Shown: positions 1-49,252 of the stretch, piece after piece
Position numbering within the stretch: the first letter of the stretch is position 1
How the letters are laid out: the number at the start of each line of letters is the position of its first letter
Source: Candidatus Saccharimonadota bacterium
GTDB taxonomy: Bacteria > Patescibacteriota > Saccharimonadia > Saccharimonadales > Saccharimonadaceae
NCBI GenBank assembly: GCA_009777625.1
Contig: WRLL01000006.1
Coordinates: forward strand, 1 to 49,252
Reading direction: 5' to 3'
Length of the DNA stretch: 49,252 nucleotides
Translations under genes and position numbers: made by a program
The notes under the pieces: model-generated
The model's database searches: none
What the model was told of the DNA's origin: nothing
Seen by the model: the letters and a program-made list of their open reading frames with translations, nothing else

Positions 1-1
1 T

Positions 2-391
2 GAGGCGGTGGCGATTGGGCTGGCTGACGGGAGGATGATAACCGGCCGTAATAAAAACGTCATGACAGCCAGCGCGGCGGCGGTAATAAATGCCGTCAAG
101 GAGCTGAGCGGTATTGGCGAGCAAATTCATCTGATTTCGCCGGTCAATTTGGACTCAATGCTGAAATTGAAACGAGAAGTTTATCACGAAATGCGGTTAA
201 ATTTATTGGATGTTTTGGCGGCGCTAGCGGTCAGCGGTGCGACCAATCCGACGGCAGAGTTGGCTCTCACGAATTTGTCTGGGTTGAAAGGTCTTGAGGC
301 GCATTCAACTGTGATGCTGCCGAAAGTCGAAATTGACGCGCTAAAAAAATTGGGGTTGAATGTTACTTGTACAGATGAGTTTGCTTATTGA
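2..391 (+). CDS. DUF1846/UPF0371 family protein, C-terminal part (5' end outside window)
   Basis: Frame is open to the left edge; TGRNKNVMTASAA...ELSGIGEQIHLISP resembles DUF1846 C-termini. Confidence 0.65.
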   Translation, partial: EAVAIGLADGRMITGRNKNVMTASAAAVINAVKELSGIGEQIHLISPVNLDSMLKLKREVYHEMRLNLLDVLAALAVSGATNPTAELALTNLSGLKGLEAHSTVMLPKVEIDALKKLGLNVTCTDEFAY

Positions 392-710
392 AGTCGACTG
401 AATCACAACCAGTCAACTCATCGATCAACCCCTGTAACGGCGCGATATATTTTGCAACCATCGGCCGATAGTAAGTTTTGCGGCCCACTCGTTCGGCGAT
501 AATCATATCGTTTTCCAGCATGACGCGCAGGTGATGTGATACGCTTGGTCGCGACATGCCGATTTTAGCGGCTAATTCAGCGACGGTGTGCGGTTTGTCT
601 TCTAACATTAGCATCATTAACTTTTGTCGCACCGGATGACCCAGCCCGTCAAACAGCGGCAAAGTCTGACGAAACAGCTGGGCGATGCGTTTAATGTCCT
701 TCTTTTTCAT
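363..710 (-). CDS. ArsR-family winged-helix transcriptional regulator
   Basis: VRQKLMMLMLEDKPHTVAELAAKIGMSRPSVSHHLRVMLENDMI is a typical ArsR HTH. Confidence 0.85.
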   Translation of the reverse strand: MKKKDIKRIAQLFRQTLPLFDGLGHPVRQKLMMLMLEDKPHTVAELAAKIGMSRPSVSHHLRVMLENDMIIAERVGRKTYYRPMVAKYIAPLQGLIDELTGCDSVDFNKQTHLYK

Positions 711-1866
711 GGCTTGAAATCCATTCTATCATCAAATCGAGCACGCCGCGCGTGTTGCCGACCACACAGTGTGAGCCGCTGCATTCGGCCTGGGTGAACA
801 GGCGATAAGTCAAAGTGCGCGCATTCGGCATGGCGTCGATCATTGGTTTGTAAAAGCTGGGAGGCACAAAATGGTCGCGATCGCTGCCGATGATCAACAC
901 ATCGCCGGTGATTTTGTCGCCGATGTCAGCAATCTGAATCTTGTCAGCCTTTCGCATAAAATCGTAGGCTGATTTGGCGCCAAAAGTTTTCATCCCGTGT
1001 TGCACACCCCAGGCGGCCATCGGGTCGGTTTTGGCTTGGATTGACATCACCAGGTTGATGACCGGCGCCAAATGAGCTTTCAGCATAATGCGCACCAGCG
1101 CTTGAACGAATTTTGGTCGCGTCGACAACAATACGTTTAGGAAGTTCGGCATCACACCCCAGGCGATGACGCGCTTTATCCGCTGATCGCCAGCCGCTGC
1201 CCGTGGAGCCAACGCGCCGCCCAAGGACGCGCCGATCAATGTCACGTCGTCCAGTTCGTAGTGATCCAGTAATGCGCCGACGACTTTATGCCAATCGGGC
1301 GTGATGGTCAGGTTACTTTTTCGGACGACTTGGCCTTGGCCGGGGCCTTCGAATGCGTAAACGGCGTAACCTGCCTCTGTCAGATACAGCGCGATTTGCA
1401 GGAATTCTTCTAAGTATGAATCATAGCCGCCGTGCAGGACGATTGCACCTCTAGGTTGCTGTTTCGGCTTGGCAATCCACACCGGTAACGTTGTGTCGCC
1501 GTAGGGCAGGCGATCGAGTTTAATTTTGCTGTCAAAGATTTCCGCGTAATATTTGTAAAAAAGCTCGACGTGCTTATCATAAGCGGCGGTTTTTCGCGGA
1601 TCATTCCAAGGCATGTAGCCCTCTGCCCAGCGGTAATAGGCAATGGCGTTGCCGACGCGGTGATCAGCCATCGCCTTGTCGCCTAGGTCATTGAATGTTT
1701 TGATCCAGCTATCAATGTCGACGATTTGTTTTGCCGCAACTGTCACTTCATCGATATCGCCGCCATTCCAATCAACCGTTCGCAGCAGCGAAAGATTAAA
1801 AAACGGCACAGGATTAATTTGCGGATAACCGCGGAAAAATTTATACGGGTAGAGATTCTTGTTCAT
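691..1866 (-). CDS. alpha/beta hydrolase
   Basis: VLHGGYDSY, GASLGGALAPRAAA nucleophile elbow, late GSH; overlaps the ArsR gene start. Confidence 0.8.
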   Translation of the reverse strand: MNKNLYPYKFFRGYPQINPVPFFNLSLLRTVDWNGGDIDEVTVAAKQIVDIDSWIKTFNDLGDKAMADHRVGNAIAYYRWAEGYMPWNDPRKTAAYDKHVELFYKYYAEIFDSKIKLDRLPYGDTTLPVWIAKPKQQPRGAIVLHGGYDSYLEEFLQIALYLTEAGYAVYAFEGPGQGQVVRKSNLTITPDWHKVVGALLDHYELDDVTLIGASLGGALAPRAAAGDQRIKRVIAWGVMPNFLNVLLSTRPKFVQALVRIMLKAHLAPVINLVMSIQAKTDPMAAWGVQHGMKTFGAKSAYDFMRKADKIQIADIGDKITGDVLIIGSDRDHFVPPSFYKPMIDAMPNARTLTYRLFTQAECSGSHCVVGNTRGVLDLMIEWISSHEKEGH

Positions 1867-1878
1867 TATATCCTTTCA

Positions 1879-1938
1879 ATTGGTAAGAAATTATTTACCA
1901 ATTCAATATAGCATATTGGTAAATATCTTTCAACCAAT
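1879..1938 (-). promoter_or_regulatory. Promoter and operator of the hydrolase-arsR operon
   Basis: Minus strand TTGAAA-17 bp-TATATT; ATTGGTAA(N8)TTACCAAT at 1879-1902 plus a third half-site ATTGGTAA at 1915-1922. Confidence 0.65.
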
Positions 1939-2003
1939 AGATTATTGTATACTCTGATGATCTTATGCTAAAATAACTACAGATTTTAAGACATGGGGGA
2001 AGG

Positions 2004-2279
2004 ATGAACGACATAATTCCGACCGAGGAACTTCTTGAACAACAAAAAACTTGGGCAAAGAAAGTCAAAATCGGCGGTCGTTACCAACACTTTCGGAACC
2101 ATCATTTTTACGTTGTACAGAGCCTATCGGTTCGCGAAGAAGACAACAGCTGGTCAGTCAATTACACAGATGAACTGTCGGGTCTGCTTTTCAATCGTCG
2201 AGCGGAAATCTTTGTTGAAGAAATCCCGGACGAAAGTGGTAAAATAGTGCAAAGATTTAAGAAGGTGGAGGAAAAATGA
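2004..2279 (+). CDS. hypothetical protein
   Basis: 91-aa ORF with upstream GGGGGAAGG; overlaps the next ORF by 4 nt. Confidence 0.6.
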   Translation: MNDIIPTEELLEQQKTWAKKVKIGGRYQHFRNHHFYVVQSLSVREEDNSWSVNYTDELSGLLFNRRAEIFVEEIPDESGKIVQRFKKVEEK

Positions 2280-2626
2280 CCAAACAATCCGAGGCAAAAG
2301 AGGCCGAAGTCGTAGGTAAAAACCCGCAGAAAAAATACAGCAAATCTAGCGGTAAATCCAGTCAAAGTTCAAGCGCGAAATCCGCCAATTCTGGCCAGAA
2401 ATTTCGCGAAAAAACCGGACAGAAACCCGCTGACATGATAAAAATTGTCAAAGTCAATCGAGTAATCTCGGTTCTGATTCTTATCCTGGTAATTTGCATT
2501 TTTGCACTGTTGCTGAAATTTGTTGTTGGCATTCTCGGCTGGCTGTTGCAATTCATCATTGTCGTGGTGGCGGTTGGACTTATTGCGGCGCTGATATATA
2601 ATTTTATTCAAGAAAAGCAACGATAA
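2276..2626 (+). CDS. hypothetical membrane protein (basic N-terminus, two hydrophobic segments)
   Basis: VISVLILILVICIFALLLKFVVGILGWLLQFIIVVVAVGLIAALIY; coupled to upstream ORF. Confidence 0.65.
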   Translation: MTKQSEAKEAEVVGKNPQKKYSKSSGKSSQSSSAKSANSGQKFREKTGQKPADMIKIVKVNRVISVLILILVICIFALLLKFVVGILGWLLQFIIVVVAVGLIAALIYNFIQEKQR

Positions 2627-2648
2627 CTTAATAATAAGGAAGGAAAAT

Positions 2649-3347
2649 ATGCGACTATTATTAAAGCTGAGCGGAGAACAGCTAGCTGGCGACAACGCCC
2701 GCGGCTTCAACATCGAACGCGCCAAATGGATCGCTGACCAGGTCAAGAAAGCGCAGGCAACCGACGCGGAAATTGTCATTACGGTCGGGGCGGGGAACTT
2801 TGTGCGGGGCGAATACTTTGCGGGCGAAAACATTCGGCAGGTTACGGCTGACAACATGGGCATGCTGGCCATCGTTATCAACGCATTGGCGTTGGGTGAC
2901 GTGTTTAATTCGGTTGGCATTCCGGCCGCGGTGCTGTCGAACATCGAGGCCAACCAGGTAGTCGACCAGTATACTTATCGGCGGGCCTTGTCGCACCTGG
3001 CTAAGGGCCGCGTGGTTATCATCGGTGGTGGCATGGGACGGCCGTATGTGACGAGCGACTCGGCGGCGGTGTCGATGGCGCTGGAATTGGATTGCGATCT
3101 GGTCGCTAAGGCCACTAAAATCGACGGTGTCTTCGACAAAGACCCAGCTAAATTCCCGGACGCCATAAAATTGGATAAAATATCATTGGCCGACGCTGTA
3201 GCTGGCCGCGAGATCAAGGTCATGGACAAGGCAGCACTGGGACTGGCGGCGGACTTTAATATTCCGATCACAGTATTTGAATTGCTGAAGGAAGGGAATA
3301 TTGCGCGGGTTGCGGCAGGGGAAAATGTTGGTACAAGGATCAGCTAG
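2649..3347 (+). CDS. pyrH: UMP kinase
   Basis: LLLKLSGEQLAG, VGAGNFVRG, IGGGMGRPYVTSDSAA, KATKIDGVFDKDP. Confidence 0.93.
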   Translation: MRLLLKLSGEQLAGDNARGFNIERAKWIADQVKKAQATDAEIVITVGAGNFVRGEYFAGENIRQVTADNMGMLAIVINALALGDVFNSVGIPAAVLSNIEANQVVDQYTYRRALSHLAKGRVVIIGGGMGRPYVTSDSAAVSMALELDCDLVAKATKIDGVFDKDPAKFPDAIKLDKISLADAVAGREIKVMDKAALGLAADFNIPITVFELLKEGNIARVAAGENVGTRIS

Positions 3348-3418
3348 AGTAGTCGGCCAAGGCTATTTTTAGGCATAAGCATCTTTACATTTTGCGAGTT
3401 TTGTGATATAGTTTGGGC

Positions 3419-3913
3419 ATGAGTGAAATAAAAAAAGAAAACACCGACGACAAAGAAAGTAGGCCACGGGTGATGCGAGGACTCAGAAGCATGGGACAAC
3501 GAGAACCCGGTGATTCTTTGGACTCGGATACTTTTCATGGCATGATGAGTGTTACTTTTAATGCTCCTGACAGTGGCGGCGTAAAGGGAGAAGGATCTTC
3601 TGCAAACGGAAATACTAAAACAGCTGTCGAAGCAGCTACGCGAAGAGTCGCCGATACTCGCGCTGAAATTGAAGCAAGTGGAGAACAACCAACCGTTGAG
3701 GATATAGGAAGAATGGTTACAGTGGTTAACCAAAACTCTGAGGCCGCGGCAATGAGCAGCGGAGGTTTAGTGCCAGAGGCGCGTCCGGGACTCCCTTCGC
3801 AGAGACATGATGCTACAGCACTTGGTGGCGAAGATGTCGAAGACCCGTTTATAGATGCTCTCGGGGTTGTCAACGGCGTATACGATCAGATGGGTGGCCG
3901 TCGGTCTTCCTAG
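3419..3913 (+). CDS. hypothetical protein
   Basis: ORF; ATG at 3419 chosen over the TTG at 3413; -10-like GATATAGT just upstream. Confidence 0.5.
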   Translation: MSEIKKENTDDKESRPRVMRGLRSMGQREPGDSLDSDTFHGMMSVTFNAPDSGGVKGEGSSANGNTKTAVEAATRRVADTRAEIEASGEQPTVEDIGRMVTVVNQNSEAAAMSSGGLVPEARPGLPSQRHDATALGGEDVEDPFIDALGVVNGVYDQMGGRRSS

Positions 3914-3998
3914 TGAGAACTAATCAACTTACATTTCAATCAGCGTAAAGTATTTAGCAGTGCTATAATAGAAAACAAGATGAACCAGTTAAATATAC

Positions 3999-4007
3999 GG
4001 GGGGGGG
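3999..4007 (+). repeat. G9 homopolymer near the 5' end of the GH15-like gene
   Basis: aaatatacGGGGGGGGGcgtttc. Confidence 0.95.
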
Positions 4008-4128
4008 CGTTTCATGGAACAGCCGATCCCTGCAAAAAACTTGGGAAGACTCTGGCAAAAGTCCTGAATTAATATTAAAGAAACTAAAGGAACAAGGTGC
4101 GCTGTCTTTCGAGCCATATCCGTCCGGG

Positions 4129-5235
4129 TTGTTCCCAGCCAGCGTTTTGCCGGCTGAACTGCTGGCCAGCAAAATGGACTTTGTTTGGATTCGCGATAAT
4201 TGCCATGTTGCTATGGCGCTGGATGATGTTGGGCAGATCAAACCAGCTGTGAATGTCGCGCGAGCGCTTCTGAAAATTTTTGAGAATGAACGACTGCGCC
4301 TGCAGGAAATTATCAATGGCACTAAATCGATTGATGTGAAAAACCGCCCTCCGGCGCGGGTTGACAGCACGACGTTGAAACCGGATTACGAGTGGGCCAA
4401 CGCGCAGAATGATTCGATCGGCGATGTTTTGTGGTTGGTGGCGACTCTCGCGAAACGCGCCGATTTGACTTTAACAGATGAGGATAAGCGGGTTTTGGAC
4501 GATATTGTGCATTACCTCGACGCGATCGAATATTGGCAGGACGCGGATAATGGCTATTGGGAGGAGGCGCGCAAGGTTAATGCTTCCAGTGTCGGAACGG
4601 TTTTGGCGGGCTTAATAGCTTATCGAAATTATTTTGGCGAGTCGGATTTACTTAATGAAATGATTAAGAAAGGAAGAGAAGCCCTTGACCAAATCCTGCC
4701 GAACGAAACGATAACGCCGCCGGGGCTAAAGCGCGAAACCGACGCTGCGCAAATCTTTCTGGTCGAGCCGCTGGGAATTGTTACTGACGAACAAGCCGAA
4801 GAAATCGTCGAAAAATGCACAGCGCAGTTGCTGCGGCCGCACGGTTTGATTCGTTACATCGGCGATTCATATTGGACGAAGGATTATCGGTCGCTGCTGG
4901 GCTTGGGCGAACGAACCAAGGATTTCAGCGAAAACATGGCGGAACGTGATCAAATGGCCACGCCCGACGCCGAGGCGCAGTGGACTTTGTTTGACTCGCT
5001 GCTGGCGATTTATTGGCAGAAACGTTTTGAAAAATCGTGCGAAGAGGCGCATCGCCAGCGCGCTCGATGGCATATAGAGAGGTCGCTGGGGCAATTTGTT
5101 GACACGCCGGATGGTTGGCGCATTCCGGAAGCTTATTTCTTAGAGGGAGGAAAGTGGGTGCCGAATGATCACGTGCCGCTGTTGTGGACGCAGGCGAATG
5201 TGTTGCGGATGCTAGCGTTTCCGTCGCCGCAATGA
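4129..5235 (+). CDS. GH15-like (glucoamylase / phosphorylase-kinase alpha-like) protein; real N-terminus probably begins upstream, across the G9 tract
   Basis: FVWIRDNCHVAMALDDVG, YEWANAQNDSIGDVLW; frame stays open upstream of 4129 (…WEDSGKSPELILKKLKEQGALSFEPYPSGLFPAS). Confidence 0.7.
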   Translation: MFPASVLPAELLASKMDFVWIRDNCHVAMALDDVGQIKPAVNVARALLKIFENERLRLQEIINGTKSIDVKNRPPARVDSTTLKPDYEWANAQNDSIGDVLWLVATLAKRADLTLTDEDKRVLDDIVHYLDAIEYWQDADNGYWEEARKVNASSVGTVLAGLIAYRNYFGESDLLNEMIKKGREALDQILPNETITPPGLKRETDAAQIFLVEPLGIVTDEQAEEIVEKCTAQLLRPHGLIRYIGDSYWTKDYRSLLGLGERTKDFSENMAERDQMATPDAEAQWTLFDSLLAIYWQKRFEKSCEEAHRQRARWHIERSLGQFVDTPDGWRIPEAYFLEGGKWVPNDHVPLLWTQANVLRMLAFPSPQ

Positions 5236-5784
5236 TTTCTTCCCATGCGTCTTGTACGGTGGCTCCCATAAAAGCTTAACGACGCTATACACGAATCCCG
5301 CCACGTTAAACCGCTTGACGTATTGATGATCATAAACGGATTTAGACTTGGTTGACATGGGTGAAAGCAACTTGTCGATCGTCAGAAAACCTGGCGCGGG
5401 GAAACCAAACTCGGTCAATTGGCCAGTGCGATAATCGATCCTTCGCCAAATTTTGTCGCGGTCGGTATAAAGGAGCAACATTTCGCTGGCGTAGAAATCA
5501 GCCGCTCGGCGCATTCGCCGCGAGATGTAATCGTTAAAGAATTCCAAGTCGGGTTTGATCTCGACAATAGCACGATGATTCATGTTGCCGAAAAGAATAG
5601 ATAATTCCAAATCTGGCGTGTAATTGAAACCGCGGTGACTGATGCCTTTGTCGGGTTTGCGCCAGCGGTCGCGAAAGCCATTGTCGATCAAATGGCGCAA
5701 AACTTTTTCTTCCAAATTAGAGTCAAAATTGACTATTTGTCCCTCAATGATCGAGGTGTGTTTGTTGCCGCCATGGTATGCCAT
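5212..5784 (-). CDS. predicted PD-(D/E)XK-like nuclease-fold protein
   Basis: YTPDLELSILFG...RAIVEIKPDLEFF fits D-x(n)-E-x-K; converges on the upstream gene with a 24-bp overlap. Confidence 0.5.
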   Translation of the reverse strand: MAYHGGNKHTSIIEGQIVNFDSNLEEKVLRHLIDNGFRDRWRKPDKGISHRGFNYTPDLELSILFGNMNHRAIVEIKPDLEFFNDYISRRMRRAADFYASEMLLLYTDRDKIWRRIDYRTGQLTEFGFPAPGFLTIDKLLSPMSTKSKSVYDHQYVKRFNVAGFVYSVVKLLWEPPYKTHGKKSLRRRKR

Positions 5785-6033
5785 ATTCCTATGATAGCAT
5801 TGAAATAGTCAAAGTTGTTGACAATGTTAAACATCATCGGGTCACATCGTCCGGTGTGATTTCGCTGTTCGAAGGGAAGTATCATGTCAGTACTTAGACG
5901 TACGATGGCGGTGTTTACCGTTGTGATGATGGCGTTGAGCATGGAAGCTCCGCCCACGGGTTCACCCGAATCAGTTATTATTTTCAATGTTTGCGTTGTT
6001 CTAAAATTATGTATGATAAGAAAAGCAGCAAAG

Positions 6034-7269
6034 TCACGTGCCACTGATCAGCAGTTCGAAATACCGCGTCGACCCAAACGGAATCTTCTGCTTGATCAAG
6101 TTTTTCCCGATCAGCGCGTCGGCGTACGTCACCGTGAAATTCCCGTATCTTGTATTGGCATCATCCAACGCTAGCATCAAATCATCTGCCCGGACGTTTT
6201 CCGGCAGCAGCGTGATCTGTGAACGCGTCGTCGGTGTTAATCCATAGCAAGTCATGCCGATGGCGGTGACGGTTTGGCGCGGCCGCTGCAAAAATAATTC
6301 GCGGGCGCGGGCGAAAACGTCCTGGTCGGTGAAGACGGCTGTGTCGTACATTTTGCGCTTTTGCCAAAAGCCCTCGGGTCGGCCGTTGCCAAAAGTCGGC
6401 GCCTTGGCGAAGACCAGCCAGACCAGCATGCCGCGCGCGTCCAGCCCAGAATGACGCAGTTTCATGGCCGAGGTTTGGCACAAATATTGCAAGCGCGCTA
6501 AAATCTCATCGTCATCGTTGGTTCTTTTATCTAAGACAAACTGGCGGCCGACCTGACCCTGTTTCGTTTTGAAATCATCAACCTCAAACCCTCTTAATCT
6601 TTGGTACCAACCCAATCCCATGATCGTGCTGCGGAAGACTTGTTTTCTTAAGATTTGGTCGTCGGCCATTAAAAATTCCAGCGGGGTGTTGATGTGGTTT
6701 TGCATTAACCTTAACGATAATCTTTTGGCGATGCCGGGTAAGTCGGTTAGTTTTAAACCCTTATAAACTTCCTGCAAATTGTCAGCGTTTATCAAATCCA
6801 GCCCGTCTGGTTTGTGAAGCCCCGACGCCAACTTTGCTAAGAAACGATTTGTCCCGATGCCAATATTACAGCGCATCCAACAGCCCAAATCTTTGTGCAA
6901 CCGCTGTTTGATTTCGTAGCCAACCTTGACCAAATCCTGATGCGGCGTGCCGTGAAAGTCGATCAAGCCTTCGTCGATCGATTTCATTTTGACGTTCGGC
7001 GAATACGATTTCATGATGCGCATCAGCCTCTGATACGCCCAGTGATATTTCGGCGGGTCGGTCTCGAGCATGATGAAATTCGGGACCAGCTGCTCGGCTT
7101 CTTTGCGCGACATGCCGACTTTGACGCCGAGTTGTTTGGCTTCGATTGAGGCGGCAATGACGCAGCAGTTTTCGCGGATGCGGTTTGTCACACCGATCGG
7201 TTTGCCGCGTAAACTGGGACGGGATTGTTGCTCGACCGTGGCAAAGCAAGAATTAAGGTCGATGTGCAT
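6034..7269 (-). CDS. Y-family DNA polymerase (DinB/UmuC-like)
   Basis: MHIDLNSCFATVEQQSRPSLRGKPIGV, SIDEGLIDF, GIGTNRFLAKLAS; start placed at the conserved MHIDLNSCF rather than track start 7476. Confidence 0.88.
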   Translation of the reverse strand: MHIDLNSCFATVEQQSRPSLRGKPIGVTNRIRENCCVIAASIEAKQLGVKVGMSRKEAEQLVPNFIMLETDPPKYHWAYQRLMRIMKSYSPNVKMKSIDEGLIDFHGTPHQDLVKVGYEIKQRLHKDLGCWMRCNIGIGTNRFLAKLASGLHKPDGLDLINADNLQEVYKGLKLTDLPGIAKRLSLRLMQNHINTPLEFLMADDQILRKQVFRSTIMGLGWYQRLRGFEVDDFKTKQGQVGRQFVLDKRTNDDDEILARLQYLCQTSAMKLRHSGLDARGMLVWLVFAKAPTFGNGRPEGFWQKRKMYDTAVFTDQDVFARARELFLQRPRQTVTAIGMTCYGLTPTTRSQITLLPENVRADDLMLALDDANTRYGNFTVTYADALIGKNLIKQKIPFGSTRYFELLISGT

Positions 7270-7308
7270 AATAAGTGGAAGTTCTTGATTTAAGATGAGG
7301 TTACTGTG

Positions 7309-7430
7309 CGGCGTCCGTCCCAGACCGTAATTCCGTCGCCGTTCGGCCAGCCCGTCGTCACGGGTGTCCTCTCTGACACTTTCGCCGTCCGAAAGAGTCG
7401 CGCCGAAATTAGGATCTGGGGCGGACGCCG
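7309..7430 (+). repeat. Structured dispersed element, copy 1
   Basis: Outer arms CGGCGTCCGTCCCAGA / TCTGGGGCGGACGCCG enclose hairpins CCCGTCGTCACGGG and GACACTTTCGCCGTCCGAAAGAGTC. Confidence 0.8.
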
Positions 7431-7442
7431 ATAACGCTTCCA

Positions 7443-7709
7443 CTAGTTCGCACTCGTGATTGCGACCAATGTCCATGACAACCTTTCCGCGTCAAATTCC
7501 AACCTATAATCGCTTTCGTCGTCGCTCATGTCGAAAACATGCACCATGCGCTGGCCGCGCTTGGTTGGATGATACAATCCTAATTCGGTAAAGACGATTT
7601 CGCGACCCTGATAAATCATTTTGTGTGGTCGGGCGGCGTTATTTATGTCGGCGTCGATTTGGTAAAGGACTATAACTTTGACGCGGGTTTCAACTTCTGT
7701 AAAATCCAT
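7443..7709 (-). CDS. hypothetical protein upstream of the Y-family polymerase
   Basis: 88-aa ORF, same strand as the polymerase gene. Confidence 0.6.
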   Translation of the reverse strand: MDFTEVETRVKVIVLYQIDADINNAARPHKMIYQGREIVFTELGLYHPTKRGQRMVHVFDMSDDESDYRLEFDAERLSWTLVAITSAN

Positions 7710-7919
7710 AAACTTCTCCCAATTGGTCTTCCTGAAATTAAATCAGGATTCGGTTAGTAATCGGGACGTTTCTTGCACCGCCGTCCGTGCGACAATTTAT
7801 GACAAGGATTTTTACAGAAGTTCCATGCTGCTGAAGTTCGTGATAGAACCTCGCGCGGGTAACTTACTTAATAATACTACTTTTTATAGTAGATGTCTAG
7901 TTGTGCTAAGATATATAAT

Positions 7920-10079
7920 ATGGAAAAGTACGAGGAAATCATCGTTGCGGCGATCAAGAAACTGTTCAACATCGATGCCGAAGTCAAATTGACCCGGCCC
8001 GAGGCAAGGTTTGGTGATTACGCAACCAATGCGGCACTGACAATAGCTAAGGAGGTTGGTGAAAATCCGCGCGAAATCGCCGAGGCTTTAGCGGCGGAAC
8101 TGCAGGGGAACGATGCGTTTTCCGAAGTCGCTATCGCCGGTCCGGGCTTTATAAACTTAAAAATCTCGGCGCGGCATTTGGCGGCGCAGTTGGAATCCTT
8201 GAACCAAGAAATCGATCCGGCCAACGGCGAATACGCTGGCAAAGTTGTTGTAACGGAATTCTCTGACCCAAATCCGTTCAAGGTTCTACATGCTGGCCAC
8301 CTCTACACTAGCGTAGTTGGCGATGCTGTCAGCAATCTGATCGAGGCAACGGGCGGCCGCGTCCATCGCGTGAATTACGGCGGCGACGTCGGGCTGCACG
8401 CGGCGAAAACTATGTGGAGTATCGTGCAATTCTTGGGCGGCGAATTTCCTGAAAAATTGAATGAAGTCGAAACGGCGCGGGCTGAATGGTTAGCGGCGCG
8501 CTATGTCGAGGGCAACACGGCCTATGAAACTGACCCTGCGGTTGCAGCTGAAATTAAATCCTTTAACAAACGGATTTACGATTTACACGCGACCGATGAT
8601 CACGACAGCGATTTCGCGAAAATTTATTGGGAATGTCGCCAGTGGAGCTACGATTCTTTTGAAGAATTTTATGCTCGGATTGGCGTCAAATTCGAGAAAT
8701 ATTATCCCGAAAGCAGCGTGACGGACTTGGGCCTGAAAACCGTGCGCGAGCAATTGGCCAAAGGCGTTTACAAAGAGTCGGACGGCGCGGTGATTTTCGA
8801 CGGCGAAAAGTTCGGTCTGCATACGCGGGTGTTCATCAACAGAGAAGGCCTGCCGACTTACGAAGCGAAAGAGGTCGGACTGAGCCTGACGAAATGGCAG
8901 GATTACCATTTCGACGAATCGATCATCATCACCGGCAGCGAACAGCAGGAGTACATGCAGGTCGTGCAAAAATCGATCGAGCAGTTTCGACCGGATTTGA
9001 CGTCAAAAACGCGACATTTCACCAACGGCTTGGTCAAAATGGCCGGTGGTGTCAAGATCAGCAGCCGAACTGGTCAGGGGATTCGAGCGGGCGAAGCCTT
9101 GGACATGACGGCCGACGCGCAGGAAGCGGCGCAGGGCAATCGTGAGATGAAGACAATCTTGGGCGCGATTAAATATGCTTTCCTGAAAAACAATATCGGC
9201 CCGGATCTGATTTTTGATCCGGCGATTTCGGTCAGTTTGACCGGCAACAGCGGGCCTTATGTGCAGTACGCCGCAGTTCGTGTGAACAAAATCTTGCGCG
9301 ATAACGACATGGCGATCAACCCAGAGAACTTGCCGGTCGTAAAGCGCGAAATCGTCGGCGGTTTTATCGTGTCGAATGACAAAAAGATTTTGTTGGGTGG
9401 AAATCGCGCGGGTGGCGTATATGAAGGCCAACTGATCGTGCCGGGCGGTGGCATTGACGGCGATGAAACAAAGATGGAAGCGCTGGCGCGTGAAATGCGC
9501 GAAGAGGTTGGCATAGATATCGCGAAGGCAAAAGTCAGCAAAATTCGTGTTTCTTCGGGCGGGGCCAGCAAGACTTTGCGCCAGGACGAACATGGTTTTA
9601 AGGCTGGCGATAGGGTTTGGGTTGACATGGCCTTTCATAATTATTTGATCGAATTTGATCAGCTGGCCGATGAAATTCCGGTGAAGGTCGAGGATGACTT
9701 TGATTACGCTGAATGGTTTTCGCGGGCTGAACTGGCGCAGAAGAATATGAGTCAGCCAACGGTGGAAACTCTTGGCTATATGGGCTGGCTGGATGATGAG
9801 AAATACGATCACGCGGCCGAAAAAACCTTGATCCTGAAATTGTTGGGATACCCCGAAATTTTACGCATCGCGGCGCACGAATATGAACCGCACCGGATTG
9901 CGACCTACGTTTACGAATTGGCGCGGGAGTTGAATCGCTATTATGAAACGACACCGGTGGCGACAAAGGATGTACCAGCGGATATTAAAGCGGCTCGGTT
10001 AGATCTATTATCAAGAATATCCGATATCTTCAACAGGAGCTTGGGGATCCTCGGAATAGACGTCCCAGAAAAAATGTGA
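7920..10079 (+). CDS. argS: arginyl-tRNA synthetase with an inserted NUDIX domain
   Basis: SDPNPFKVLHAGHLYTSVVGD, KMAGGVKISSRTGQGI, GPYVQYAAVRVNKIL, DALR-like C-terminus; NUDIX box GGIDGDETKMEALAREMREEVGI; start moved to MEKYEEII. Confidence 0.92.
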   Translation: MEKYEEIIVAAIKKLFNIDAEVKLTRPEARFGDYATNAALTIAKEVGENPREIAEALAAELQGNDAFSEVAIAGPGFINLKISARHLAAQLESLNQEIDPANGEYAGKVVVTEFSDPNPFKVLHAGHLYTSVVGDAVSNLIEATGGRVHRVNYGGDVGLHAAKTMWSIVQFLGGEFPEKLNEVETARAEWLAARYVEGNTAYETDPAVAAEIKSFNKRIYDLHATDDHDSDFAKIYWECRQWSYDSFEEFYARIGVKFEKYYPESSVTDLGLKTVREQLAKGVYKESDGAVIFDGEKFGLHTRVFINREGLPTYEAKEVGLSLTKWQDYHFDESIIITGSEQQEYMQVVQKSIEQFRPDLTSKTRHFTNGLVKMAGGVKISSRTGQGIRAGEALDMTADAQEAAQGNREMKTILGAIKYAFLKNNIGPDLIFDPAISVSLTGNSGPYVQYAAVRVNKILRDNDMAINPENLPVVKREIVGGFIVSNDKKILLGGNRAGGVYEGQLIVPGGGIDGDETKMEALAREMREEVGIDIAKAKVSKIRVSSGGASKTLRQDEHGFKAGDRVWVDMAFHNYLIEFDQLADEIPVKVEDDFDYAEWFSRAELAQKNMSQPTVETLGYMGWLDDEKYDHAAEKTLILKLLGYPEILRIAAHEYEPHRIATYVYELARELNRYYETTPVATKDVPADIKAARLDLLSRISDIFNRSLGILGIDVPEKM

Positions 10080-10378
10080 ACTCAAGTCTTTAGCTGCAGC
10101 TCCATTTCGCAATGCAGCATAAACGAGCACTGCAGTTCTTACGTTAGAGTCAGCTTCTTCATGTCTTCCTTCTGAACGCTGGATATCCACTAAAGCGGAT
10201 ATCACCCCGGCCAACTCCGGGTTTTCTTTAGCAAACAAGGCCATTTGATTGCGTATATATTCATCATCTATGTCTACTCATGTTGTAAAATCTACATATA
10301 GCGTAAGCAGCTTAACGTGATACAATAGATGTAGTGCTTGGGCAACACTGAGATAAACAATGTAAGTGAGGGGGTATT

Positions 10379-13300
10379 ATGGCTCAGGATCAACGAATTT
10401 TTGGTGTACCGCGAGAGGAAAAGCGCGATGACAAGCGCGGAACACGGTCTGCGAAACGCGAGGGTCGCAGTGAATCGGCTGGTGCGTCGAACAATCAACA
10501 AACGACGACTAACAAAAGTGCGCGGACTTCTGGCAAAAAATTGACTTTTGATTATATTTTCTCGACGCCGGGTGTTGATCCTTATACGCAAGTAAAATGG
10601 GAAAAACGTGATGTCGTCATGACCAACTGGCGCGACGGTAGCGTCAACTTTGAACAAAAGGGCGTGGAATTTCCCGATTTTTGGAGCATGAATGCCACGC
10701 AAATCGTGACCAGCAAATACTTCCGCGGCGTTATGGGCTCGGCGACCCGCGAGAAATCCTTGAAACAATTGATTGATCGCGTGGTCGGCAAGTACGTCGA
10801 ACAAGGCGTAAAAGACGATTACTTCGATAGCGAAAAATCGGCGCAGATCTTTTCCCAAGAAATGAAATACATGCTGCTGCACCAGATGTTTGCCTTTAAC
10901 TCTCCGGTTTGGTTTAATGTCGGCCTGAAGGACGTTCCGCAGCAGGTGTCGGCCTGTTTCATTTTGGGTGTCGAAGATTCGATGGAATCGATCCTCAACT
11001 GGTACACCGAAGAAGGACGAATTTTCAAGCGGGGTTCTGGCGCCGGCGTTAACCTATCGCGTTTACGCGGTACAGTCGAAGGATTATCAACTGGCGGCGA
11101 ATCCAGTGGCCCAGTGTCATTCATGCGTGGCGCGGATGCTAGCGCTGGCACGATCCGACAGGGCGGCGCAACCAGACAGGCGGCCAAAATGGTCGTCCTG
11201 GACATTGATCACCCCGACATCGAAGAATTTATCTATATAAAGGCCGAAGAACAGAAAAAGATTCAGGTCTTGTCGGACGCCGGTTTCGACATGCAAATGG
11301 GCGGCAAGGACATCGTTTCGGTCCAGTTCCAGAACGCCAACAACTCTGTTCGTGTCAGCGACGAATTCATGAAAGCCGTCGAAGCCGGTGCGCCGTTCGC
11401 GCTGCGGGCACGCCGCAATGGCGAAGTCGTCGAAACAGTCGATGCTCGCGAACTGTGGCGCAAGATTGCCGACGCGGCTTGGCAGTGTGCCGACCCAGGT
11501 TTGCAGTACGACGACACGATTAACGCCTGGCACACTATTCCGGCCGAGGGCAAAATCACGGCCAGCAATCCTTGTTCGGAATATATGTCGATCGACAATT
11601 CGTCATGCAATTTGGCGTCGATTAATCTGCTGAAATTCTTATCCGACGATGGCCAGTTTGACTACGAGAAGTTCACATCGGCCGTCGAGATCATCTTCAC
11701 CGCCATGGACCTCAGCGTGACATTTGGCGATTTCCCAACCGAGCTGATCGGCGAGAACACGCGCAAATTCCGCCAGCTGGGCCTCGGTTACGCTAATTTA
11801 GGCGCGATGTTGATGGCGATTGGTTTACCGTACGATTCGCAGGAAGGGCAGAATGCGGCAGCGGCGATCACTTCGCTAATGACGGCGGCGGCTTATCGTC
11901 GGAGTGCGGAATTGGCCAGTTCGGTTGGCACGTTCCACAACTTTGACAAGAATCGTGACGCCATGACCAGCGTGCTGCGTCGCCACGCGCAGGCTTCTTT
12001 GGAAAAGACCGACGAAATTGTCGATCAGGATCTGCACATCAATGCCGAAGACATAATTTTCGCGGCCAACCGCGAGTGGGAAAACGCATTGAAGTTGGGG
12101 GCCGAGCACGGCTGGCGTAACTCGCAGGCGACGCTGCTGGCGCCGACTGGCACGATCGGTTTCATGATGGACTGCGACACGACGGGTATCGAGCCGGACT
12201 TTGCCTTGATCAAGTTCAACAAAACCGCCAACGGCGTCTCGATCAAGCAGGTCAACCACACTGTGCCGCGAGCGTTGAAAACGCTAGGCTACGAACTCGA
12301 CCAAATCGAAAAGATCGTGGCTTACATTAAAGAGCAAGGCAACGTCGTCGGCGCGCCCGAGCTGAAAATCGAGGATTACGCGGTGTTCGACTGCGCGGTC
12401 GGCGAGCGTTCGATCGAGCCAATGGGCCACGTCCGCATGATGGCCGCGGCGCAGCCGTTCCTGTCAGGCGCGATCTCCAAAACCGTCAACATGCCGGAAT
12501 CAGCCACGATCGACGAGATCGAGGAAGTCTATCTGCAAGGTTGGAAAATGGGCCTGAAAGCCATCGCAGTTTACCGCGACAACTGTAAAGTTGGCCAACC
12601 ACTCAGCGATGTGAAATCCCAGAAAAAAGCCGACGACCTAGTCGAAGAAGTCGAACACGTTGCGCCAGAAATCCTGCGTGGCCACAAAAAGAAAATGCCC
12701 AAGATCCGACCCAGCGTTACGTACTCGTACGAAATCGCCGGCACCAAAGGCTACATAATGGCTGGTTCGTATCCGGACGACGGCTTGGGCGAAGTGTTCT
12801 TAAGAGTTGCTAAGCAAGGCTCGACATTGGCAGGACTGATGGATGCATTTTCCGTCGCAGTGTCGGTGGCCTTACAATACGGCGTGCCGCTGGAAAAATT
12901 CGTCGAGAAGTTCATCAACATGCGCTTTGAACCGGCCGGCATGACTAACGACCCGGATATCCGTTTTGCCCAGAGTCCGGTCGACTACATCTTCCGCCGA
13001 CTGGCGCTGGATTACTTGCCATTCGATGTGCGTGCTAGCTACGGAATTTACACAACCGAAGAACGAATGCGTGCTATAGAAACCGGTGTCTACGAACCGA
13101 TCAACATGGAAAGCGACCGCGATCTGGCCGACAACGCACCAGAAATCAAGGTCGAACCGGCGCCGGAAGTTCCAGAAAATATCGAGGCCCTAGAGAAGAA
13201 AGTCGAAAAGGTTGAAAAGCCCGCCAGTGCCGCGAAAGTCGCGCCCGAATTAGCGCCAGTCGAGGCACACTCGACGGCCGATCTGGTAGCGGCCGACAAC

Positions 13301-13396
13301 GACGCGCCGATGTGTATGAACTGCGGGGTCAAGATGCGACCGGCTGGATCGTGCCACATTTGTGAGCAGTGTGGGTCAACGAGCGGGTGTTCGTAA
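10379..13396 (+). CDS. nrdJ: adenosylcobalamin-dependent (class II) ribonucleotide reductase
   Basis: FNSPVWFNVG, RGSGAGVNLSRLRG, NPCSEY, C-terminal CMNCGVKMRPAGSCHICEQCGSTSGCS. Confidence 0.92.
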   Translation: MAQDQRIFGVPREEKRDDKRGTRSAKREGRSESAGASNNQQTTTNKSARTSGKKLTFDYIFSTPGVDPYTQVKWEKRDVVMTNWRDGSVNFEQKGVEFPDFWSMNATQIVTSKYFRGVMGSATREKSLKQLIDRVVGKYVEQGVKDDYFDSEKSAQIFSQEMKYMLLHQMFAFNSPVWFNVGLKDVPQQVSACFILGVEDSMESILNWYTEEGRIFKRGSGAGVNLSRLRGTVEGLSTGGESSGPVSFMRGADASAGTIRQGGATRQAAKMVVLDIDHPDIEEFIYIKAEEQKKIQVLSDAGFDMQMGGKDIVSVQFQNANNSVRVSDEFMKAVEAGAPFALRARRNGEVVETVDARELWRKIADAAWQCADPGLQYDDTINAWHTIPAEGKITASNPCSEYMSIDNSSCNLASINLLKFLSDDGQFDYEKFTSAVEIIFTAMDLSVTFGDFPTELIGENTRKFRQLGLGYANLGAMLMAIGLPYDSQEGQNAAAAITSLMTAAAYRRSAELASSVGTFHNFDKNRDAMTSVLRRHAQASLEKTDEIVDQDLHINAEDIIFAANREWENALKLGAEHGWRNSQATLLAPTGTIGFMMDCDTTGIEPDFALIKFNKTANGVSIKQVNHTVPRALKTLGYELDQIEKIVAYIKEQGNVVGAPELKIEDYAVFDCAVGERSIEPMGHVRMMAAAQPFLSGAISKTVNMPESATIDEIEEVYLQGWKMGLKAIAVYRDNCKVGQPLSDVKSQKKADDLVEEVEHVAPEILRGHKKKMPKIRPSVTYSYEIAGTKGYIMAGSYPDDGLGEVFLRVAKQGSTLAGLMDAFSVAVSVALQYGVPLEKFVEKFINMRFEPAGMTNDPDIRFAQSPVDYIFRRLALDYLPFDVRASYGIYTTEERMRAIETGVYEPINMESDRDLADNAPEIKVEPAPEVPENIEALEKKVEKVEKPASAAKVAPELAPVEAHSTADLVAADNDAPMCMNCGVKMRPAGSCHICEQCGSTSGCS

Positions 13397-13418
13397 ATAA
13401 CACTGAGATAGGTGCAAT

Positions 13419-13730
13419 ATGAACGGCGAAGCTTTAGAAAGAATCCCGTGTGACTACGCTGCTGGCTGTCCTGTTGCAAAAACCAAAGGGGGCTGCGGCG
13501 AAGATACCCACCATCGTTTCTGGCCAGCTAGTATTTACAAAACTTTGATCGATGTAATATTTCGTGAACTGTCGTCGAACAAAGTAGAAATATGTCGAAG
13601 ATTGCACGAAGAAATCCACGATGGAGATCCTCCTGAAAAGCCATCCAGAAAATTCATGGTTCGGGCAATAAACAGAACCAACCAAAAGCGGCGAAAGATG
13701 ATGCGTGCGACGGCAGAACAACGTCGTTAA
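13419..13730 (+). CDS. hypothetical Cys/His-containing small protein
   Basis: CDYAAGCPVAKTKGGCGEDTHHRFWP; tandem with nrdJ. Confidence 0.55.
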   Translation: MNGEALERIPCDYAAGCPVAKTKGGCGEDTHHRFWPASIYKTLIDVIFRELSSNKVEICRRLHEEIHDGDPPEKPSRKFMVRAINRTNQKRRKMMRATAEQRR

Positions 13731-13881
13731 GCGAGGCTTGATGAATTACGAGGCTATTCTATTACAGAGTTAAAAGTTCTCCTTGAGGTATATCGGGGAT
13801 CGCGCAAAGAAAAAGACGAGCTGGTTGGATTAGTTGAAGAAGCCCTGGCAGAACACGATGAAACGGAGTATAATGGTTAGC

Positions 13882-14418
13882 GTGACAAAGAAAGCTAGCT
13901 TGCTATGGATCGACCTAGAAATGACCGGTCTGGATCCGATCAAAGATCGAATCATCGAAGTCGGCATAATTGCGACGGACTGGGATTTTAACGAAATTGC
14001 ACGTTTTGAAGCGGCCGTAAAAGTTGATGACAAATTGGTCAAGAAGCGTTTGGCCGGTGAATTTTGGGAAAAAAATGCTGTAGCGCGCGATGAACTTCTT
14101 AAACAAAATGCCGAGGCAAAGAAAAAGGCAAAAGCTGTCGAAAACGAACTTCTCAAATTCCTTGACGAGAATTTTGATTTGACGCAGCCGATTTATCTGG
14201 CCGGGAATTCGATTCATCAGGATCAAAAATTCATCGAGCGCGAATGGCCGCGACTGAACGCGCGATTGCATTATCGCCAGCTCGATGTTACGGCCTGGAA
14301 AATTATTCTTGAAAATCGCGGCATCCATTTCATCAAGCCCGAAGCTCATCGTGCCATGAGCGACATCGAAGGCTCGATCGCTGAGCTAAAATACTATCTG
14401 AAGAAAGCCAAGTTTTGA
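13882..14418 (+). CDS. orn: oligoribonuclease (DnaQ-like 3'-5' exonuclease)
   Basis: LLWIDLEMTGLDPIKDRIIEVG, AGNSIHQDQKFI, HRAMSDIEGSI; GTG 13882 preferred because TATAAT (13869-13874) overlaps the ATG at 13873. Confidence 0.85.
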   Translation: MTKKASLLWIDLEMTGLDPIKDRIIEVGIIATDWDFNEIARFEAAVKVDDKLVKKRLAGEFWEKNAVARDELLKQNAEAKKKAKAVENELLKFLDENFDLTQPIYLAGNSIHQDQKFIEREWPRLNARLHYRQLDVTAWKIILENRGIHFIKPEAHRAMSDIEGSIAELKYYLKKAKF

Positions 14419-14738
14419 TGCTAACGCGTCAGGAAATCGAAACTTACATCATGTCCATGCCAAACGCCTGGCTAGATTTTCCGTTTGACGAGAAAACTGC
14501 TGTTTACAAGGTAGCCAGCGGCAAAATGTTTGCGCTGGTTGCTGATGACTCGAACCCATTACGAATTAGCCTGAAGTGCGATCCGAACTTATCTGAGTTA
14601 TTAAGGGAAAAGTACGAATCGGTTTTGCCGGGGTATCATTTGAACAAGAAACATTGGATTACGGTTATCATGACTGGGCAGCTGGCTGATGATGAAGTGA
14701 AGGATTTGATTCGCCACAGTTACGAACTTGTAAAGTGA
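14415..14738 (+). CDS. MmcQ/YjbR family protein
   Basis: AWLDFPFDEKTAVYKV..KMFALV...LKCDP...PGYHLNKKHWITV. Confidence 0.85.
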   Translation: MMLTRQEIETYIMSMPNAWLDFPFDEKTAVYKVASGKMFALVADDSNPLRISLKCDPNLSELLREKYESVLPGYHLNKKHWITVIMTGQLADDEVKDLIRHSYELVK

Positions 14739-15719
14739 TTACTCTGCCAGACGACGATACAGTTCTTTAATATCATTCTTTGCTTTAGTTAGGGCGTCTT
14801 TTTGGCTTGTTATCGTAACTTGCTGATCCAGATCATTCAGCGCTGTGTACGTCGCGTCGAGCTGTGCTTTCAATGTTTCGGCGTAGACCGATTCGATATT
14901 ACTGCTGGCTTTGGCCGAGTCGAGCTTGGCGATGAAGCCCGGCGTACCTGGCGGATTTTTCTCATCTGCCAGAGTAAAGATTCTGCCTAGGTCATTGCGG
15001 CGTGACAAGGTGATCAAATTGGTTTCAGCGATGGACCTGACAGTGCTAGACGTTTTGATATTGTTCTTGCCATAATTGATCAGTGTTTGCAAGTTTGTCA
15101 GTTCGGTGCCGACGGCGATGGCTGCCTGCTGTGGGGCTTGACTAATGTTGCTGGTAACAGCGACAGCGATAATTGTGGCAAGGCTGGCAAATGCCAACAC
15201 GCCGCCAATGATTATAACCTTACCGGAAAAGAATTTACTGCCGCCACTTTTTTGCGGCGCGATTTGATTCAAGTAATCAGCGGCCGAGTTGGCGGCCGGC
15301 GCAGGAGATGGATTTGCTGGGGCTGTTTCCGATGTGTCTGATGGCAGTGTGCTATAGAGGCTGCTCGGTGCTGGATTCAACACAGTCTGCTGTCCGTTGC
15401 CATCGGCCGGTGAATCGATTCGATAAATGTTATCTGGTTGGGTGATAGCCGGCGGGACGTTCGAAACATTATCTGTCGTACCATTAGGGTTGGCGACAGA
15501 TACAATATTTTCTTTGGATTTATCATAACCGGCCAAAGTGCTAGCCGCGGTGGCGTTAGGCTGGTCAGCTGTTTGTGAATTAGTCGCTTGTTTTATCGAT
15601 TCAACTTCGGCCGATTGACGCGCAAACGGATCAGGCATGCCAGATGTGAAAGCCGCCGCTGGCCCATTGTCATTGGTTGGTTTAAGCAGAGAAGGTTGTT
15701 CCGGGTCGTTGGGATTCAT
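14739..15719 (-). CDS. hypothetical membrane-anchored protein with Pro/Ser/Asn-rich N-terminus
   Basis: Single TM segment IIIGGVLAFASLATIIAVAV. Confidence 0.65.
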   Translation of the reverse strand: MNPNDPEQPSLLKPTNDNGPAAAFTSGMPDPFARQSAEVESIKQATNSQTADQPNATAASTLAGYDKSKENIVSVANPNGTTDNVSNVPPAITQPDNIYRIDSPADGNGQQTVLNPAPSSLYSTLPSDTSETAPANPSPAPAANSAADYLNQIAPQKSGGSKFFSGKVIIIGGVLAFASLATIIAVAVTSNISQAPQQAAIAVGTELTNLQTLINYGKNNIKTSSTVRSIAETNLITLSRRNDLGRIFTLADEKNPPGTPGFIAKLDSAKASSNIESVYAETLKAQLDATYTALNDLDQQVTITSQKDALTKAKNDIKELYRRLAE

Positions 15720-15794
15720 GTGGTAATTTTAGCATAAGCGTCGTAAGTTTGCTAGCTGCTTAGTCGACAGGGGCAACTGTGGTAGAATATAGAT

Positions 15795-17771
15795 ATGAAC
15801 GATGCCAAGGAGGAGGTGCGCAGTCGTCTGGCGATCGAGGACGTCATCGGTGAATATGTCCAGCTGAAGCGAGCCGGGCGTTATTGGCGCGGCCTTAGTC
15901 CTTTTACCAACGAGAAAACGCCGAGCTTTTTCGTGACGCCCGAGCGTGATATTTGGCATGATTTTTCCAGCAATCAGGGCGGCGATATTTTTTCTTTCAT
16001 TGAATTGGTCGAAGGTGTCAGTTTCCGCGAAGCGCTGGAACTTTTGGCGCGAAAAGCTGGTGTTGATTTGTCGCAGTACGATCAAAATGCGCCGCGTGAT
16101 TTGTCGAAACGAAAAGAGCGAATTTTGTCGATGAACGTCGTGGCGACGAATTATTTCCAGCGCGAAATGACGAAAAATCGCGGTGCGTTGGACTATATTT
16201 TTAAGAAAAGGAAGTTGTCGCGCGAGACGGCGCTGGAGTGGGGGATTGGTTTTGCGCCAGAAAATCCTTCATTGAAAAAGATTTTGTTGGACAAGAAGTT
16301 TGATCAGCCAGAAATCCGCGGCGCTGGCCTGGTCGGGCCGAGCGGCGGCGAGATGTTTCGCTCGCGCATGATGATTCCTTTAAGAGACGGACAAGGCCAA
16401 GTTGTGGGATTTACCGGGCGAATCATCGGCGAAGGTATGCCGAAATATTTGAATACGCCAGCGACGCTTTTGTATGACAAAGGCCGACAGGTTTTTGGAC
16501 TGAACTTTGCCAAGCAGGCGATCCGAGCGGCTGATTTTTCCGTTATTGTCGAAGGAAATTTGGACGTAATTTCGTCGCATCAGGCTGGTGTGAAAAACGT
16601 CGTGGCCTGCGCGGGAACGGCGCTGACGACTTGGCATTTGAAAAGTTTGGGCCGGTTGAGTCGCAACGTGCGGTTGTGTTTCGACGGCGACAAAGCTGGT
16701 GTGGCGGCGACCGAGCGGGCGATTGGATTGGCCGAACCGCTGGATTTGAAATTGTCGGTCATCAATTTGCCAGATGAGGTAAAGGATCCGGATGAGTTGA
16801 TCCAGAAAGGTGCGACTGTCATTCCGAGCGAAGTCGAGGAATCTGTGCAGCGTCATCCCAAACTTGGGCGCAGCGTTCGGAACGAACCTTTGGGATCCAG
16901 TGAAAAAGAAGCTGTCAAAGACTGGATTCCGGATCAAGCGGAACGCCCCTCACCTGATTCATCTGGTGAGGGGGTCCGGGATGACGTAGCAGAGAAATCC
17001 CCTTGGCAAATCGCCATCGAAAACACCACACCAGCCGTCGATTGGGTGATCGAAAAATACGCCGCCGAGCAGGATCTATCCACGGCCGACGGCAAAAAAG
17101 AATTGACCACGCGGGCGCTGAAATTGATCAGAAATCTGAGCGACGCCGTGGAAATCGAATTCTATTTGGATAAGCTAGCGCGGCTGACCGGAGTAAGTTT
17201 GGACGCTCTTAAACAAAAAATGTATTCAACCACGACAGAGGCAAAACCGCGCAAAAACCTCAAGCCGATCAAATCGCCGCGCCGTGAATACAGCCGCCAA
17301 ACCGAGCAGTTTTTCCTTAACCAGATTTTTGCTGTGGCGTTGAAGCAGCCGCGTTTGCGCAGTGTGCTGAATAACTTACCGGACGAGTATTTGACGAAAA
17401 ACTTTGCCGAGCTGAAATATTTCTTACTCGACAAAACGACGGAAATCACGCCGGAGATGGCCGACAAAATGGCCGAGCTGGAAATTATCGCCGCGCAAGA
17501 ATTGGCTGGTGATGTCGACGAGCGATTGTTGATGTTGAATTACTTGAACGAATTGGAAAAATCGAAACTGCGTGCCAAATTCGACAGCCTGAACGCCGAA
17601 TTGGCGGCGACGTTGGAAAACGAATCGGACGATCAAAACGTGGCACGCGCGAAATTGTTGAACGGCGCGGTCAACGGGCTGAAGAAGGATTTGACGGCGT
17701 TGGAGAAGACTTCGGCGCGGGATGATTTCGCGGGATTACGACAGATTTGGGGAGGACGAAAAGGCGAATAA
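15795..17771 (+). CDS. dnaG: DNA primase with an inserted repeat-encoded segment
   Basis: RSRLAIEDVIGEYVQLKRAGRYWRGLSPFTNEKTPSFFVTP; TOPRIM VVEGNLDVISSHQAG-type, CFDGDKAG. Confidence 0.92.
   Translation: MNDAKEEVRSRLAIEDVIGEYVQLKRAGRYWRGLSPFTNEKTPSFFVTPERDIWHDFSSNQGGDIFSFIELVEGVSFREALELLARKAGVDLSQYDQNAPRDLSKRKERILSMNVVATNYFQREMTKNRGALDYIFKKRKLSRETALEWGIGFAPENPSLKKILLDKKFDQPEIRGAGLVGPSGGEMFRSRMMIPLRDGQGQVVGFTGRIIGEGMPKYLNTPATLLYDKGRQVFGLNFAKQAIRAADFSVIVEGNLDVISSHQAGVKNVVACAGTALTTWHLKSLGRLSRNVRLCFDGDKAGVAATERAIGLAEPLDLKLSVINLPDEVKDPDELIQKGATVIPSEVEESVQRHPKLGRSVRNEPLGSSEKEAVKDWIPDQAERPSPDSSGEGVRDDVAEKSPWQIAIENTTPAVDWVIEKYAAEQDLSTADGKKELTTRALKLIRNLSDAVEIEFYLDKLARLTGVSLDALKQKMYSTTTEAKPRKNLKPIKSPRREYSRQTEQFFLNQIFAVALKQPRLRSVLNNLPDEYLTKNFAELKYFLLDKTTEITPEMADKMAELEIIAAQELAGDVDERLLMLNYLNELEKSKLRAKFDSLNAELAATLENESDDQNVARAKLLNGAVNGLKKDLTALEKTSARDDFAGLRQIWGGRKGE
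16818..16985 (+). repeat. Three consecutive palindromic repeat modules inside dnaG
   Basis: GTCATTCCGAGCGAAGTCGAGGAATCT; GTCATCCCAAA..TTTGGGATCC; GGATTCCGGA..CCCCTCACC..GGTGAGGGG..TCCGGGATGAC. Confidence 0.8.
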
Positions 17772-17816
17772 TTTTTATGATTTTTGGTGTAGAATATTAG
17801 AAAAGGAGGGCGGCAC

Positions 17817-18563
17817 GTGGCAAAAACCAGCAATATTATCGAAGTCCGAAATTTTGCGATGAATTTTGGATCGAAACAGGTCATTAAGGATCTTAATTTT
17901 GAGGTGCATCGCGGTGAAACCTTTGGCTTCCTTGGCAGTAACGGCAGCGGCAAAACAACAACCCTACGTGCGCTTCTCGGTATTTACGAACCCACGAAAG
18001 GCGAACTCCTAATCGACGGCGTGCCATACGATGTGGCCGGCAAAACAACCATCGGCTACCTCCCTGAAGAACGCGGCCTCTACAAAAAAGAAAACGTCAT
18101 TGACACGATGGTGTACTTCGGCGAACTGAAAGGCATGACGCGAAATGACGCACGCAACTTTTCCTTAAAATATCTGAAAAAAGTCGGTCTGAGCGAAAAC
18201 GTAAAAACCCGCGTCGACAAACTCTCCGGCGGCATGCAGCAAAAAGTCCAGCTGGGCATCACGATCATGGGCGACCCCGAGCTCCTGATCCTGGATGAGC
18301 CGACCAAAGGTTTCGACCCGGTCAACCGCCGGCTGCTGCTGGACATAATTCTGGATTGCCAAAAGCGCGGCGCGACCATCATGATGGTGTCGCACCAGAT
18401 GGCCGATGTCGAAAAACTGTGTAATCGGATTCTGCTGCTGAAGGACGGCGGCGCGGTCGAATATGGAACGCTAGCATCGGTACGGAAGAAGTATGGTGGG
18501 AAGCATATGGAGGATATCTTTGTGGAGGTGTATGGTGGGGTGAATGGGGAGGATGAAAAATAA
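17817..18563 (+). CDS. ABC transporter ATP-binding protein (NatA-like)
   Basis: GSNGSGKTTTLRALLG, LSGGMQQKVQLG, LLILDEPTKGFDP; SD AAGGAGG and GTG start. Confidence 0.9.
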   Translation: MAKTSNIIEVRNFAMNFGSKQVIKDLNFEVHRGETFGFLGSNGSGKTTTLRALLGIYEPTKGELLIDGVPYDVAGKTTIGYLPEERGLYKKENVIDTMVYFGELKGMTRNDARNFSLKYLKKVGLSENVKTRVDKLSGGMQQKVQLGITIMGDPELLILDEPTKGFDPVNRRLLLDIILDCQKRGATIMMVSHQMADVEKLCNRILLLKDGGAVEYGTLASVRKKYGGKHMEDIFVEVYGGVNGEDEK

Positions 18564-18778
18564 TGCATCAAGATAGTTTCTGGGGTACGCTGATTTTCGC
18601 GATTGTTGTGATCGCGATACTTTCTGTTATAGTCTTTTTAACTTCGCGGAAACCCAACAAGAAGGTAGACCCAAGAACTGCGCAGGAAGATTACGATTAT
18701 TTCCGATACAGTATTAAATGGTTGGATCCTCTGGGCGGAACGATAGTGAGCATGAAAGAAAAGAGGAGAAAAAAATGA
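18563..18778 (+). CDS. small membrane protein
   Basis: 71 aa, one TM segment; abuts neighbours. Confidence 0.6.
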   Translation: MHQDSFWGTLIFAIVVIAILSVIVFLTSRKPNKKVDPRTAQEDYDYFRYSIKWLDPLGGTIVSMKEKRRKK

Positions 18779-19488
18779 CAAAGGTCATTAACAAGTTAGT
18801 CCGCGACAAGATCGCCAAATCTGTCCAAGAAATCCTGGGCAACGACCAAAGCGGCCACGGTTTTGACCACGTGTTGCGCGTGCGTGATTTGGCGCTCGAT
18901 TTCGCCGAGGTCGAAGGCGCCGATAAAGAAATCGTCGAACTTGCCGCTCTGCTCCACGACGTTGACGACTACAAATTATTCGGAAAAGAAGCTGCAAAAA
19001 CTTTGCCGAACGCGCGTAGGATTTTAACAGAAAATAATATTGATGAAGAAACTGCGACGAAAGTTTTAGAAATCATTTCAACCATGGGCTACGGCAAATC
19101 CTTAGAGGGAATCCGCCCGACAACGCTGGAAGGCCAAGTCGTCAGCGACGCCGACATGTGTGACAACGGCGCGCGTGGTATTTTGCGTCCGCATGCTTTC
19201 GGTTTGGCGCATAGGCAGGTTTTTTTTGATAGAACCATTCCGCCGCCGAGCGATTCGAACATTTCGCCCGAAAAATACCAGGCCAGCAAGAAAGAACACG
19301 TCGTACAGCATTACTTTAATAAGCTTCTCAGAATTCATCTAATTCTACTGACTGATGCCGGGCGAGCGGAAGGCGCGAAACGTTATCAAACCATGGTGGA
19401 GTTTTTGCGTGCGTTCTTTCGCGAAGAAAAAGCCGACGATTGGGCAAAATATTTGGAGGAGTTTATAAAAGAATTGGAGGAGAAATGA
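18775..19488 (+). CDS. HD-domain phosphohydrolase
   Basis: GHGFDHVLRVRDLA...LAALLHDVDDYK; start set to MTKVINK. Confidence 0.85.
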   Translation: MTKVINKLVRDKIAKSVQEILGNDQSGHGFDHVLRVRDLALDFAEVEGADKEIVELAALLHDVDDYKLFGKEAAKTLPNARRILTENNIDEETATKVLEIISTMGYGKSLEGIRPTTLEGQVVSDADMCDNGARGILRPHAFGLAHRQVFFDRTIPPPSDSNISPEKYQASKKEHVVQHYFNKLLRIHLILLTDAGRAEGAKRYQTMVEFLRAFFREEKADDWAKYLEEFIKELEEK

Positions 19489-20504
19489 ACGATTTAGACC
19501 ACACAGGCGACTTTCTGTTCTACACCACACCGGATGGCGATTTGAAAATCGAGGCGTATTACAAGGACGAAACGGTTTGGCTGACGCAGAAGGCTATGGC
19601 GGAATTGTTTGGTGTTGGCGTGCCAGCGATTAGCAAACATCTGGAAAATATTTATGAAAGTGGCGAACTTGACAAAACAGCAACTGTTTCCAAAATGGAA
19701 ATAGTTCGAAATGAGGGCGAGCGAAAAGTCAAGCGCCAAGTTGAATTCTACAGCCTCGACGCCATCATCTCCGTCGGCTATCGCGTCAACTCTGCCCGCG
19801 CGACCGATTTCCGCCGCTGGGCGACGACCGTGTTGCGCGATTTCATGATAAAAGGCTTCGCGCTGGACGGCGAACGATTAAAAAACGGCGCACATTTCGG
19901 CAAGGATTATTTCGACGAATTACTGGAACAAATCCGCGATATCCGCGCCAGCGAACGGCGATTTTATCAGAAGATCACGGATATTTACGCGCTGTCGGCG
20001 GATTACGATAGCCATGGCGATATCACGAAAAAATTCTTCGCGACGGTGCAGAATAAACTATTATTTGCCATCACCGGTCAGACGGCGGCCGAACTGAAAG
20101 TCGGGCGCATTAGTGCAAAAAAAGAGAATATGGGTTTGACGACTTGGAAAAAATCGCCGGGCGGGAAAATCATGAAAAGCGATGTGATACCGGCGAAAAA
20201 TGTCTTGACCAAAGACGAAATCGATGGCCTGAACCGAATCGTGTCGATGTATCTGGACTATGCCGAAGATTTGGCCCGGCGCGGCAAAGTGATGTATATG
20301 AAAGATTGGGCCACGCGGCTGAACGAGTTTCTGAAATTCAACGAGCGGGAAATTTTGCAGGATGCCGGCCGAGTCAGTGCGGAAGTCGCCCAAAAATTCG
20401 CCGAGGAAGAATATGAGAAATATCGGCCAATTCAGGACAGGGCGTTTGAGAGTGATTTTGATCGGGAAGTGAAAAGAATTCAAATGGGAAAGGGGAAGAA
20501 ATGA
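19485..20504 (+). CDS. rhuM: RhuM family protein
   Basis: VWLTQKAMAELFGVGVPAISKHLENIYESGEL...YRVNSARATDFRRWATTVLRDFMIKGFALD. Confidence 0.85.
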   Translation: MNDLDHTGDFLFYTTPDGDLKIEAYYKDETVWLTQKAMAELFGVGVPAISKHLENIYESGELDKTATVSKMEIVRNEGERKVKRQVEFYSLDAIISVGYRVNSARATDFRRWATTVLRDFMIKGFALDGERLKNGAHFGKDYFDELLEQIRDIRASERRFYQKITDIYALSADYDSHGDITKKFFATVQNKLLFAITGQTAAELKVGRISAKKENMGLTTWKKSPGGKIMKSDVIPAKNVLTKDEIDGLNRIVSMYLDYAEDLARRGKVMYMKDWATRLNEFLKFNEREILQDAGRVSAEVAQKFAEEEYEKYRPIQDRAFESDFDREVKRIQMGKGKK

Positions 20505-21043
20505 GCGGCAATTTTCCTAATTTACCGCAGCCATTAGAAATTCATTCCGACAAAGATACGGTTTTCCTGCGACAATTAACACCGGCCGACGCACAAGCTT
20601 TTTTCGACATAATTGATTTTGATAGAGCCCATTTTCAGCATGGCGAGGAAATAACGCCAGAGAAATATAAGACTGTTCAAGATGTCTTAGATAGTTTTGA
20701 AAAAGAAAGACCAAGGCCGTATTATCGTTTTGGAATCTGGGAAGATGGAGTAATGGTTGGTACGCGAAATTTGGAAATTACGGACGACGGCGAATCGGCT
20801 GAAGTCGGCGCTATGGTGGGCAAACAATTTGCAGGCAACCATTATTCATCGCGTTCAGCTTTATTGCTTCAAGATTTTGCTTTTCGTAATTTAAACCTGA
20901 CAAGGATTTTTGCGATGGTAAATCCAAATAATTTGGCTAGTATTAGATCTGTCATGCGAGCTGGTTTCGTGCAAGTTGAAAACGGGGGGGGGCATAATTT
21001 GAAGTTTGAAATAACGCGTGAGCAATGGGAGGGGGCGAAATGA
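20501..21043 (+). CDS. GNAT family N-acetyltransferase
   Basis: FLRQLTPADAQAFFDII...GTRNLEI...IFAMVNPNNLASIRSVMRAGF. Confidence 0.85.
   Translation: MSGNFPNLPQPLEIHSDKDTVFLRQLTPADAQAFFDIIDFDRAHFQHGEEITPEKYKTVQDVLDSFEKERPRPYYRFGIWEDGVMVGTRNLEITDDGESAEVGAMVGKQFAGNHYSSRSALLLQDFAFRNLNLTRIFAMVNPNNLASIRSVMRAGFVQVENGGGHNLKFEITREQWEGAK
20984..20992 (+). repeat. G9 homopolymer inside the GNAT gene
   Basis: gaaaacGGGGGGGGGcataat, in frame as ENGGGHN. Confidence 0.95.
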
Positions 21044-21489
21044 CCGAAAAATTAATTAAAAATAATCTGGTCTTGGAGCTTCACGTGCCGTCATTTGCGC
21101 CCGTTCGCGAGTTCTATGGTAAGTTCGGTTTCTGCGAATTAGACTATGATCCGACTTCGGGGGGGGGTAGTGATATGGGATATTTGACGATTTCGCGAAC
21201 TGATAAATTTGGCATGACGATGTTGAATTTTTACGGTGATAAAGATAAAGTAGCGAAGCACGGGCATTTTGGCGATTTTCCACCAGATACGCCGCGCGGC
21301 TATGCAGTGGAAATTACCGTGCCGGTTTTCGCGATTGACGAGCTGTGGCAGAAAATTAAGGACGATAAAGAGGTGAAAATTTCGCAAGATCTAGTTACGA
21401 AACGCTGGGGCAAACGCGATTTTCGCGTAGTTGATCCGTTTGGATTTTACGTGAGGTTTACAGAATTAGTGGATTGGGGGCAAAAATGA
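21040..21489 (+). CDS. VOC family (glyoxalase/bleomycin-resistance-like) protein
   Basis: NNLVLELHVPSFAPVREFYGKFGF...KRDFRVVDPFGFYVRF. Confidence 0.8.
   Translation: MTEKLIKNNLVLELHVPSFAPVREFYGKFGFCELDYDPTSGGGSDMGYLTISRTDKFGMTMLNFYGDKDKVAKHGHFGDFPPDTPRGYAVEITVPVFAIDELWQKIKDDKEVKISQDLVTKRWGKRDFRVVDPFGFYVRFTELVDWGQK
21159..21167 (+). repeat. G9 homopolymer inside the VOC gene
   Basis: ccgacttcGGGGGGGGGtagtg, in frame as TSGGGSD. Confidence 0.95.
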
Positions 21490-22715
21490 AACGTAAATTC
21501 TTCGGCCACAACTTCGGCGTGGTCTATCGGTTCGAAGTCGTCCGCATGCTCAAGAAAAAGAGTTTCTGGGCGGCGCTGTTGGCCTTTCCAGTGTTGATTT
21601 CTTTCATTCTCGGCATCGTGATTTGGTCGAATTCGGCGGCCGAACAGGCCAGCGAGGATTTGTCGCAGCAGACTTTTTCCTTGGGTGTAACAGATCAGAG
21701 CGACATGATTTTGCCCGAGCTTTTGAAACAACTTGACGCCAAAACCATCGCCGATCGCTCGACCGGAATCGAAATGGTCAAGGAAGGAAAGATTGACGCC
21801 TTCTTTTACTACCCGCAAGATTTAACGAAAGAAAAAGTTCAAGTCTTCGGCCAAAACGTCGGCATCTTCCAGAATTTCAAATACCAAAGTGTGGCCGACC
21901 AATTGCTGAGAAATTCTGCGCTGATGCAAATCAAACCGAGCCTCATCGCGGTCGTGTCGGGCAATGTGCAGACTGAAACGACGACTTTTCAGGATGGCAA
22001 AAAGTACGATCCGATTATGGAGATGATCGCGCCGGGGATTTTCATCGTGCTGTTTTTCCTGATCATCGCGACGTTTGGCGGGCAGATGATGAATTCGTCG
22101 GTCGAGGAAAAGGAGAATCGCGTCATCGAGATGCTGCTGACGACGATTCGGGCGCGGACGCTGGTCATCGGCAAGATTTTTGCGCAGCTGACGCTGGTTT
22201 TGATTCAGGTTGGCGTGTTATTGGCTTTGGCGATCGCGGCCTATTTCTTGTTACGGGGACATTTGGATTTGCCGAATTTTGACTTGGCGCAGATCCCGTT
22301 TGATTGGGGTCGGATCGCGATTGGTTTCTTGATCTTCTTCTTTTCACTACTGTTATTCACGGGGATTTTGGTCGGAATTGGCGCGGCGGTGCCGACGGCG
22401 CGCGAAGCCAACAATTTCCTGGCAGCGCCGATTTTGCTGATCATCGGGCCGATCTATGCGGTGTCGGTTTTCATCACCAACCCAGAGGCCAGCGTGTCGA
22501 CGTTCCTGACGTTGTTCCCGCTGACGGCGCCGATGCCAATGATGATTCGCAATGCGGCAGGGAATTTGACGGGGTGGGAAGCGGCGGTTGGTTTGGTGAT
22601 TTTGGCGGTTACGGCGGTGATTGTGTTTATTATCGCGGCGCGGTTGTTTCAGACTGGGGCGGTGGAGTATTCGAAACGCATGTCGCTGAAAAATATTTTT
22701 GCAAAGAAAGCATAA
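21486..22715 (+). CDS. ABC transporter permease (NatB-like)
   Basis: Multi-TM; YRFEVVRMLKKKSFWAALLAFPVL, MMNSSVEEKENRVIEMLLTTIRARTLVIGKI. Confidence 0.85.
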   Translation: MKRKFFGHNFGVVYRFEVVRMLKKKSFWAALLAFPVLISFILGIVIWSNSAAEQASEDLSQQTFSLGVTDQSDMILPELLKQLDAKTIADRSTGIEMVKEGKIDAFFYYPQDLTKEKVQVFGQNVGIFQNFKYQSVADQLLRNSALMQIKPSLIAVVSGNVQTETTTFQDGKKYDPIMEMIAPGIFIVLFFLIIATFGGQMMNSSVEEKENRVIEMLLTTIRARTLVIGKIFAQLTLVLIQVGVLLALAIAAYFLLRGHLDLPNFDLAQIPFDWGRIAIGFLIFFFSLLLFTGILVGIGAAVPTAREANNFLAAPILLIIGPIYAVSVFITNPEASVSTFLTLFPLTAPMPMMIRNAAGNLTGWEAAVGLVILAVTAVIVFIIAARLFQTGAVEYSKRMSLKNIFAKKA

Positions 22716-22773
22716 ATTTTGTATTCACCCTAAGTTTGTGTTATAATAACCTCAGTAGTAACAAGGAGGTAAA

Positions 22774-23544
22774 ATGCGAGTTGCACAAATTGTTGGCGAA
22801 AAAAGCCGCACTAAAATGATCGTAATAGGTGTGATAGCTCTATTGGTGCTGATCACATTCTTTTCATCGATCAGAACGATTGGAACTGGTCAGATTGGTG
22901 TCGTGACAGTTTACGGCAAAGTCACCGGCCGCGAACTGAGTGAAGGCATTCATTTCGTGCTGCCGTGGGGGATTAACAGCGTAGCGATTTACGACGTTAA
23001 GGTCCAGAAAGAGACTGTCGACTCAACGGCGGCCAGTGCTGACCTGCAGGACGTCACCAGCCAAATCGTGCTGAATTACCGCCTGAACGGGAATGAGGTT
23101 TCGCGTATCCACCAAACCATAGGCCCAGACTATGTGTCAAGGATCATCACACCGGCCATCAACGAAGTTTTCAAAGCCGCCAGCGCGCAGTACACCGCCA
23201 GCGAACTGATCACCGATCGCAACCGCCTAAAGGCCGAAGCGCAAAAATCGCTAGCTGAACGTTTGAAGGATTACGGCATTGAGGTCGACCAGCTGAGTAT
23301 CACGAACTTCTCGTTTTCGGACAGTTTTTCCAAGGCTATCGAGGACAAGCAGGTTGCCCAGCAAAACGCTGAACGCGCCAAGTTCAACCTGGAAGCAGCT
23401 CGAACCGACGCCGAGGCCCAGAAAGTTCAAGCCGAAACTTTGACACCGCAGTATCTGCAAAAAATGGCCATCGAAAAATGGGACGGCCGGCTGCCGACTT
23501 ATATGGGTAGTGGCACGGTGTTCAATATCCCGCTGGGGCAATAG
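22774..23544 (+). CDS. SPFH/prohibitin-like membrane protein
   Basis: N-terminal TM then GQIGVVTVYGKVTGRELSEGIHFVLPWG; coiled-coil AEAQKVQAETLTPQYLQ. Confidence 0.85.
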   Translation: MRVAQIVGEKSRTKMIVIGVIALLVLITFFSSIRTIGTGQIGVVTVYGKVTGRELSEGIHFVLPWGINSVAIYDVKVQKETVDSTAASADLQDVTSQIVLNYRLNGNEVSRIHQTIGPDYVSRIITPAINEVFKAASAQYTASELITDRNRLKAEAQKSLAERLKDYGIEVDQLSITNFSFSDSFSKAIEDKQVAQQNAERAKFNLEAARTDAEAQKVQAETLTPQYLQKMAIEKWDGRLPTYMGSGTVFNIPLGQ

Positions 23545-23649
23545 TAATATTCATTTAACCAGAAGCGGCTTGACTTAAATATTTGCTTTGATAAGATAGA
23601 TACAATCAAGTAACTTTAGGGCCGTGAGGCCAAGGAAGGGTTTTTTCGG

Positions 23650-24726
23650 ATGAAAATACAAAAGAATAAGAAGCGGTTGTTCATAGCTGGAATTATGACA
23701 GCGTCTATAGCAGTAATTGGAACGATGGCTGGTGTCGGGATATTAGGGCAGAATGATGATGCAAATGCTGGGGGGCCTTTATACACTACGCCAGCGGGTT
23801 CTTTCACTATATCGCCCAGCAGTTCTCCAATGAACGGCGGCACTCGCGTCACGATAACATATGATGGCACAGATCCCGAGGTTCGTTTCTCGGTCGGGGG
23901 CGTCAGTAACTTGGGTAGCAACGGGTCTCAGTCGATAGAGATGGGTGGCGCTGGCGCTCCGCCGTGCTTTGACATCGAAATTGTTTCGCCCTTAGAGCTA
24001 GAATGTACCACGCCGGCCTGGATGGCACATAATAAGCAATGGCCACCCGACTTTATCATATGGGTCATCGGTTACACCTCGGGAACGGCTGTTTCTACGG
24101 GGGACACCTTAAATTACACTGACACAATTCACACAATAGGATCTGGCAATTTAGATTACTTCGTCCAGGATATTTTCGGCACCACACCTGTTGTTATGCT
24201 TGATGGAGTAGTAGTTGATCCGGCTAACTATTCGTATCATTCAGCAGCTTATACCCAAGTCTCCAAACTGTCTCTTCATTCAGCATACCTAGATACATTG
24301 AGCGAAGAAGAGCATGATTTGCAATTACTTTACAACGGCGCTAATCCGCTATCCACAGGGGTATATAATTTCACCATCGTACCAGTCGGGGAAACCTCCG
24401 ACGGTCAAACCTACGCCCAGGGATCAAGTACTGGCTTGATGTTCTATATGCTGCAAGATTTCTCGTTGTTTAGTTCTGTCGAGGTTGACAGTGTTGTAGT
24501 CGACCCATCCAATTATGAGGCAAGAGAAGGTTCGACAATTATAACTTTGAAACCATCGTTCCTAGACACTCTGGCAGCCGGCAGTCATACCTTTGCAGCG
24601 AATTTCTCAAACGGTGCAACGTTTAGCAGATCGTTCAATGTATTGGGCGCGACGACTTCAGCATATGGGCTTAGTGGTGCCAACGGTGTTATACCGGGCG
24701 TGCCGCGCACCGGCCTGAGATTCTAA
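23650..24726 (+). CDS. secreted protein with X2-like Ig repeats
   Basis: Signal-peptide-like N-terminus; repeated VxLDGVVVDPANY...LSLHSAYLDTLS and VVVDPSNY...ITLKPSFLDTLAAGSHTF. Confidence 0.65.
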   Translation: MKIQKNKKRLFIAGIMTASIAVIGTMAGVGILGQNDDANAGGPLYTTPAGSFTISPSSSPMNGGTRVTITYDGTDPEVRFSVGGVSNLGSNGSQSIEMGGAGAPPCFDIEIVSPLELECTTPAWMAHNKQWPPDFIIWVIGYTSGTAVSTGDTLNYTDTIHTIGSGNLDYFVQDIFGTTPVVMLDGVVVDPANYSYHSAAYTQVSKLSLHSAYLDTLSEEEHDLQLLYNGANPLSTGVYNFTIVPVGETSDGQTYAQGSSTGLMFYMLQDFSLFSSVEVDSVVVDPSNYEAREGSTIITLKPSFLDTLAAGSHTFAANFSNGATFSRSFNVLGATTSAYGLSGANGVIPGVPRTGLRF

Positions 24727-24743
24727 GGACTAAGGCTTTCTTG

Positions 24744-24778
24744 AAAAATACTCCGAAATCTCAGATCGGAGTATTTTT
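24744..24778. terminator. Bidirectional Rho-independent terminator
   Basis: AAAAATACTCCG-aaatctcagat-CGGAGTATTTTT. Confidence 0.9.
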
Positions 24779-24930
24779 CCTTTCATAAATTTTGTGTTCA
24801 GAAAAAAATGTGATAAAATGTGACGCATAGCGAGAAGCGCATTTTGGTTGCGCGGCCGACGAATACGTGCGCGGCAGATGAACTGAAGTCAAAAACTTGA
24901 ACAAACATTTTACCAACGAAGGAGTTTACA

Positions 24931-26037
24931 GTGGCGGACGACGACATTAATAAAGACGATTTGGTGAACGACGAGGCTGATTTTGATGAGAAAATGCCAG
25001 ACGACATCGATGAAGAAGAGCTTGAGGACCTGGCCGACGACGCCGTGATCGAGGGCGACTTGGACGAAATGACCGATGACAGCGTGCGGGTTTATCTGCG
25101 CGAAATCGGGCGGATTCCTTTGCTGACAACAGATGAAGAAAACGAATTGGCGGCGAAAATTGTCGCCAACGTCGAACCGCTGGAAAAGGCCGAAACGGAT
25201 TTGGAAAAGGCAAAGGAAAAGTTGAACAATCCGGATCTGACAGATGAGAAGCGTGCCGATCTTAGGCTAAAGATTGAAAAGCTTCGCGTCAAGATTCGCC
25301 GCCTCAAGAAACCGAAAGACCAGATGGCCGAGGCCAACATGCGCCTGGTGGTGTCGATCGCCAAACGCTACAGTGGTCGCGGGTTGGACTTCCTTGACTT
25401 AATTCAAGAAGGCAACACAGGATTGTTACGTGCTGTCGAAAAATTCGATCCGGATAAGGGATTTAAATTCAGCACCTACGCGACCTGGTGGATCCGCCAG
25501 GCCATCACCCGCGCCATCGCTGACCAGGCGCGCACCATCCGCATCCCGGTCCACATGGTCGAAACGATCAATAAATTGCTCCGGACGCAGCGCCGCCTGG
25601 CGCAGGAATTAAACCGCGAGCCGACCATCGCCGAGCTGGCCGACGCCATGGACGAGACGCCGGACAAAATAAAATATGTGTTCAAGATCAAGCAGGACAT
25701 ACAGAGCCTCGACGCCAACATCGGCGGCAGCGACGAGGACGACGCGTCGGAACTGGGGAATTTCATCGAAGACGATTCCGCGGTCAAACCCGAGGACGCG
25801 GCCAGCAATCAGCTGCTGAAGGAGCAGGTTTTGGAGGTCGTGAACACCTTGTCCGATCGTGAACAAAAAATTATCAAGATGCGCTTCGGGTTGGATGGCG
25901 GCCGGCCGCACACATTGGAAGAAGTCGGCGCTGAATTTGCCGTGACGCGCGAGCGAATTCGCCAAATCGAGGCAAAGGCTTTGAATAAGTTGCGCAAGAA
26001 CAAGGACACGCGGAAATTGTATGAGTACCTCGGCTAA
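24931..26037 (+). CDS. rpoD: RNA polymerase primary sigma factor
   Basis: [64 protein letters not shown] start. Confidence 0.95.
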
Positions 26038-26602
26038 GTTTCCCAAAGTTATCGCCGTCGTTGGCATGATGGGCAGCGGCAAGGGCACGGCGGTGGAGTA
26101 CTTGACTAAAAAATACAGCTGGCCGAGCGTTTATTTTGGTGGCATGGTTTACGAAGAGGTTGCTCGTCGTGGTCTGGACATCGTGCGCGACGAAACTGCA
26201 GTTCGTCAAGATATGCGCGCCAAAGAAGGTCCGGCCGTCTTGGCCAAACGAGTCGCTGTCAAAGCCCATGAGTTATTAAATGAAGGCGCCGAAACAGTCG
26301 TGCTAGACGGCCTGTACAGCTGGAGCGAAGACAAATACTTGCGACAGGAATTTGGCAACGACATCATTATGATCGCCGTCGTCGCGCCGAAAAAGTTGCG
26401 GCGTCAACGCGTTCTGGAACGTGTCGACCAGAGGCGGAAATATACCTTAGACGAAGTTGTGGAACGCGAGATCGCCGAAATCGAGAACATCGAAAAGGGC
26501 GGGCCGATTGCGTATGCAGACTTTTATGTGATGAATGATGAAGGCATGAAGAATCTGCATCGGCAGTTGGATCGGATTGTAAAGGACTTGAAGAAGTCTT
26601 AA
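26021..26602 (+). CDS. P-loop nucleoside/dephospho-CoA kinase-like ATPase
   Basis: [16 protein letters not shown]...[10 protein letters not shown]. Confidence 0.75.
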
Positions 26603-26640
26603 TCAAGTCCAGAGGCTTCTTTCCATGTTAGAATGGTCTC

Positions 26641-29091
26641 ATGACTGAAAAATCCCACAAAACCTTCGCTCTGATCGATGGCAAAAGCATTTTCTACCGC
26701 GGCTACTACGCAATGCCGGCGCTGAGTACGCAAGACGGCACACCGACTGGTGGAGTTTATGGCTTTACGTCGATGGCGCTGGAACTGATGAGCAAAATCA
26801 AACCGGATTATGTTGCCGTGGCCTGGGATAAGCCAAAGACCAACATTCGTCGTCGGCTGGAAATCTATCCCGAATACAAGGCCGGTCGCAAACCAGCGCC
26901 GCCGGATTTCTACGCGCAGATCCCGATTTTGCGTGAATTATTGGGTGCTTTCGGTTGGCCGCTGTATGAACTGGACGATTACGAGGCCGATGATATTATG
27001 GGCACGCTTTCCGAACAGGCCAATGCCCAAGGAGTTCACACCATAATGGTTAGCTCGGACCTCGATATGTTGCAGCTGATCGACCACGATACGGAGCTTT
27101 ACGCGCTGAAAAAAGGCCTGTCAAATCTGGAAAAGTTCGATATGAAAGCTTTCCACGACAAATATGGACTATTGCCCAATCAGTTTTTGGATCTGAAAAG
27201 TTTGAAGGGCGACGGCAGCGATAACATCCCCGGCGTGCCGGGCATCGGCGAAAAAACCGCCGTGGCGCTGTTGCAGGAATTTTATACGCTGGACGAGGTT
27301 TACGATAATTTAAGTGAGATCAAACCGGCCTGGCGGGCGAAATTGATGGCCGGCAAAGATTCGGCCTACATGTCGAAAGAGTTGGGGCGGATCTGGACCG
27401 ACGCGCCGATCAAGTTGGATTTGAAGGCTGTCGACGTCCACAAATTGAATGTTGAGAAATTGCGCGCCAAGTTGCAGGATTTGGAATTTACATCGCTGCT
27501 GCGTCGCTTGCCGGATTTTATGCGTGACAGCAAACCGCTTGAACCGGAGATCGAGGATCAGCCGGGGATTTTCTTTACTTTGCCGGACGGAAAAATTGTC
27601 GTTAACGATGGCAAAGTTTTGTGTGAGAAGATTTTGCGCGGTGAGGTAAAATTTGATGCAGCGTCGCAAGTGAAACCGTCGGATTCGGGGCAGCAGGCAC
27701 TTGGATTTGATGATAGCAAAGTCGTTCACAATGGCGAGATTGTTTTGCCAGAAATTGCTTTTGACACGCGAATCGCCAGCTTTCTGTTGGGAAGGGTGGA
27801 AAAAGTCGAGACAATCGATCAGCTGAAAAAAACCTACGAAACTTTGAAAAAGAAATTATCGGAACTGCCAAAATTGGAAAGAGTCGCCAAGCAATTGGAT
27901 TTTCCGACGCAAATTCTGCTGGCCAAAATCGAGCAACGCGGCGTCAAAATCGACGTGCCGTTTCTCAACAAGATGAGCCAGGATTTGGCCGTCAAAATCC
28001 GCAAATTTGAACAGGAAATTTGGGACATGGTTGGCTACGAATTCAATGTTAGTTCGGCGCCACAATTGTCGGATGCGCTGTTCAAGAAACTGATGTTACC
28101 AACAACCGGCATCAAAAAATCGGTGCGAGGGTATTTTGCGACCAATAAAAGCGAGCTGGAAAAACTGCGCGGCCAGCACCCAATTATCGAGAAAATAACA
28201 GAGGTCCGTGAAGTTCTGAAAATGAAGAATACATACACCGATGCGCTGCCGAATTTGGTCGCGCCGGACGGCAAATTGCACACGGATTTTCGCCAGGACG
28301 TGACGGCGACGGGGCGACTTTCTTCATCAAATCCGAATTTGCAGAACATTCCGATTCGCACGGAATTGGGTCAAAAAATCCGGCGGGCTTTTGTGGCATC
28401 GCCCGGAAAAGTTTTAGTTAGCGGTGACTATTCGCAATTTGAGCTGCGGTTGGCGGCGGCCTTAGCAAATGACGAGAAGTTGATCAAGATTTTCGCTGAC
28501 GACAAAGTTGACGTGCATACATTGACCGCCGCCGAAGCCTTTGACGTGCCGCCGGAAAAAGTCACGCCGACGCAACGCCGCGCCGCCAAAGTCATCAACT
28601 TTGGCGTGCTGTACGGCATGAGCCCGCACGGGCTGGCGGTAGCGACCGGCATGAGCTACATCGAGGCGCGGGACTTTATTGAAAAATATTTTGCGGCCCG
28701 GGCGCCGATTCGCAAATACTTGGACGACGCGGTGGAGAAGGCGAAAACGGACGGCTACGTCGAAACATTATTCGGTCGCCGTCGTTTGACACCGGATGTC
28801 CACGCGGCCAATTTCGTGGTCCGCGAAGCTGCCAAACGCGCTGCGGCCAACATGCCTTTACAAGGAACAGAGGCGGATTTGATGAAAATGGCCATGCTGA
28901 AGATCGAAAAGGAAGTAAAAAATGCCGCACAGATCCTGCAGATTCACGACTCCATCCTGGTTGAATGCGACCCGGAGGATGTCAAAAAAGTGGGCCAGGA
29001 AATGAAGCAGATCATGGAGAATATCTATCCGCCGTTGAAAGTACGGTTGAAGGTAGATATTAAATCAGGGAAGAACTGGAGCGAGCTGTAG
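26641..29091 (+). CDS. polA: DNA polymerase I
   Basis: 5'-nuclease DYEADDIMGTL, GDGSDNIPGVPGIGEKTA; polymerase SGDYSQFELRLAA, RRAAKVINFGVLYGMSPHGLA, IHDSILVECDP. Confidence 0.95.
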   Translation: MTEKSHKTFALIDGKSIFYRGYYAMPALSTQDGTPTGGVYGFTSMALELMSKIKPDYVAVAWDKPKTNIRRRLEIYPEYKAGRKPAPPDFYAQIPILRELLGAFGWPLYELDDYEADDIMGTLSEQANAQGVHTIMVSSDLDMLQLIDHDTELYALKKGLSNLEKFDMKAFHDKYGLLPNQFLDLKSLKGDGSDNIPGVPGIGEKTAVALLQEFYTLDEVYDNLSEIKPAWRAKLMAGKDSAYMSKELGRIWTDAPIKLDLKAVDVHKLNVEKLRAKLQDLEFTSLLRRLPDFMRDSKPLEPEIEDQPGIFFTLPDGKIVVNDGKVLCEKILRGEVKFDAASQVKPSDSGQQALGFDDSKVVHNGEIVLPEIAFDTRIASFLLGRVEKVETIDQLKKTYETLKKKLSELPKLERVAKQLDFPTQILLAKIEQRGVKIDVPFLNKMSQDLAVKIRKFEQEIWDMVGYEFNVSSAPQLSDALFKKLMLPTTGIKKSVRGYFATNKSELEKLRGQHPIIEKITEVREVLKMKNTYTDALPNLVAPDGKLHTDFRQDVTATGRLSSSNPNLQNIPIRTELGQKIRRAFVASPGKVLVSGDYSQFELRLAAALANDEKLIKIFADDKVDVHTLTAAEAFDVPPEKVTPTQRRAAKVINFGVLYGMSPHGLAVATGMSYIEARDFIEKYFAARAPIRKYLDDAVEKAKTDGYVETLFGRRRLTPDVHAANFVVREAAKRAAANMPLQGTEADLMKMAMLKIEKEVKNAAQILQIHDSILVECDPEDVKKVGQEMKQIMENIYPPLKVRLKVDIKSGKNWSEL

Positions 29092-29099
29092 TCGAGGAT

Positions 29100-29205
29100 G
29101 CGGTGCTAACTTTGCTTCCGCGCGACTCTTTTCGACAGGAAAAGTGTCAGCGATGAACCCCGTAACGACGGGCGCGAAACGCGGCGCGAAAGTAAAATCG
29201 GCGCT
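29100..29205 (-). repeat. Structured dispersed element, copy 2 (minus orientation); conserved core 29124-29172
   Basis: Minus strand CCCGTCGTTACGGG-10 nt-GACACTTTTCCTGTCGAAAAGAGTC. Confidence 0.8.
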
Positions 29206-29223
29206 GCAGCCAGTCTATGTTTC

Positions 29224-29252
29224 TTGACAATTCTTGGATAAAATTATAGAAT
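29224..29252 (+). promoter_or_regulatory. Sigma70-type promoter ending 6 nt before the start codon
   Basis: TTGACA 29224-29229, 17-bp spacer, TAGAAT 29247-29252; ATG 29259. Confidence 0.75.
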
Positions 29253-29258
29253 ATCTCC

Positions 29259-29945
29259 ATGAGACGAGGCGGACCAACCAGGTTAGGCGCAGGTCTAATT
29301 GTACTGATTATGGCGGTGGTGATAATCGGCGCACTAGTTTGGGCTGGCCGGACTTTCCTTGGCAATAATAACAGTGGTGGGGGAGAAGCAGAAATCGATC
29401 ACGGGCAACAACTGCTTGACGAGCCGACCGAAACTACGGCGGTGCGTATGAGTGTGCGCGGTCCGATCACGGCGCAGGAAAACCACTATTCGATCGCATT
29501 GACGATTAGCTCGACGGCGCGGAATCTGACAATTTGGCGCAGCTACGATGGCTCGGTGATGACTAGTGAGAATTTGACTAATTCAGCTGCTTCGTTTAAT
29601 GATTTGCTGGCAGCATTAAATCGGGCTAGTTATATGAAAGAAGCAAGGGCCGAAGAAGAGAACCAGGGTATATGTGCCGTTGGGCAGCTGATCAACTTTG
29701 AAATATTTGAATATCAGACGGACGACCAAGGCGAGACAACTGAAAAGCTGGCAAAGAAGCTCTGGACGACGTCGTGCAACGGGCTGACAGGGAGCTTCAA
29801 TGGCTTGACACCCAACGTGATCGATCTGTTCTTGGGCCAAATCCCCGATGCGCGCAACCGTATTTCGGCGGCAAAAAGTGTCATTGACCAAGAAAATCGC
29901 GCTAGCATTGGCAGCCCATGGGAAGGACTGGATGCCTTCAAATAG
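29259..29945 (+). CDS. hypothetical membrane-anchored protein
   Basis: N-terminal TM LIVLIMAVVIIGALVWAG. Confidence 0.7.
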   Translation: MRRGGPTRLGAGLIVLIMAVVIIGALVWAGRTFLGNNNSGGGEAEIDHGQQLLDEPTETTAVRMSVRGPITAQENHYSIALTISSTARNLTIWRSYDGSVMTSENLTNSAASFNDLLAALNRASYMKEARAEEENQGICAVGQLINFEIFEYQTDDQGETTEKLAKKLWTTSCNGLTGSFNGLTPNVIDLFLGQIPDARNRISAAKSVIDQENRASIGSPWEGLDAFK

Positions 29946-29990
29946 GCAAAAACTTGACGTCAAAACGCCAATTGTTGTAAAATACTCTTC

Positions 29991-30209
29991 ATGAAAAAAG
30001 TCAAAGTCACGATCTATCTGTCAGAGGATCAAACAAAGGCTGTCAAGAAGCACATCGTCGATACTGGCGAAACGCTGTCGGCCTTCATGCAGGCAGCGGT
30101 CGAAGCGAAAATGAAACACGATGCCAGTCGCAGCGGCAAAAAGAAGCTGGCGGCGCGAAAGAAGAGCGAAGAGCTGGACGAGATCATCAAGGATTTGGCG
30201 AAGGCGTAA
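29991..30209 (+). CDS. small ribbon-helix-helix-like protein
   Basis: KVKVTIYLSEDQTKAVKKHIVDTGETLSAFMQAAVEAKM. Confidence 0.55.
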   Translation: MKKVKVTIYLSEDQTKAVKKHIVDTGETLSAFMQAAVEAKMKHDASRSGKKKLAARKKSEELDEIIKDLAKA

Positions 30210-30236
30210 CAACTCTTGTCATCTTAGAATCTGCCC

Positions 30237-30415
30237 GCAAATTACCCCAACATCACACCCATCCACGCGTCAAAACAGTGGCGTGATTTTCTTAAAATTC
30301 TTCTCTGTCGCGGCGCGCGGAGAACAAGCTCGCGTCACCGCGATCAGATGAAAAACCTTAAGAAAATCACCCAGTTTTGCCGCAGGATGGGCTTAGATGT
30401 TAGGATAATTTGCTA
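30237..30415. repeat. Long imperfect inverted repeat, arms about 60 nt
   Basis: 5' arm GCAAATTAcCCcAACATC..CCCATCC..GCG.CAAAAC..GTGATTTTCTTAA matches the reverse complement of the 3' arm; inner TCGCGG/CCGCGA. Confidence 0.85.
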
Positions 30416-30490
30416 GCTTATCGAAATTACGATGACAGGCGACGACGCTTTGTGATAAAATCTTCTTAAGGATAAAGAGAGGAGAATCAG

Positions 30491-30853
30491 ATGACTTTTG
30501 ATGAGTATCAAAAACTGGCCAAACGGACTTGGTATCCGCCGGCCGTAATGGCCGAAGGCGGCGATGATTTCAGGGAAAGGGCGCAAACAGTTGCGGTCTT
30601 GGGCATTTCCGGCGAAGCGGGCGAAATTGTCGAAAAGTGGAAAAAGGTCATTCAGCGCTACGAAGGCTTCGAAATGACGCCGGAACTGGTAGCGGACTTT
30701 AAAAAAGAATTGGGCGACGTGCTGTGGTATATGGCGATCTTTGCGGACGGGTTGGGACTGTCTTTTGATGAAGTAGCTAAGAAAAATATTGCAAAATTAA
30801 GTGATCGACAGAAACGCAAAGTGCTGCTAAAAGGAGCAGGGGACAATCGGTGA
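30491..30853 (+). CDS. MazG-like nucleotide pyrophosphohydrolase
   Basis: GISGEAGEIVEKWKK...FKKELGDVLWYMAIFADGLGLSFDEVAKKNIAKL. Confidence 0.85.
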   Translation: MTFDEYQKLAKRTWYPPAVMAEGGDDFRERAQTVAVLGISGEAGEIVEKWKKVIQRYEGFEMTPELVADFKKELGDVLWYMAIFADGLGLSFDEVAKKNIAKLSDRQKRKVLLKGAGDNR

Positions 30854-31425
30854 TTAAAGCCATCATTTTTGATTGTTTTGGCGTGTTGGTCGATGACTAT
30901 TACGGCGCACCAATTAAAGTTGGGCTGACGGATGAAGAATTGGTGACATGGCAAAAGATCGCCGACACCGCAGACCGCGGCGATATTTCTAACGAAGAGC
31001 GCCTGGCCAGAATCTTCCCAATGATCCGCGGCGGTCGCGCTAAGTTCGAACGGGAAGCTAGGTTGGCGCGGCGCCACGACGATCTATTAGATTTCATACT
31101 GAAATTGCGCGGGAAATACAAAACAGGATTACTTAGTAATGCTTCGGACAACATTGTCGAACGCTTTTTTTCGCCCAGTGATTTCGCAAAGTATTTCGAC
31201 GAAGTGGTTTTGTCCTACAAAGTTCGCCTGATCAAACCTTACCCCGAAATCTACAAATTGGCTGCACAGCGTTTGAGCGTTGACACTAACGAATGCTTGT
31301 TTGTTGACGATAATCCTACGAACTTGTCTGGCGCCGAGGCTGTTGGTATGCACGGATTATTGTACAAAAATTTTGCTAAGTTTCAGACAGATTTGAAAGA
31401 TGTTCTGGAGAAAGAAATTGCCTGA
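30850..31425 (+). CDS. HAD family hydrolase
   Basis: IKAIIFDCFGVLVD, LLSNASDN, CLFVDDNPTNLSGAEAVGM. Confidence 0.88.
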   Translation: MIKAIIFDCFGVLVDDYYGAPIKVGLTDEELVTWQKIADTADRGDISNEERLARIFPMIRGGRAKFEREARLARRHDDLLDFILKLRGKYKTGLLSNASDNIVERFFSPSDFAKYFDEVVLSYKVRLIKPYPEIYKLAAQRLSVDTNECLFVDDNPTNLSGAEAVGMHGLLYKNFAKFQTDLKDVLEKEIA

Positions 31426-32299
31426 ATTGCCAGAAGTCGAAACTGTCCGACGCGGTCTGGAAAAGTTGATTGTCGGGCGACAGATTATGAATGTGAATGT
31501 CTTAAACGAAAAGACATTTCATGCCAGTATTCACGAGATAAAAAGCTTTGTTGTTAACGCAAAGATCATCGCAACGCGGCGACGAGCGAAAGTCTTAATC
31601 ATCGATCTATCGACAGATTATTCACTTGTCATCCATCTGAAAATGACCGGCCAAATCGTCTTTCGCGGCGATGAGAACTGGGGCGGTGGGCACCCGACGG
31701 AAAGTTATATTAAAGAACTTCCAGACAAATCGACACGGGTTGAGTTTGATTTGAGCGGCAATGCGAAGTTATTCTTCAACGATCAACGAAAATTCGGTTG
31801 GATCAAATTAGTGCCGACAGCAGAAATCGATGACATGGATTTTATTAAGAAGCTTGGGCCAGAACCATTGACGGGCCAGCCCGAAAAAGAATTCTTAAAA
31901 AGAGTCAAAAGACACGCCAACACGACGATCAAGGCGGCAATCCTGAACCAAGAGGTCATTGCCGGCATCGGCAACATTTACGCCGACGAAGCATTGTGGG
32001 GCGCCAAGGTCCATCCGGCCTGCAAAGTTAAAGATTTGTCAGACGCGCAGCTACGGAAAGTTTTATCAGAAGCAATCAAAGCCATGAATAAGTCACTGGC
32101 GGCTGGCGGTTCGACCATGACGAACTACGTGCAGGCCGATGGTTCGCGGGGCAATTACTTGGACAAATTTGCCAACGTGTTTCGACGCGATGGTCAACCT
32201 TGTCCGCGTTGTGGCACTGCAATCGAGAAAATTCGCGTGGCGGGGCGGGGGACGCATTTTTGTCCGCATTGCCAGAAACTAATATCTGCTAAAATGTAA
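31418..32299 (+). CDS. mutM: formamidopyrimidine-DNA glycosylase
   Basis: (M)PELPEVETVRRGLEK, C-terminal CPRCGTAIEKIRVAGRGTHFCPHCQ; TTG start at 31418 exposes catalytic Pro. Confidence 0.92.
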   Translation: MPELPEVETVRRGLEKLIVGRQIMNVNVLNEKTFHASIHEIKSFVVNAKIIATRRRAKVLIIDLSTDYSLVIHLKMTGQIVFRGDENWGGGHPTESYIKELPDKSTRVEFDLSGNAKLFFNDQRKFGWIKLVPTAEIDDMDFIKKLGPEPLTGQPEKEFLKRVKRHANTTIKAAILNQEVIAGIGNIYADEALWGAKVHPACKVKDLSDAQLRKVLSEAIKAMNKSLAAGGSTMTNYVQADGSRGNYLDKFANVFRRDGQPCPRCGTAIEKIRVAGRGTHFCPHCQKLISAKM

Positions 32300-32302
32300 C
32301 CA

Positions 32303-33229
32303 ATGATTTACTTTTACTATGGTGAAAACGACTTCGCGCAAAAGGCGGCAGCCGATAAACTAATCGCAGAATTCGCGCACGAGGTCTCATTGGATGCCGT
32401 AGCTAAATTCGACACTGGCGAAACTGATTCGCAGCAGTTGATTGCCGAAATTGTCGGTATCAATCTTTTCGCGCCGCGACGGCTGATGGTGATAAAAAAT
32501 ACCGACCAAAACCGCGAGTTCTGGCACATTCTAGATGAGAATATGACGCGGATTTCTGAATCGCCAAATGACGTTTTGTTGTTGGCTGCGACACCTGACA
32601 AACGGACGAAAACTTACAAAAATCTGTTGAAAAAAGCTGAAACACGCGAGTTTGCCTTGCTGAGGCATTACGAAATTGTTAAATGGATTGCGGCAGAAAG
32701 TATGCAGCTAAACCTAAAAATCCAGCCGGACGCAGCCGAAGAATTGGCGACGACTTGCAGTGACGATCAATGGCGAATCTGGCACGAACTGGAGAAACTG
32801 GCAGCCTTGAATAGACTGGTTGATAAAAAATGTATTCAGGAATTCATTGAACCAGATATCAGCGCTAACGCATTTGAAATTTTGAACTTGGTTCTGACGG
32901 GCGATTTAGATCGGGCGCAGGATGAGTTGCAGAAATTGCGTGAAACAGGCGAGGACGCGAATAAATTCCTGGGACTTTTATCGAGCCAGGTTTTCGCATT
33001 GGCAGGAGCGATTTACGGCGGTTCAGGTTCTGATGTGGCGAAAGACTTGAAAATTCATCCGTTTCAGCTGGGAAAGATGCGTGATCTGGCGCGGGATTTG
33101 GACAGACCAAAAGAACGCGTGAAAGAGTTGGCGCAAGTTTTAGCCGAGACTGATGCGCGGATGAAGTTGTCGAATGCGGACGAGGCGTGGGCGTTGGTTG
33201 GAGTGATGCTGGGGAAGATCGGAAAGTAA
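32303..33229 (+). CDS. holA: DNA polymerase III subunit delta
   Basis: YFYYGENDFAQKAAADKL...LFAPRRLMVIKN...KIHPFQLGKMRDLA. Confidence 0.85.
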   Translation: MIYFYYGENDFAQKAAADKLIAEFAHEVSLDAVAKFDTGETDSQQLIAEIVGINLFAPRRLMVIKNTDQNREFWHILDENMTRISESPNDVLLLAATPDKRTKTYKNLLKKAETREFALLRHYEIVKWIAAESMQLNLKIQPDAAEELATTCSDDQWRIWHELEKLAALNRLVDKKCIQEFIEPDISANAFEILNLVLTGDLDRAQDELQKLRETGEDANKFLGLLSSQVFALAGAIYGGSGSDVAKDLKIHPFQLGKMRDLARDLDRPKERVKELAQVLAETDARMKLSNADEAWALVGVMLGKIGK

Positions 33230-33244
33230 AATTTCTTGAAGAAA

Positions 33245-33309
33245 AGATCCTCGGAATGAATCCGAGGATGACATTGCGGCTAAAGATCTCTCGACTGGCT
33301 CGAGATGAC
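33245..33309. repeat. Two palindromic repeat modules between convergent holA and rpsT
   Basis: AGATCCTCGGAatgaaTCCGAGGATGAC and AGATCTCTCGActggcTCGAGATGAC. Confidence 0.8.
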
Positions 33310-33317
33310 AAGCGCAA

Positions 33318-33695
33318 TTATTTCTTGGCGGCTAGCTTTTTCGCTGGAGCTTTCGTAGCTGGTTTTTCAGTAGCCTTCTTCGAAGCGGCGGTTTTAGTAG
33401 AGGTTGGTTTGACAGTTTTCGCTGGTGCGGCTTTCTTTACCGCAACGACTTTAACTCCTGCAGCCTTAGCGGCAGCCGACAGATGCGAAATGCGACGCGC
33501 GGCGGCTTGACGGGTCAAAACGTTTTTCTTGACAGCAGTGTCGATGGCGCTCTGGGCGGCGCGGAAAGCTTCGAACGACGGCTTGGCTTCAAACTCCTTA
33601 ACAGCGGTGCGCATGGCGCGTTTGGTCCGCAAGTTCTGCGCGTAGCGGCGCTTGTCTTGCTTCATTCTTTTGGTTGCTGATTTGATAATCGGCAT
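33318..33695 (-). CDS. rpsT: 30S ribosomal protein S20 with Lys/Ala-rich C-terminal tail
   Basis: MPIIKSATKRMKQDKRRYAQNLRTKRAMRTAVKEF. Confidence 0.9.
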   Translation of the reverse strand: MPIIKSATKRMKQDKRRYAQNLRTKRAMRTAVKEFEAKPSFEAFRAAQSAIDTAVKKNVLTRQAAARRISHLSAAAKAAGVKVVAVKKAAPAKTVKPTSTKTAASKKATEKPATKAPAKKLAAKK

Positions 33696-33841
33696 GATAA
33701 CTCCTTTTCGCGGCGATCCTAGGACCGGGGTAGCGTTATTTAACTGCGGTATTATATCTTAAATTCTGGGAAAAGGCAAGAGAGCGAAAAACATTTGACT
33801 TCCTTAAACTGATTGTGTTAAAATACATCGCAAGAGGTCTA

Positions 33842-35563
33842 ATGAACAACGATAAAAATCCAAAAAACAAATTGGCCGAGAAGATTCGCGCCGTCACCAA
33901 TGTGTTGGTGACTGTTAGCCGTAATCCTTCGGTTGACGAGCTGGCAGCGGCGTTGGGGTTAACTTTTGTCCTAGGCAAACTGAACAAGCACGCCACGGCC
34001 GTTTTCAGTGGCCAGATTCCGGTGGCGATTAACTTCCTTGAGCCAGAGAAAACTTTTGAAAATAACGCTGACAGTTTGCGCGATTTTATCATTTCTTTGG
34101 ACAAAGAAAAGGCCGATCGCCTGCGCTATAAAGTTGACGGCGATTTGGTCAAGGTTTTCATAACGCCGTACAAGACGAAAATCACAGCCGAAGATCTACG
34201 TTTCGAGGAAGGTGATTTCAACGTTGAGCTGGTTTTGGCGCTAGGTGTCGACAGTAAAGAGGACCTGGACCAAGCTATAGCGGCGCACGGGCGGATTTTC
34301 CACAACGCGACCGTAGCGACGCTAAATATCAACGCCGGCAAAGATGTGTTGGGCACGATCAGTTGGCAGAACGCGGCGGCCAGCAGTTATTCCGAGATGG
34401 TAGCCGAATTGGCTGAAACCTTGGGCAGCAAAGAGAAGCCGTTAATAGACGAACCTGTTGCCACGGCCATATTGACCGGTGTTGTATCGGCAACTGATCA
34501 GTTTAGGAATGAAAAGACTTCGCCAGCGGTGATGACTCTTGCGGCAGATTTGATGGCAAAAGGGGCTAACCAGCAGCTAATAGCCAGTGAATTGTCTGCG
34601 CCAGTTGCGGGGGCTCCGGTTGTTGCCAAGGAAACCACACTTGATCTGAATAGGCCAGCGCTGTCGAACCGTGAAGCGGCATCGGATGAAATGTCGATTG
34701 GTCATGGTGAAGGAGTAACGGGCGAATCAGGTTCCAGAGAAGTTGAGTTCACGCCAAATGCCGAACCAGCTGTCAGTGTCGAGGGCGCACCAGAGACCGA
34801 CCGATTGAATGACCAGCGTGATCGCTATAATACAGCACGTGGCGAGGATGCTTTGGCGGTGGCACAAGCGCGTTTGGACGAAACTCGGGGTCGGCACCAA
34901 ATGACAATGCCAGAGAGACCCAGCGACGCTCCTTTGCCACCTGTACCGACACCGACTGATATGGCAGCTGCACAGGTCGAAACTCAATTGGATAATCTAG
35001 TTGGCGGCGCGGACTTGGCGTCAGATACTTTGGATGACCTGCGGCAGAGTGTCGCAGAAGCTGCTGGTGCTGAGCAAGGCGTTCAGGCAAATCCCAGTAG
35101 TCCCGAACTTAGCCACGGTACACCGTACGTAGCCAGTGGGGCATCGGTGCCACTTAACTCGGCGTTGTTAGATAACGAGCCGCCGTCGGTGCGGCCATTT
35201 GCCGAACGGCCTGACCGCTTATCGCCCAAGGCCCACGTCATGATTCAGCCCCTGGCGAACGAGGCAGGTGCATTGCCAGCCAACGATCCTAGCTTGCCGT
35301 TACCTCCGCCGCCGCCGTTGCCTATGCCTGACCAATTGCCGCCTAGTGGTTTGCCATCGCTGCCTCCAGCGCCAGTCTCGACACCTATGGAGCCTGCTTT
35401 GTCGCCAGCGCCAGATTTGGCGCCGCTTTCTAGCGATACGCCGTTGGGCGCTGTGCCACCTTTACAAACCATGCCGATGGATAACGTTAAACCAGCCAGC
35501 CCAATTGCTGGTACAACTGACAACACCGGTGCGGCTGATCAGTTTCAGATTCCAGGCCAATAG
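33842..35563 (+). CDS. protein with DHH-phosphoesterase-like N-terminal region and Pro-rich C-terminus
   Basis: SRNPSVDELAAALGLTFVLGKLNKHATAVFSGQIP; low-complexity PPPPPLPMPDQLPPSGLPSLPPAP. Confidence 0.6.
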   Translation: MNNDKNPKNKLAEKIRAVTNVLVTVSRNPSVDELAAALGLTFVLGKLNKHATAVFSGQIPVAINFLEPEKTFENNADSLRDFIISLDKEKADRLRYKVDGDLVKVFITPYKTKITAEDLRFEEGDFNVELVLALGVDSKEDLDQAIAAHGRIFHNATVATLNINAGKDVLGTISWQNAAASSYSEMVAELAETLGSKEKPLIDEPVATAILTGVVSATDQFRNEKTSPAVMTLAADLMAKGANQQLIASELSAPVAGAPVVAKETTLDLNRPALSNREAASDEMSIGHGEGVTGESGSREVEFTPNAEPAVSVEGAPETDRLNDQRDRYNTARGEDALAVAQARLDETRGRHQMTMPERPSDAPLPPVPTPTDMAAAQVETQLDNLVGGADLASDTLDDLRQSVAEAAGAEQGVQANPSSPELSHGTPYVASGASVPLNSALLDNEPPSVRPFAERPDRLSPKAHVMIQPLANEAGALPANDPSLPLPPPPPLPMPDQLPPSGLPSLPPAPVSTPMEPALSPAPDLAPLSSDTPLGAVPPLQTMPMDNVKPASPIAGTTDNTGAADQFQIPGQ

Positions 35564-35578
35564 TGATAAGATCTAAAC

Positions 35579-36292
35579 GTGAAGAACTTTGACTGTTTGA
35601 TTTTGATTGACAAGCCAGCGGGCATTTCTTCGTTTGGTGTGGTGGCACGTGTGCGGCGAATCTTAACAGAGGAAAAGCGGGCTGAAGAAATTGCCAATGG
35701 TGTTCCCGAAAAGAACCTAACTAAGAGAATGAAAGTCGGTCATACTGGAACGCTAGATCCATTTGCAACGGGGCTCCTTATACTGCTAAGCGGAAAGCGA
35801 ACGCGCGAAGCCGAAAGGTTTTCAAAACTGGATAAGGTTTACGAAGCGACGATTCGGCTGGGGATGACGTCAACGACGGGCGATCCAGAAGGGGAGATAA
35901 TAAAATTCAGCGATACTCAACCGACGCGCGATAAAATCGTAGGGGCTCTGCATAAATTCACTAGCCAAATCACTCAGACGCCGCCGATTTACAGTGCGAT
36001 CAAAATTGACGGTCAGCGGGCCTATAAATTGGCCAGGAAAGGCGAGCTGCCGAAAATCCCGCCGCGGCAAGTAACAATTTATTCTATGGAAATCCTTAAT
36101 TATAATTATCCGACCCTGAAAATTCGGGCGCATGTCAGTTCGGGGACATACATTCGGACGTTAGCGGAGGATATTGGCAAGGAGCTCGGCACCGGTGCTT
36201 ACACCACGGAGTTGCGGCGGACTAAGGTTGGCGATTTTGATGTTAAGGATGCGGAGAAAAATGTCAATTTGTGCCTGAGCAGTAAATCATAA
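35579..36292 (+). CDS. truB: tRNA pseudouridine(55) synthase
   Basis: LIDKPAGISSFGVVARVRR, VGHTGTLDPFATGLLILLSGKRT, SSGTYIRTLAEDIG. Confidence 0.93.
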   Translation: MKNFDCLILIDKPAGISSFGVVARVRRILTEEKRAEEIANGVPEKNLTKRMKVGHTGTLDPFATGLLILLSGKRTREAERFSKLDKVYEATIRLGMTSTTGDPEGEIIKFSDTQPTRDKIVGALHKFTSQITQTPPIYSAIKIDGQRAYKLARKGELPKIPPRQVTIYSMEILNYNYPTLKIRAHVSSGTYIRTLAEDIGKELGTGAYTTELRRTKVGDFDVKDAEKNVNLCLSSKS

Positions 36293-36410
36293 TTACTTCT
36301 GTGAAGCACAGGACGGGTGTCGGCCTGTCGTTACAGGCGACAGCCCGACCTTCCTCGCAAGGGCCGTTGCCCTTTGCGCAGCCTTCACCGAAGTAATTAT
36401 GATTTACTGC
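36279..36410. repeat. Long hairpin element overlapping the truB stop codon
   Basis: GCAGTAAATCATAATTACTTCtGTGAAG pairs with CTTCACcGAAGTAATTATGATTTACTGC; inner hairpins GCCTGT-CGTT-ACAGGC and AAGGGC-CGTT-GCCCTT. Confidence 0.88.
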
Positions 36411-36453
36411 CCACCCCTTGCACAATCTGCAAAAACCTGCTAAACTACTTCGC

Positions 36454-36720
36454 ATGATCACTAAAGAGAAGAAGACAGCGGCGATTAAATCGACGCAGGT
36501 TCACAAGGACGACGTCGGTTCGCCAGCGGCACAAATCGCGATTTTAACGGCGCGGATCAATGAAATCACCGAGCACCTGCGGGCGCACAAACATGATTTC
36601 ATGGCGCGACGTGGTTTGCTGAAAATGGTTGGCACGCGCAAGAAATTGTTGAAGCAGTTGGAAAAGAATGACTTTGCGCAGTACAAGAAGGTCATAGAAA
36701 AGTTAGGTCTGCGTAAATAA
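36454..36720 (+). CDS. rpsO: 30S ribosomal protein S15
   Basis: HKDDVGSPAAQIAILTARINEITEHLRAHKHDFMARRGLLKMVGTRKKLL; start trimmed to MITKEKK. Confidence 0.93.
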   Translation: MITKEKKTAAIKSTQVHKDDVGSPAAQIAILTARINEITEHLRAHKHDFMARRGLLKMVGTRKKLLKQLEKNDFAQYKKVIEKLGLRK

Positions 36721-36733
36721 CATTTCGCACAAT

Positions 36734-36762
36734 AAAAACCGCGCTAGTAAGGCGCGTTTTTT
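36734..36762 (+). terminator. Rho-independent terminator after rpsO
   Basis: AAAAACCGCGCtagtaagGCGCGTTTTTT. Confidence 0.85.
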
Positions 36763-36783
36763 AGTGGTAAAATACTCTAAGAA

Positions 36784-37773
36784 ATGGGCACAGGATTTTA
36801 CGAATCACCCCGGCAGCGGCGCCTCAGGCTAGAGCGCGAACGACAAGCCGAACGGCGACGAAAAGGCGCCAAGCTCGGCATTTTTTTGGTCGTTATTGCA
36901 GTGGTAATTCTTGGCGTAATGATCTGGCGGGCGATAGCGATTGCCCACGATCAGGCCAACGAACAAGTCCGAATCGAAGCGGAAAAGCTGGCCGAGCAAA
37001 AACGTATCGAATCGTCGCCAACTTATAAAATTCAGCGCGATTTGCCAGCGAAAATCGCCGAACTAAACACGCAATTGGGCCTGCCGAAAAAAGCTAACCC
37101 CAGCGATACACCGAAAACCGACGCGGTCAGTGTGGCGCTGATCGACTTGTCTGATAAAGATCGCGGTCGTGTAAACTACAACGGCGATATGGAATTTACA
37201 GCGGCCAGTACGTACAAATTGTACGTGGCGTATCTGATGATCAACGCTGTCGAAACAGGCAAAACCAAATGGACCAGCGGTCTGAACGGCACGTCCTTGG
37301 ACCAGTGTTTCCAGATCATGATTTTGAATAGCGACAATGCCTGCCCAGAGGCTTATCTATCGCAAGTCGGTTTCAGTAAGGCCAACGCGCAGATTCATGC
37401 CTTAGGCCTAAGCGATAGGACGCAGGTGGTAGCCTATGACATGCTGACGACGGCCAATGATCTGGCGCTTTTCTTGCAAAAGCTTTACAAGGGCGAATTG
37501 ATGAACGCTGACAATCAGGCGAAATTGATTGATGTGATGAAACGTCAAATATATCGTCAGGGAATCTCAGCCGGGATTTTGGCGCGGAATAAAACGACTG
37601 GTCAAACTGATTCAGTGGCCAACAAAGTCGGTTTCATGAATTCGCTGTTGCACGACGCTGGGATTGTTTATTCTGAGAAAGGTAACTACGTGTTGGCGAT
37701 TATGACGAACGGCGAATCGTGGCCGTTCATCGCGCAGCTGAGTACTTGGATTGATGAACAGATAACGCAGTAG
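36784..37773 (+). CDS. serine hydrolase (class A beta-lactamase-like fold), membrane anchored
   Basis: N-terminal TM; ASTYKLYVAYLM (SxxK), SDNACPEAYL (SDN), NKVGFMNS. Confidence 0.8.
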   Translation: MGTGFYESPRQRRLRLERERQAERRRKGAKLGIFLVVIAVVILGVMIWRAIAIAHDQANEQVRIEAEKLAEQKRIESSPTYKIQRDLPAKIAELNTQLGLPKKANPSDTPKTDAVSVALIDLSDKDRGRVNYNGDMEFTAASTYKLYVAYLMINAVETGKTKWTSGLNGTSLDQCFQIMILNSDNACPEAYLSQVGFSKANAQIHALGLSDRTQVVAYDMLTTANDLALFLQKLYKGELMNADNQAKLIDVMKRQIYRQGISAGILARNKTTGQTDSVANKVGFMNSLLHDAGIVYSEKGNYVLAIMTNGESWPFIAQLSTWIDEQITQ

Positions 37774-37817
37774 ATTTTTGTCAAGTAATATGTTACGATA
37801 ATAGAGTAAATTTTAAC

Positions 37818-37882
37818 GTCGGTGGTGAAAAGTTTTTGCGCGAGAAGGTTTTAAATGCGCGCGGCGACTTTGCACAACCGAC
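37818..37882 (+). promoter_or_regulatory. Long stem-loop in the pnp leader
   Basis: GTCGGTgGTGaAAAGT pairs with ACTTTgCACaACCGAC; inner GCGCG/CGCGC. Confidence 0.7.
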
Positions 37883-37900
37883 AAAAGAAAGGATGGTCAA

Positions 37901-40021
37901 ATGACCAAAGTTATACAAACCGGTAAGGAGATTATTAGCGTTTCCACCGAATGGATGGGCCGCACGCTGACGCTGGAAGTCAACCGCGTTGGCTTTCGCA
38001 CCTCTGCGTCGGTGTTGGTGAAATACGGTGACACGGTGATTTTAGGAACGGCGCAGACTGGGCCGGTTAATCCGAATCTGGATTATTTTCCTCTGTCGAT
38101 TGACTACGAGGAAAAGTTTTACGCCGCCGGAAAAATTTCCGGTTCGCGGTTTATTAAACGCGAAGGTCGCCCGTCCGACGAAGCAATTTTAGTTGGCCGG
38201 TTGATCGACCGCCCCTTAAGACCGCTGTTTCCAAAGGGCTATCGCAACGAATGTCAAGTCGTCGCCAGCGTCCTGTCCATGGACCCGACTTTCCGACCGG
38301 ATGCGATTGCCATGGTTGCGGCCTCTGCTGCCTTGATGATCACCGGTGCGCCGTTTGACGGACCGGTGGCGGGTTTGCGCGTTGGCTTAGACGAAAACGG
38401 CGAATTCACAACTTTCCTCAACAAGGAAGCCATGAACGCCAATCAGCTCGATCTGTTCGTGGCCGGGAATGAAAACGGCGTCATGATGGTCGAGGCCGGC
38501 GCCAGCGAAGTCGACGAAGAAGTCGTGGCCGATGGTTTGGCTTGGGTCTTGGAAAACATTCAACCAGCCTTGGAATTGCAGAAAAAACTGCGTGAAGCAG
38601 TTCAGCCCGAAGAACAGGAATACGAATTGGTTCAGCCCAACGAAGAAGTCGCTGAACAGGTCGAAAAATGGATCAACGAACAGCTGACCGAAGACTTTCA
38701 CCGACCTTATCCGGAACGCAGCGAAATGATTCACGGGTTGCGACTGGCCATGAACGAGAAGTTCAGCGAAGGTTTAACGGAGGAAGAGTGGAAAGAAATC
38801 AAAGGCGATTATGGCGAAGCTTTTGCCAAAGCCTTGCACAAGGACGTGCGAAAAGGCATCGTCGAAAAAGGTGTTCGTCCAGACGGCCGCAAATTGACCG
38901 AAATCCGTGACCTCAGTTCAGAAGTCGGTTTGTTACCGCGCGTCCATGGTTCGAGCATTTTCACGCGCGGATTGACGCAGGCCATGAACATCGTGACTTT
39001 GGCACCGTTGTCATTTGCCCAATTGGTCGACACGATGGAAGTCACCGACGGCGAACGGCGCTACATGCACCACTACAACGCGCCGGGTTACACCGTCGGC
39101 GAAGTTCGACGCCTTGGTTCGCCGGGCCGCCGCGAAATCGGCCACGGCTATCTGGCGGAAAGAGCACTGGTGGCGGTCTTGCCGAGCGAAGAAGAATTTC
39201 CTTATGCTATCCGATCTGTTACTGAAATCATGTCGCAAAATGGTTCGACCTCGATGGCGGCGACCTGTTCCAGCTGTCTGGCCTTGATGGACGCCGGCGT
39301 TCCGATCAAAAAACCGGTCAGCGGCGTGGCGATGGGCCTGATGGTCGACGATGGCAATTACTACGTTTTGACCGACTTGGCGGATCAGGAAGACTTCGCT
39401 GGTGACATGGATTTCAAATGTACCGGAACTGATGCGGGAATCACCGCGCTGCAGATGGATATGAAAGTTCACGGCCTGCCGGTCGACGTGTTGCGCGCAG
39501 CCTTGACCCAGGCCAAAGAAGCCCGGGCCGAAATCCTGAAAAGCATGTTGAAAACTTTGGACAAACCGCGAGCCGACATTTCGCAGTTCGCGCCGCGCAT
39601 CGAAAAACTGATGATCAACCCCGACAAAATCGGCGCGGTCATCGGCAAGGGCGGCGAGACGATTAACAAAATCACCGGCGAAACCGGCGTGATTATCGAC
39701 ATCAAGGAAGACGGGCTGATCACCTTTGCATCGAACAATCCGGAAAATATGCAAAAGGCTTTGACCTGGGTGAAATCCTTAACCGAAGAACCGGAAGTCG
39801 GCAAAATCTACACCGGCACGGTTGTCGGCATCAAAGATTTCGGCGCCTTTGTCAATATCCTGCCGGGAATCGACGGCATGCTGCACATCAGCCAGATCAG
39901 CGACAAGCGGCTGGATAAAGTTACCGACGTGCTGAGCCAGGGCCAGGTGGTCAAGGTCAAATTGAGCGCTATCGACGATCGTGGCAAACTGTCGCTGACG
40001 ATGCGCGATGTTGAGCAATAG
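37901..40021 (+). CDS. pnp: polyribonucleotide nucleotidyltransferase
   Basis: RPDGRKLTEIRDLSSEVGLLPRVHGSSIFTRGLTQ; KH GAVIGKGGETINKITGETG; S1 GKIYTGTVVGIKDFGAFV. Confidence 0.95.
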   Translation: MTKVIQTGKEIISVSTEWMGRTLTLEVNRVGFRTSASVLVKYGDTVILGTAQTGPVNPNLDYFPLSIDYEEKFYAAGKISGSRFIKREGRPSDEAILVGRLIDRPLRPLFPKGYRNECQVVASVLSMDPTFRPDAIAMVAASAALMITGAPFDGPVAGLRVGLDENGEFTTFLNKEAMNANQLDLFVAGNENGVMMVEAGASEVDEEVVADGLAWVLENIQPALELQKKLREAVQPEEQEYELVQPNEEVAEQVEKWINEQLTEDFHRPYPERSEMIHGLRLAMNEKFSEGLTEEEWKEIKGDYGEAFAKALHKDVRKGIVEKGVRPDGRKLTEIRDLSSEVGLLPRVHGSSIFTRGLTQAMNIVTLAPLSFAQLVDTMEVTDGERRYMHHYNAPGYTVGEVRRLGSPGRREIGHGYLAERALVAVLPSEEEFPYAIRSVTEIMSQNGSTSMAATCSSCLALMDAGVPIKKPVSGVAMGLMVDDGNYYVLTDLADQEDFAGDMDFKCTGTDAGITALQMDMKVHGLPVDVLRAALTQAKEARAEILKSMLKTLDKPRADISQFAPRIEKLMINPDKIGAVIGKGGETINKITGETGVIIDIKEDGLITFASNNPENMQKALTWVKSLTEEPEVGKIYTGTVVGIKDFGAFVNILPGIDGMLHISQISDKRLDKVTDVLSQGQVVKVKLSAIDDRGKLSLTMRDVEQ

Positions 40022-40060
40022 ATCTATCTCTGCTAGATCTGATTGTGCTATACTTTTTGC

Positions 40061-40684
40061 ATGACGAATAAAGCCATGCTGCTTCAGGATTTGGCTGCAG
40101 AAATCCTTGAACAAAAAATTTGCCCGCAACTGGCAGCTGGCGCAAAAAATCTTGTGATGGGCGATGGTAGCCCCGATGCAGACATAGTTTTCATCGGCGA
40201 AGCACCAGGCAAGAACGAAGACGAACAGGGGTTGCCATTTGTCGGTGCGGCCGGGAAATTCTTGAACGAAATGTTGGCTAGTGTCGGCATGGAACGGTCG
40301 GACGTTTATATCACCAACATTGTTAAGTATCGACCGCCAAATAACCGAGATCCTTTACCAGAGGAAAAGACCGAATTCTGGCCGTTTTTGCTGCGTCAGC
40401 TGGCAATCATTCAACCGAAGGTCATTGTTACGTTAGGCCGGCATTCGATGGAGTATTTCTTGCCGAATGCCAAGATTTCGGCGATTCACGGCCAGCCGAA
40501 GCGGATTCACCTCGAAGCTGATGGCGAAGAATTCGAATGGGTTATCATGCCGCTGTTTCATCCGGCAGCGGCGCTATATAACGGCGCCATGCGCGAAACG
40601 CTGTTGGAGGATTTCGCCAAGTTGCCAGCCGTGGTGAAGCAGATTCAGACACGAGATAATGTGTTGAAGATAATGACAGAGTAA
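40061..40684 (+). CDS. uracil-DNA glycosylase, family 4-like
   Basis: IVFIGEAPGKNEDEQGLPFVGAAGKFLNEML, YITNIVKYRPPNNRDP, MPLFHPAAALYN. Confidence 0.9.
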   Translation: MTNKAMLLQDLAAEILEQKICPQLAAGAKNLVMGDGSPDADIVFIGEAPGKNEDEQGLPFVGAAGKFLNEMLASVGMERSDVYITNIVKYRPPNNRDPLPEEKTEFWPFLLRQLAIIQPKVIVTLGRHSMEYFLPNAKISAIHGQPKRIHLEADGEEFEWVIMPLFHPAAALYNGAMRETLLEDFAKLPAVVKQIQTRDNVLKIMTE

Positions 40685-40768
40685 TCACTGTTGTAATTAT
40701 TACATTCTATAAAGAAAAACCATCCAGAGGTGGGTATTTAAATATTATAAGAACATAAAGCCCAAGTA

Positions 40769-40797
40769 TTGACAAACAGAGAGAGAGAGAGTATTCT
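40769..40797 (+). promoter_or_regulatory. Promoter with an (AG)7 microsatellite as spacer
   Basis: TTGACA 40769-40774, spacer aac(AG)7 of 17 nt (40775-40791), TATTCT 40792-40797. Confidence 0.65.
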
Positions 40798-40850
40798 TGA
40801 CACCATTGACATTGTGAAGAAATACAGTGTAGTAGAAAGCGAGAAGTAGT

Positions 40851-41783
40851 ATGACTAATGAAACGAGTACTAACCAGTCAGAAGGAACGCCCCTGGGAGA
40901 ATATTTTAAACAAAAGCATAGATCAGATGCCTGCGCAGCTAACGTTGATGAAAGATTGCCTTGGCCTGTTGTTTATAAGATTACCACTGAGATGGTATTT
41001 GGCGGTGCGGCATCTAGGCTTGGGATGTATCCTCAGGGAAACGAAGGGATTGCTCTTGCTACTCTGATGGAAAGGGCAAGAGAAGAGCAGAAAAGAGCGC
41101 CTTTCAATAATCCTCTCACCGTGATCGTTCGAGACGTGCTTGCGCAATATATCGATGGTTCGTTTACGTATGGCGATGACGGTTCTGGTAATCCGATAAC
41201 GCTTGAAGCGCCGTCGACATTGGAGGATCTTCTTCCCGTTGCAGCATCTATCGATAGTGCAAGATTACAAATGACAGGATTAGACAACAGGGTGAAAAAG
41301 ATGATCACATCTGTAGTATTACCTCAGTTACCACCTACACCTGTAGTATTGGCTGGTATGAATGAAGAACAGAGGAAAAAAGCAAACGACCAGCTGGCTG
41401 CCGCAGACAAATTTATTGTCATGGTGGATGATTTAAGGGGTGATTTTTCACTAGGTGTTTGTAGCGTGCCGTACCCTGATGGGTCAAAAGTCACTCTGAA
41501 TTCCCGGCGTATTGAAGGTCAGCCCGATCCTTCCGCTAGAGCGGGTCGATGGAGTCTTACACTGCGGCATTGGCCAAGTGATGAGCTAGAAAGTGTAAAA
41601 GAGATCACTTATCAATCGACGTCCGATGAACTAAGGGTTGTTCGCCAGTATGAGAGTTCTGAGCAATTTGTATCGACAGCGGAGATCGAAGACTTAAAGC
41701 GTCTCATATCAGAAGAGGGAGTCGAAGCCGAGGACCTGGAGCGGATTGTAGCCAGGATGCGTGCGATTGAACCAAGCAGCTAA
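40851..41783 (+). CDS. hypothetical protein
   Basis: 310-aa ORF, no family recognised. Confidence 0.65.
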   Translation: MTNETSTNQSEGTPLGEYFKQKHRSDACAANVDERLPWPVVYKITTEMVFGGAASRLGMYPQGNEGIALATLMERAREEQKRAPFNNPLTVIVRDVLAQYIDGSFTYGDDGSGNPITLEAPSTLEDLLPVAASIDSARLQMTGLDNRVKKMITSVVLPQLPPTPVVLAGMNEEQRKKANDQLAAADKFIVMVDDLRGDFSLGVCSVPYPDGSKVTLNSRRIEGQPDPSARAGRWSLTLRHWPSDELESVKEITYQSTSDELRVVRQYESSEQFVSTAEIEDLKRLISEEGVEAEDLERIVARMRAIEPSS

Positions 41784-41829
41784 TTCTGCTTGACTTAAAA
41801 CTTGTATTGTGCTAAAGTATATACAGTAA

Positions 41830-41867
41830 AACAACGCGGAGGGCGACAGTTGCCCGGCCGCGTTTTA
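41830..41867 (+). terminator. Terminator-like hairpin in the sortase gene leader
   Basis: AAAACaaCGCGGaGGGCgacagttGCCCggCCGCGTTTT, downstream of TTGACT-17-TAAAGT. Confidence 0.6.
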
Positions 41868-41920
41868 ATTCTGCTGCAGATAGGTGACGAGAGCACCGCG
41901 TAGCAAAGAGGTGAGGATAG

Positions 41921-42655
41921 GTGAAGAAAGTTTTCTCGATTAAAGTTCGATCACGATTATTGACAACCGTTGGTACTGCATCGGTATTCATTTTAGCAGC
42001 CGCAGCTGGGTTTGGCGGACAGGCTGTCTGGGGCGACGACGCACGGGCTGCCAGTATTGTTAAGGTTGCCAGTCTTTCGGCGCCGTCGCAAATTGACGAA
42101 TCAGCTCGCCAGCAGTATCTAGCCGCACGTTTGGCCGAGCAAGAACGTCGTCGCGAAGTCGAATTACAGAGGCAGAAGGCTTTGGAAAACGCAGCGCAGA
42201 CCTCGGCTGTTACGCGAGAAGCTGGTCATACTGCGCAATCAACTTCGCAATCTGATCGCTTGATTATTCCGAAAATTGGCCTGAATTCACCACTGACGAC
42301 AGTCGGCATGGCTGGTGGTGCGATCGATGTTCATCCCAGCTTGCCAGGACGCTGGAATGGTTCGGCGCGGCCAGGCAGCAACGGCGCGGTTTTTGTCGAT
42401 GGGCACAACGACGGGATTTTCGCACGACTCGGCGCGTTAGCTGTCGGTGATCAGATCATGATTACCAACGGTGGGGCGACATATACTTACACGGTGGTTT
42501 TTACAAAAGTGGCACCCTTGGAGTCGGTCAACATGGCTAAGGCGCTGACTGTCTATGGTGGCGCGAAGCAGGGCTTGAACCTGATGACCTGTGCTGGTTC
42601 GCCGGTCGGCAATACTTATTCACACCGGTTGACGGTTTATGCGGTTCTCTCTTAA
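41921..42655 (+). CDS. sortase
   Basis: RLIIPKIGLNSPL, VFVDGHNDGIFARLGALAVGDQI, LMTCAGSPVGNTYSHRLTVYA; N-terminal TM. Start assigned from track (GTG). Confidence 0.88.
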   Translation: MKKVFSIKVRSRLLTTVGTASVFILAAAAGFGGQAVWGDDARAASIVKVASLSAPSQIDESARQQYLAARLAEQERRREVELQRQKALENAAQTSAVTREAGHTAQSTSQSDRLIIPKIGLNSPLTTVGMAGGAIDVHPSLPGRWNGSARPGSNGAVFVDGHNDGIFARLGALAVGDQIMITNGGATYTYTVVFTKVAPLESVNMAKALTVYGGAKQGLNLMTCAGSPVGNTYSHRLTVYAVLS

Positions 42656-42676
42656 ATCCATAATCTGAATTTGGCC

Positions 42677-42782
42677 GCCAGCCAGCCTTTCACCCCCGCG
42701 CCGCATGTCGATCCCGTCGTTACGGGTCTCCATGCTGACACTTTCGCCGTCCGAAAGAGTCGCGCGGAAGCGAAGTGCTGGC
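42677..42782 (+). repeat. Structured dispersed element, copy 3; conserved core 42713-42761
   Basis: CCCGTCGTTACGGG-10 nt-GACACTTTCGCCGTCCGAAAGAGTC; CCGCGC/GCGCGG and GCCAGC/GCTGGC outer pairs. Confidence 0.8.
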
Positions 42783-42942
42783 AGGCTCGCTTCATCGCTA
42801 CTTGACTTTCAGGAAACACTTTGCTACAATGTTTTTACTATAAGCGACAAAGCGCAAAATCTCTTCAGATAGGAAACTATAGAAATTAATTGTAAGAACT
42901 TTGCGAAATTAAACAACCTTTAACAGGTAAAAGGAGATAAAG

Positions 42943-45291
42943 ATGGGTCAACAAAGACTCGCGGAAGTCAAGGGTGATGACTTAAACAAACGTCCAAACG
43001 TTAAGCGAAAAACCGGTAATTCGGTGCTCGACGCCACGAAGACGCGGCGCGGCGAAGTCATGCGCGCCCAGCGGCGGACCGGCGATAACGTCAACGCTAT
43101 GGCGGCATTATTTGACAATTCTTCACCGGTGAACAAATCGGTTTTTAACGGGTTCAAGGGTGACCAATACGAACCAGCCCGCGCCAAGAAAAACGCGGCG
43201 ATTGGAAAGAAAAAATCCGCCGACAAACCGATGCTGAAAGTCATCCCCGTCGGTGGCACCGAAATCGGCAAAAACACTACGGCGCTGGAATACGGCGACG
43301 AAATCGTGGTGGTCGATATGGGATTTCTGTTCCCGGGCGACGATTTTCCGGGCATCAACTATATCGTGCCGGATATCACTTATCTGGAGGAGAGAAGGGA
43401 CATGGTCAAGGGCGTCATTTTCACGCACGGCCACTTGGACCACATTGGGGCTTTTCACCACTTGATCCCGAAAATTCCTGCGCCGGTTTACGCTACGAAA
43501 TTTACGACCGAAATGCTGAAGAAAAACATGGAGGAGGAAGATACGGATTTCGAACCGGAGTACCATATCCTTAATCCGGAGAATCACGATCGGATGCAGA
43601 TCAGCAAGCATTTTTCGGTGGAGTTAGTGCGCGTCAATCACTCAATTCCAGATTCAGCTGCTGTCGTAATCCGCACTCCAGTTGGCGTGGTTGTCTTCAG
43701 CGGTGACTGGCGTTTCATGGAGGACCCGCTGGACGGCCGCAAATTCGACATGGAACGACTGACCGAAATCGCAACCAAAGAAGGCGTCCATTTGTTCGTC
43801 AACGAATCGACCAGTTGTGAAGTGCCGGGCGAAAACCACACCAAAGAAGCTGATATCAAGATGAGTTTCAAGCAGATCATGGATCAGTTCACCAGCTCGC
43901 GAATCATTGTGTCGTCCTTTTCATCGCAGATTCACCGTATCCAGTTGGCGATCGACGAGGCGCATGCCCACGGCCGCAAGGTCGCTGTGGCGGGCTTTTC
44001 GATGATCAACAACGTCGAAATCGCCCTCAGGACCGGCGATCTGAAAGTCCCGGCCGACACCATCATGAAACTCGAGGACATCATCAAACTGCCGGACGAC
44101 AAGGTGACGATCATCTGTACCGGCAACCAGGGTGAAGTCAACGCGGTGCTGAACCGCATGGCCAACGGCTCGCACCGCTTTATTAAAATCAAAAATTCCG
44201 ACATCATCGTGCTGAGTTCATCGCGCATTCCGGGCAACGAAGCCCACATCGCCATGATGAACGACAACCTGATCCGCGAGGGTTCGGACGTTATCTCGAA
44301 AAACAACCACGATTTCTACGGCGTTGGGCCGGTGCACGTCGGCGGCCATGGTTTTCACGATGACTTTGTTAAGTTAATCACGGCGCTGAACCCGAAGTTT
44401 TACTTCCCGAATCACGGCGACTTTACGTTCTTAGTCAGCAACGCCGAACTGGCCGAGAAAGATTGCGGCATACCGCGCGACAACATTTTCGTTTGCGACG
44501 CCGGCGACACGGTGGAATTTTACCACGACGGCACAGCGGCGCGGACCGGCCGCGTCCACGTCGGCAATGTCATGTACGATGACGCTGGCGCGATCGTATC
44601 AGAAGTCGTTTTGAAGGATCGTCTGCACATGAGCCGCGAGGGAATCTTTACCGTGGTGTTGACGGTGCAGCGGGGAACTGGCCGGCTTTTGTCGAGTCCT
44701 GATATCATTTCGCGCGGCTTTATTTACTTAAGAGACTCAGAAGACCTGATCAATTCGATCCGTCATTATGTCAAGCAAAAGACCGCCCGGGCCTACGCTG
44801 GCCGGCGCGTCGACATGGAATTGTTCAAGAGAGATTTAAGGGACGAAATTACGCAAATTCTGTATGACCAGACTAAGAGGACGCCGATCGTCATCCCAGT
44901 CGTCAACGAAATCGGCGCCGTCAACAAGGCTGAAACCCAGCGAGCCGAGGCTAAGCGGGCCGGCGACGAGCGGGCCTTTGAACAGCAGGAATTGGCGCGG
45001 ATTAAGGGGCAGACTTCTTCTTCGGCGCGATTCAATTCGCGACGACCTGCAAATGGCCAAAATGGTCAACAACGACCTGCGCAGAATCGCAATCAGGCAA
45101 CGCGATCGTTCGGCGGTCGTCCTCAAAACTTCGGCGGTCAAGATAACCGTGGCGGTCGAAACGGTTCTAATAATCAAGGCCAAAACATTGATACGACAGC
45201 CGCAAAGTCCCAGCCACGCGATCCGAAAACCATCTCGTTCAAAAAGACACCGCAGGGCCCGAGCCCGATGCGGATGTGGCGCGAGTCTTAA
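42943..45291 (+). CDS. rnj: ribonuclease J
   Basis: KVIPVGGTEIGKNTTALEYGDEIVVVDMGFLFP, FTHGHLDHIGAFHHL, STSCEVPGENHTKEA, FYGVGPVHVGGHG. Confidence 0.92.
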   Translation: MGQQRLAEVKGDDLNKRPNVKRKTGNSVLDATKTRRGEVMRAQRRTGDNVNAMAALFDNSSPVNKSVFNGFKGDQYEPARAKKNAAIGKKKSADKPMLKVIPVGGTEIGKNTTALEYGDEIVVVDMGFLFPGDDFPGINYIVPDITYLEERRDMVKGVIFTHGHLDHIGAFHHLIPKIPAPVYATKFTTEMLKKNMEEEDTDFEPEYHILNPENHDRMQISKHFSVELVRVNHSIPDSAAVVIRTPVGVVVFSGDWRFMEDPLDGRKFDMERLTEIATKEGVHLFVNESTSCEVPGENHTKEADIKMSFKQIMDQFTSSRIIVSSFSSQIHRIQLAIDEAHAHGRKVAVAGFSMINNVEIALRTGDLKVPADTIMKLEDIIKLPDDKVTIICTGNQGEVNAVLNRMANGSHRFIKIKNSDIIVLSSSRIPGNEAHIAMMNDNLIREGSDVISKNNHDFYGVGPVHVGGHGFHDDFVKLITALNPKFYFPNHGDFTFLVSNAELAEKDCGIPRDNIFVCDAGDTVEFYHDGTAARTGRVHVGNVMYDDAGAIVSEVVLKDRLHMSREGIFTVVLTVQRGTGRLLSSPDIISRGFIYLRDSEDLINSIRHYVKQKTARAYAGRRVDMELFKRDLRDEITQILYDQTKRTPIVIPVVNEIGAVNKAETQRAEAKRAGDERAFEQQELARIKGQTSSSARFNSRRPANGQNGQQRPAQNRNQATRSFGGRPQNFGGQDNRGGRNGSNNQGQNIDTTAAKSQPRDPKTISFKKTPQGPSPMRMWRES

Positions 45292-45297
45292 AATGTT

Positions 45298-45325
45298 GTC
45301 ATCCTGAACTCGTTTCAGGATCTTC
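45298..45325 (+). repeat. Palindromic repeat of the GTCATYC...GATCT type
   Basis: GTCATCCTGAActcgTTTCAGGATCTTC. Confidence 0.75.
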
Positions 45326-45353
45326 AGTATAATAATTGTAAATGGGGAGACTG

Positions 45354-46250
45354 ATGATGCTTTACGACAATATCCTAGAAACTATAGGCAACACTCCTAT
45401 GGTTAAGATCAACCACCTGAACCCGAATCCGGCAGTTCAACTCTACGCGAAACTAGAAGGCTTCAACCCGACCGGCAGCATCAAAGATCGCATCGCCCTT
45501 AAAATGATCGAACAGGCTGAAGAAGAGGGCTTGCTGACGAAGGACAAGATTATTCTTGAACCAACCTCGGGCAATACAGGGATAGCGCTGGCTATGATCG
45601 GCCGCGTCAAGGGCTACAAAGTCGAAATCGTCATGTCGTCTGCTGTTTCAGTGGAACGGCAAAAGATGATCAAGGCCTTTGGCGGGACGGTTATTTTGAC
45701 AGATGCAGACAAGGGAACCGATGGCGCGATCATGAAAGTCCGCGAGATGCTGAAGGAAAACCCCGACAAATATTTCAATCCGAATCAGTTTTCCAATAAA
45801 TATAATAAAATTTCTCACTACGAAACCACCGGCGAGGAAATTTGGGATCAAACTAATGGAAAAGTGACGCATTTTGTGTCTTCCTTAGGTACATCCGGAA
45901 CTTTGATGGGCATTACGACTTTCTTAAAAGAAAAAAATCCGGCTATCAAAATTGTCGAAGCCCACCCTGTCAAAGGCCACTACATTCAGGGCTTAAAGAA
46001 CATGCAGGAGGCGATCGTGCCGGAAATTTACGACCCGTCGATCATCGACGAAAGCATCATGGTCGAAACAGATGACGCCTACGAAATGGCGCGCCAGATC
46101 GTGGCGCAGGAAGGAATTTTCGTCGGCATGAGCAGCGGCGCGGCGATGTTTGCGACGCTGGAGATCGTGGAGAGATTGGATTCCGGTGTGGTCGTGGTGA
46201 TCTTCCCAGATCGCGGGGAGAAGTATTTGAGCACGGAATTATTTGGGTAG
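45354..46250 (+). CDS. cysK: cysteine synthase (O-acetylserine sulfhydrylase)
   Basis: YDNILETIGNTPMVKINHLNP, KLEGFNPTGSIKDRIA, PTSGNTGIALAM, GTSGTLMG; SD ggggaga. Confidence 0.92.
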   Translation: MMLYDNILETIGNTPMVKINHLNPNPAVQLYAKLEGFNPTGSIKDRIALKMIEQAEEEGLLTKDKIILEPTSGNTGIALAMIGRVKGYKVEIVMSSAVSVERQKMIKAFGGTVILTDADKGTDGAIMKVREMLKENPDKYFNPNQFSNKYNKISHYETTGEEIWDQTNGKVTHFVSSLGTSGTLMGITTFLKEKNPAIKIVEAHPVKGHYIQGLKNMQEAIVPEIYDPSIIDESIMVETDDAYEMARQIVAQEGIFVGMSSGAAMFATLEIVERLDSGVVVVIFPDRGEKYLSTELFG

Positions 46251-46307
46251 ACGCATTTATCCTCTGTGCTGTGACGTAAAAATATACAACATACATAGTT
46301 TAGCTAC

Positions 46308-46336
46308 TTGTCAATTTACCAATTGTATGGTAATAT
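46308..46336 (+). promoter_or_regulatory. Promoter with internal operator for the radical SAM leader
   Basis: TTGTCA 46308-46313, 17-bp spacer, TAATAT 46331-46336; IR TTACCA(N6)TGGTAA at 46316-46333. Confidence 0.7.
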
Positions 46337-46342
46337 CAAGTT

Positions 46343-46467
46343 GCTAAACCTATAACAACTAGGCAAGCCAAACTAGGCTTTCAGTCCGATAATGCGATCA
46401 TATGCACCATCGAAGGCTGAAAGCTCTAGTTGGTAGGTTTAGCGACTAGCATATGGTCGCTTTTTTG
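46343..46467 (+). ncRNA. Candidate cis-regulatory attenuator leader RNA (L1)
   Basis: P1 GCTAAACCTA/TAGGTTTAGC; hairpin AACTAGgCTTTCAG/CTGAAAGctCTAGTT; terminator AGCGAC-N9-GTCGCTTTTTT; loop GCGATCATATGC complementary to GCATATGGTCGC. Confidence 0.7.
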
Positions 46468-46525
46468 TTTGCTATGGCATAAGTACAATATTGCGGTCTT
46501 AACGGTGGGAGAGGGCTGTGCTGAT

Positions 46526-47692
46526 ATGAGCAGAAATCTTATTAAAGATAACGGGAGCTTTATCCAGCTTGCAGATCAAATGCGATGGGAGTCGCTTTCG
46601 CCTGCAGCTGCGGAATTAGTTGAATTAGAGAAAGAAATCCCTGTAAGAATAGAAGAAGATCGCGGCTTGCGAGCCAAAATTACTGACAAGTGCGGAATGA
46701 CATGCACATTTTGCCATAACGAGGGGACGCCTGTGGCAGTGGCGCTAAGAGGCATTACTACTCAGCGTAGCTCTGTTTTTTCTGGGATTAATGGAGTTGA
46801 CTTTATGCCAGGGCAGATGCAGCCTGATGAATCATTCAGATACGCATTGTCATCAATGAGACGAAGTATTGGCTCAGATGAACTACATTTTACTGGTGGT
46901 GAGCCAAGCTTACATAGAGGTATTGCTGAATTGACTGAGCAGGCTGTGTCGCTAGGCTATCAAGTCAAAATGACGTCGAATGGTGAAAATCCGGGTGGGA
47001 TAGGAAGGGCGGTGGAGGCAGGAGTCTCAAAGATTAATTTTAGTGTTTTTGGTACAACCCCAGAGGAACTAGCCCAAGTTCAGGCGGAAAAATATCGTAA
47101 CGAGCGCCTAGCGGCGCATAAAATAATACGACTAAAAGAATCTATGAAAATAGCCTTAGATTCTGGAGTTAAAGCTGGTGCGAATATTGTCATGAGAGAT
47201 ATTGGTGATGCAGAAAGGGCTATGCGTATTCTATTCGAATATGATCCGCGTCTTCAGATGCGTATTCTGCACGATCTTGATAAAGGGCTTGAATCATACA
47301 AGGCGGCTTATGAATTGTTGGCAACACTCGGTGCAAAGCCAGAAGAACTATTAATAGAAGCCGGTGTTTCTAATGTGGGCGTAAAGTATAGACTGCCAGA
47401 CGGTAGGGTAATCCAATTTAAACAATTCAAACAAACATTTCTACCAGACACATGCAGAGGCTGCTCGATAAAAAGCGATGGCGGTTGTTACGAATCTTTT
47501 TATGGGCCGCGTTTGTATGTTGATGATTCTGGGCAATATAAAGTTGGCGTATGTATCCAGAGGATGGATTTAACCGAAGACCTAGAGGGATTCTGTGAAG
47601 GTGCAATTCCTAAAGAGATTGTCAGGCTCAGAAGAGAGGAGTATGAGAGCCTAAGAGAAGAATTTGGAGACCGAATTAAGGATAGGCCATGA
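46526..47692 (+). CDS. radical SAM protein (MoaA-like, with extra C-terminal Cys cluster)
   Basis: KCGMTCTFCHNEG (CxxxCxxC), FTGGEPSLH, C-terminal CRGCSIKSDGGCYE...VGVCIQR; start moved from TTG 46430, which lies in the leader. Confidence 0.82.
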   Translation: MSRNLIKDNGSFIQLADQMRWESLSPAAAELVELEKEIPVRIEEDRGLRAKITDKCGMTCTFCHNEGTPVAVALRGITTQRSSVFSGINGVDFMPGQMQPDESFRYALSSMRRSIGSDELHFTGGEPSLHRGIAELTEQAVSLGYQVKMTSNGENPGGIGRAVEAGVSKINFSVFGTTPEELAQVQAEKYRNERLAAHKIIRLKESMKIALDSGVKAGANIVMRDIGDAERAMRILFEYDPRLQMRILHDLDKGLESYKAAYELLATLGAKPEELLIEAGVSNVGVKYRLPDGRVIQFKQFKQTFLPDTCRGCSIKSDGGCYESFYGPRLYVDDSGQYKVGVCIQRMDLTEDLEGFCEGAIPKEIVRLRREEYESLREEFGDRIKDRP

Positions 47693-48234
47693 ATGATGCT
47701 ATAGAGAACGAAGCGAAGATACTAAATATTGGCCCAGAAGAAATAAGGGGCAAATTAATACGACTGGGTGCGCAAAAAGTTGGAGAATTTAACTTCAGGC
47801 GACACGTTTTCGATGCTATCCCAAAACGGGAAGGTCGATGGCTTAGGCTAAGGACTGATGGTCAACGCACAACTATAACGGCAAAAGAGATCTCTCATGA
47901 TGATGTGGATGGTACAAGCGAATGGGAAGTTGAGGTGTCTGATTTTGAGGACACTTTGAAAATTTTACAAAAAATTGGCTTGGAGAGTCGAGGCTATCAA
48001 GAGAACAGGCGAGAGCTGTACAAGTTAAACGATGTTGAGATCTCAATAGATTTCTGGCCACGATTAAAACCGTATATTGAAATTGAAGCCAAGACTCCAG
48101 AACAAGTGTATGAGACCGCTCGGCAACTGGGATTTAATGCTGGCCAGCTGACTGGGAAAAACACAAAGAAACTGTATGCTGAATCAGGAATTGATCTGGA
48201 CAAAGTTGCTGAACTTAATTTTGATGGTCTGTAG
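47689..48234 (+). CDS. CYTH-domain (triphosphate tunnel) protein
   Basis: IENEAKILNI (ExExK), LRLRTDGQRTTITAKE, SEWEVEVSDFE, YIEIEAKTPEQVYE; overlaps previous stop. Confidence 0.8.
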   Translation: MNDAIENEAKILNIGPEEIRGKLIRLGAQKVGEFNFRRHVFDAIPKREGRWLRLRTDGQRTTITAKEISHDDVDGTSEWEVEVSDFEDTLKILQKIGLESRGYQENRRELYKLNDVEISIDFWPRLKPYIEIEAKTPEQVYETARQLGFNAGQLTGKNTKKLYAESGIDLDKVAELNFDGL

Positions 48235-48798
48235 ATGAAAATAGACAGACCATCGTTTATGATCACCGGTGCGAGTGCGTCTGGAAAGACGACTCTTGGC
48301 AATATGGCGTTAAATAATGGATGGCGATGTGCGTCTGTGCACTTGACGCGCCCCAAGCGTCCAGATGAGATAGAAGGCGTGCACGGTGTTTTTCTTACGG
48401 AAGAACAATTTGTTGCTAATTTTGCACAAGGCGCCTATATCGAAACCAGTCTCCAGGATACATTATTGCAGCCTATCGGATATTATTATGGGACACCTAA
48501 ATCAATGCTGTATGATTTACGCCAGGACGGCGTATGTGCGATACCTACCTGTGTCAAAATGGCTAGGAAGGTATTTGAAATAATAGATGAAGTCGTATGG
48601 GTCCATTTAATATGTAGTGATGTGGACAGGCGCGCGAGATTAGTCGCACGCAATATCACTGGTGATGAAATTGAAGCTAGAATGACGATGGGTGAGTCTA
48701 GTGATTCTCCTCCGGGAGATGCGACTATTTATAGTACGTCTGATCTATCTGCCGATGATATTCTGCGTGATATTCGAGCCAATTGCGTAAGTGCATAA
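48235..48798 (+). CDS. guanylate-kinase-like P-loop kinase
   Basis: ITGASASGKTTLGNMAL, HLTRPKRPDEIEGVHGVFLTEEQFVANFAQGAYIE, YYYGTPKSMLYDLRQDGVCAI. Confidence 0.75.
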   Translation: MKIDRPSFMITGASASGKTTLGNMALNNGWRCASVHLTRPKRPDEIEGVHGVFLTEEQFVANFAQGAYIETSLQDTLLQPIGYYYGTPKSMLYDLRQDGVCAIPTCVKMARKVFEIIDEVVWVHLICSDVDRRARLVARNITGDEIEARMTMGESSDSPPGDATIYSTSDLSADDILRDIRANCVSA

Positions 48799-48839
48799 TG
48801 CACCTCTGGTTAAGGGTAGAAATCTAGCGGCGACTATGC

Positions 48840-48931
48840 TATAATAAGAAAGCTAAACCTACTAAACGGAGTGTTATATTTCTGTAATATCGTGCATGTA
48901 GCTTTAGCGACTAGAACTAGTCGCTTTTCTT
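48840..48931 (+). ncRNA. Second related leader RNA (L2) ending in a terminator
   Basis: TATAAT 48840-48845; GCTAAAcCTAC/GTAGcTTTAGC; perfect hairpin AGCGACTAGAACTAGTCGCTTTTCTTG. Confidence 0.65.
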
Positions 48932-48976
48932 GTTTTGACCAAGTAGCGACCTAACGGGTGGCGAAAGGGAGATACT

Positions 48977-49252
48977 ATGAGTGCAGATATACCAAGGCAG
49001 GCGTTGCCGTTTGAGTTAGATGGTGCCAGGAGCAAAATGTCTGGATATACCGAGAAAATTGGCGAACTTGCAAGCGAATTAGGTAGGGCTATGAGAACGA
49101 CTTCAGAAACTTGGCATGATAATGTACAGGCTGATGCTGTAGTCGCGGACTCAAGTGTAGTAGCAAGCTCCGCAGAATTTACAGCTGACCGTCTTGCTGG
49201 TTCAATAGAGGCCTCTGATTCTCTGGATGGTGTCGTGGGTGTCGGAAGTATT
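48977..49252 (+). CDS. hypothetical protein, N-terminal part (runs off right edge; absent from ORF track)
   Basis: SD-like aaagggaga then ATG; MSADIPRQALPFELDGARSKMSGYTEKIGELASELGRAMRTT… open for 92 codons. Confidence 0.65.
   Translation, partial: MSADIPRQALPFELDGARSKMSGYTEKIGELASELGRAMRTTSETWHDNVQADAVVADSSVVASSAEFTADRLAGSIEASDSLDGVVGVGSI

Follow-up and report, generated by a model that had tools for sequence, protein, structure and literature searches.

Aminoacyl-tRNA synthetases are among the most conserved of proteins and are usually regarded as fixed. The locus described here raises the question of how a second, complete enzyme domain came to lie inside one of them, and of what it does there. 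The window, the whole stretch of 49,252 nucleotides that we analyzed, is contig C6 of a Saccharibacteria draft metagenome assembly (G000; 902 kb, 83.5% complete). Its argS gene, with an in-frame Nudix insert, occupies 7920–10079 (+) and encodes 719 residues; there are two possible starts, the ATG at 7920 and an alternative ATG at 7893. The first-pass annotation had described a continuous arginyl-tRNA synthetase (ArgRS) without stop or frameshift, and the frame 7893/7920–10079 (+) is indeed open throughout. The product passes the ArgRS equivalog model TIGR00456 (312 bits against a cut-off of 261.65; 5.8e-93) and is the sole ArgRS match in the assembly, from which, at 83.5% completeness, a second copy could be missing.

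The domains of the host protein, all encoded on the plus strand, follow one another in the order expected from Pfam and from alignment with relatives. An Arg_tRNA_synt_N domain (residues 3–81; 7926–8162; PF03485, 7e-22) precedes the class I ArgRS catalytic domain tRNA-synt_1d (residues 107–403; 8238–9128; PF00750, 2e-28), within which alignment places the HIGH-type motif HAGH at 8289–8300 and the KMSK-type motif KISSRTG at 9054–9074. Alignment with relatives carries the end of the ArgRS core through 9129–9314, to the conserved GNSGPYVQYAAVRVNKIL helix and an RDND linker. The C-terminal DALR_1 anticodon-binding domain (residues 627–719; 9798–10076; PF05746, 2.3e-22) is separated from this helix by ∼150 residues that are additional to those of the relatives.

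An AlphaFold model of the ArgRS, built with 32 relatives, has pLDDT values above 90 for most of the protein on either side of the insert (>90 through approximately residue 460, and ∼86–97 from approximately residue 631), and solved ArgRS structures in the PDB match it with Z scores of up to 35.7 over 541 residues. The window ArgRS keeps its predicted fold and, most probably, its capacity to charge tRNA-Arg. Nevertheless, 13 of 137 strongly conserved ArgRS positions deviate, the highest number among the 33 sequences compared, and the DALR domain has diverged beyond the average, so some functional loss is possible. The segment near the KMSK motif (9024–9077) is one in which near-invariant ArgRS residues are changed (H369N, M380I, and N386Q).

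The inserted Nudix domain comprises residues 471–624 (9330–9791 (+)), as delimited by its Pfam match (NUDIX, 1.9e-11, residues 477–611) and by its free-standing homologs. The Nudix box, GGIDGDETKMEALAREMREEVGI, lies at 9447–9515 and is an exact instance of GX5EX7REUXEEXGU, with catalytic Glu residues that are invariant across the Nudix alignment. Short linkers hold the domain between the catalytic and anticodon-binding domains, and the order of the Pfam matches (477–611 between 107–403 and 627–719) is the same. The complete domain, the exact box, and the placement that the first-pass annotation had recognized are therefore all borne out; of the extent that it gave, 9330–9805, the start stands, but homology to free-standing Nudix proteins brings the end back to ∼9791.

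Native ArgRS sequence picks up in frame after the insert, whose GC and GC3 (0.507 and 0.563) are intermediate between the values of the two ArgRS flanks, and composition is even over the junctions. The insert is 34%–50% identical to free-standing Nudix genes, with their full length covered, and its first codon, TTG, lines up with their start methionine. Because the alignment starts at this codon and spans the full length of the homologs, a whole gene appears to have been inserted. An internal translation start for the Nudix part was considered and rejected: the codon at that place, TTG in the window, reads CTA in G037, the genome that carries a related Nudix domain in IleRS (see below), and a start is thus not common to the two.

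Structure prediction, which the first-pass annotation had put forward as a check, gives high confidence for the ArgRS to either side of the insert and a NudI/MutT-like fold for the insert itself. The ArgRS model made from the full-protein alignment left the insert out, there being no alignment for the Nudix part; MAFFT mostly misplaced the viral Nudix rows in the full ArgRS alignment, and the Nudix domain was therefore folded alone. The isolated model, built with 19 viral Nudix relatives, has a pLDDT of 86.4. The closest structures to it are of NudI (6dt3, Z 17.7 over 142 residues, rmsd 2.3; 3oga, Z 17.6), with further matches to MutT-like proteins and other Nudix hydrolases. The insert is NudI-like only, scoring 46.7 bits against the cut-off of 95 for the NudI equivalog NF012016.

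No Nudix box was found in any of 90 other Saccharibacteria ArgRS loci. At the insertion site, the ArgRS of relatives has either a short linker (∼15–25 amino acids) or, in gut lineages, low-complexity inserts. Low-complexity peptides such as RDNGSE..SEPRNDG and VIARSEATKQS, which resemble translated palindromic repeats, are seen in both ArgRS and IleRS loops (L077, L082, L130, L133, L144, L159, and L298). We take these peptides to have the look of the in-frame palindromic-element (RPE-like) insertions of Rickettsia; RPE-like insertions are short non-enzymatic peptides, whereas the insert in the window ArgRS is an enzyme with its own fold.

The Nudix subfamily is itself sparse. At E values of 1e-8 or better, 394 genomes of the family yielded seven free-standing genes of ∼150 amino acids, in seven other genomes, together with the window ArgRS and one IleRS-borne copy. 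The latter belongs to another genus (G037, L102) and sits at the entry to the CP1 editing domain. We considered whether the two synthetase-borne Nudix domains are sisters; the tree did not separate one capture from two. A phage origin was set aside, the viral contigs holding distant Nudix sequences only (≤54% identity over short pieces, ∼19%–29% domain-wide). A TATAGT-like element lies ∼6 bases 5′ of the ATG in most of the free genes and suggests, from sequence, that these are made as leaderless transcripts. At a further locus (L303; G046:C5:2034–4472), alpha/beta hydrolase-like, kinase-like, and two Nudix genes stand side by side as free genes, a small accessory enzyme cluster of a kind that could form a donor pool.

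Whole-domain inserts are concentrated in IleRS. At least 17 of the 187 family genomes having an IleRS contain one (G000, G003, G006, G012, G021, G037, G039, G041, G059, G070, G075, G080, G096, G097, G101, G126, and G151), a lower bound, since only the longest frames were read. Among these inserts, Pfam recognizes Nudix, His_Phos_1, LMWPc (LMW tyrosine phosphatase), YunG, GNAT, DUF553 transglutaminase-like, and Ser_hydrolase/Abhydrolase domains, as well as a weak 2H-phosphoesterase match. Inserts in G012 and G039 are nucleotidyltransferase-like by motif reading, without a Pfam match, and several others match no identified domain type. Twelve genomes have one insertion loop in common, at IleRS model position ∼227. 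Single proteins can hold more than one insert: the IleRS of G041 (1573 amino acids) contains three enzymes, and that of G012 (1478 amino acids) contains three inserts. Turnover is evident between G037 and G080, whose ileS genes have unrelated inserts at the site although their DNA is 85%–88% identical elsewhere. The genome of the window also encodes an IleRS of this kind (G000:C13:15118–18891 (−), L225), with 1265 amino acids and a histidine-phosphatase insert (Pfam 1.4e-33) in which the RHG motif is VHG, as it is in G075. The catalytic motif is kept in 21 of the 23 Nudix, PTP, and histidine-phosphatase inserts that were checked.

Across 151 family genomes, ValRS frames reach at most 982 amino acids, against the usual 850–875, and gyrA frames at most 909, against ∼845; neither gene shows whole-domain lengthening. 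No foreign domain was seen in ten other long proteins of the window. From these controls, the inserts reflect neither a general looseness of long genes nor a habit of the assemblies.

Long IleRS frames (1124–1480 amino acids) recur outside the family, among 136 Patescibacteria genomes. Histidine-phosphatase inserts are present in nine of the 11 loci read there (L292–L297, L299, L300, and L302, all non-Saccharibacteria), eight of them at model position ∼490–500; four of the nine are supported by Pfam matches of 4e-35 to 7e-79, and the remainder by motif and BLAST similarity. Tandem histidine-phosphatase pairs occur at two of these nine loci, and the IleRS of G438 combines a GNAT domain at 544 with a histidine phosphatase at 672. 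The insert at ∼490–500 looks to have been inherited within lineages, unlike the mixed inserts at 227.

The region 5′ of ileS contains a conserved, putative T-box leader, with the core motif GATGGTACCG and a stem bearing TATC (Ile codon ATC). Of 30 predicted pairs, 18 have compensatory changes among the 14 ileS leaders aligned. The G000 leader matches RF00230 with 40.1 bits (E 1.1e-7), under the gathering score of 93; at gathering thresholds Rfam reports no T-box anywhere, and the leaders are seen only at a relaxed threshold and by alignment, with L317 yielding nothing beyond chance-level matches at the relaxed threshold. Between the leader and ileS, some genomes have free genes for small enzymes that match the IleRS inserts in kind: GNAT in G000, G004, and G036, NYN in G000, NUDIX in G028 and G101, and HAD in G071. 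Loci with an Ile T-box-like leader followed by variable small enzymes are L325, L308, L314, L317, L320, L321, and L304. A GNAT gene (G183) and a histidine-phosphatase gene (G025) also stand just 5′ of ileS, the leader not having been located at either. A T-box upstream of the window argS was looked for and rejected, there being no core motif and no Rfam match in the window.

The closest described case is that of CAAD, a membrane anchor recruited repeatedly, in a structural role, into the class I aaRSs of cyanobacteria (PMC4893482). CAAD-containing aaRSs resemble the window ArgRS in having a class I host, an internal extra domain, and a host enzyme that is the sole copy, and an internal extra domain in a class I aaRS, putatively monomeric in the window, is one part of the definition of the type (PMC4893482). 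The insert, however, matches NUDIX only and has a soluble alpha/beta fold, not that of CAAD/CURT1 with its transmembrane helices. CAAD is, moreover, one membrane anchor, whereas the Saccharibacteria inserts comprise numerous soluble enzymes of unrelated kinds, which lie mostly in IleRS and are not the same from one close relative to the next. NCBIfam has a named entry for IleRS with an enzymatic GNAT domain (NF040702, ileS_w_GNAT), as found in some IleRS here, but the IleRS tested fall far under its cut-off (220–260 against 1999 bits), and it covers one cargo type in IleRS, neither ArgRS nor Nudix. With Nudix hydrolases of the NudI/MutT type the insert has the fold and catalytic box in common, but it is carried inside an ArgRS. 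Open-access full text yielded no description of an ArgRS-Nudix fusion, which the first-pass annotation did not know as a standard ArgRS architecture. Nor did the open-access literature yield anything on Saccharibacteria IleRS, IleRS with histidine phosphatase, or IleRS with GNAT; all of these absences are weak evidence.

Could the Nudix domain serve arginylation? Synthetases can produce Ap4A, and a functionally coupled domain would act on Ap4A or other dinucleoside polyphosphates, on misformed adenylates, or on alarmones produced while tRNA-Arg is uncharged. The structural matches of the Nudix model include Ap4A hydrolases (Z ∼15), and phosphatases and GNATs recur in IleRS too. The top structural match is, however, NudI and not an Ap4A hydrolase, and a role tied to arginylation is disfavored because the Nudix subfamily, mostly a free gene, is also found in IleRS, and because the same IleRS loops hold unrelated chemistries; we consider such coupling unlikely. 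A regulatory sensor, in which the nucleotide-bound Nudix domain alters ArgRS activity, would have a parallel in NrtR-type Nudix domains, which bind ADP-ribose as a signal. A Nudix domain of an NrtR protein does appear among the structural matches (Z 15.7), and a location between the catalytic and anticodon domains could pass on a signal. Yet the Nudix box is fully catalytic by sequence, the short linkers resemble a plain loop insertion, and no conserved partner was seen, all of which make a sensor very unlikely. The proposal in the first-pass annotation that the domain clears Arg-AMP or alarmones, or regulates ArgRS, thus gains no positive support, and autonomous cargo fits better.

If the domain does not serve its host, it might be a neutral or selfish passenger, kept by chance and without useful activity in an insertion-tolerant loop. 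Gut Saccharibacteria accumulate low-complexity inserts in the same ArgRS loop, and inserts turn over between close relatives, as a passenger would. We nonetheless find this explanation quite improbable, given that the inserts are complete enzymes with mostly intact catalytic motifs, that one IleRS site repeatedly holds a histidine phosphatase across many families of Patescibacteria, and that ValRS and gyrA have no such inserts. An assembly or binning chimera comes to mind with a draft metagenome assembly and one ArgRS example, but is scarcely credible when both junctions are in frame, native ArgRS resumes, composition is uniform, the Nudix subfamily lies inside the IleRS of an independent assembly, and the single-contig genome G070 has a similar insert.

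The explanation that we favor, and hold to be reasonably probable, is that the window encodes a bifunctional ArgRS-Nudix fusion, one case of the repeated capture of small enzymes into class I synthetase loops. Repeated capture as autonomous cargo is argued for by the recurrence of inserts, the fixed loops, the differing inserts in close relatives, and the mostly intact motifs. A complete NudI/MutT-like Nudix pyrophosphohydrolase gene would have entered ArgRS in frame, at a surface loop that tolerates insertions, from a pool of free-standing genes that would supply small enzymes to class I synthetases, chiefly IleRS, there to be replaced later. The captured domain is most probably an autonomous tethered nucleotide pyrophosphohydrolase, with a predicted activity and substrate class of the house-cleaning type, and each of the other inserts is probably likewise an autonomous tethered enzyme. 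We infer that both halves of the fusion, ArgRS and Nudix, are active. Tethering may benefit the Nudix domain in that every copy of an essential, constantly expressed enzyme would come with one copy of it, which would make it hard to lose. The fusion is a single example, so it does not speak to conservation of, or selection on, the fusion itself.

More tentatively, and short of calling it probable, we suggest that in Saccharibacteria, and in wider Patescibacteria, class I synthetases may serve as an exchangeable cargo bay, IleRS behind an Ile-specific T-box foremost among them. Enzymes would be inserted into a few fixed loops, or set between the T-box and the synthetase, and would thereby gain starvation-linked expression and protection from loss, while being exchanged for one another within short evolutionary spans. 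A rarer outpost of the arrangement, without a T-box, would then be the ArgRS-Nudix fusion.

In this group of bacteria with reduced genomes, a few synthetase loops repeatedly receive whole enzymes, as many as three in a single protein, with IleRS reaching 1573 amino acids. It becomes testable which synthetase loops accept a folded enzyme, whether accessory genes escape loss when tethered to an essential protein, and whether a T-box that senses isoleucine starvation drives a small stress regulon. In these genomes, second enzymes are hidden under long synthetase annotations.

Follow-up and report, generated by a model that had tools for sequence, protein, structure and literature searches.

Saccharibacteria are ultrasmall parasitic, epibiotic bacteria. 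On one contig assigned to them (Candidatus Saccharimonadota bacterium, WRLL01000006.1), three genes for a radical SAM (rSAM) protein, a CYTH-domain protein, and a kinase are preceded by a leader that a sequence-only reading had taken for a switchable attenuator. We asked whether the leader is such an attenuator, how it might work, and whether it belongs to this operon alone. A coordinate check of the window, i.e., the whole stretch of 49,252 nucleotides that was analyzed, found all the sequences named in that reading in their places; the features concerned are as follows.

46308-46336, + strand: sigma-70-type promoter, TTGTCA (46308-46313), 17 nt, and TG-extended -10 box TAATAT (46331-46336); promoter scan.
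46343-46352, + strand: P1 5' strand GCTAAACCTA, extended by CAACTAG (46356-46362); fold and P1 covariation.
46366-46379, + strand: P2 hairpin AGCC/GGCT, variable and absent from some members; fold.
46378-46384, + strand: P3 5' strand CTTTCAG, partner of 46417-46423; fold.
46393-46406, + strand: P4 mini-hairpin UGC-GAUCAUAU-GCA, holding the putative antiterminator strand.
46394-46405, + strand: putative antiterminator strand GCGATCATATGC; complementarity continues 5' into an A-rich run.
46417-46423, + strand: P3 3' strand CTGAAAG; fold, the P3 position pairing across members.
46434-46443, + strand: P1 3' strand TAGGTTTAGC, preceded by CTAGTTG (46426-46432) and sharing AGC with the terminator; fold and covariation.
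46441-46466, + strand: intrinsic terminator AGCGACTA-GCATA-TGGTCGCT plus T-tract (hairpin 46441-46461 and T6); terminator scan.
46449-46460, + strand: putative antiterminator target GCATATGGTCGC, i.e., terminator loop and 3' arm.
46526-47692, + strand: viperin-like rSAM protein, first gene under the leader (PADLOC pVip, 1.6e-11).
47689-48234, + strand: CYTH-domain protein.
48235-48798, + strand: guanylate-kinase-like P-loop kinase.
48852-48932, + strand: reduced leader with P1 and terminator, lacking P4 and the antiterminator strand, upstream of an ORF from 48977.

The promoter proposed earlier was detected by the scan, the TG extension being an addition, and transcription would start at G46343, the first base of P1. 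The proposed pairing of the hairpin loop with the terminator also held: GCGATCATATGC and GCATATGGTCGC form 12 pairs, one of them G-U, and the complementarity reaches 19 nt if mismatches and the U-tract are included, a length kept in homologues. Likewise, the 5' end of the leader was confirmed to pair with 46434-46443 and to overlap the terminator stem by doing so; this helix is P1, which covaries in homologues. The direct repeat ACTAGGC is present at both sites, while its suggested role as an alternative pairing partner in the switch found no support, one copy (46358-46364) extending P1 and the other (46372-46378) falling within the P2 hairpin. The leader folds at -49.7 kcal/mol versus -27.4 kcal/mol for dinucleotide shuffles (z = -6.7), and a full 12-nt partner of the terminator 12-mer arose in 5 of 20,000 shuffled window leaders.

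The reduced copy at 48852-48932, which the sequence-only reading had missed, has the same P1 start (GCTAAACCTA) and the same TTTAGCGACTAG terminator start as the main leader. The ORF behind it (48977-49252) is truncated by the contig end and, judged by eye, has an ETWHDN motif in common with a relative in genome G120. There, the relative lies after the CYTH gene (L012, 4177-4509, minus strand), and frame changes disrupt the rSAM gene.

A search of the whole window against Rfam 15 at gathering thresholds gave no match, and under permissive settings the best match to the leader was a miRNA model, at 18 bits versus the 110 needed. At nine homologous loci the leader was again unmatched, only tRNA and DUF3800-XI being found elsewhere in them. 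The open-access literature searched yielded no account of such an RNA or of any regulatory RNA class peculiar to Saccharibacteria, and a blastn search of phage and plasmid records returned no match to the leader. At one locus (L135, 5761-5808), a DUF3800-XI RNA lies ~2.7 kb 3' of a copy of the leader standing before a DNA methyltransferase-like gene.

We then determined how widely the leader is distributed. A covariance model built from two members, the window leader and the one from another genus described below (R1), which comprised P1, part of P3, and the terminator and left the antiterminator pairing out, recovered dozens of members from 394 genomes of the family. A second model (R2) was built from 48 R1 matches, and the members that it found were aligned with a model containing the antiterminator pairing. 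In a 295-genome sample of the class, R2 found further members, all of them within the same Saccharibacteria family, and in a 287-genome sample of the phylum it gave only one doubtful match outside the family and none that was convincing. With weak and divergent matches removed, at least 83 members remain, spread over 54 genomes and 14 genera of this one family, the counts being lower bounds because a limited number of candidates was scored per genome; most per-member statistics were taken over 82 members. Weak R1 matches without the pairing (L098, L100-L102, and L104-L107) were dropped, and the counts do not include three copies from genome G029 (L158, L160, and L162) or two doubtful matches, L161 and L166 (G611, another family, E = 0.005). 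The three G029 copies are divergent, have a near-palindromic pairing of 24 to 27 nt (ATGCGTACATGTACGCAT...), and perhaps form a subclass. Scanning of genome contigs with the terminator pattern yielded one true member (L016, identical in sequence to G373); a match in Flavobacteriaceae was a chance one, a terminator without the P1/P4 context. A leader from another genus (contig CANBEI010000007.1, same sequence, labeled uncultured Candidatus Saccharibacteria) precedes an unrelated secreted protein, carries a loop and a terminator that match each other (GCGACCATATGC / GCATGTGGTCGC), and has a P1 that differs from that of the window yet is complementary (GCTAAACATTTT / AAAATGTTTAGC).

The members have a common anatomy. 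An extended -10 box (TGNTANNNT) is present in 59 of the 82, and the 5' end of P1 usually lies 4 to 7 nt past the -10 box, where transcription would start. P1 itself is long, with a median of 18 positions. The P3 sequences are unrelated between members, yet they pair within 81 of the 82, with a score of 24.8 within versus 11.7 across members. Inside the P3 loop lies P4, typically UGCG-RCYAUNUR-CGCA, and in 94% of members the P4 window folds more stably than its shuffled versions. The 5' arm and loop of P4, often together with the preceding A-rich run, have a complement of 12 to 20 nt in the loop and 3' arm of the terminator, which frequently extends into the U-tract. The terminator 5' arm begins within the 3' strand of P1, and since the two overlap by 3 nt, the closed state would slightly weaken the terminator. 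The median distance from the terminator to the start of the coding region is 39.5 nt. Promoter, U-tract, and start codon spacing place the element as an mRNA leader, and the succession of promoter, leader, and intrinsic terminator before a coding region is that of an intrinsic-terminator transcription attenuator. Two exceptions, the reduced copy of the window and L093, lack either the antiterminator or a strong terminator hairpin. Conservation falls on positions that P4, the terminator, and the cross-pairing between the two explain; P1, P2, and P3 vary freely, and the member alignment contains no conserved unpaired core hinting at a ligand.

A second strong complement of the terminator 3' arm was observed between the U-tract and the start codon in 26 of the 82 members versus 4.5 expected. 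It is often GCGACC beside the Shine-Dalgarno sequence (e.g., in L057 and L063), a putative third competitor for this arm, and in L096 the extra complement and its partner differ together (GCAACCA/TGGTTGC).

For the analysis of covariation, the 48 members found by R1 were aligned with a model devoid of the antiterminator pairs. In this alignment, P1 pairs in 99.1% of cells and the antiterminator helix in 99.4%, two-sided changes occur at 11 of the 19 pairs of the two helices (93 cells), and none of 500 shuffles reached any of five measures. Sliding the partner columns by 1 to 3 positions lowered the pairing to 28 to 40%. Wobble in the antiterminator helix was 66 G-U versus 2 A-C, which indicates that selection acts on the transcribed RNA. 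All 12 antiterminator pairs were found in 70 of the 82 members and at least 11 in 80. In 19 genomes with multiple copies, full pairing of a loop was seen with its own terminator in 90% of cases versus 32% with that of another copy, so the pairing evolves in cis; noncanonical terminators come with matching loops (GCAGCCACATGC/GCGTGTGGTTGC and GTGGTCATGTGC/GTACGTGGCCAC). The leader has, on this sequence evidence, a conserved alternative pairing that would exclude the terminator, as in an attenuator, and the terminator and antiterminator would be mutually exclusive in the cell. The absence of an Rfam family, which leaves the novelty of the leader intact, together with the strong covariation of the loop/terminator pairing, makes the attenuator reading well supported.

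We next compared the energies of the two ways in which the antiterminator could form. A nested antiterminator, which breaks P1 and P3, was on average 10.7 kcal/mol worse than the closed fold. A pseudoknot in which P1 and P3 are kept and only P4 and the terminator are replaced was 7.6 kcal/mol better before the pseudoknot penalty; its energy was obtained by summation and includes an assumed penalty, and at +9 kcal/mol it was favored by only 30% of members. Both helices of such a pseudoknot-controlled terminator covary, and the energies, as estimates, lie near balance. Since the closed fold beats nested pairing by ~11 kcal/mol, the most likely form of the antiterminator is a pseudoknot that preserves P1 and P3, not a nested alternative fold; as P1 and P3 covary, a pseudoknot keeping both is also the best reading.

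A course of events can be proposed from this model. Transcription would begin at the first base of P1, and the nascent RNA would fold P3 and P4, the antiterminator strand being hidden in P4. P1 would close next, and the terminator would be made last. Its loop and 3' arm could pair with their own 5' arm, leading to termination and release of an RNA of ~125 nt, or alternatively with the antiterminator strand in the P3 loop, giving a pseudoknot with P1 and P3 in place, read-through, and expression of the downstream genes. The antiterminator would switch the genes on, and something would regulate the leader; the computed energies of the two states differ so little that a slight input could decide between them.

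The leader does stand before the rSAM-CYTH-kinase operon, as had been claimed, but it is not specific to that operon, since rSAM relatives occur without it and it precedes dozens of unrelated genes. The window rSAM protein matched the NCBIfam viperin model below its cutoff, besides the PADLOC prokaryotic-viperin profiles, and the three genes may form a viperin-like antiviral nucleotide operon. In the family sample this rSAM protein is rare (3 of 294 relatives), and the first protein scan of genome contigs found no relative. Coupling of the leader to the rSAM gene was rejected: the relatives in G142, G120, and G074 do not have this leader and are leaderless or nearly so, beginning at, or within a few to ~15 nt of, a -10-like box. 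In G142, rSAM and CYTH are followed by a gene resembling, by eye, a nucleoside deoxyribosyltransferase.

Most genes directly behind the leader have no assigned function. The recognizable ones include DNA methyltransferases (three EcoRI-type, three N6/N4, two C5, and also MmeI-type), an SRA-domain protein, six nuclease-like Uzume-A-like proteins, and membrane or secreted proteins; no common pathway was found among the genes headed by the leader. A hydrophobic segment near the N terminus is present in 40% of first genes versus 17% of other ORFs at the same loci. The apparent richness in methyltransferases, Uzume-A-like proteins, and membrane proteins was judged against one background set of equal size, 78 neighboring genes, which are mostly housekeeping among the best 25 families listed. 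Two groups recur under the leader: the Uzume-A-like family of ~297 amino acids (L057, L063, L064, L067, L068, and L075) and proteins of unassigned function with an MPSFEEHM-like N-terminal motif (L084, L130, L131, L136, L140-L142, and L149).

On the nature of the input, the readings diverge. A protein, an RNA, or the state of the polymerase (a NusG/NusA paralogue, pausing, the NTP level, or a phage factor) could make the leader a stress- or infection-responsive antitermination device for accessory genes, and we give this somewhat less than an even chance. It fits the mixed targets, among which DNA methyltransferases, Uzume-A-like nucleases, a viperin-like rSAM, and membrane proteins are prominent, and the conservation centered on P4 and the terminator, but names no candidate factor and draws on an enrichment against the single 78-gene background with the best 25 families listed. 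Antitermination of the LoaP/RfaH type (PMC12691694) resembles it in controlling read-through of diverse accessory operons via leader RNA; that route needs a NusG-family protein, whereas the Saccharibacteria leader encodes the antiterminator strand in the RNA itself.

It is also possible, if rather doubtful, that the attenuator is unregulated and leaky and keeps costly accessory genes low or noisy, as in bet-hedging. The missing sensor core, the balanced states, and the reduced copy without antiterminator in the same window would all agree with this, but a precise alternative pairing of 12 to 20 nt in each copy exceeds the needs of a leaky terminator.

Less probable still, and in our view unlikely, is a ligand-binding riboswitch, in which a metabolite would stabilize the pseudoknot or P4 and so set termination. 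The logic of pseudoknot versus terminator is indeed that of the fluoride and ZTP riboswitches, and the states are nearly balanced. However, P4, the terminator, and their cross-pairing account for the conserved positions, no conserved ligand-binding core was found in the member alignment, and the downstream genes lack a common pathway. The crcB fluoride riboswitch (PMC11077080), whose pseudoknotted state gives read-through, differs from the leader, which has no Rfam match, conserved ligand core, or fluoride-gene targets and in which a hairpin-loop strand of 12 to 20 nt covers the loop and 3' arm of the terminator and frequently its U-tract. The ZTP (pfl) riboswitch (PMC10085676) likewise chooses between an RNA domain and a terminator by internal strand displacement; the leader has a different fold, unrelated targets, and no sequence or Rfam match to it.

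Ribosome-mediated attenuation, with a leader peptide translated from an ATG within P4, is very unlikely and was rejected: this ATG is there in 51 of the 82 members, in some following an A/G-rich stretch, but 31 have none, and the frames stop at scattered sites, some past the terminator. Attenuators of the trp type, too, place in an mRNA leader a terminator and an antiterminator that exclude each other, as those here would; in the present leader, a conserved peptide is absent and the antiterminator strand sits inside a closed multistem domain. A DNA-level element (a recombination site or transposon end) with inverted repeats mimicking RNA stems is slightly less credible again; copies do adjoin variable accessory genes, often on short contigs, but the G-U/A-C asymmetry, on which this reading was rejected, and the fixed site between promoter and start codon oppose it. 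Chance complementarity in a single leader is refuted by the 82 further members and the 500 shuffles and has a negligible probability.

Taken as an attenuator with an RNA-encoded antiterminator, the leader is, by the alignments, a member of a real, new, and family-restricted RNA class whose antiterminator is built in and covaries and which is probably pseudoknotted; that it works as a transcription attenuator in which a P4-borne antiterminator opposes the terminator we consider likely. The class is numerous, and its covariation is unusually clean. It would add a new example in which, as predicted here, a pseudoknot reads the loop, 3' arm, and U-tract of a terminator, and it offers a concrete, testable candidate switch. 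It appears to control the variable gene set that these parasites use in their encounters with phages and hosts. More tentatively, and with our own expectation leaning well against it, one pseudoknot antitermination module might constitute a family-wide regulon that senses infection or host contact and releases anti-phage and surface genes together. If true, this regulon would take in the methyltransferases, the Uzume-A-like nucleases, the viperin-like operon, and the surface proteins of the epibiotic Saccharibacteria.

Follow-up and report, generated by a model that had tools for sequence, protein, structure and literature searches.

The window analysed here covers contig 6 (49,252 bases) from end to end; the source genome is incomplete (0.90 Mb, 83.5%). 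It contains two related leader sequences. L1 probably attenuates transcription in cis and belongs to an undescribed RNA family, and L2 is a shortened relative. The strongest feature, missed in an earlier note on this DNA, is a 12-bp complementarity between positions 46394-46405 and 46449-46460 of L1. It is practically certain that the leader represents a real RNA family, and very probably it acts as a conditional attenuator. The family is restricted to one Saccharibacteria family, where it has about 100 copies, and is absent from Rfam 15.

Two leaders in the window

L1 is composed of a closing helix (P1), a bulge, an upper helix, an apical element and a terminator (Table 1). Analysis of the sequence showed a layout in which the putative RNA start is the first base, an intrinsic terminator directly adjoins the predicted rod, and the terminator 3′ strand can pair with the apical element. 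All 12 of 12 positions of the apical element form standard pairs with this strand, which consists of the terminator loop plus the 3′ arm, and in 300 shuffles of the L1 interior no pairing as good arose. The fold of L1 had an energy of -49.5 kcal/mol, compared with -29.3 for shuffles (z -5.8), and its terminator hairpin of -10.7 kcal/mol has the stem AGCGAC...GUCGCU followed by six U in all.

The shared ends of the two leaders, described in the earlier note, were verified: GCTAAACCTA is present at both 46343 (L1) and 48852 (L2), and TTTAGCGACTAG, leading into the GTCGCTTTT terminator, at 46438 (L1) and 48903 (L2). The block said to follow both terminators is indeed common to them, but it is gapped (GCGGTCTTAACGGTGGGAGAGG in L1, GCGACCTAACGGGTGGCGAAAGGGAGA in L2); both versions lead to ATGAG. 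L2 itself was confirmed as a leader, but not its proposed beginning at 48840, as its RNA should start at 48852 and positions 48840-48845 are its -10 box. A third exact copy of GCTAAACCTA, at 32707, was rejected as a leader; it lies within a coding sequence and its folding is not unusual.

The P1 helix of L2 consists of GCUAAA..UUUAGC plus CUAC/GUAG with one internal mismatch, and a good terminator is present (48907-48928, -10.4 kcal/mol), while the folding is only mildly better than that of shuffles (z -1.9). The apical element is absent from L2, as pairing of the interior with its own terminator 3′ strand yielded -2.9 versus a shuffle mean of -4.8 kcal/mol. The idea that the differing interiors are different sensor modules on one platform found no support: the family interior has a single conserved architecture, in which the helix sequences vary freely and the apical element is conserved, and L2 is merely a shortened copy without this element. 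It may be decaying. A regulon continuing beyond the right edge had also been suggested and is likewise unsupported; the contig stops at 49252, and the genome (83.5% complete) has only L1 and L2. A search of its 0.90 Mb with the terminator-side pattern gave exactly these two matches, and the reversed-pattern control gave none.

Table 1. Coordinates of the leaders, their parts and the adjoining genes in the window
Feature	Position	Strand	Remarks
Promoter of L1	46308..46336	+	-35 TTGTCA 46308-46313, 17-nt spacer, -10 TAATAT 46331-46336; expected RNA start 46343
L1, full-length leader RNA	46343..46467	+	CM R1 match, 86.3 bits; one of 14 seed members
P1 5′ strand GCUAAACCUA	46343..46352	+	pairs with 46434-46443
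Apical element GCGAUCAUAUGC	46394..46405	+	sits in apical loop/hairpin of rod
P1 3′ strand UAGGUUUAGC	46434..46443	+	last bases AGC double as start of terminator 5′ arm
Intrinsic terminator of L1	46442..46466	+	5′ arm GCGAC 46442-46446, 3′ strand GCAUAUGGUCGC 46449-46460, U tract 46461-46466
GCGGUC copy between L1 terminator and gene	46493..46498	+	complementary to terminator 3′ strand GGUCGC
Radical SAM protein, 388 aa, first gene behind L1	46526..47692	+	PF04055, E 1.9e-12
CYTH-domain protein (CyaB/triphosphatase-like)	47689..48234	+	PF01928, E 3.1e-12
Guanylate-kinase-like protein	48235..48798	+	PF00625, E 3e-6
-10 box TATAAT of L2 promoter	48840..48845	+	6 nt to 48852, commonest spacing in family
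L2, shortened leader	48852..48931	+	CM match, 31.2 bits, E 4e-5
GCGACC copy between L2 terminator and gene	48946..48951	+	sequence
Gene behind L2, cut by contig end	48977..49252	+	LPFE and SETWHDN blocks shared with 199-aa G094 protein, by eye

Distribution and covariation of the leader family

A covariance model (CM R1), built on 14 members and containing no apical pairs, was run on 394 genomes of the same Saccharibacteria family and gave 101 matches, distributed over 61 genomes with up to four in each. This supports the earlier view that L1 and L2 are relatives sharing one terminator platform, and the further copies and conservation in related genomes, without which the note would have given up its reading, are present. 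In an order-wide sample 33 of 392 genomes were matched, and in a phylum-wide sample 3 of 286; from this distribution across the three samples the family is lineage-restricted, patchy and multi-copy. Copies were found in 14 of 61 genera searched, single-copy genomes being common and several genomes having two to four.

The family was also recovered independently of the model. A pattern of P1 ends and terminator only retrieved seven further members in 295 same-family genomes, and all seven carry the apical element, although it was absent from the query. A pattern that included the apical element matched 13 stretches in 84,980 species genomes, 12 of them in Saccharibacteria-type MAGs or genomes and one false. 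The named carriers are Saccharibacteria, e.g. Candidatus Nanosyncoccus alces (L062; the same member as G213), and some carrier MAGs were deposited as 'Nomurabacteria'. The common anatomy comprises a -10 box 6-7 nt upstream, the start GCUAAA, the closing helix P1, a one-sided 5′ bulge, the upper helix, the apical loop GCGRYCAUAU and the terminator, the 5′ arm of which shares 2-3 bases with P1.

No convincing leader was found with the covariance model outside the Saccharibacteria family in the order- and phylum-wide samples. The matches in G079, G440 and G616 (E 4e-6 to 1e-3) are weak and without member anatomy, that in G440 being just an ordinary terminator with similar letters. A Caryophanon match lacks both the P1 5′ strand and a -10 box at the site (L056), most matches to a P1-only pattern lack the apical element (G003:C36 and others), and reverse-strand matches of the model (L084, L090, L155 and others) are weak echoes of the near-palindromic rod. 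Viral contigs yielded no leader with two strict patterns. With membership defined as a covariance-model score at or above gathering, Rfam 15 had no match in the window or in seven loci with family members, and none at E<=1 for 46250-49000. A literature search, which covered few subscription papers, found no description of the family. Integron attC sites carry the end motif RYYYAAC/GTTRRRY; an attC-like site was rejected, as the end motif of the leader is unlike it and a promoter and a terminator flank the leader.

The conservation of the helices was analysed with an alignment of 97 members (A3), which was built by the model without apical pairs. In P1 (10 pairs) and the helix between apical element and terminator 3′ strand (12 pairs), 99.0% of the 2102 cells are paired; both sides have changed in 358 cells, and 15 of the 22 pairs have such changes. 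These values were reached by 0 of 500 shuffles, and moving the partner by 1-3 columns reduced pairing to 27-47%. P1 alone is 99.4% paired in 96 distinct sequences, with compensatory changes in 8 of its 10 pairs, while the apical helix is 98.6% paired family-wide and 7 of its 12 pairs covary. The apical helix was 97.6% paired already in a MAFFT alignment of 14 members, which had not been fitted to structure, and on a tree from which those columns had been left out, up to 28 changes of state were counted at a single pair. The terminator arm is paired in 96.5% of cells family-wide, with few compensations, because the same bases are also bound to P1. As the pairing of both the apical helix and the terminator arm has been kept, both folds of the terminator 3′ strand are apparently under selection. 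P1, terminator and apical pairing explain nearly all conserved columns, and a tendency to a U-rich bulge is the sole other trace. Among the apical positions, A at column 94 and U at column 97 hardly vary.

Promoters, output signals and genes behind the leaders

Of 99 members, 91 have a -10 box within one mismatch of TATAAT ahead of the first G (15.5 expected by shuffling); in 90 of those 91 the distance is 6 or 7 nt, and the position places the RNA start at leader base 1. The start codon follows at a median of 32 nt after the leader, and an SD-like motif was found in 93 of 98 cases, the motif having also been weighed in the choice of the start codon. Within 60 nt after the leader, 59 of 96 members have a copy of GCGRY complementary to the terminator 3′ strand (10.3 expected), at a median position of 8 and often directly before the ribosome site. 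Stabilizing the read-through form or tuning translation may be the roles of this copy.

The radical SAM protein behind L1 is MoaA/NrdG-like and scores far below every equivalog cut-off. Its only close relative was found in G094 (52%), and by eye there is no leader at that locus, so that the leader is not tied to this gene. The product of the truncated gene behind L2 resembles, by eye, the N-terminus of the 199-aa protein of G094, which has a GreA/GreB-like C-terminal domain (E 7.5e-5, below the Pfam cut-off). In this distant genome the radical SAM and CYTH genes adjoin each other and a GreA-like gene (L005). The rare set at 46526-48798 (radical SAM, CYTH, guanylate-kinase-like, GreA-like-tailed) looks like a small nucleotide-related pathway.

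Across genomes, the genes behind the leaders are diverse and accessory. The 93 downstream proteins fall into 53 clusters, a mixture too broad for a classical metabolic regulon, for a single pathway, or for the common ligand pathway of a metabolite riboswitch. Among 74 scanned proteins were four N6/N4 DNA methyltransferases, three EcoRI-type methyltransferases, an MmeI-type and an SRA-domain protein, as well as GIY-YIG proteins, T4SS-pilin-like proteins, a glycosyltransferase and a TM2 protein; oxidoreductase and surface proteins also occur behind leaders. Many others start with a hydrophobic, signal-like or membrane segment, and many have no recognised family. Methyltransferases look over-represented (about 8 of 74) in a rough comparison, against a background of EcoRI-type enzymes above cut-off in 37 of 295 genomes and of any N6/N4 type above cut-off, including many partial matches, in 41 of 61 genomes. 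The leader is optional for the gene type, as only 2 of 30 EcoRI-type methyltransferase loci have one.

Several loci gave further observations. Behind the leader at 1167 of L042 lies a cluster that by eye resembles RibA (GTP cyclohydrolase II), PyrF (orotidine-phosphate decarboxylase) and a second guanylate-kinase-like protein; a link to the window through the guanylate-kinase gene was rejected, as BLASTP found no similarity. In L048 (G052; 2667-3728 and beyond) a Cas1 gene and a large neighbouring ORF, possibly a CRISPR-Cas locus, lie about 3-6 kb downstream of the leader. A protein family of six members (L082, L086, L094, L096, L117, L124) is always encoded behind a leader starting GCUUAA or GCUUUAA; the L094 member matches a C-terminal GIY-YIG nuclease domain, and the family are candidate restriction-like enzymes. 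Another protein cluster recurs behind leaders of genus g2 (L105, L106, L108, L112, L128, L146, L151 and others), with a VPEGVRD/LPEGVRD motif in several members and no Pfam match in the two members tested.

A proposed switch and its alternatives

The leaders have the hallmarks of an attenuator, i.e. a promoter, a structured leader, a GC-rich hairpin with U tract followed by an ORF on the same strand, and a conserved alternative helix, that of apical element and terminator 3′ strand, which excludes the terminator. In predicted folds a median of 17 bp lies below the bulge (P1 plus lower helix) and 17 bp above it, and the bulge is one-sided, with a median asymmetry of 12 nt on the 5′ side, mostly nothing opposite, and often rich in U. 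The lengths below and above the bulge trade off (r -0.67), in part from ambiguous bulge choice in some folds. Only 3-9 nt link P1 to the strand that pairs with the apical element. Judged from the arm lengths and this short linker, a rod of about 34 bp would have to bend for its tip to touch its own base, and a hinge at the bulge would allow this. In many members (e.g. L098, L099, L100, L125) a U-run bulge lies beside an A/U-rich helix (ACAAUU/AAUUGU) and could form U-A-U triples at the hinge.

In the proposed mechanism the rod would bend at the bulge, returning the apical loop to its own base, where it would capture the terminator 3′ strand in a pseudoknot of 12 bp while P1 stays closed. The pseudoknot would exclude the terminator hairpin, and transcription would go on (ON). 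When the loop is unavailable, P1 would fray by 2-3 bp, the terminator would form and an RNA of about 120 nt would be released (OFF). Which of the two states prevails would depend on a signal in the cell, probably transcription kinetics or a bound factor. By rough energies, the terminator-hairpin state has a mean of -2.5 kcal/mol and the pseudoknot state one of -10.2 before penalty, or of -3.2 and -0.6 with an assumed penalty of 7 and 9.6 kcal/mol, respectively. The two states would thus lie roughly within a few kcal/mol, as expected of a switch, the pseudoknot value hanging on the assumed penalty. Under this mechanism L2 should be a fixed attenuator, or one responsive through P1 alone.

The pseudoknot is probably the read-through state, as judged by the general trade-off logic of terminators and antiterminators (PMC2258182; PMC7430163). 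Two points speak against this assignment: there is little time for capture when the 3′ rather than the 5′ terminator arm is taken, and a 12-bp duplex reaching right up to the U tract could favour termination by itself. The opposite assignment would make this duplex the termination-competent form, replacing a weak local hairpin, with the local hairpin or the P1 overlap as the by-pass. The duplex is indeed the stronger one (mean -17.2 versus about -8 to -9 kcal/mol), and the apical pairing persists in L042, L093 and L156, whose local arms contain mismatches. Nevertheless, this assignment is unlikely, because the local arm pairing, so widely kept, would then be needless, and long-range RNA partners form slowly inside the polymerase exit channel.

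Pairing might also occur in trans, terminated leaders acting as small regulatory RNAs: their apical loops would attach to the terminator strands of other leaders, and several loci would thereby be coordinated. The similar code in all copies of one genome, the genomes with multiple copies and the poor reach of a straight rod are compatible with this, but apical and terminator sequences covary within each leader, as expected for cis, and single-copy genomes are common, so that it is decidedly improbable. Somewhat more credit, though short of an even chance, is given to a protein or small molecule that binds the apical hairpin or the U-rich bulge and stabilizes one state, as in protein-dependent antitermination or a riboswitch. 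The two near-invariant apical positions and the U-rich bulge point to it; however, no conserved unpaired core of the metabolite-riboswitch kind is apparent, and a common downstream pathway is missing. Such a factor would be the trigger for either assignment of the duplex, not an exclusive alternative. That L1 and L2 are two recent duplicates of an ordinary promoter and terminator without regulatory meaning would fit the weak folding of L2 and its missing apical element, and for L2 it could still hold. For L1 it is refuted by the covariation, and with about 100 diverged copies spread over 14 genera it is extremely improbable as a whole.

The proposed read-through switch has likenesses to known systems. 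In riboswitch attenuators the leader terminator shares bases with a P1-type helix, the folds are exclusive and the gene is directly downstream (PMC2258182). The L1-type leader has these three properties too, but it has no evident conserved ligand core, its helix sequences are free, and it has neither a common pathway nor an Rfam match. Loops of the structured domain of AdoCbl (cobalamin) riboswitches form pseudoknots with outside sequence and thereby control expression (PMC2258182). The leader's loop likewise pairs outside the structured domain, but its partner is the terminator 3′ strand itself, over 12 bp, and the cobalamin core is absent, as judged by Rfam. Competing folds around the terminator are shared with T-box riboswitches, the leaders of which have a competing terminator and antiterminator (PMC7430163); no Rfam T-box match and no amino-acid genes downstream of the leaders were found. 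With LicT, SacY and GlcT, stabilization of a hairpin that competes with the terminator results in read-through (PMC7430163), as is proposed for the leader. There, however, the bound hairpin itself competes, whereas in the leader the overlap of P1 with the terminator is only 2-3 bases, and it is a distant loop that pairs with the 3′ strand.

It is conceivable, though on balance doubtful, that the leaders form an undescribed class of attenuator, namely a two-armed fold-back hairpin whose apical loop takes the terminator 3′ strand and which, without a metabolite aptamer, serves as an add-on switch for accessory genes. Up to three strands, i.e. the terminator 5′ arm, the apical loop and the post-terminator copy near the ribosome site, would then compete for the terminator 3′ strand. 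Usually it is the 5′ arm that is captured, and a loop that seizes the 3′ strand instead is mechanistically different. The geometry of two arms of equal length makes a precise structural prediction. A review from 2024 states that it is completely unknown how Patescibacteria govern the differentiation between cell states, and riboswitches are mentioned in it only as tools that might be used in future (PMC11665869). The family provides about 100 testable regulatory sites in one Saccharibacteria family, before DNA-modification and cell-surface genes, and the covariance model allows their annotation. If the fold-back class is real, ultrasmall epibiotic bacteria would possess a general add-on switch for genes of restriction-modification, the cell surface and secretion.
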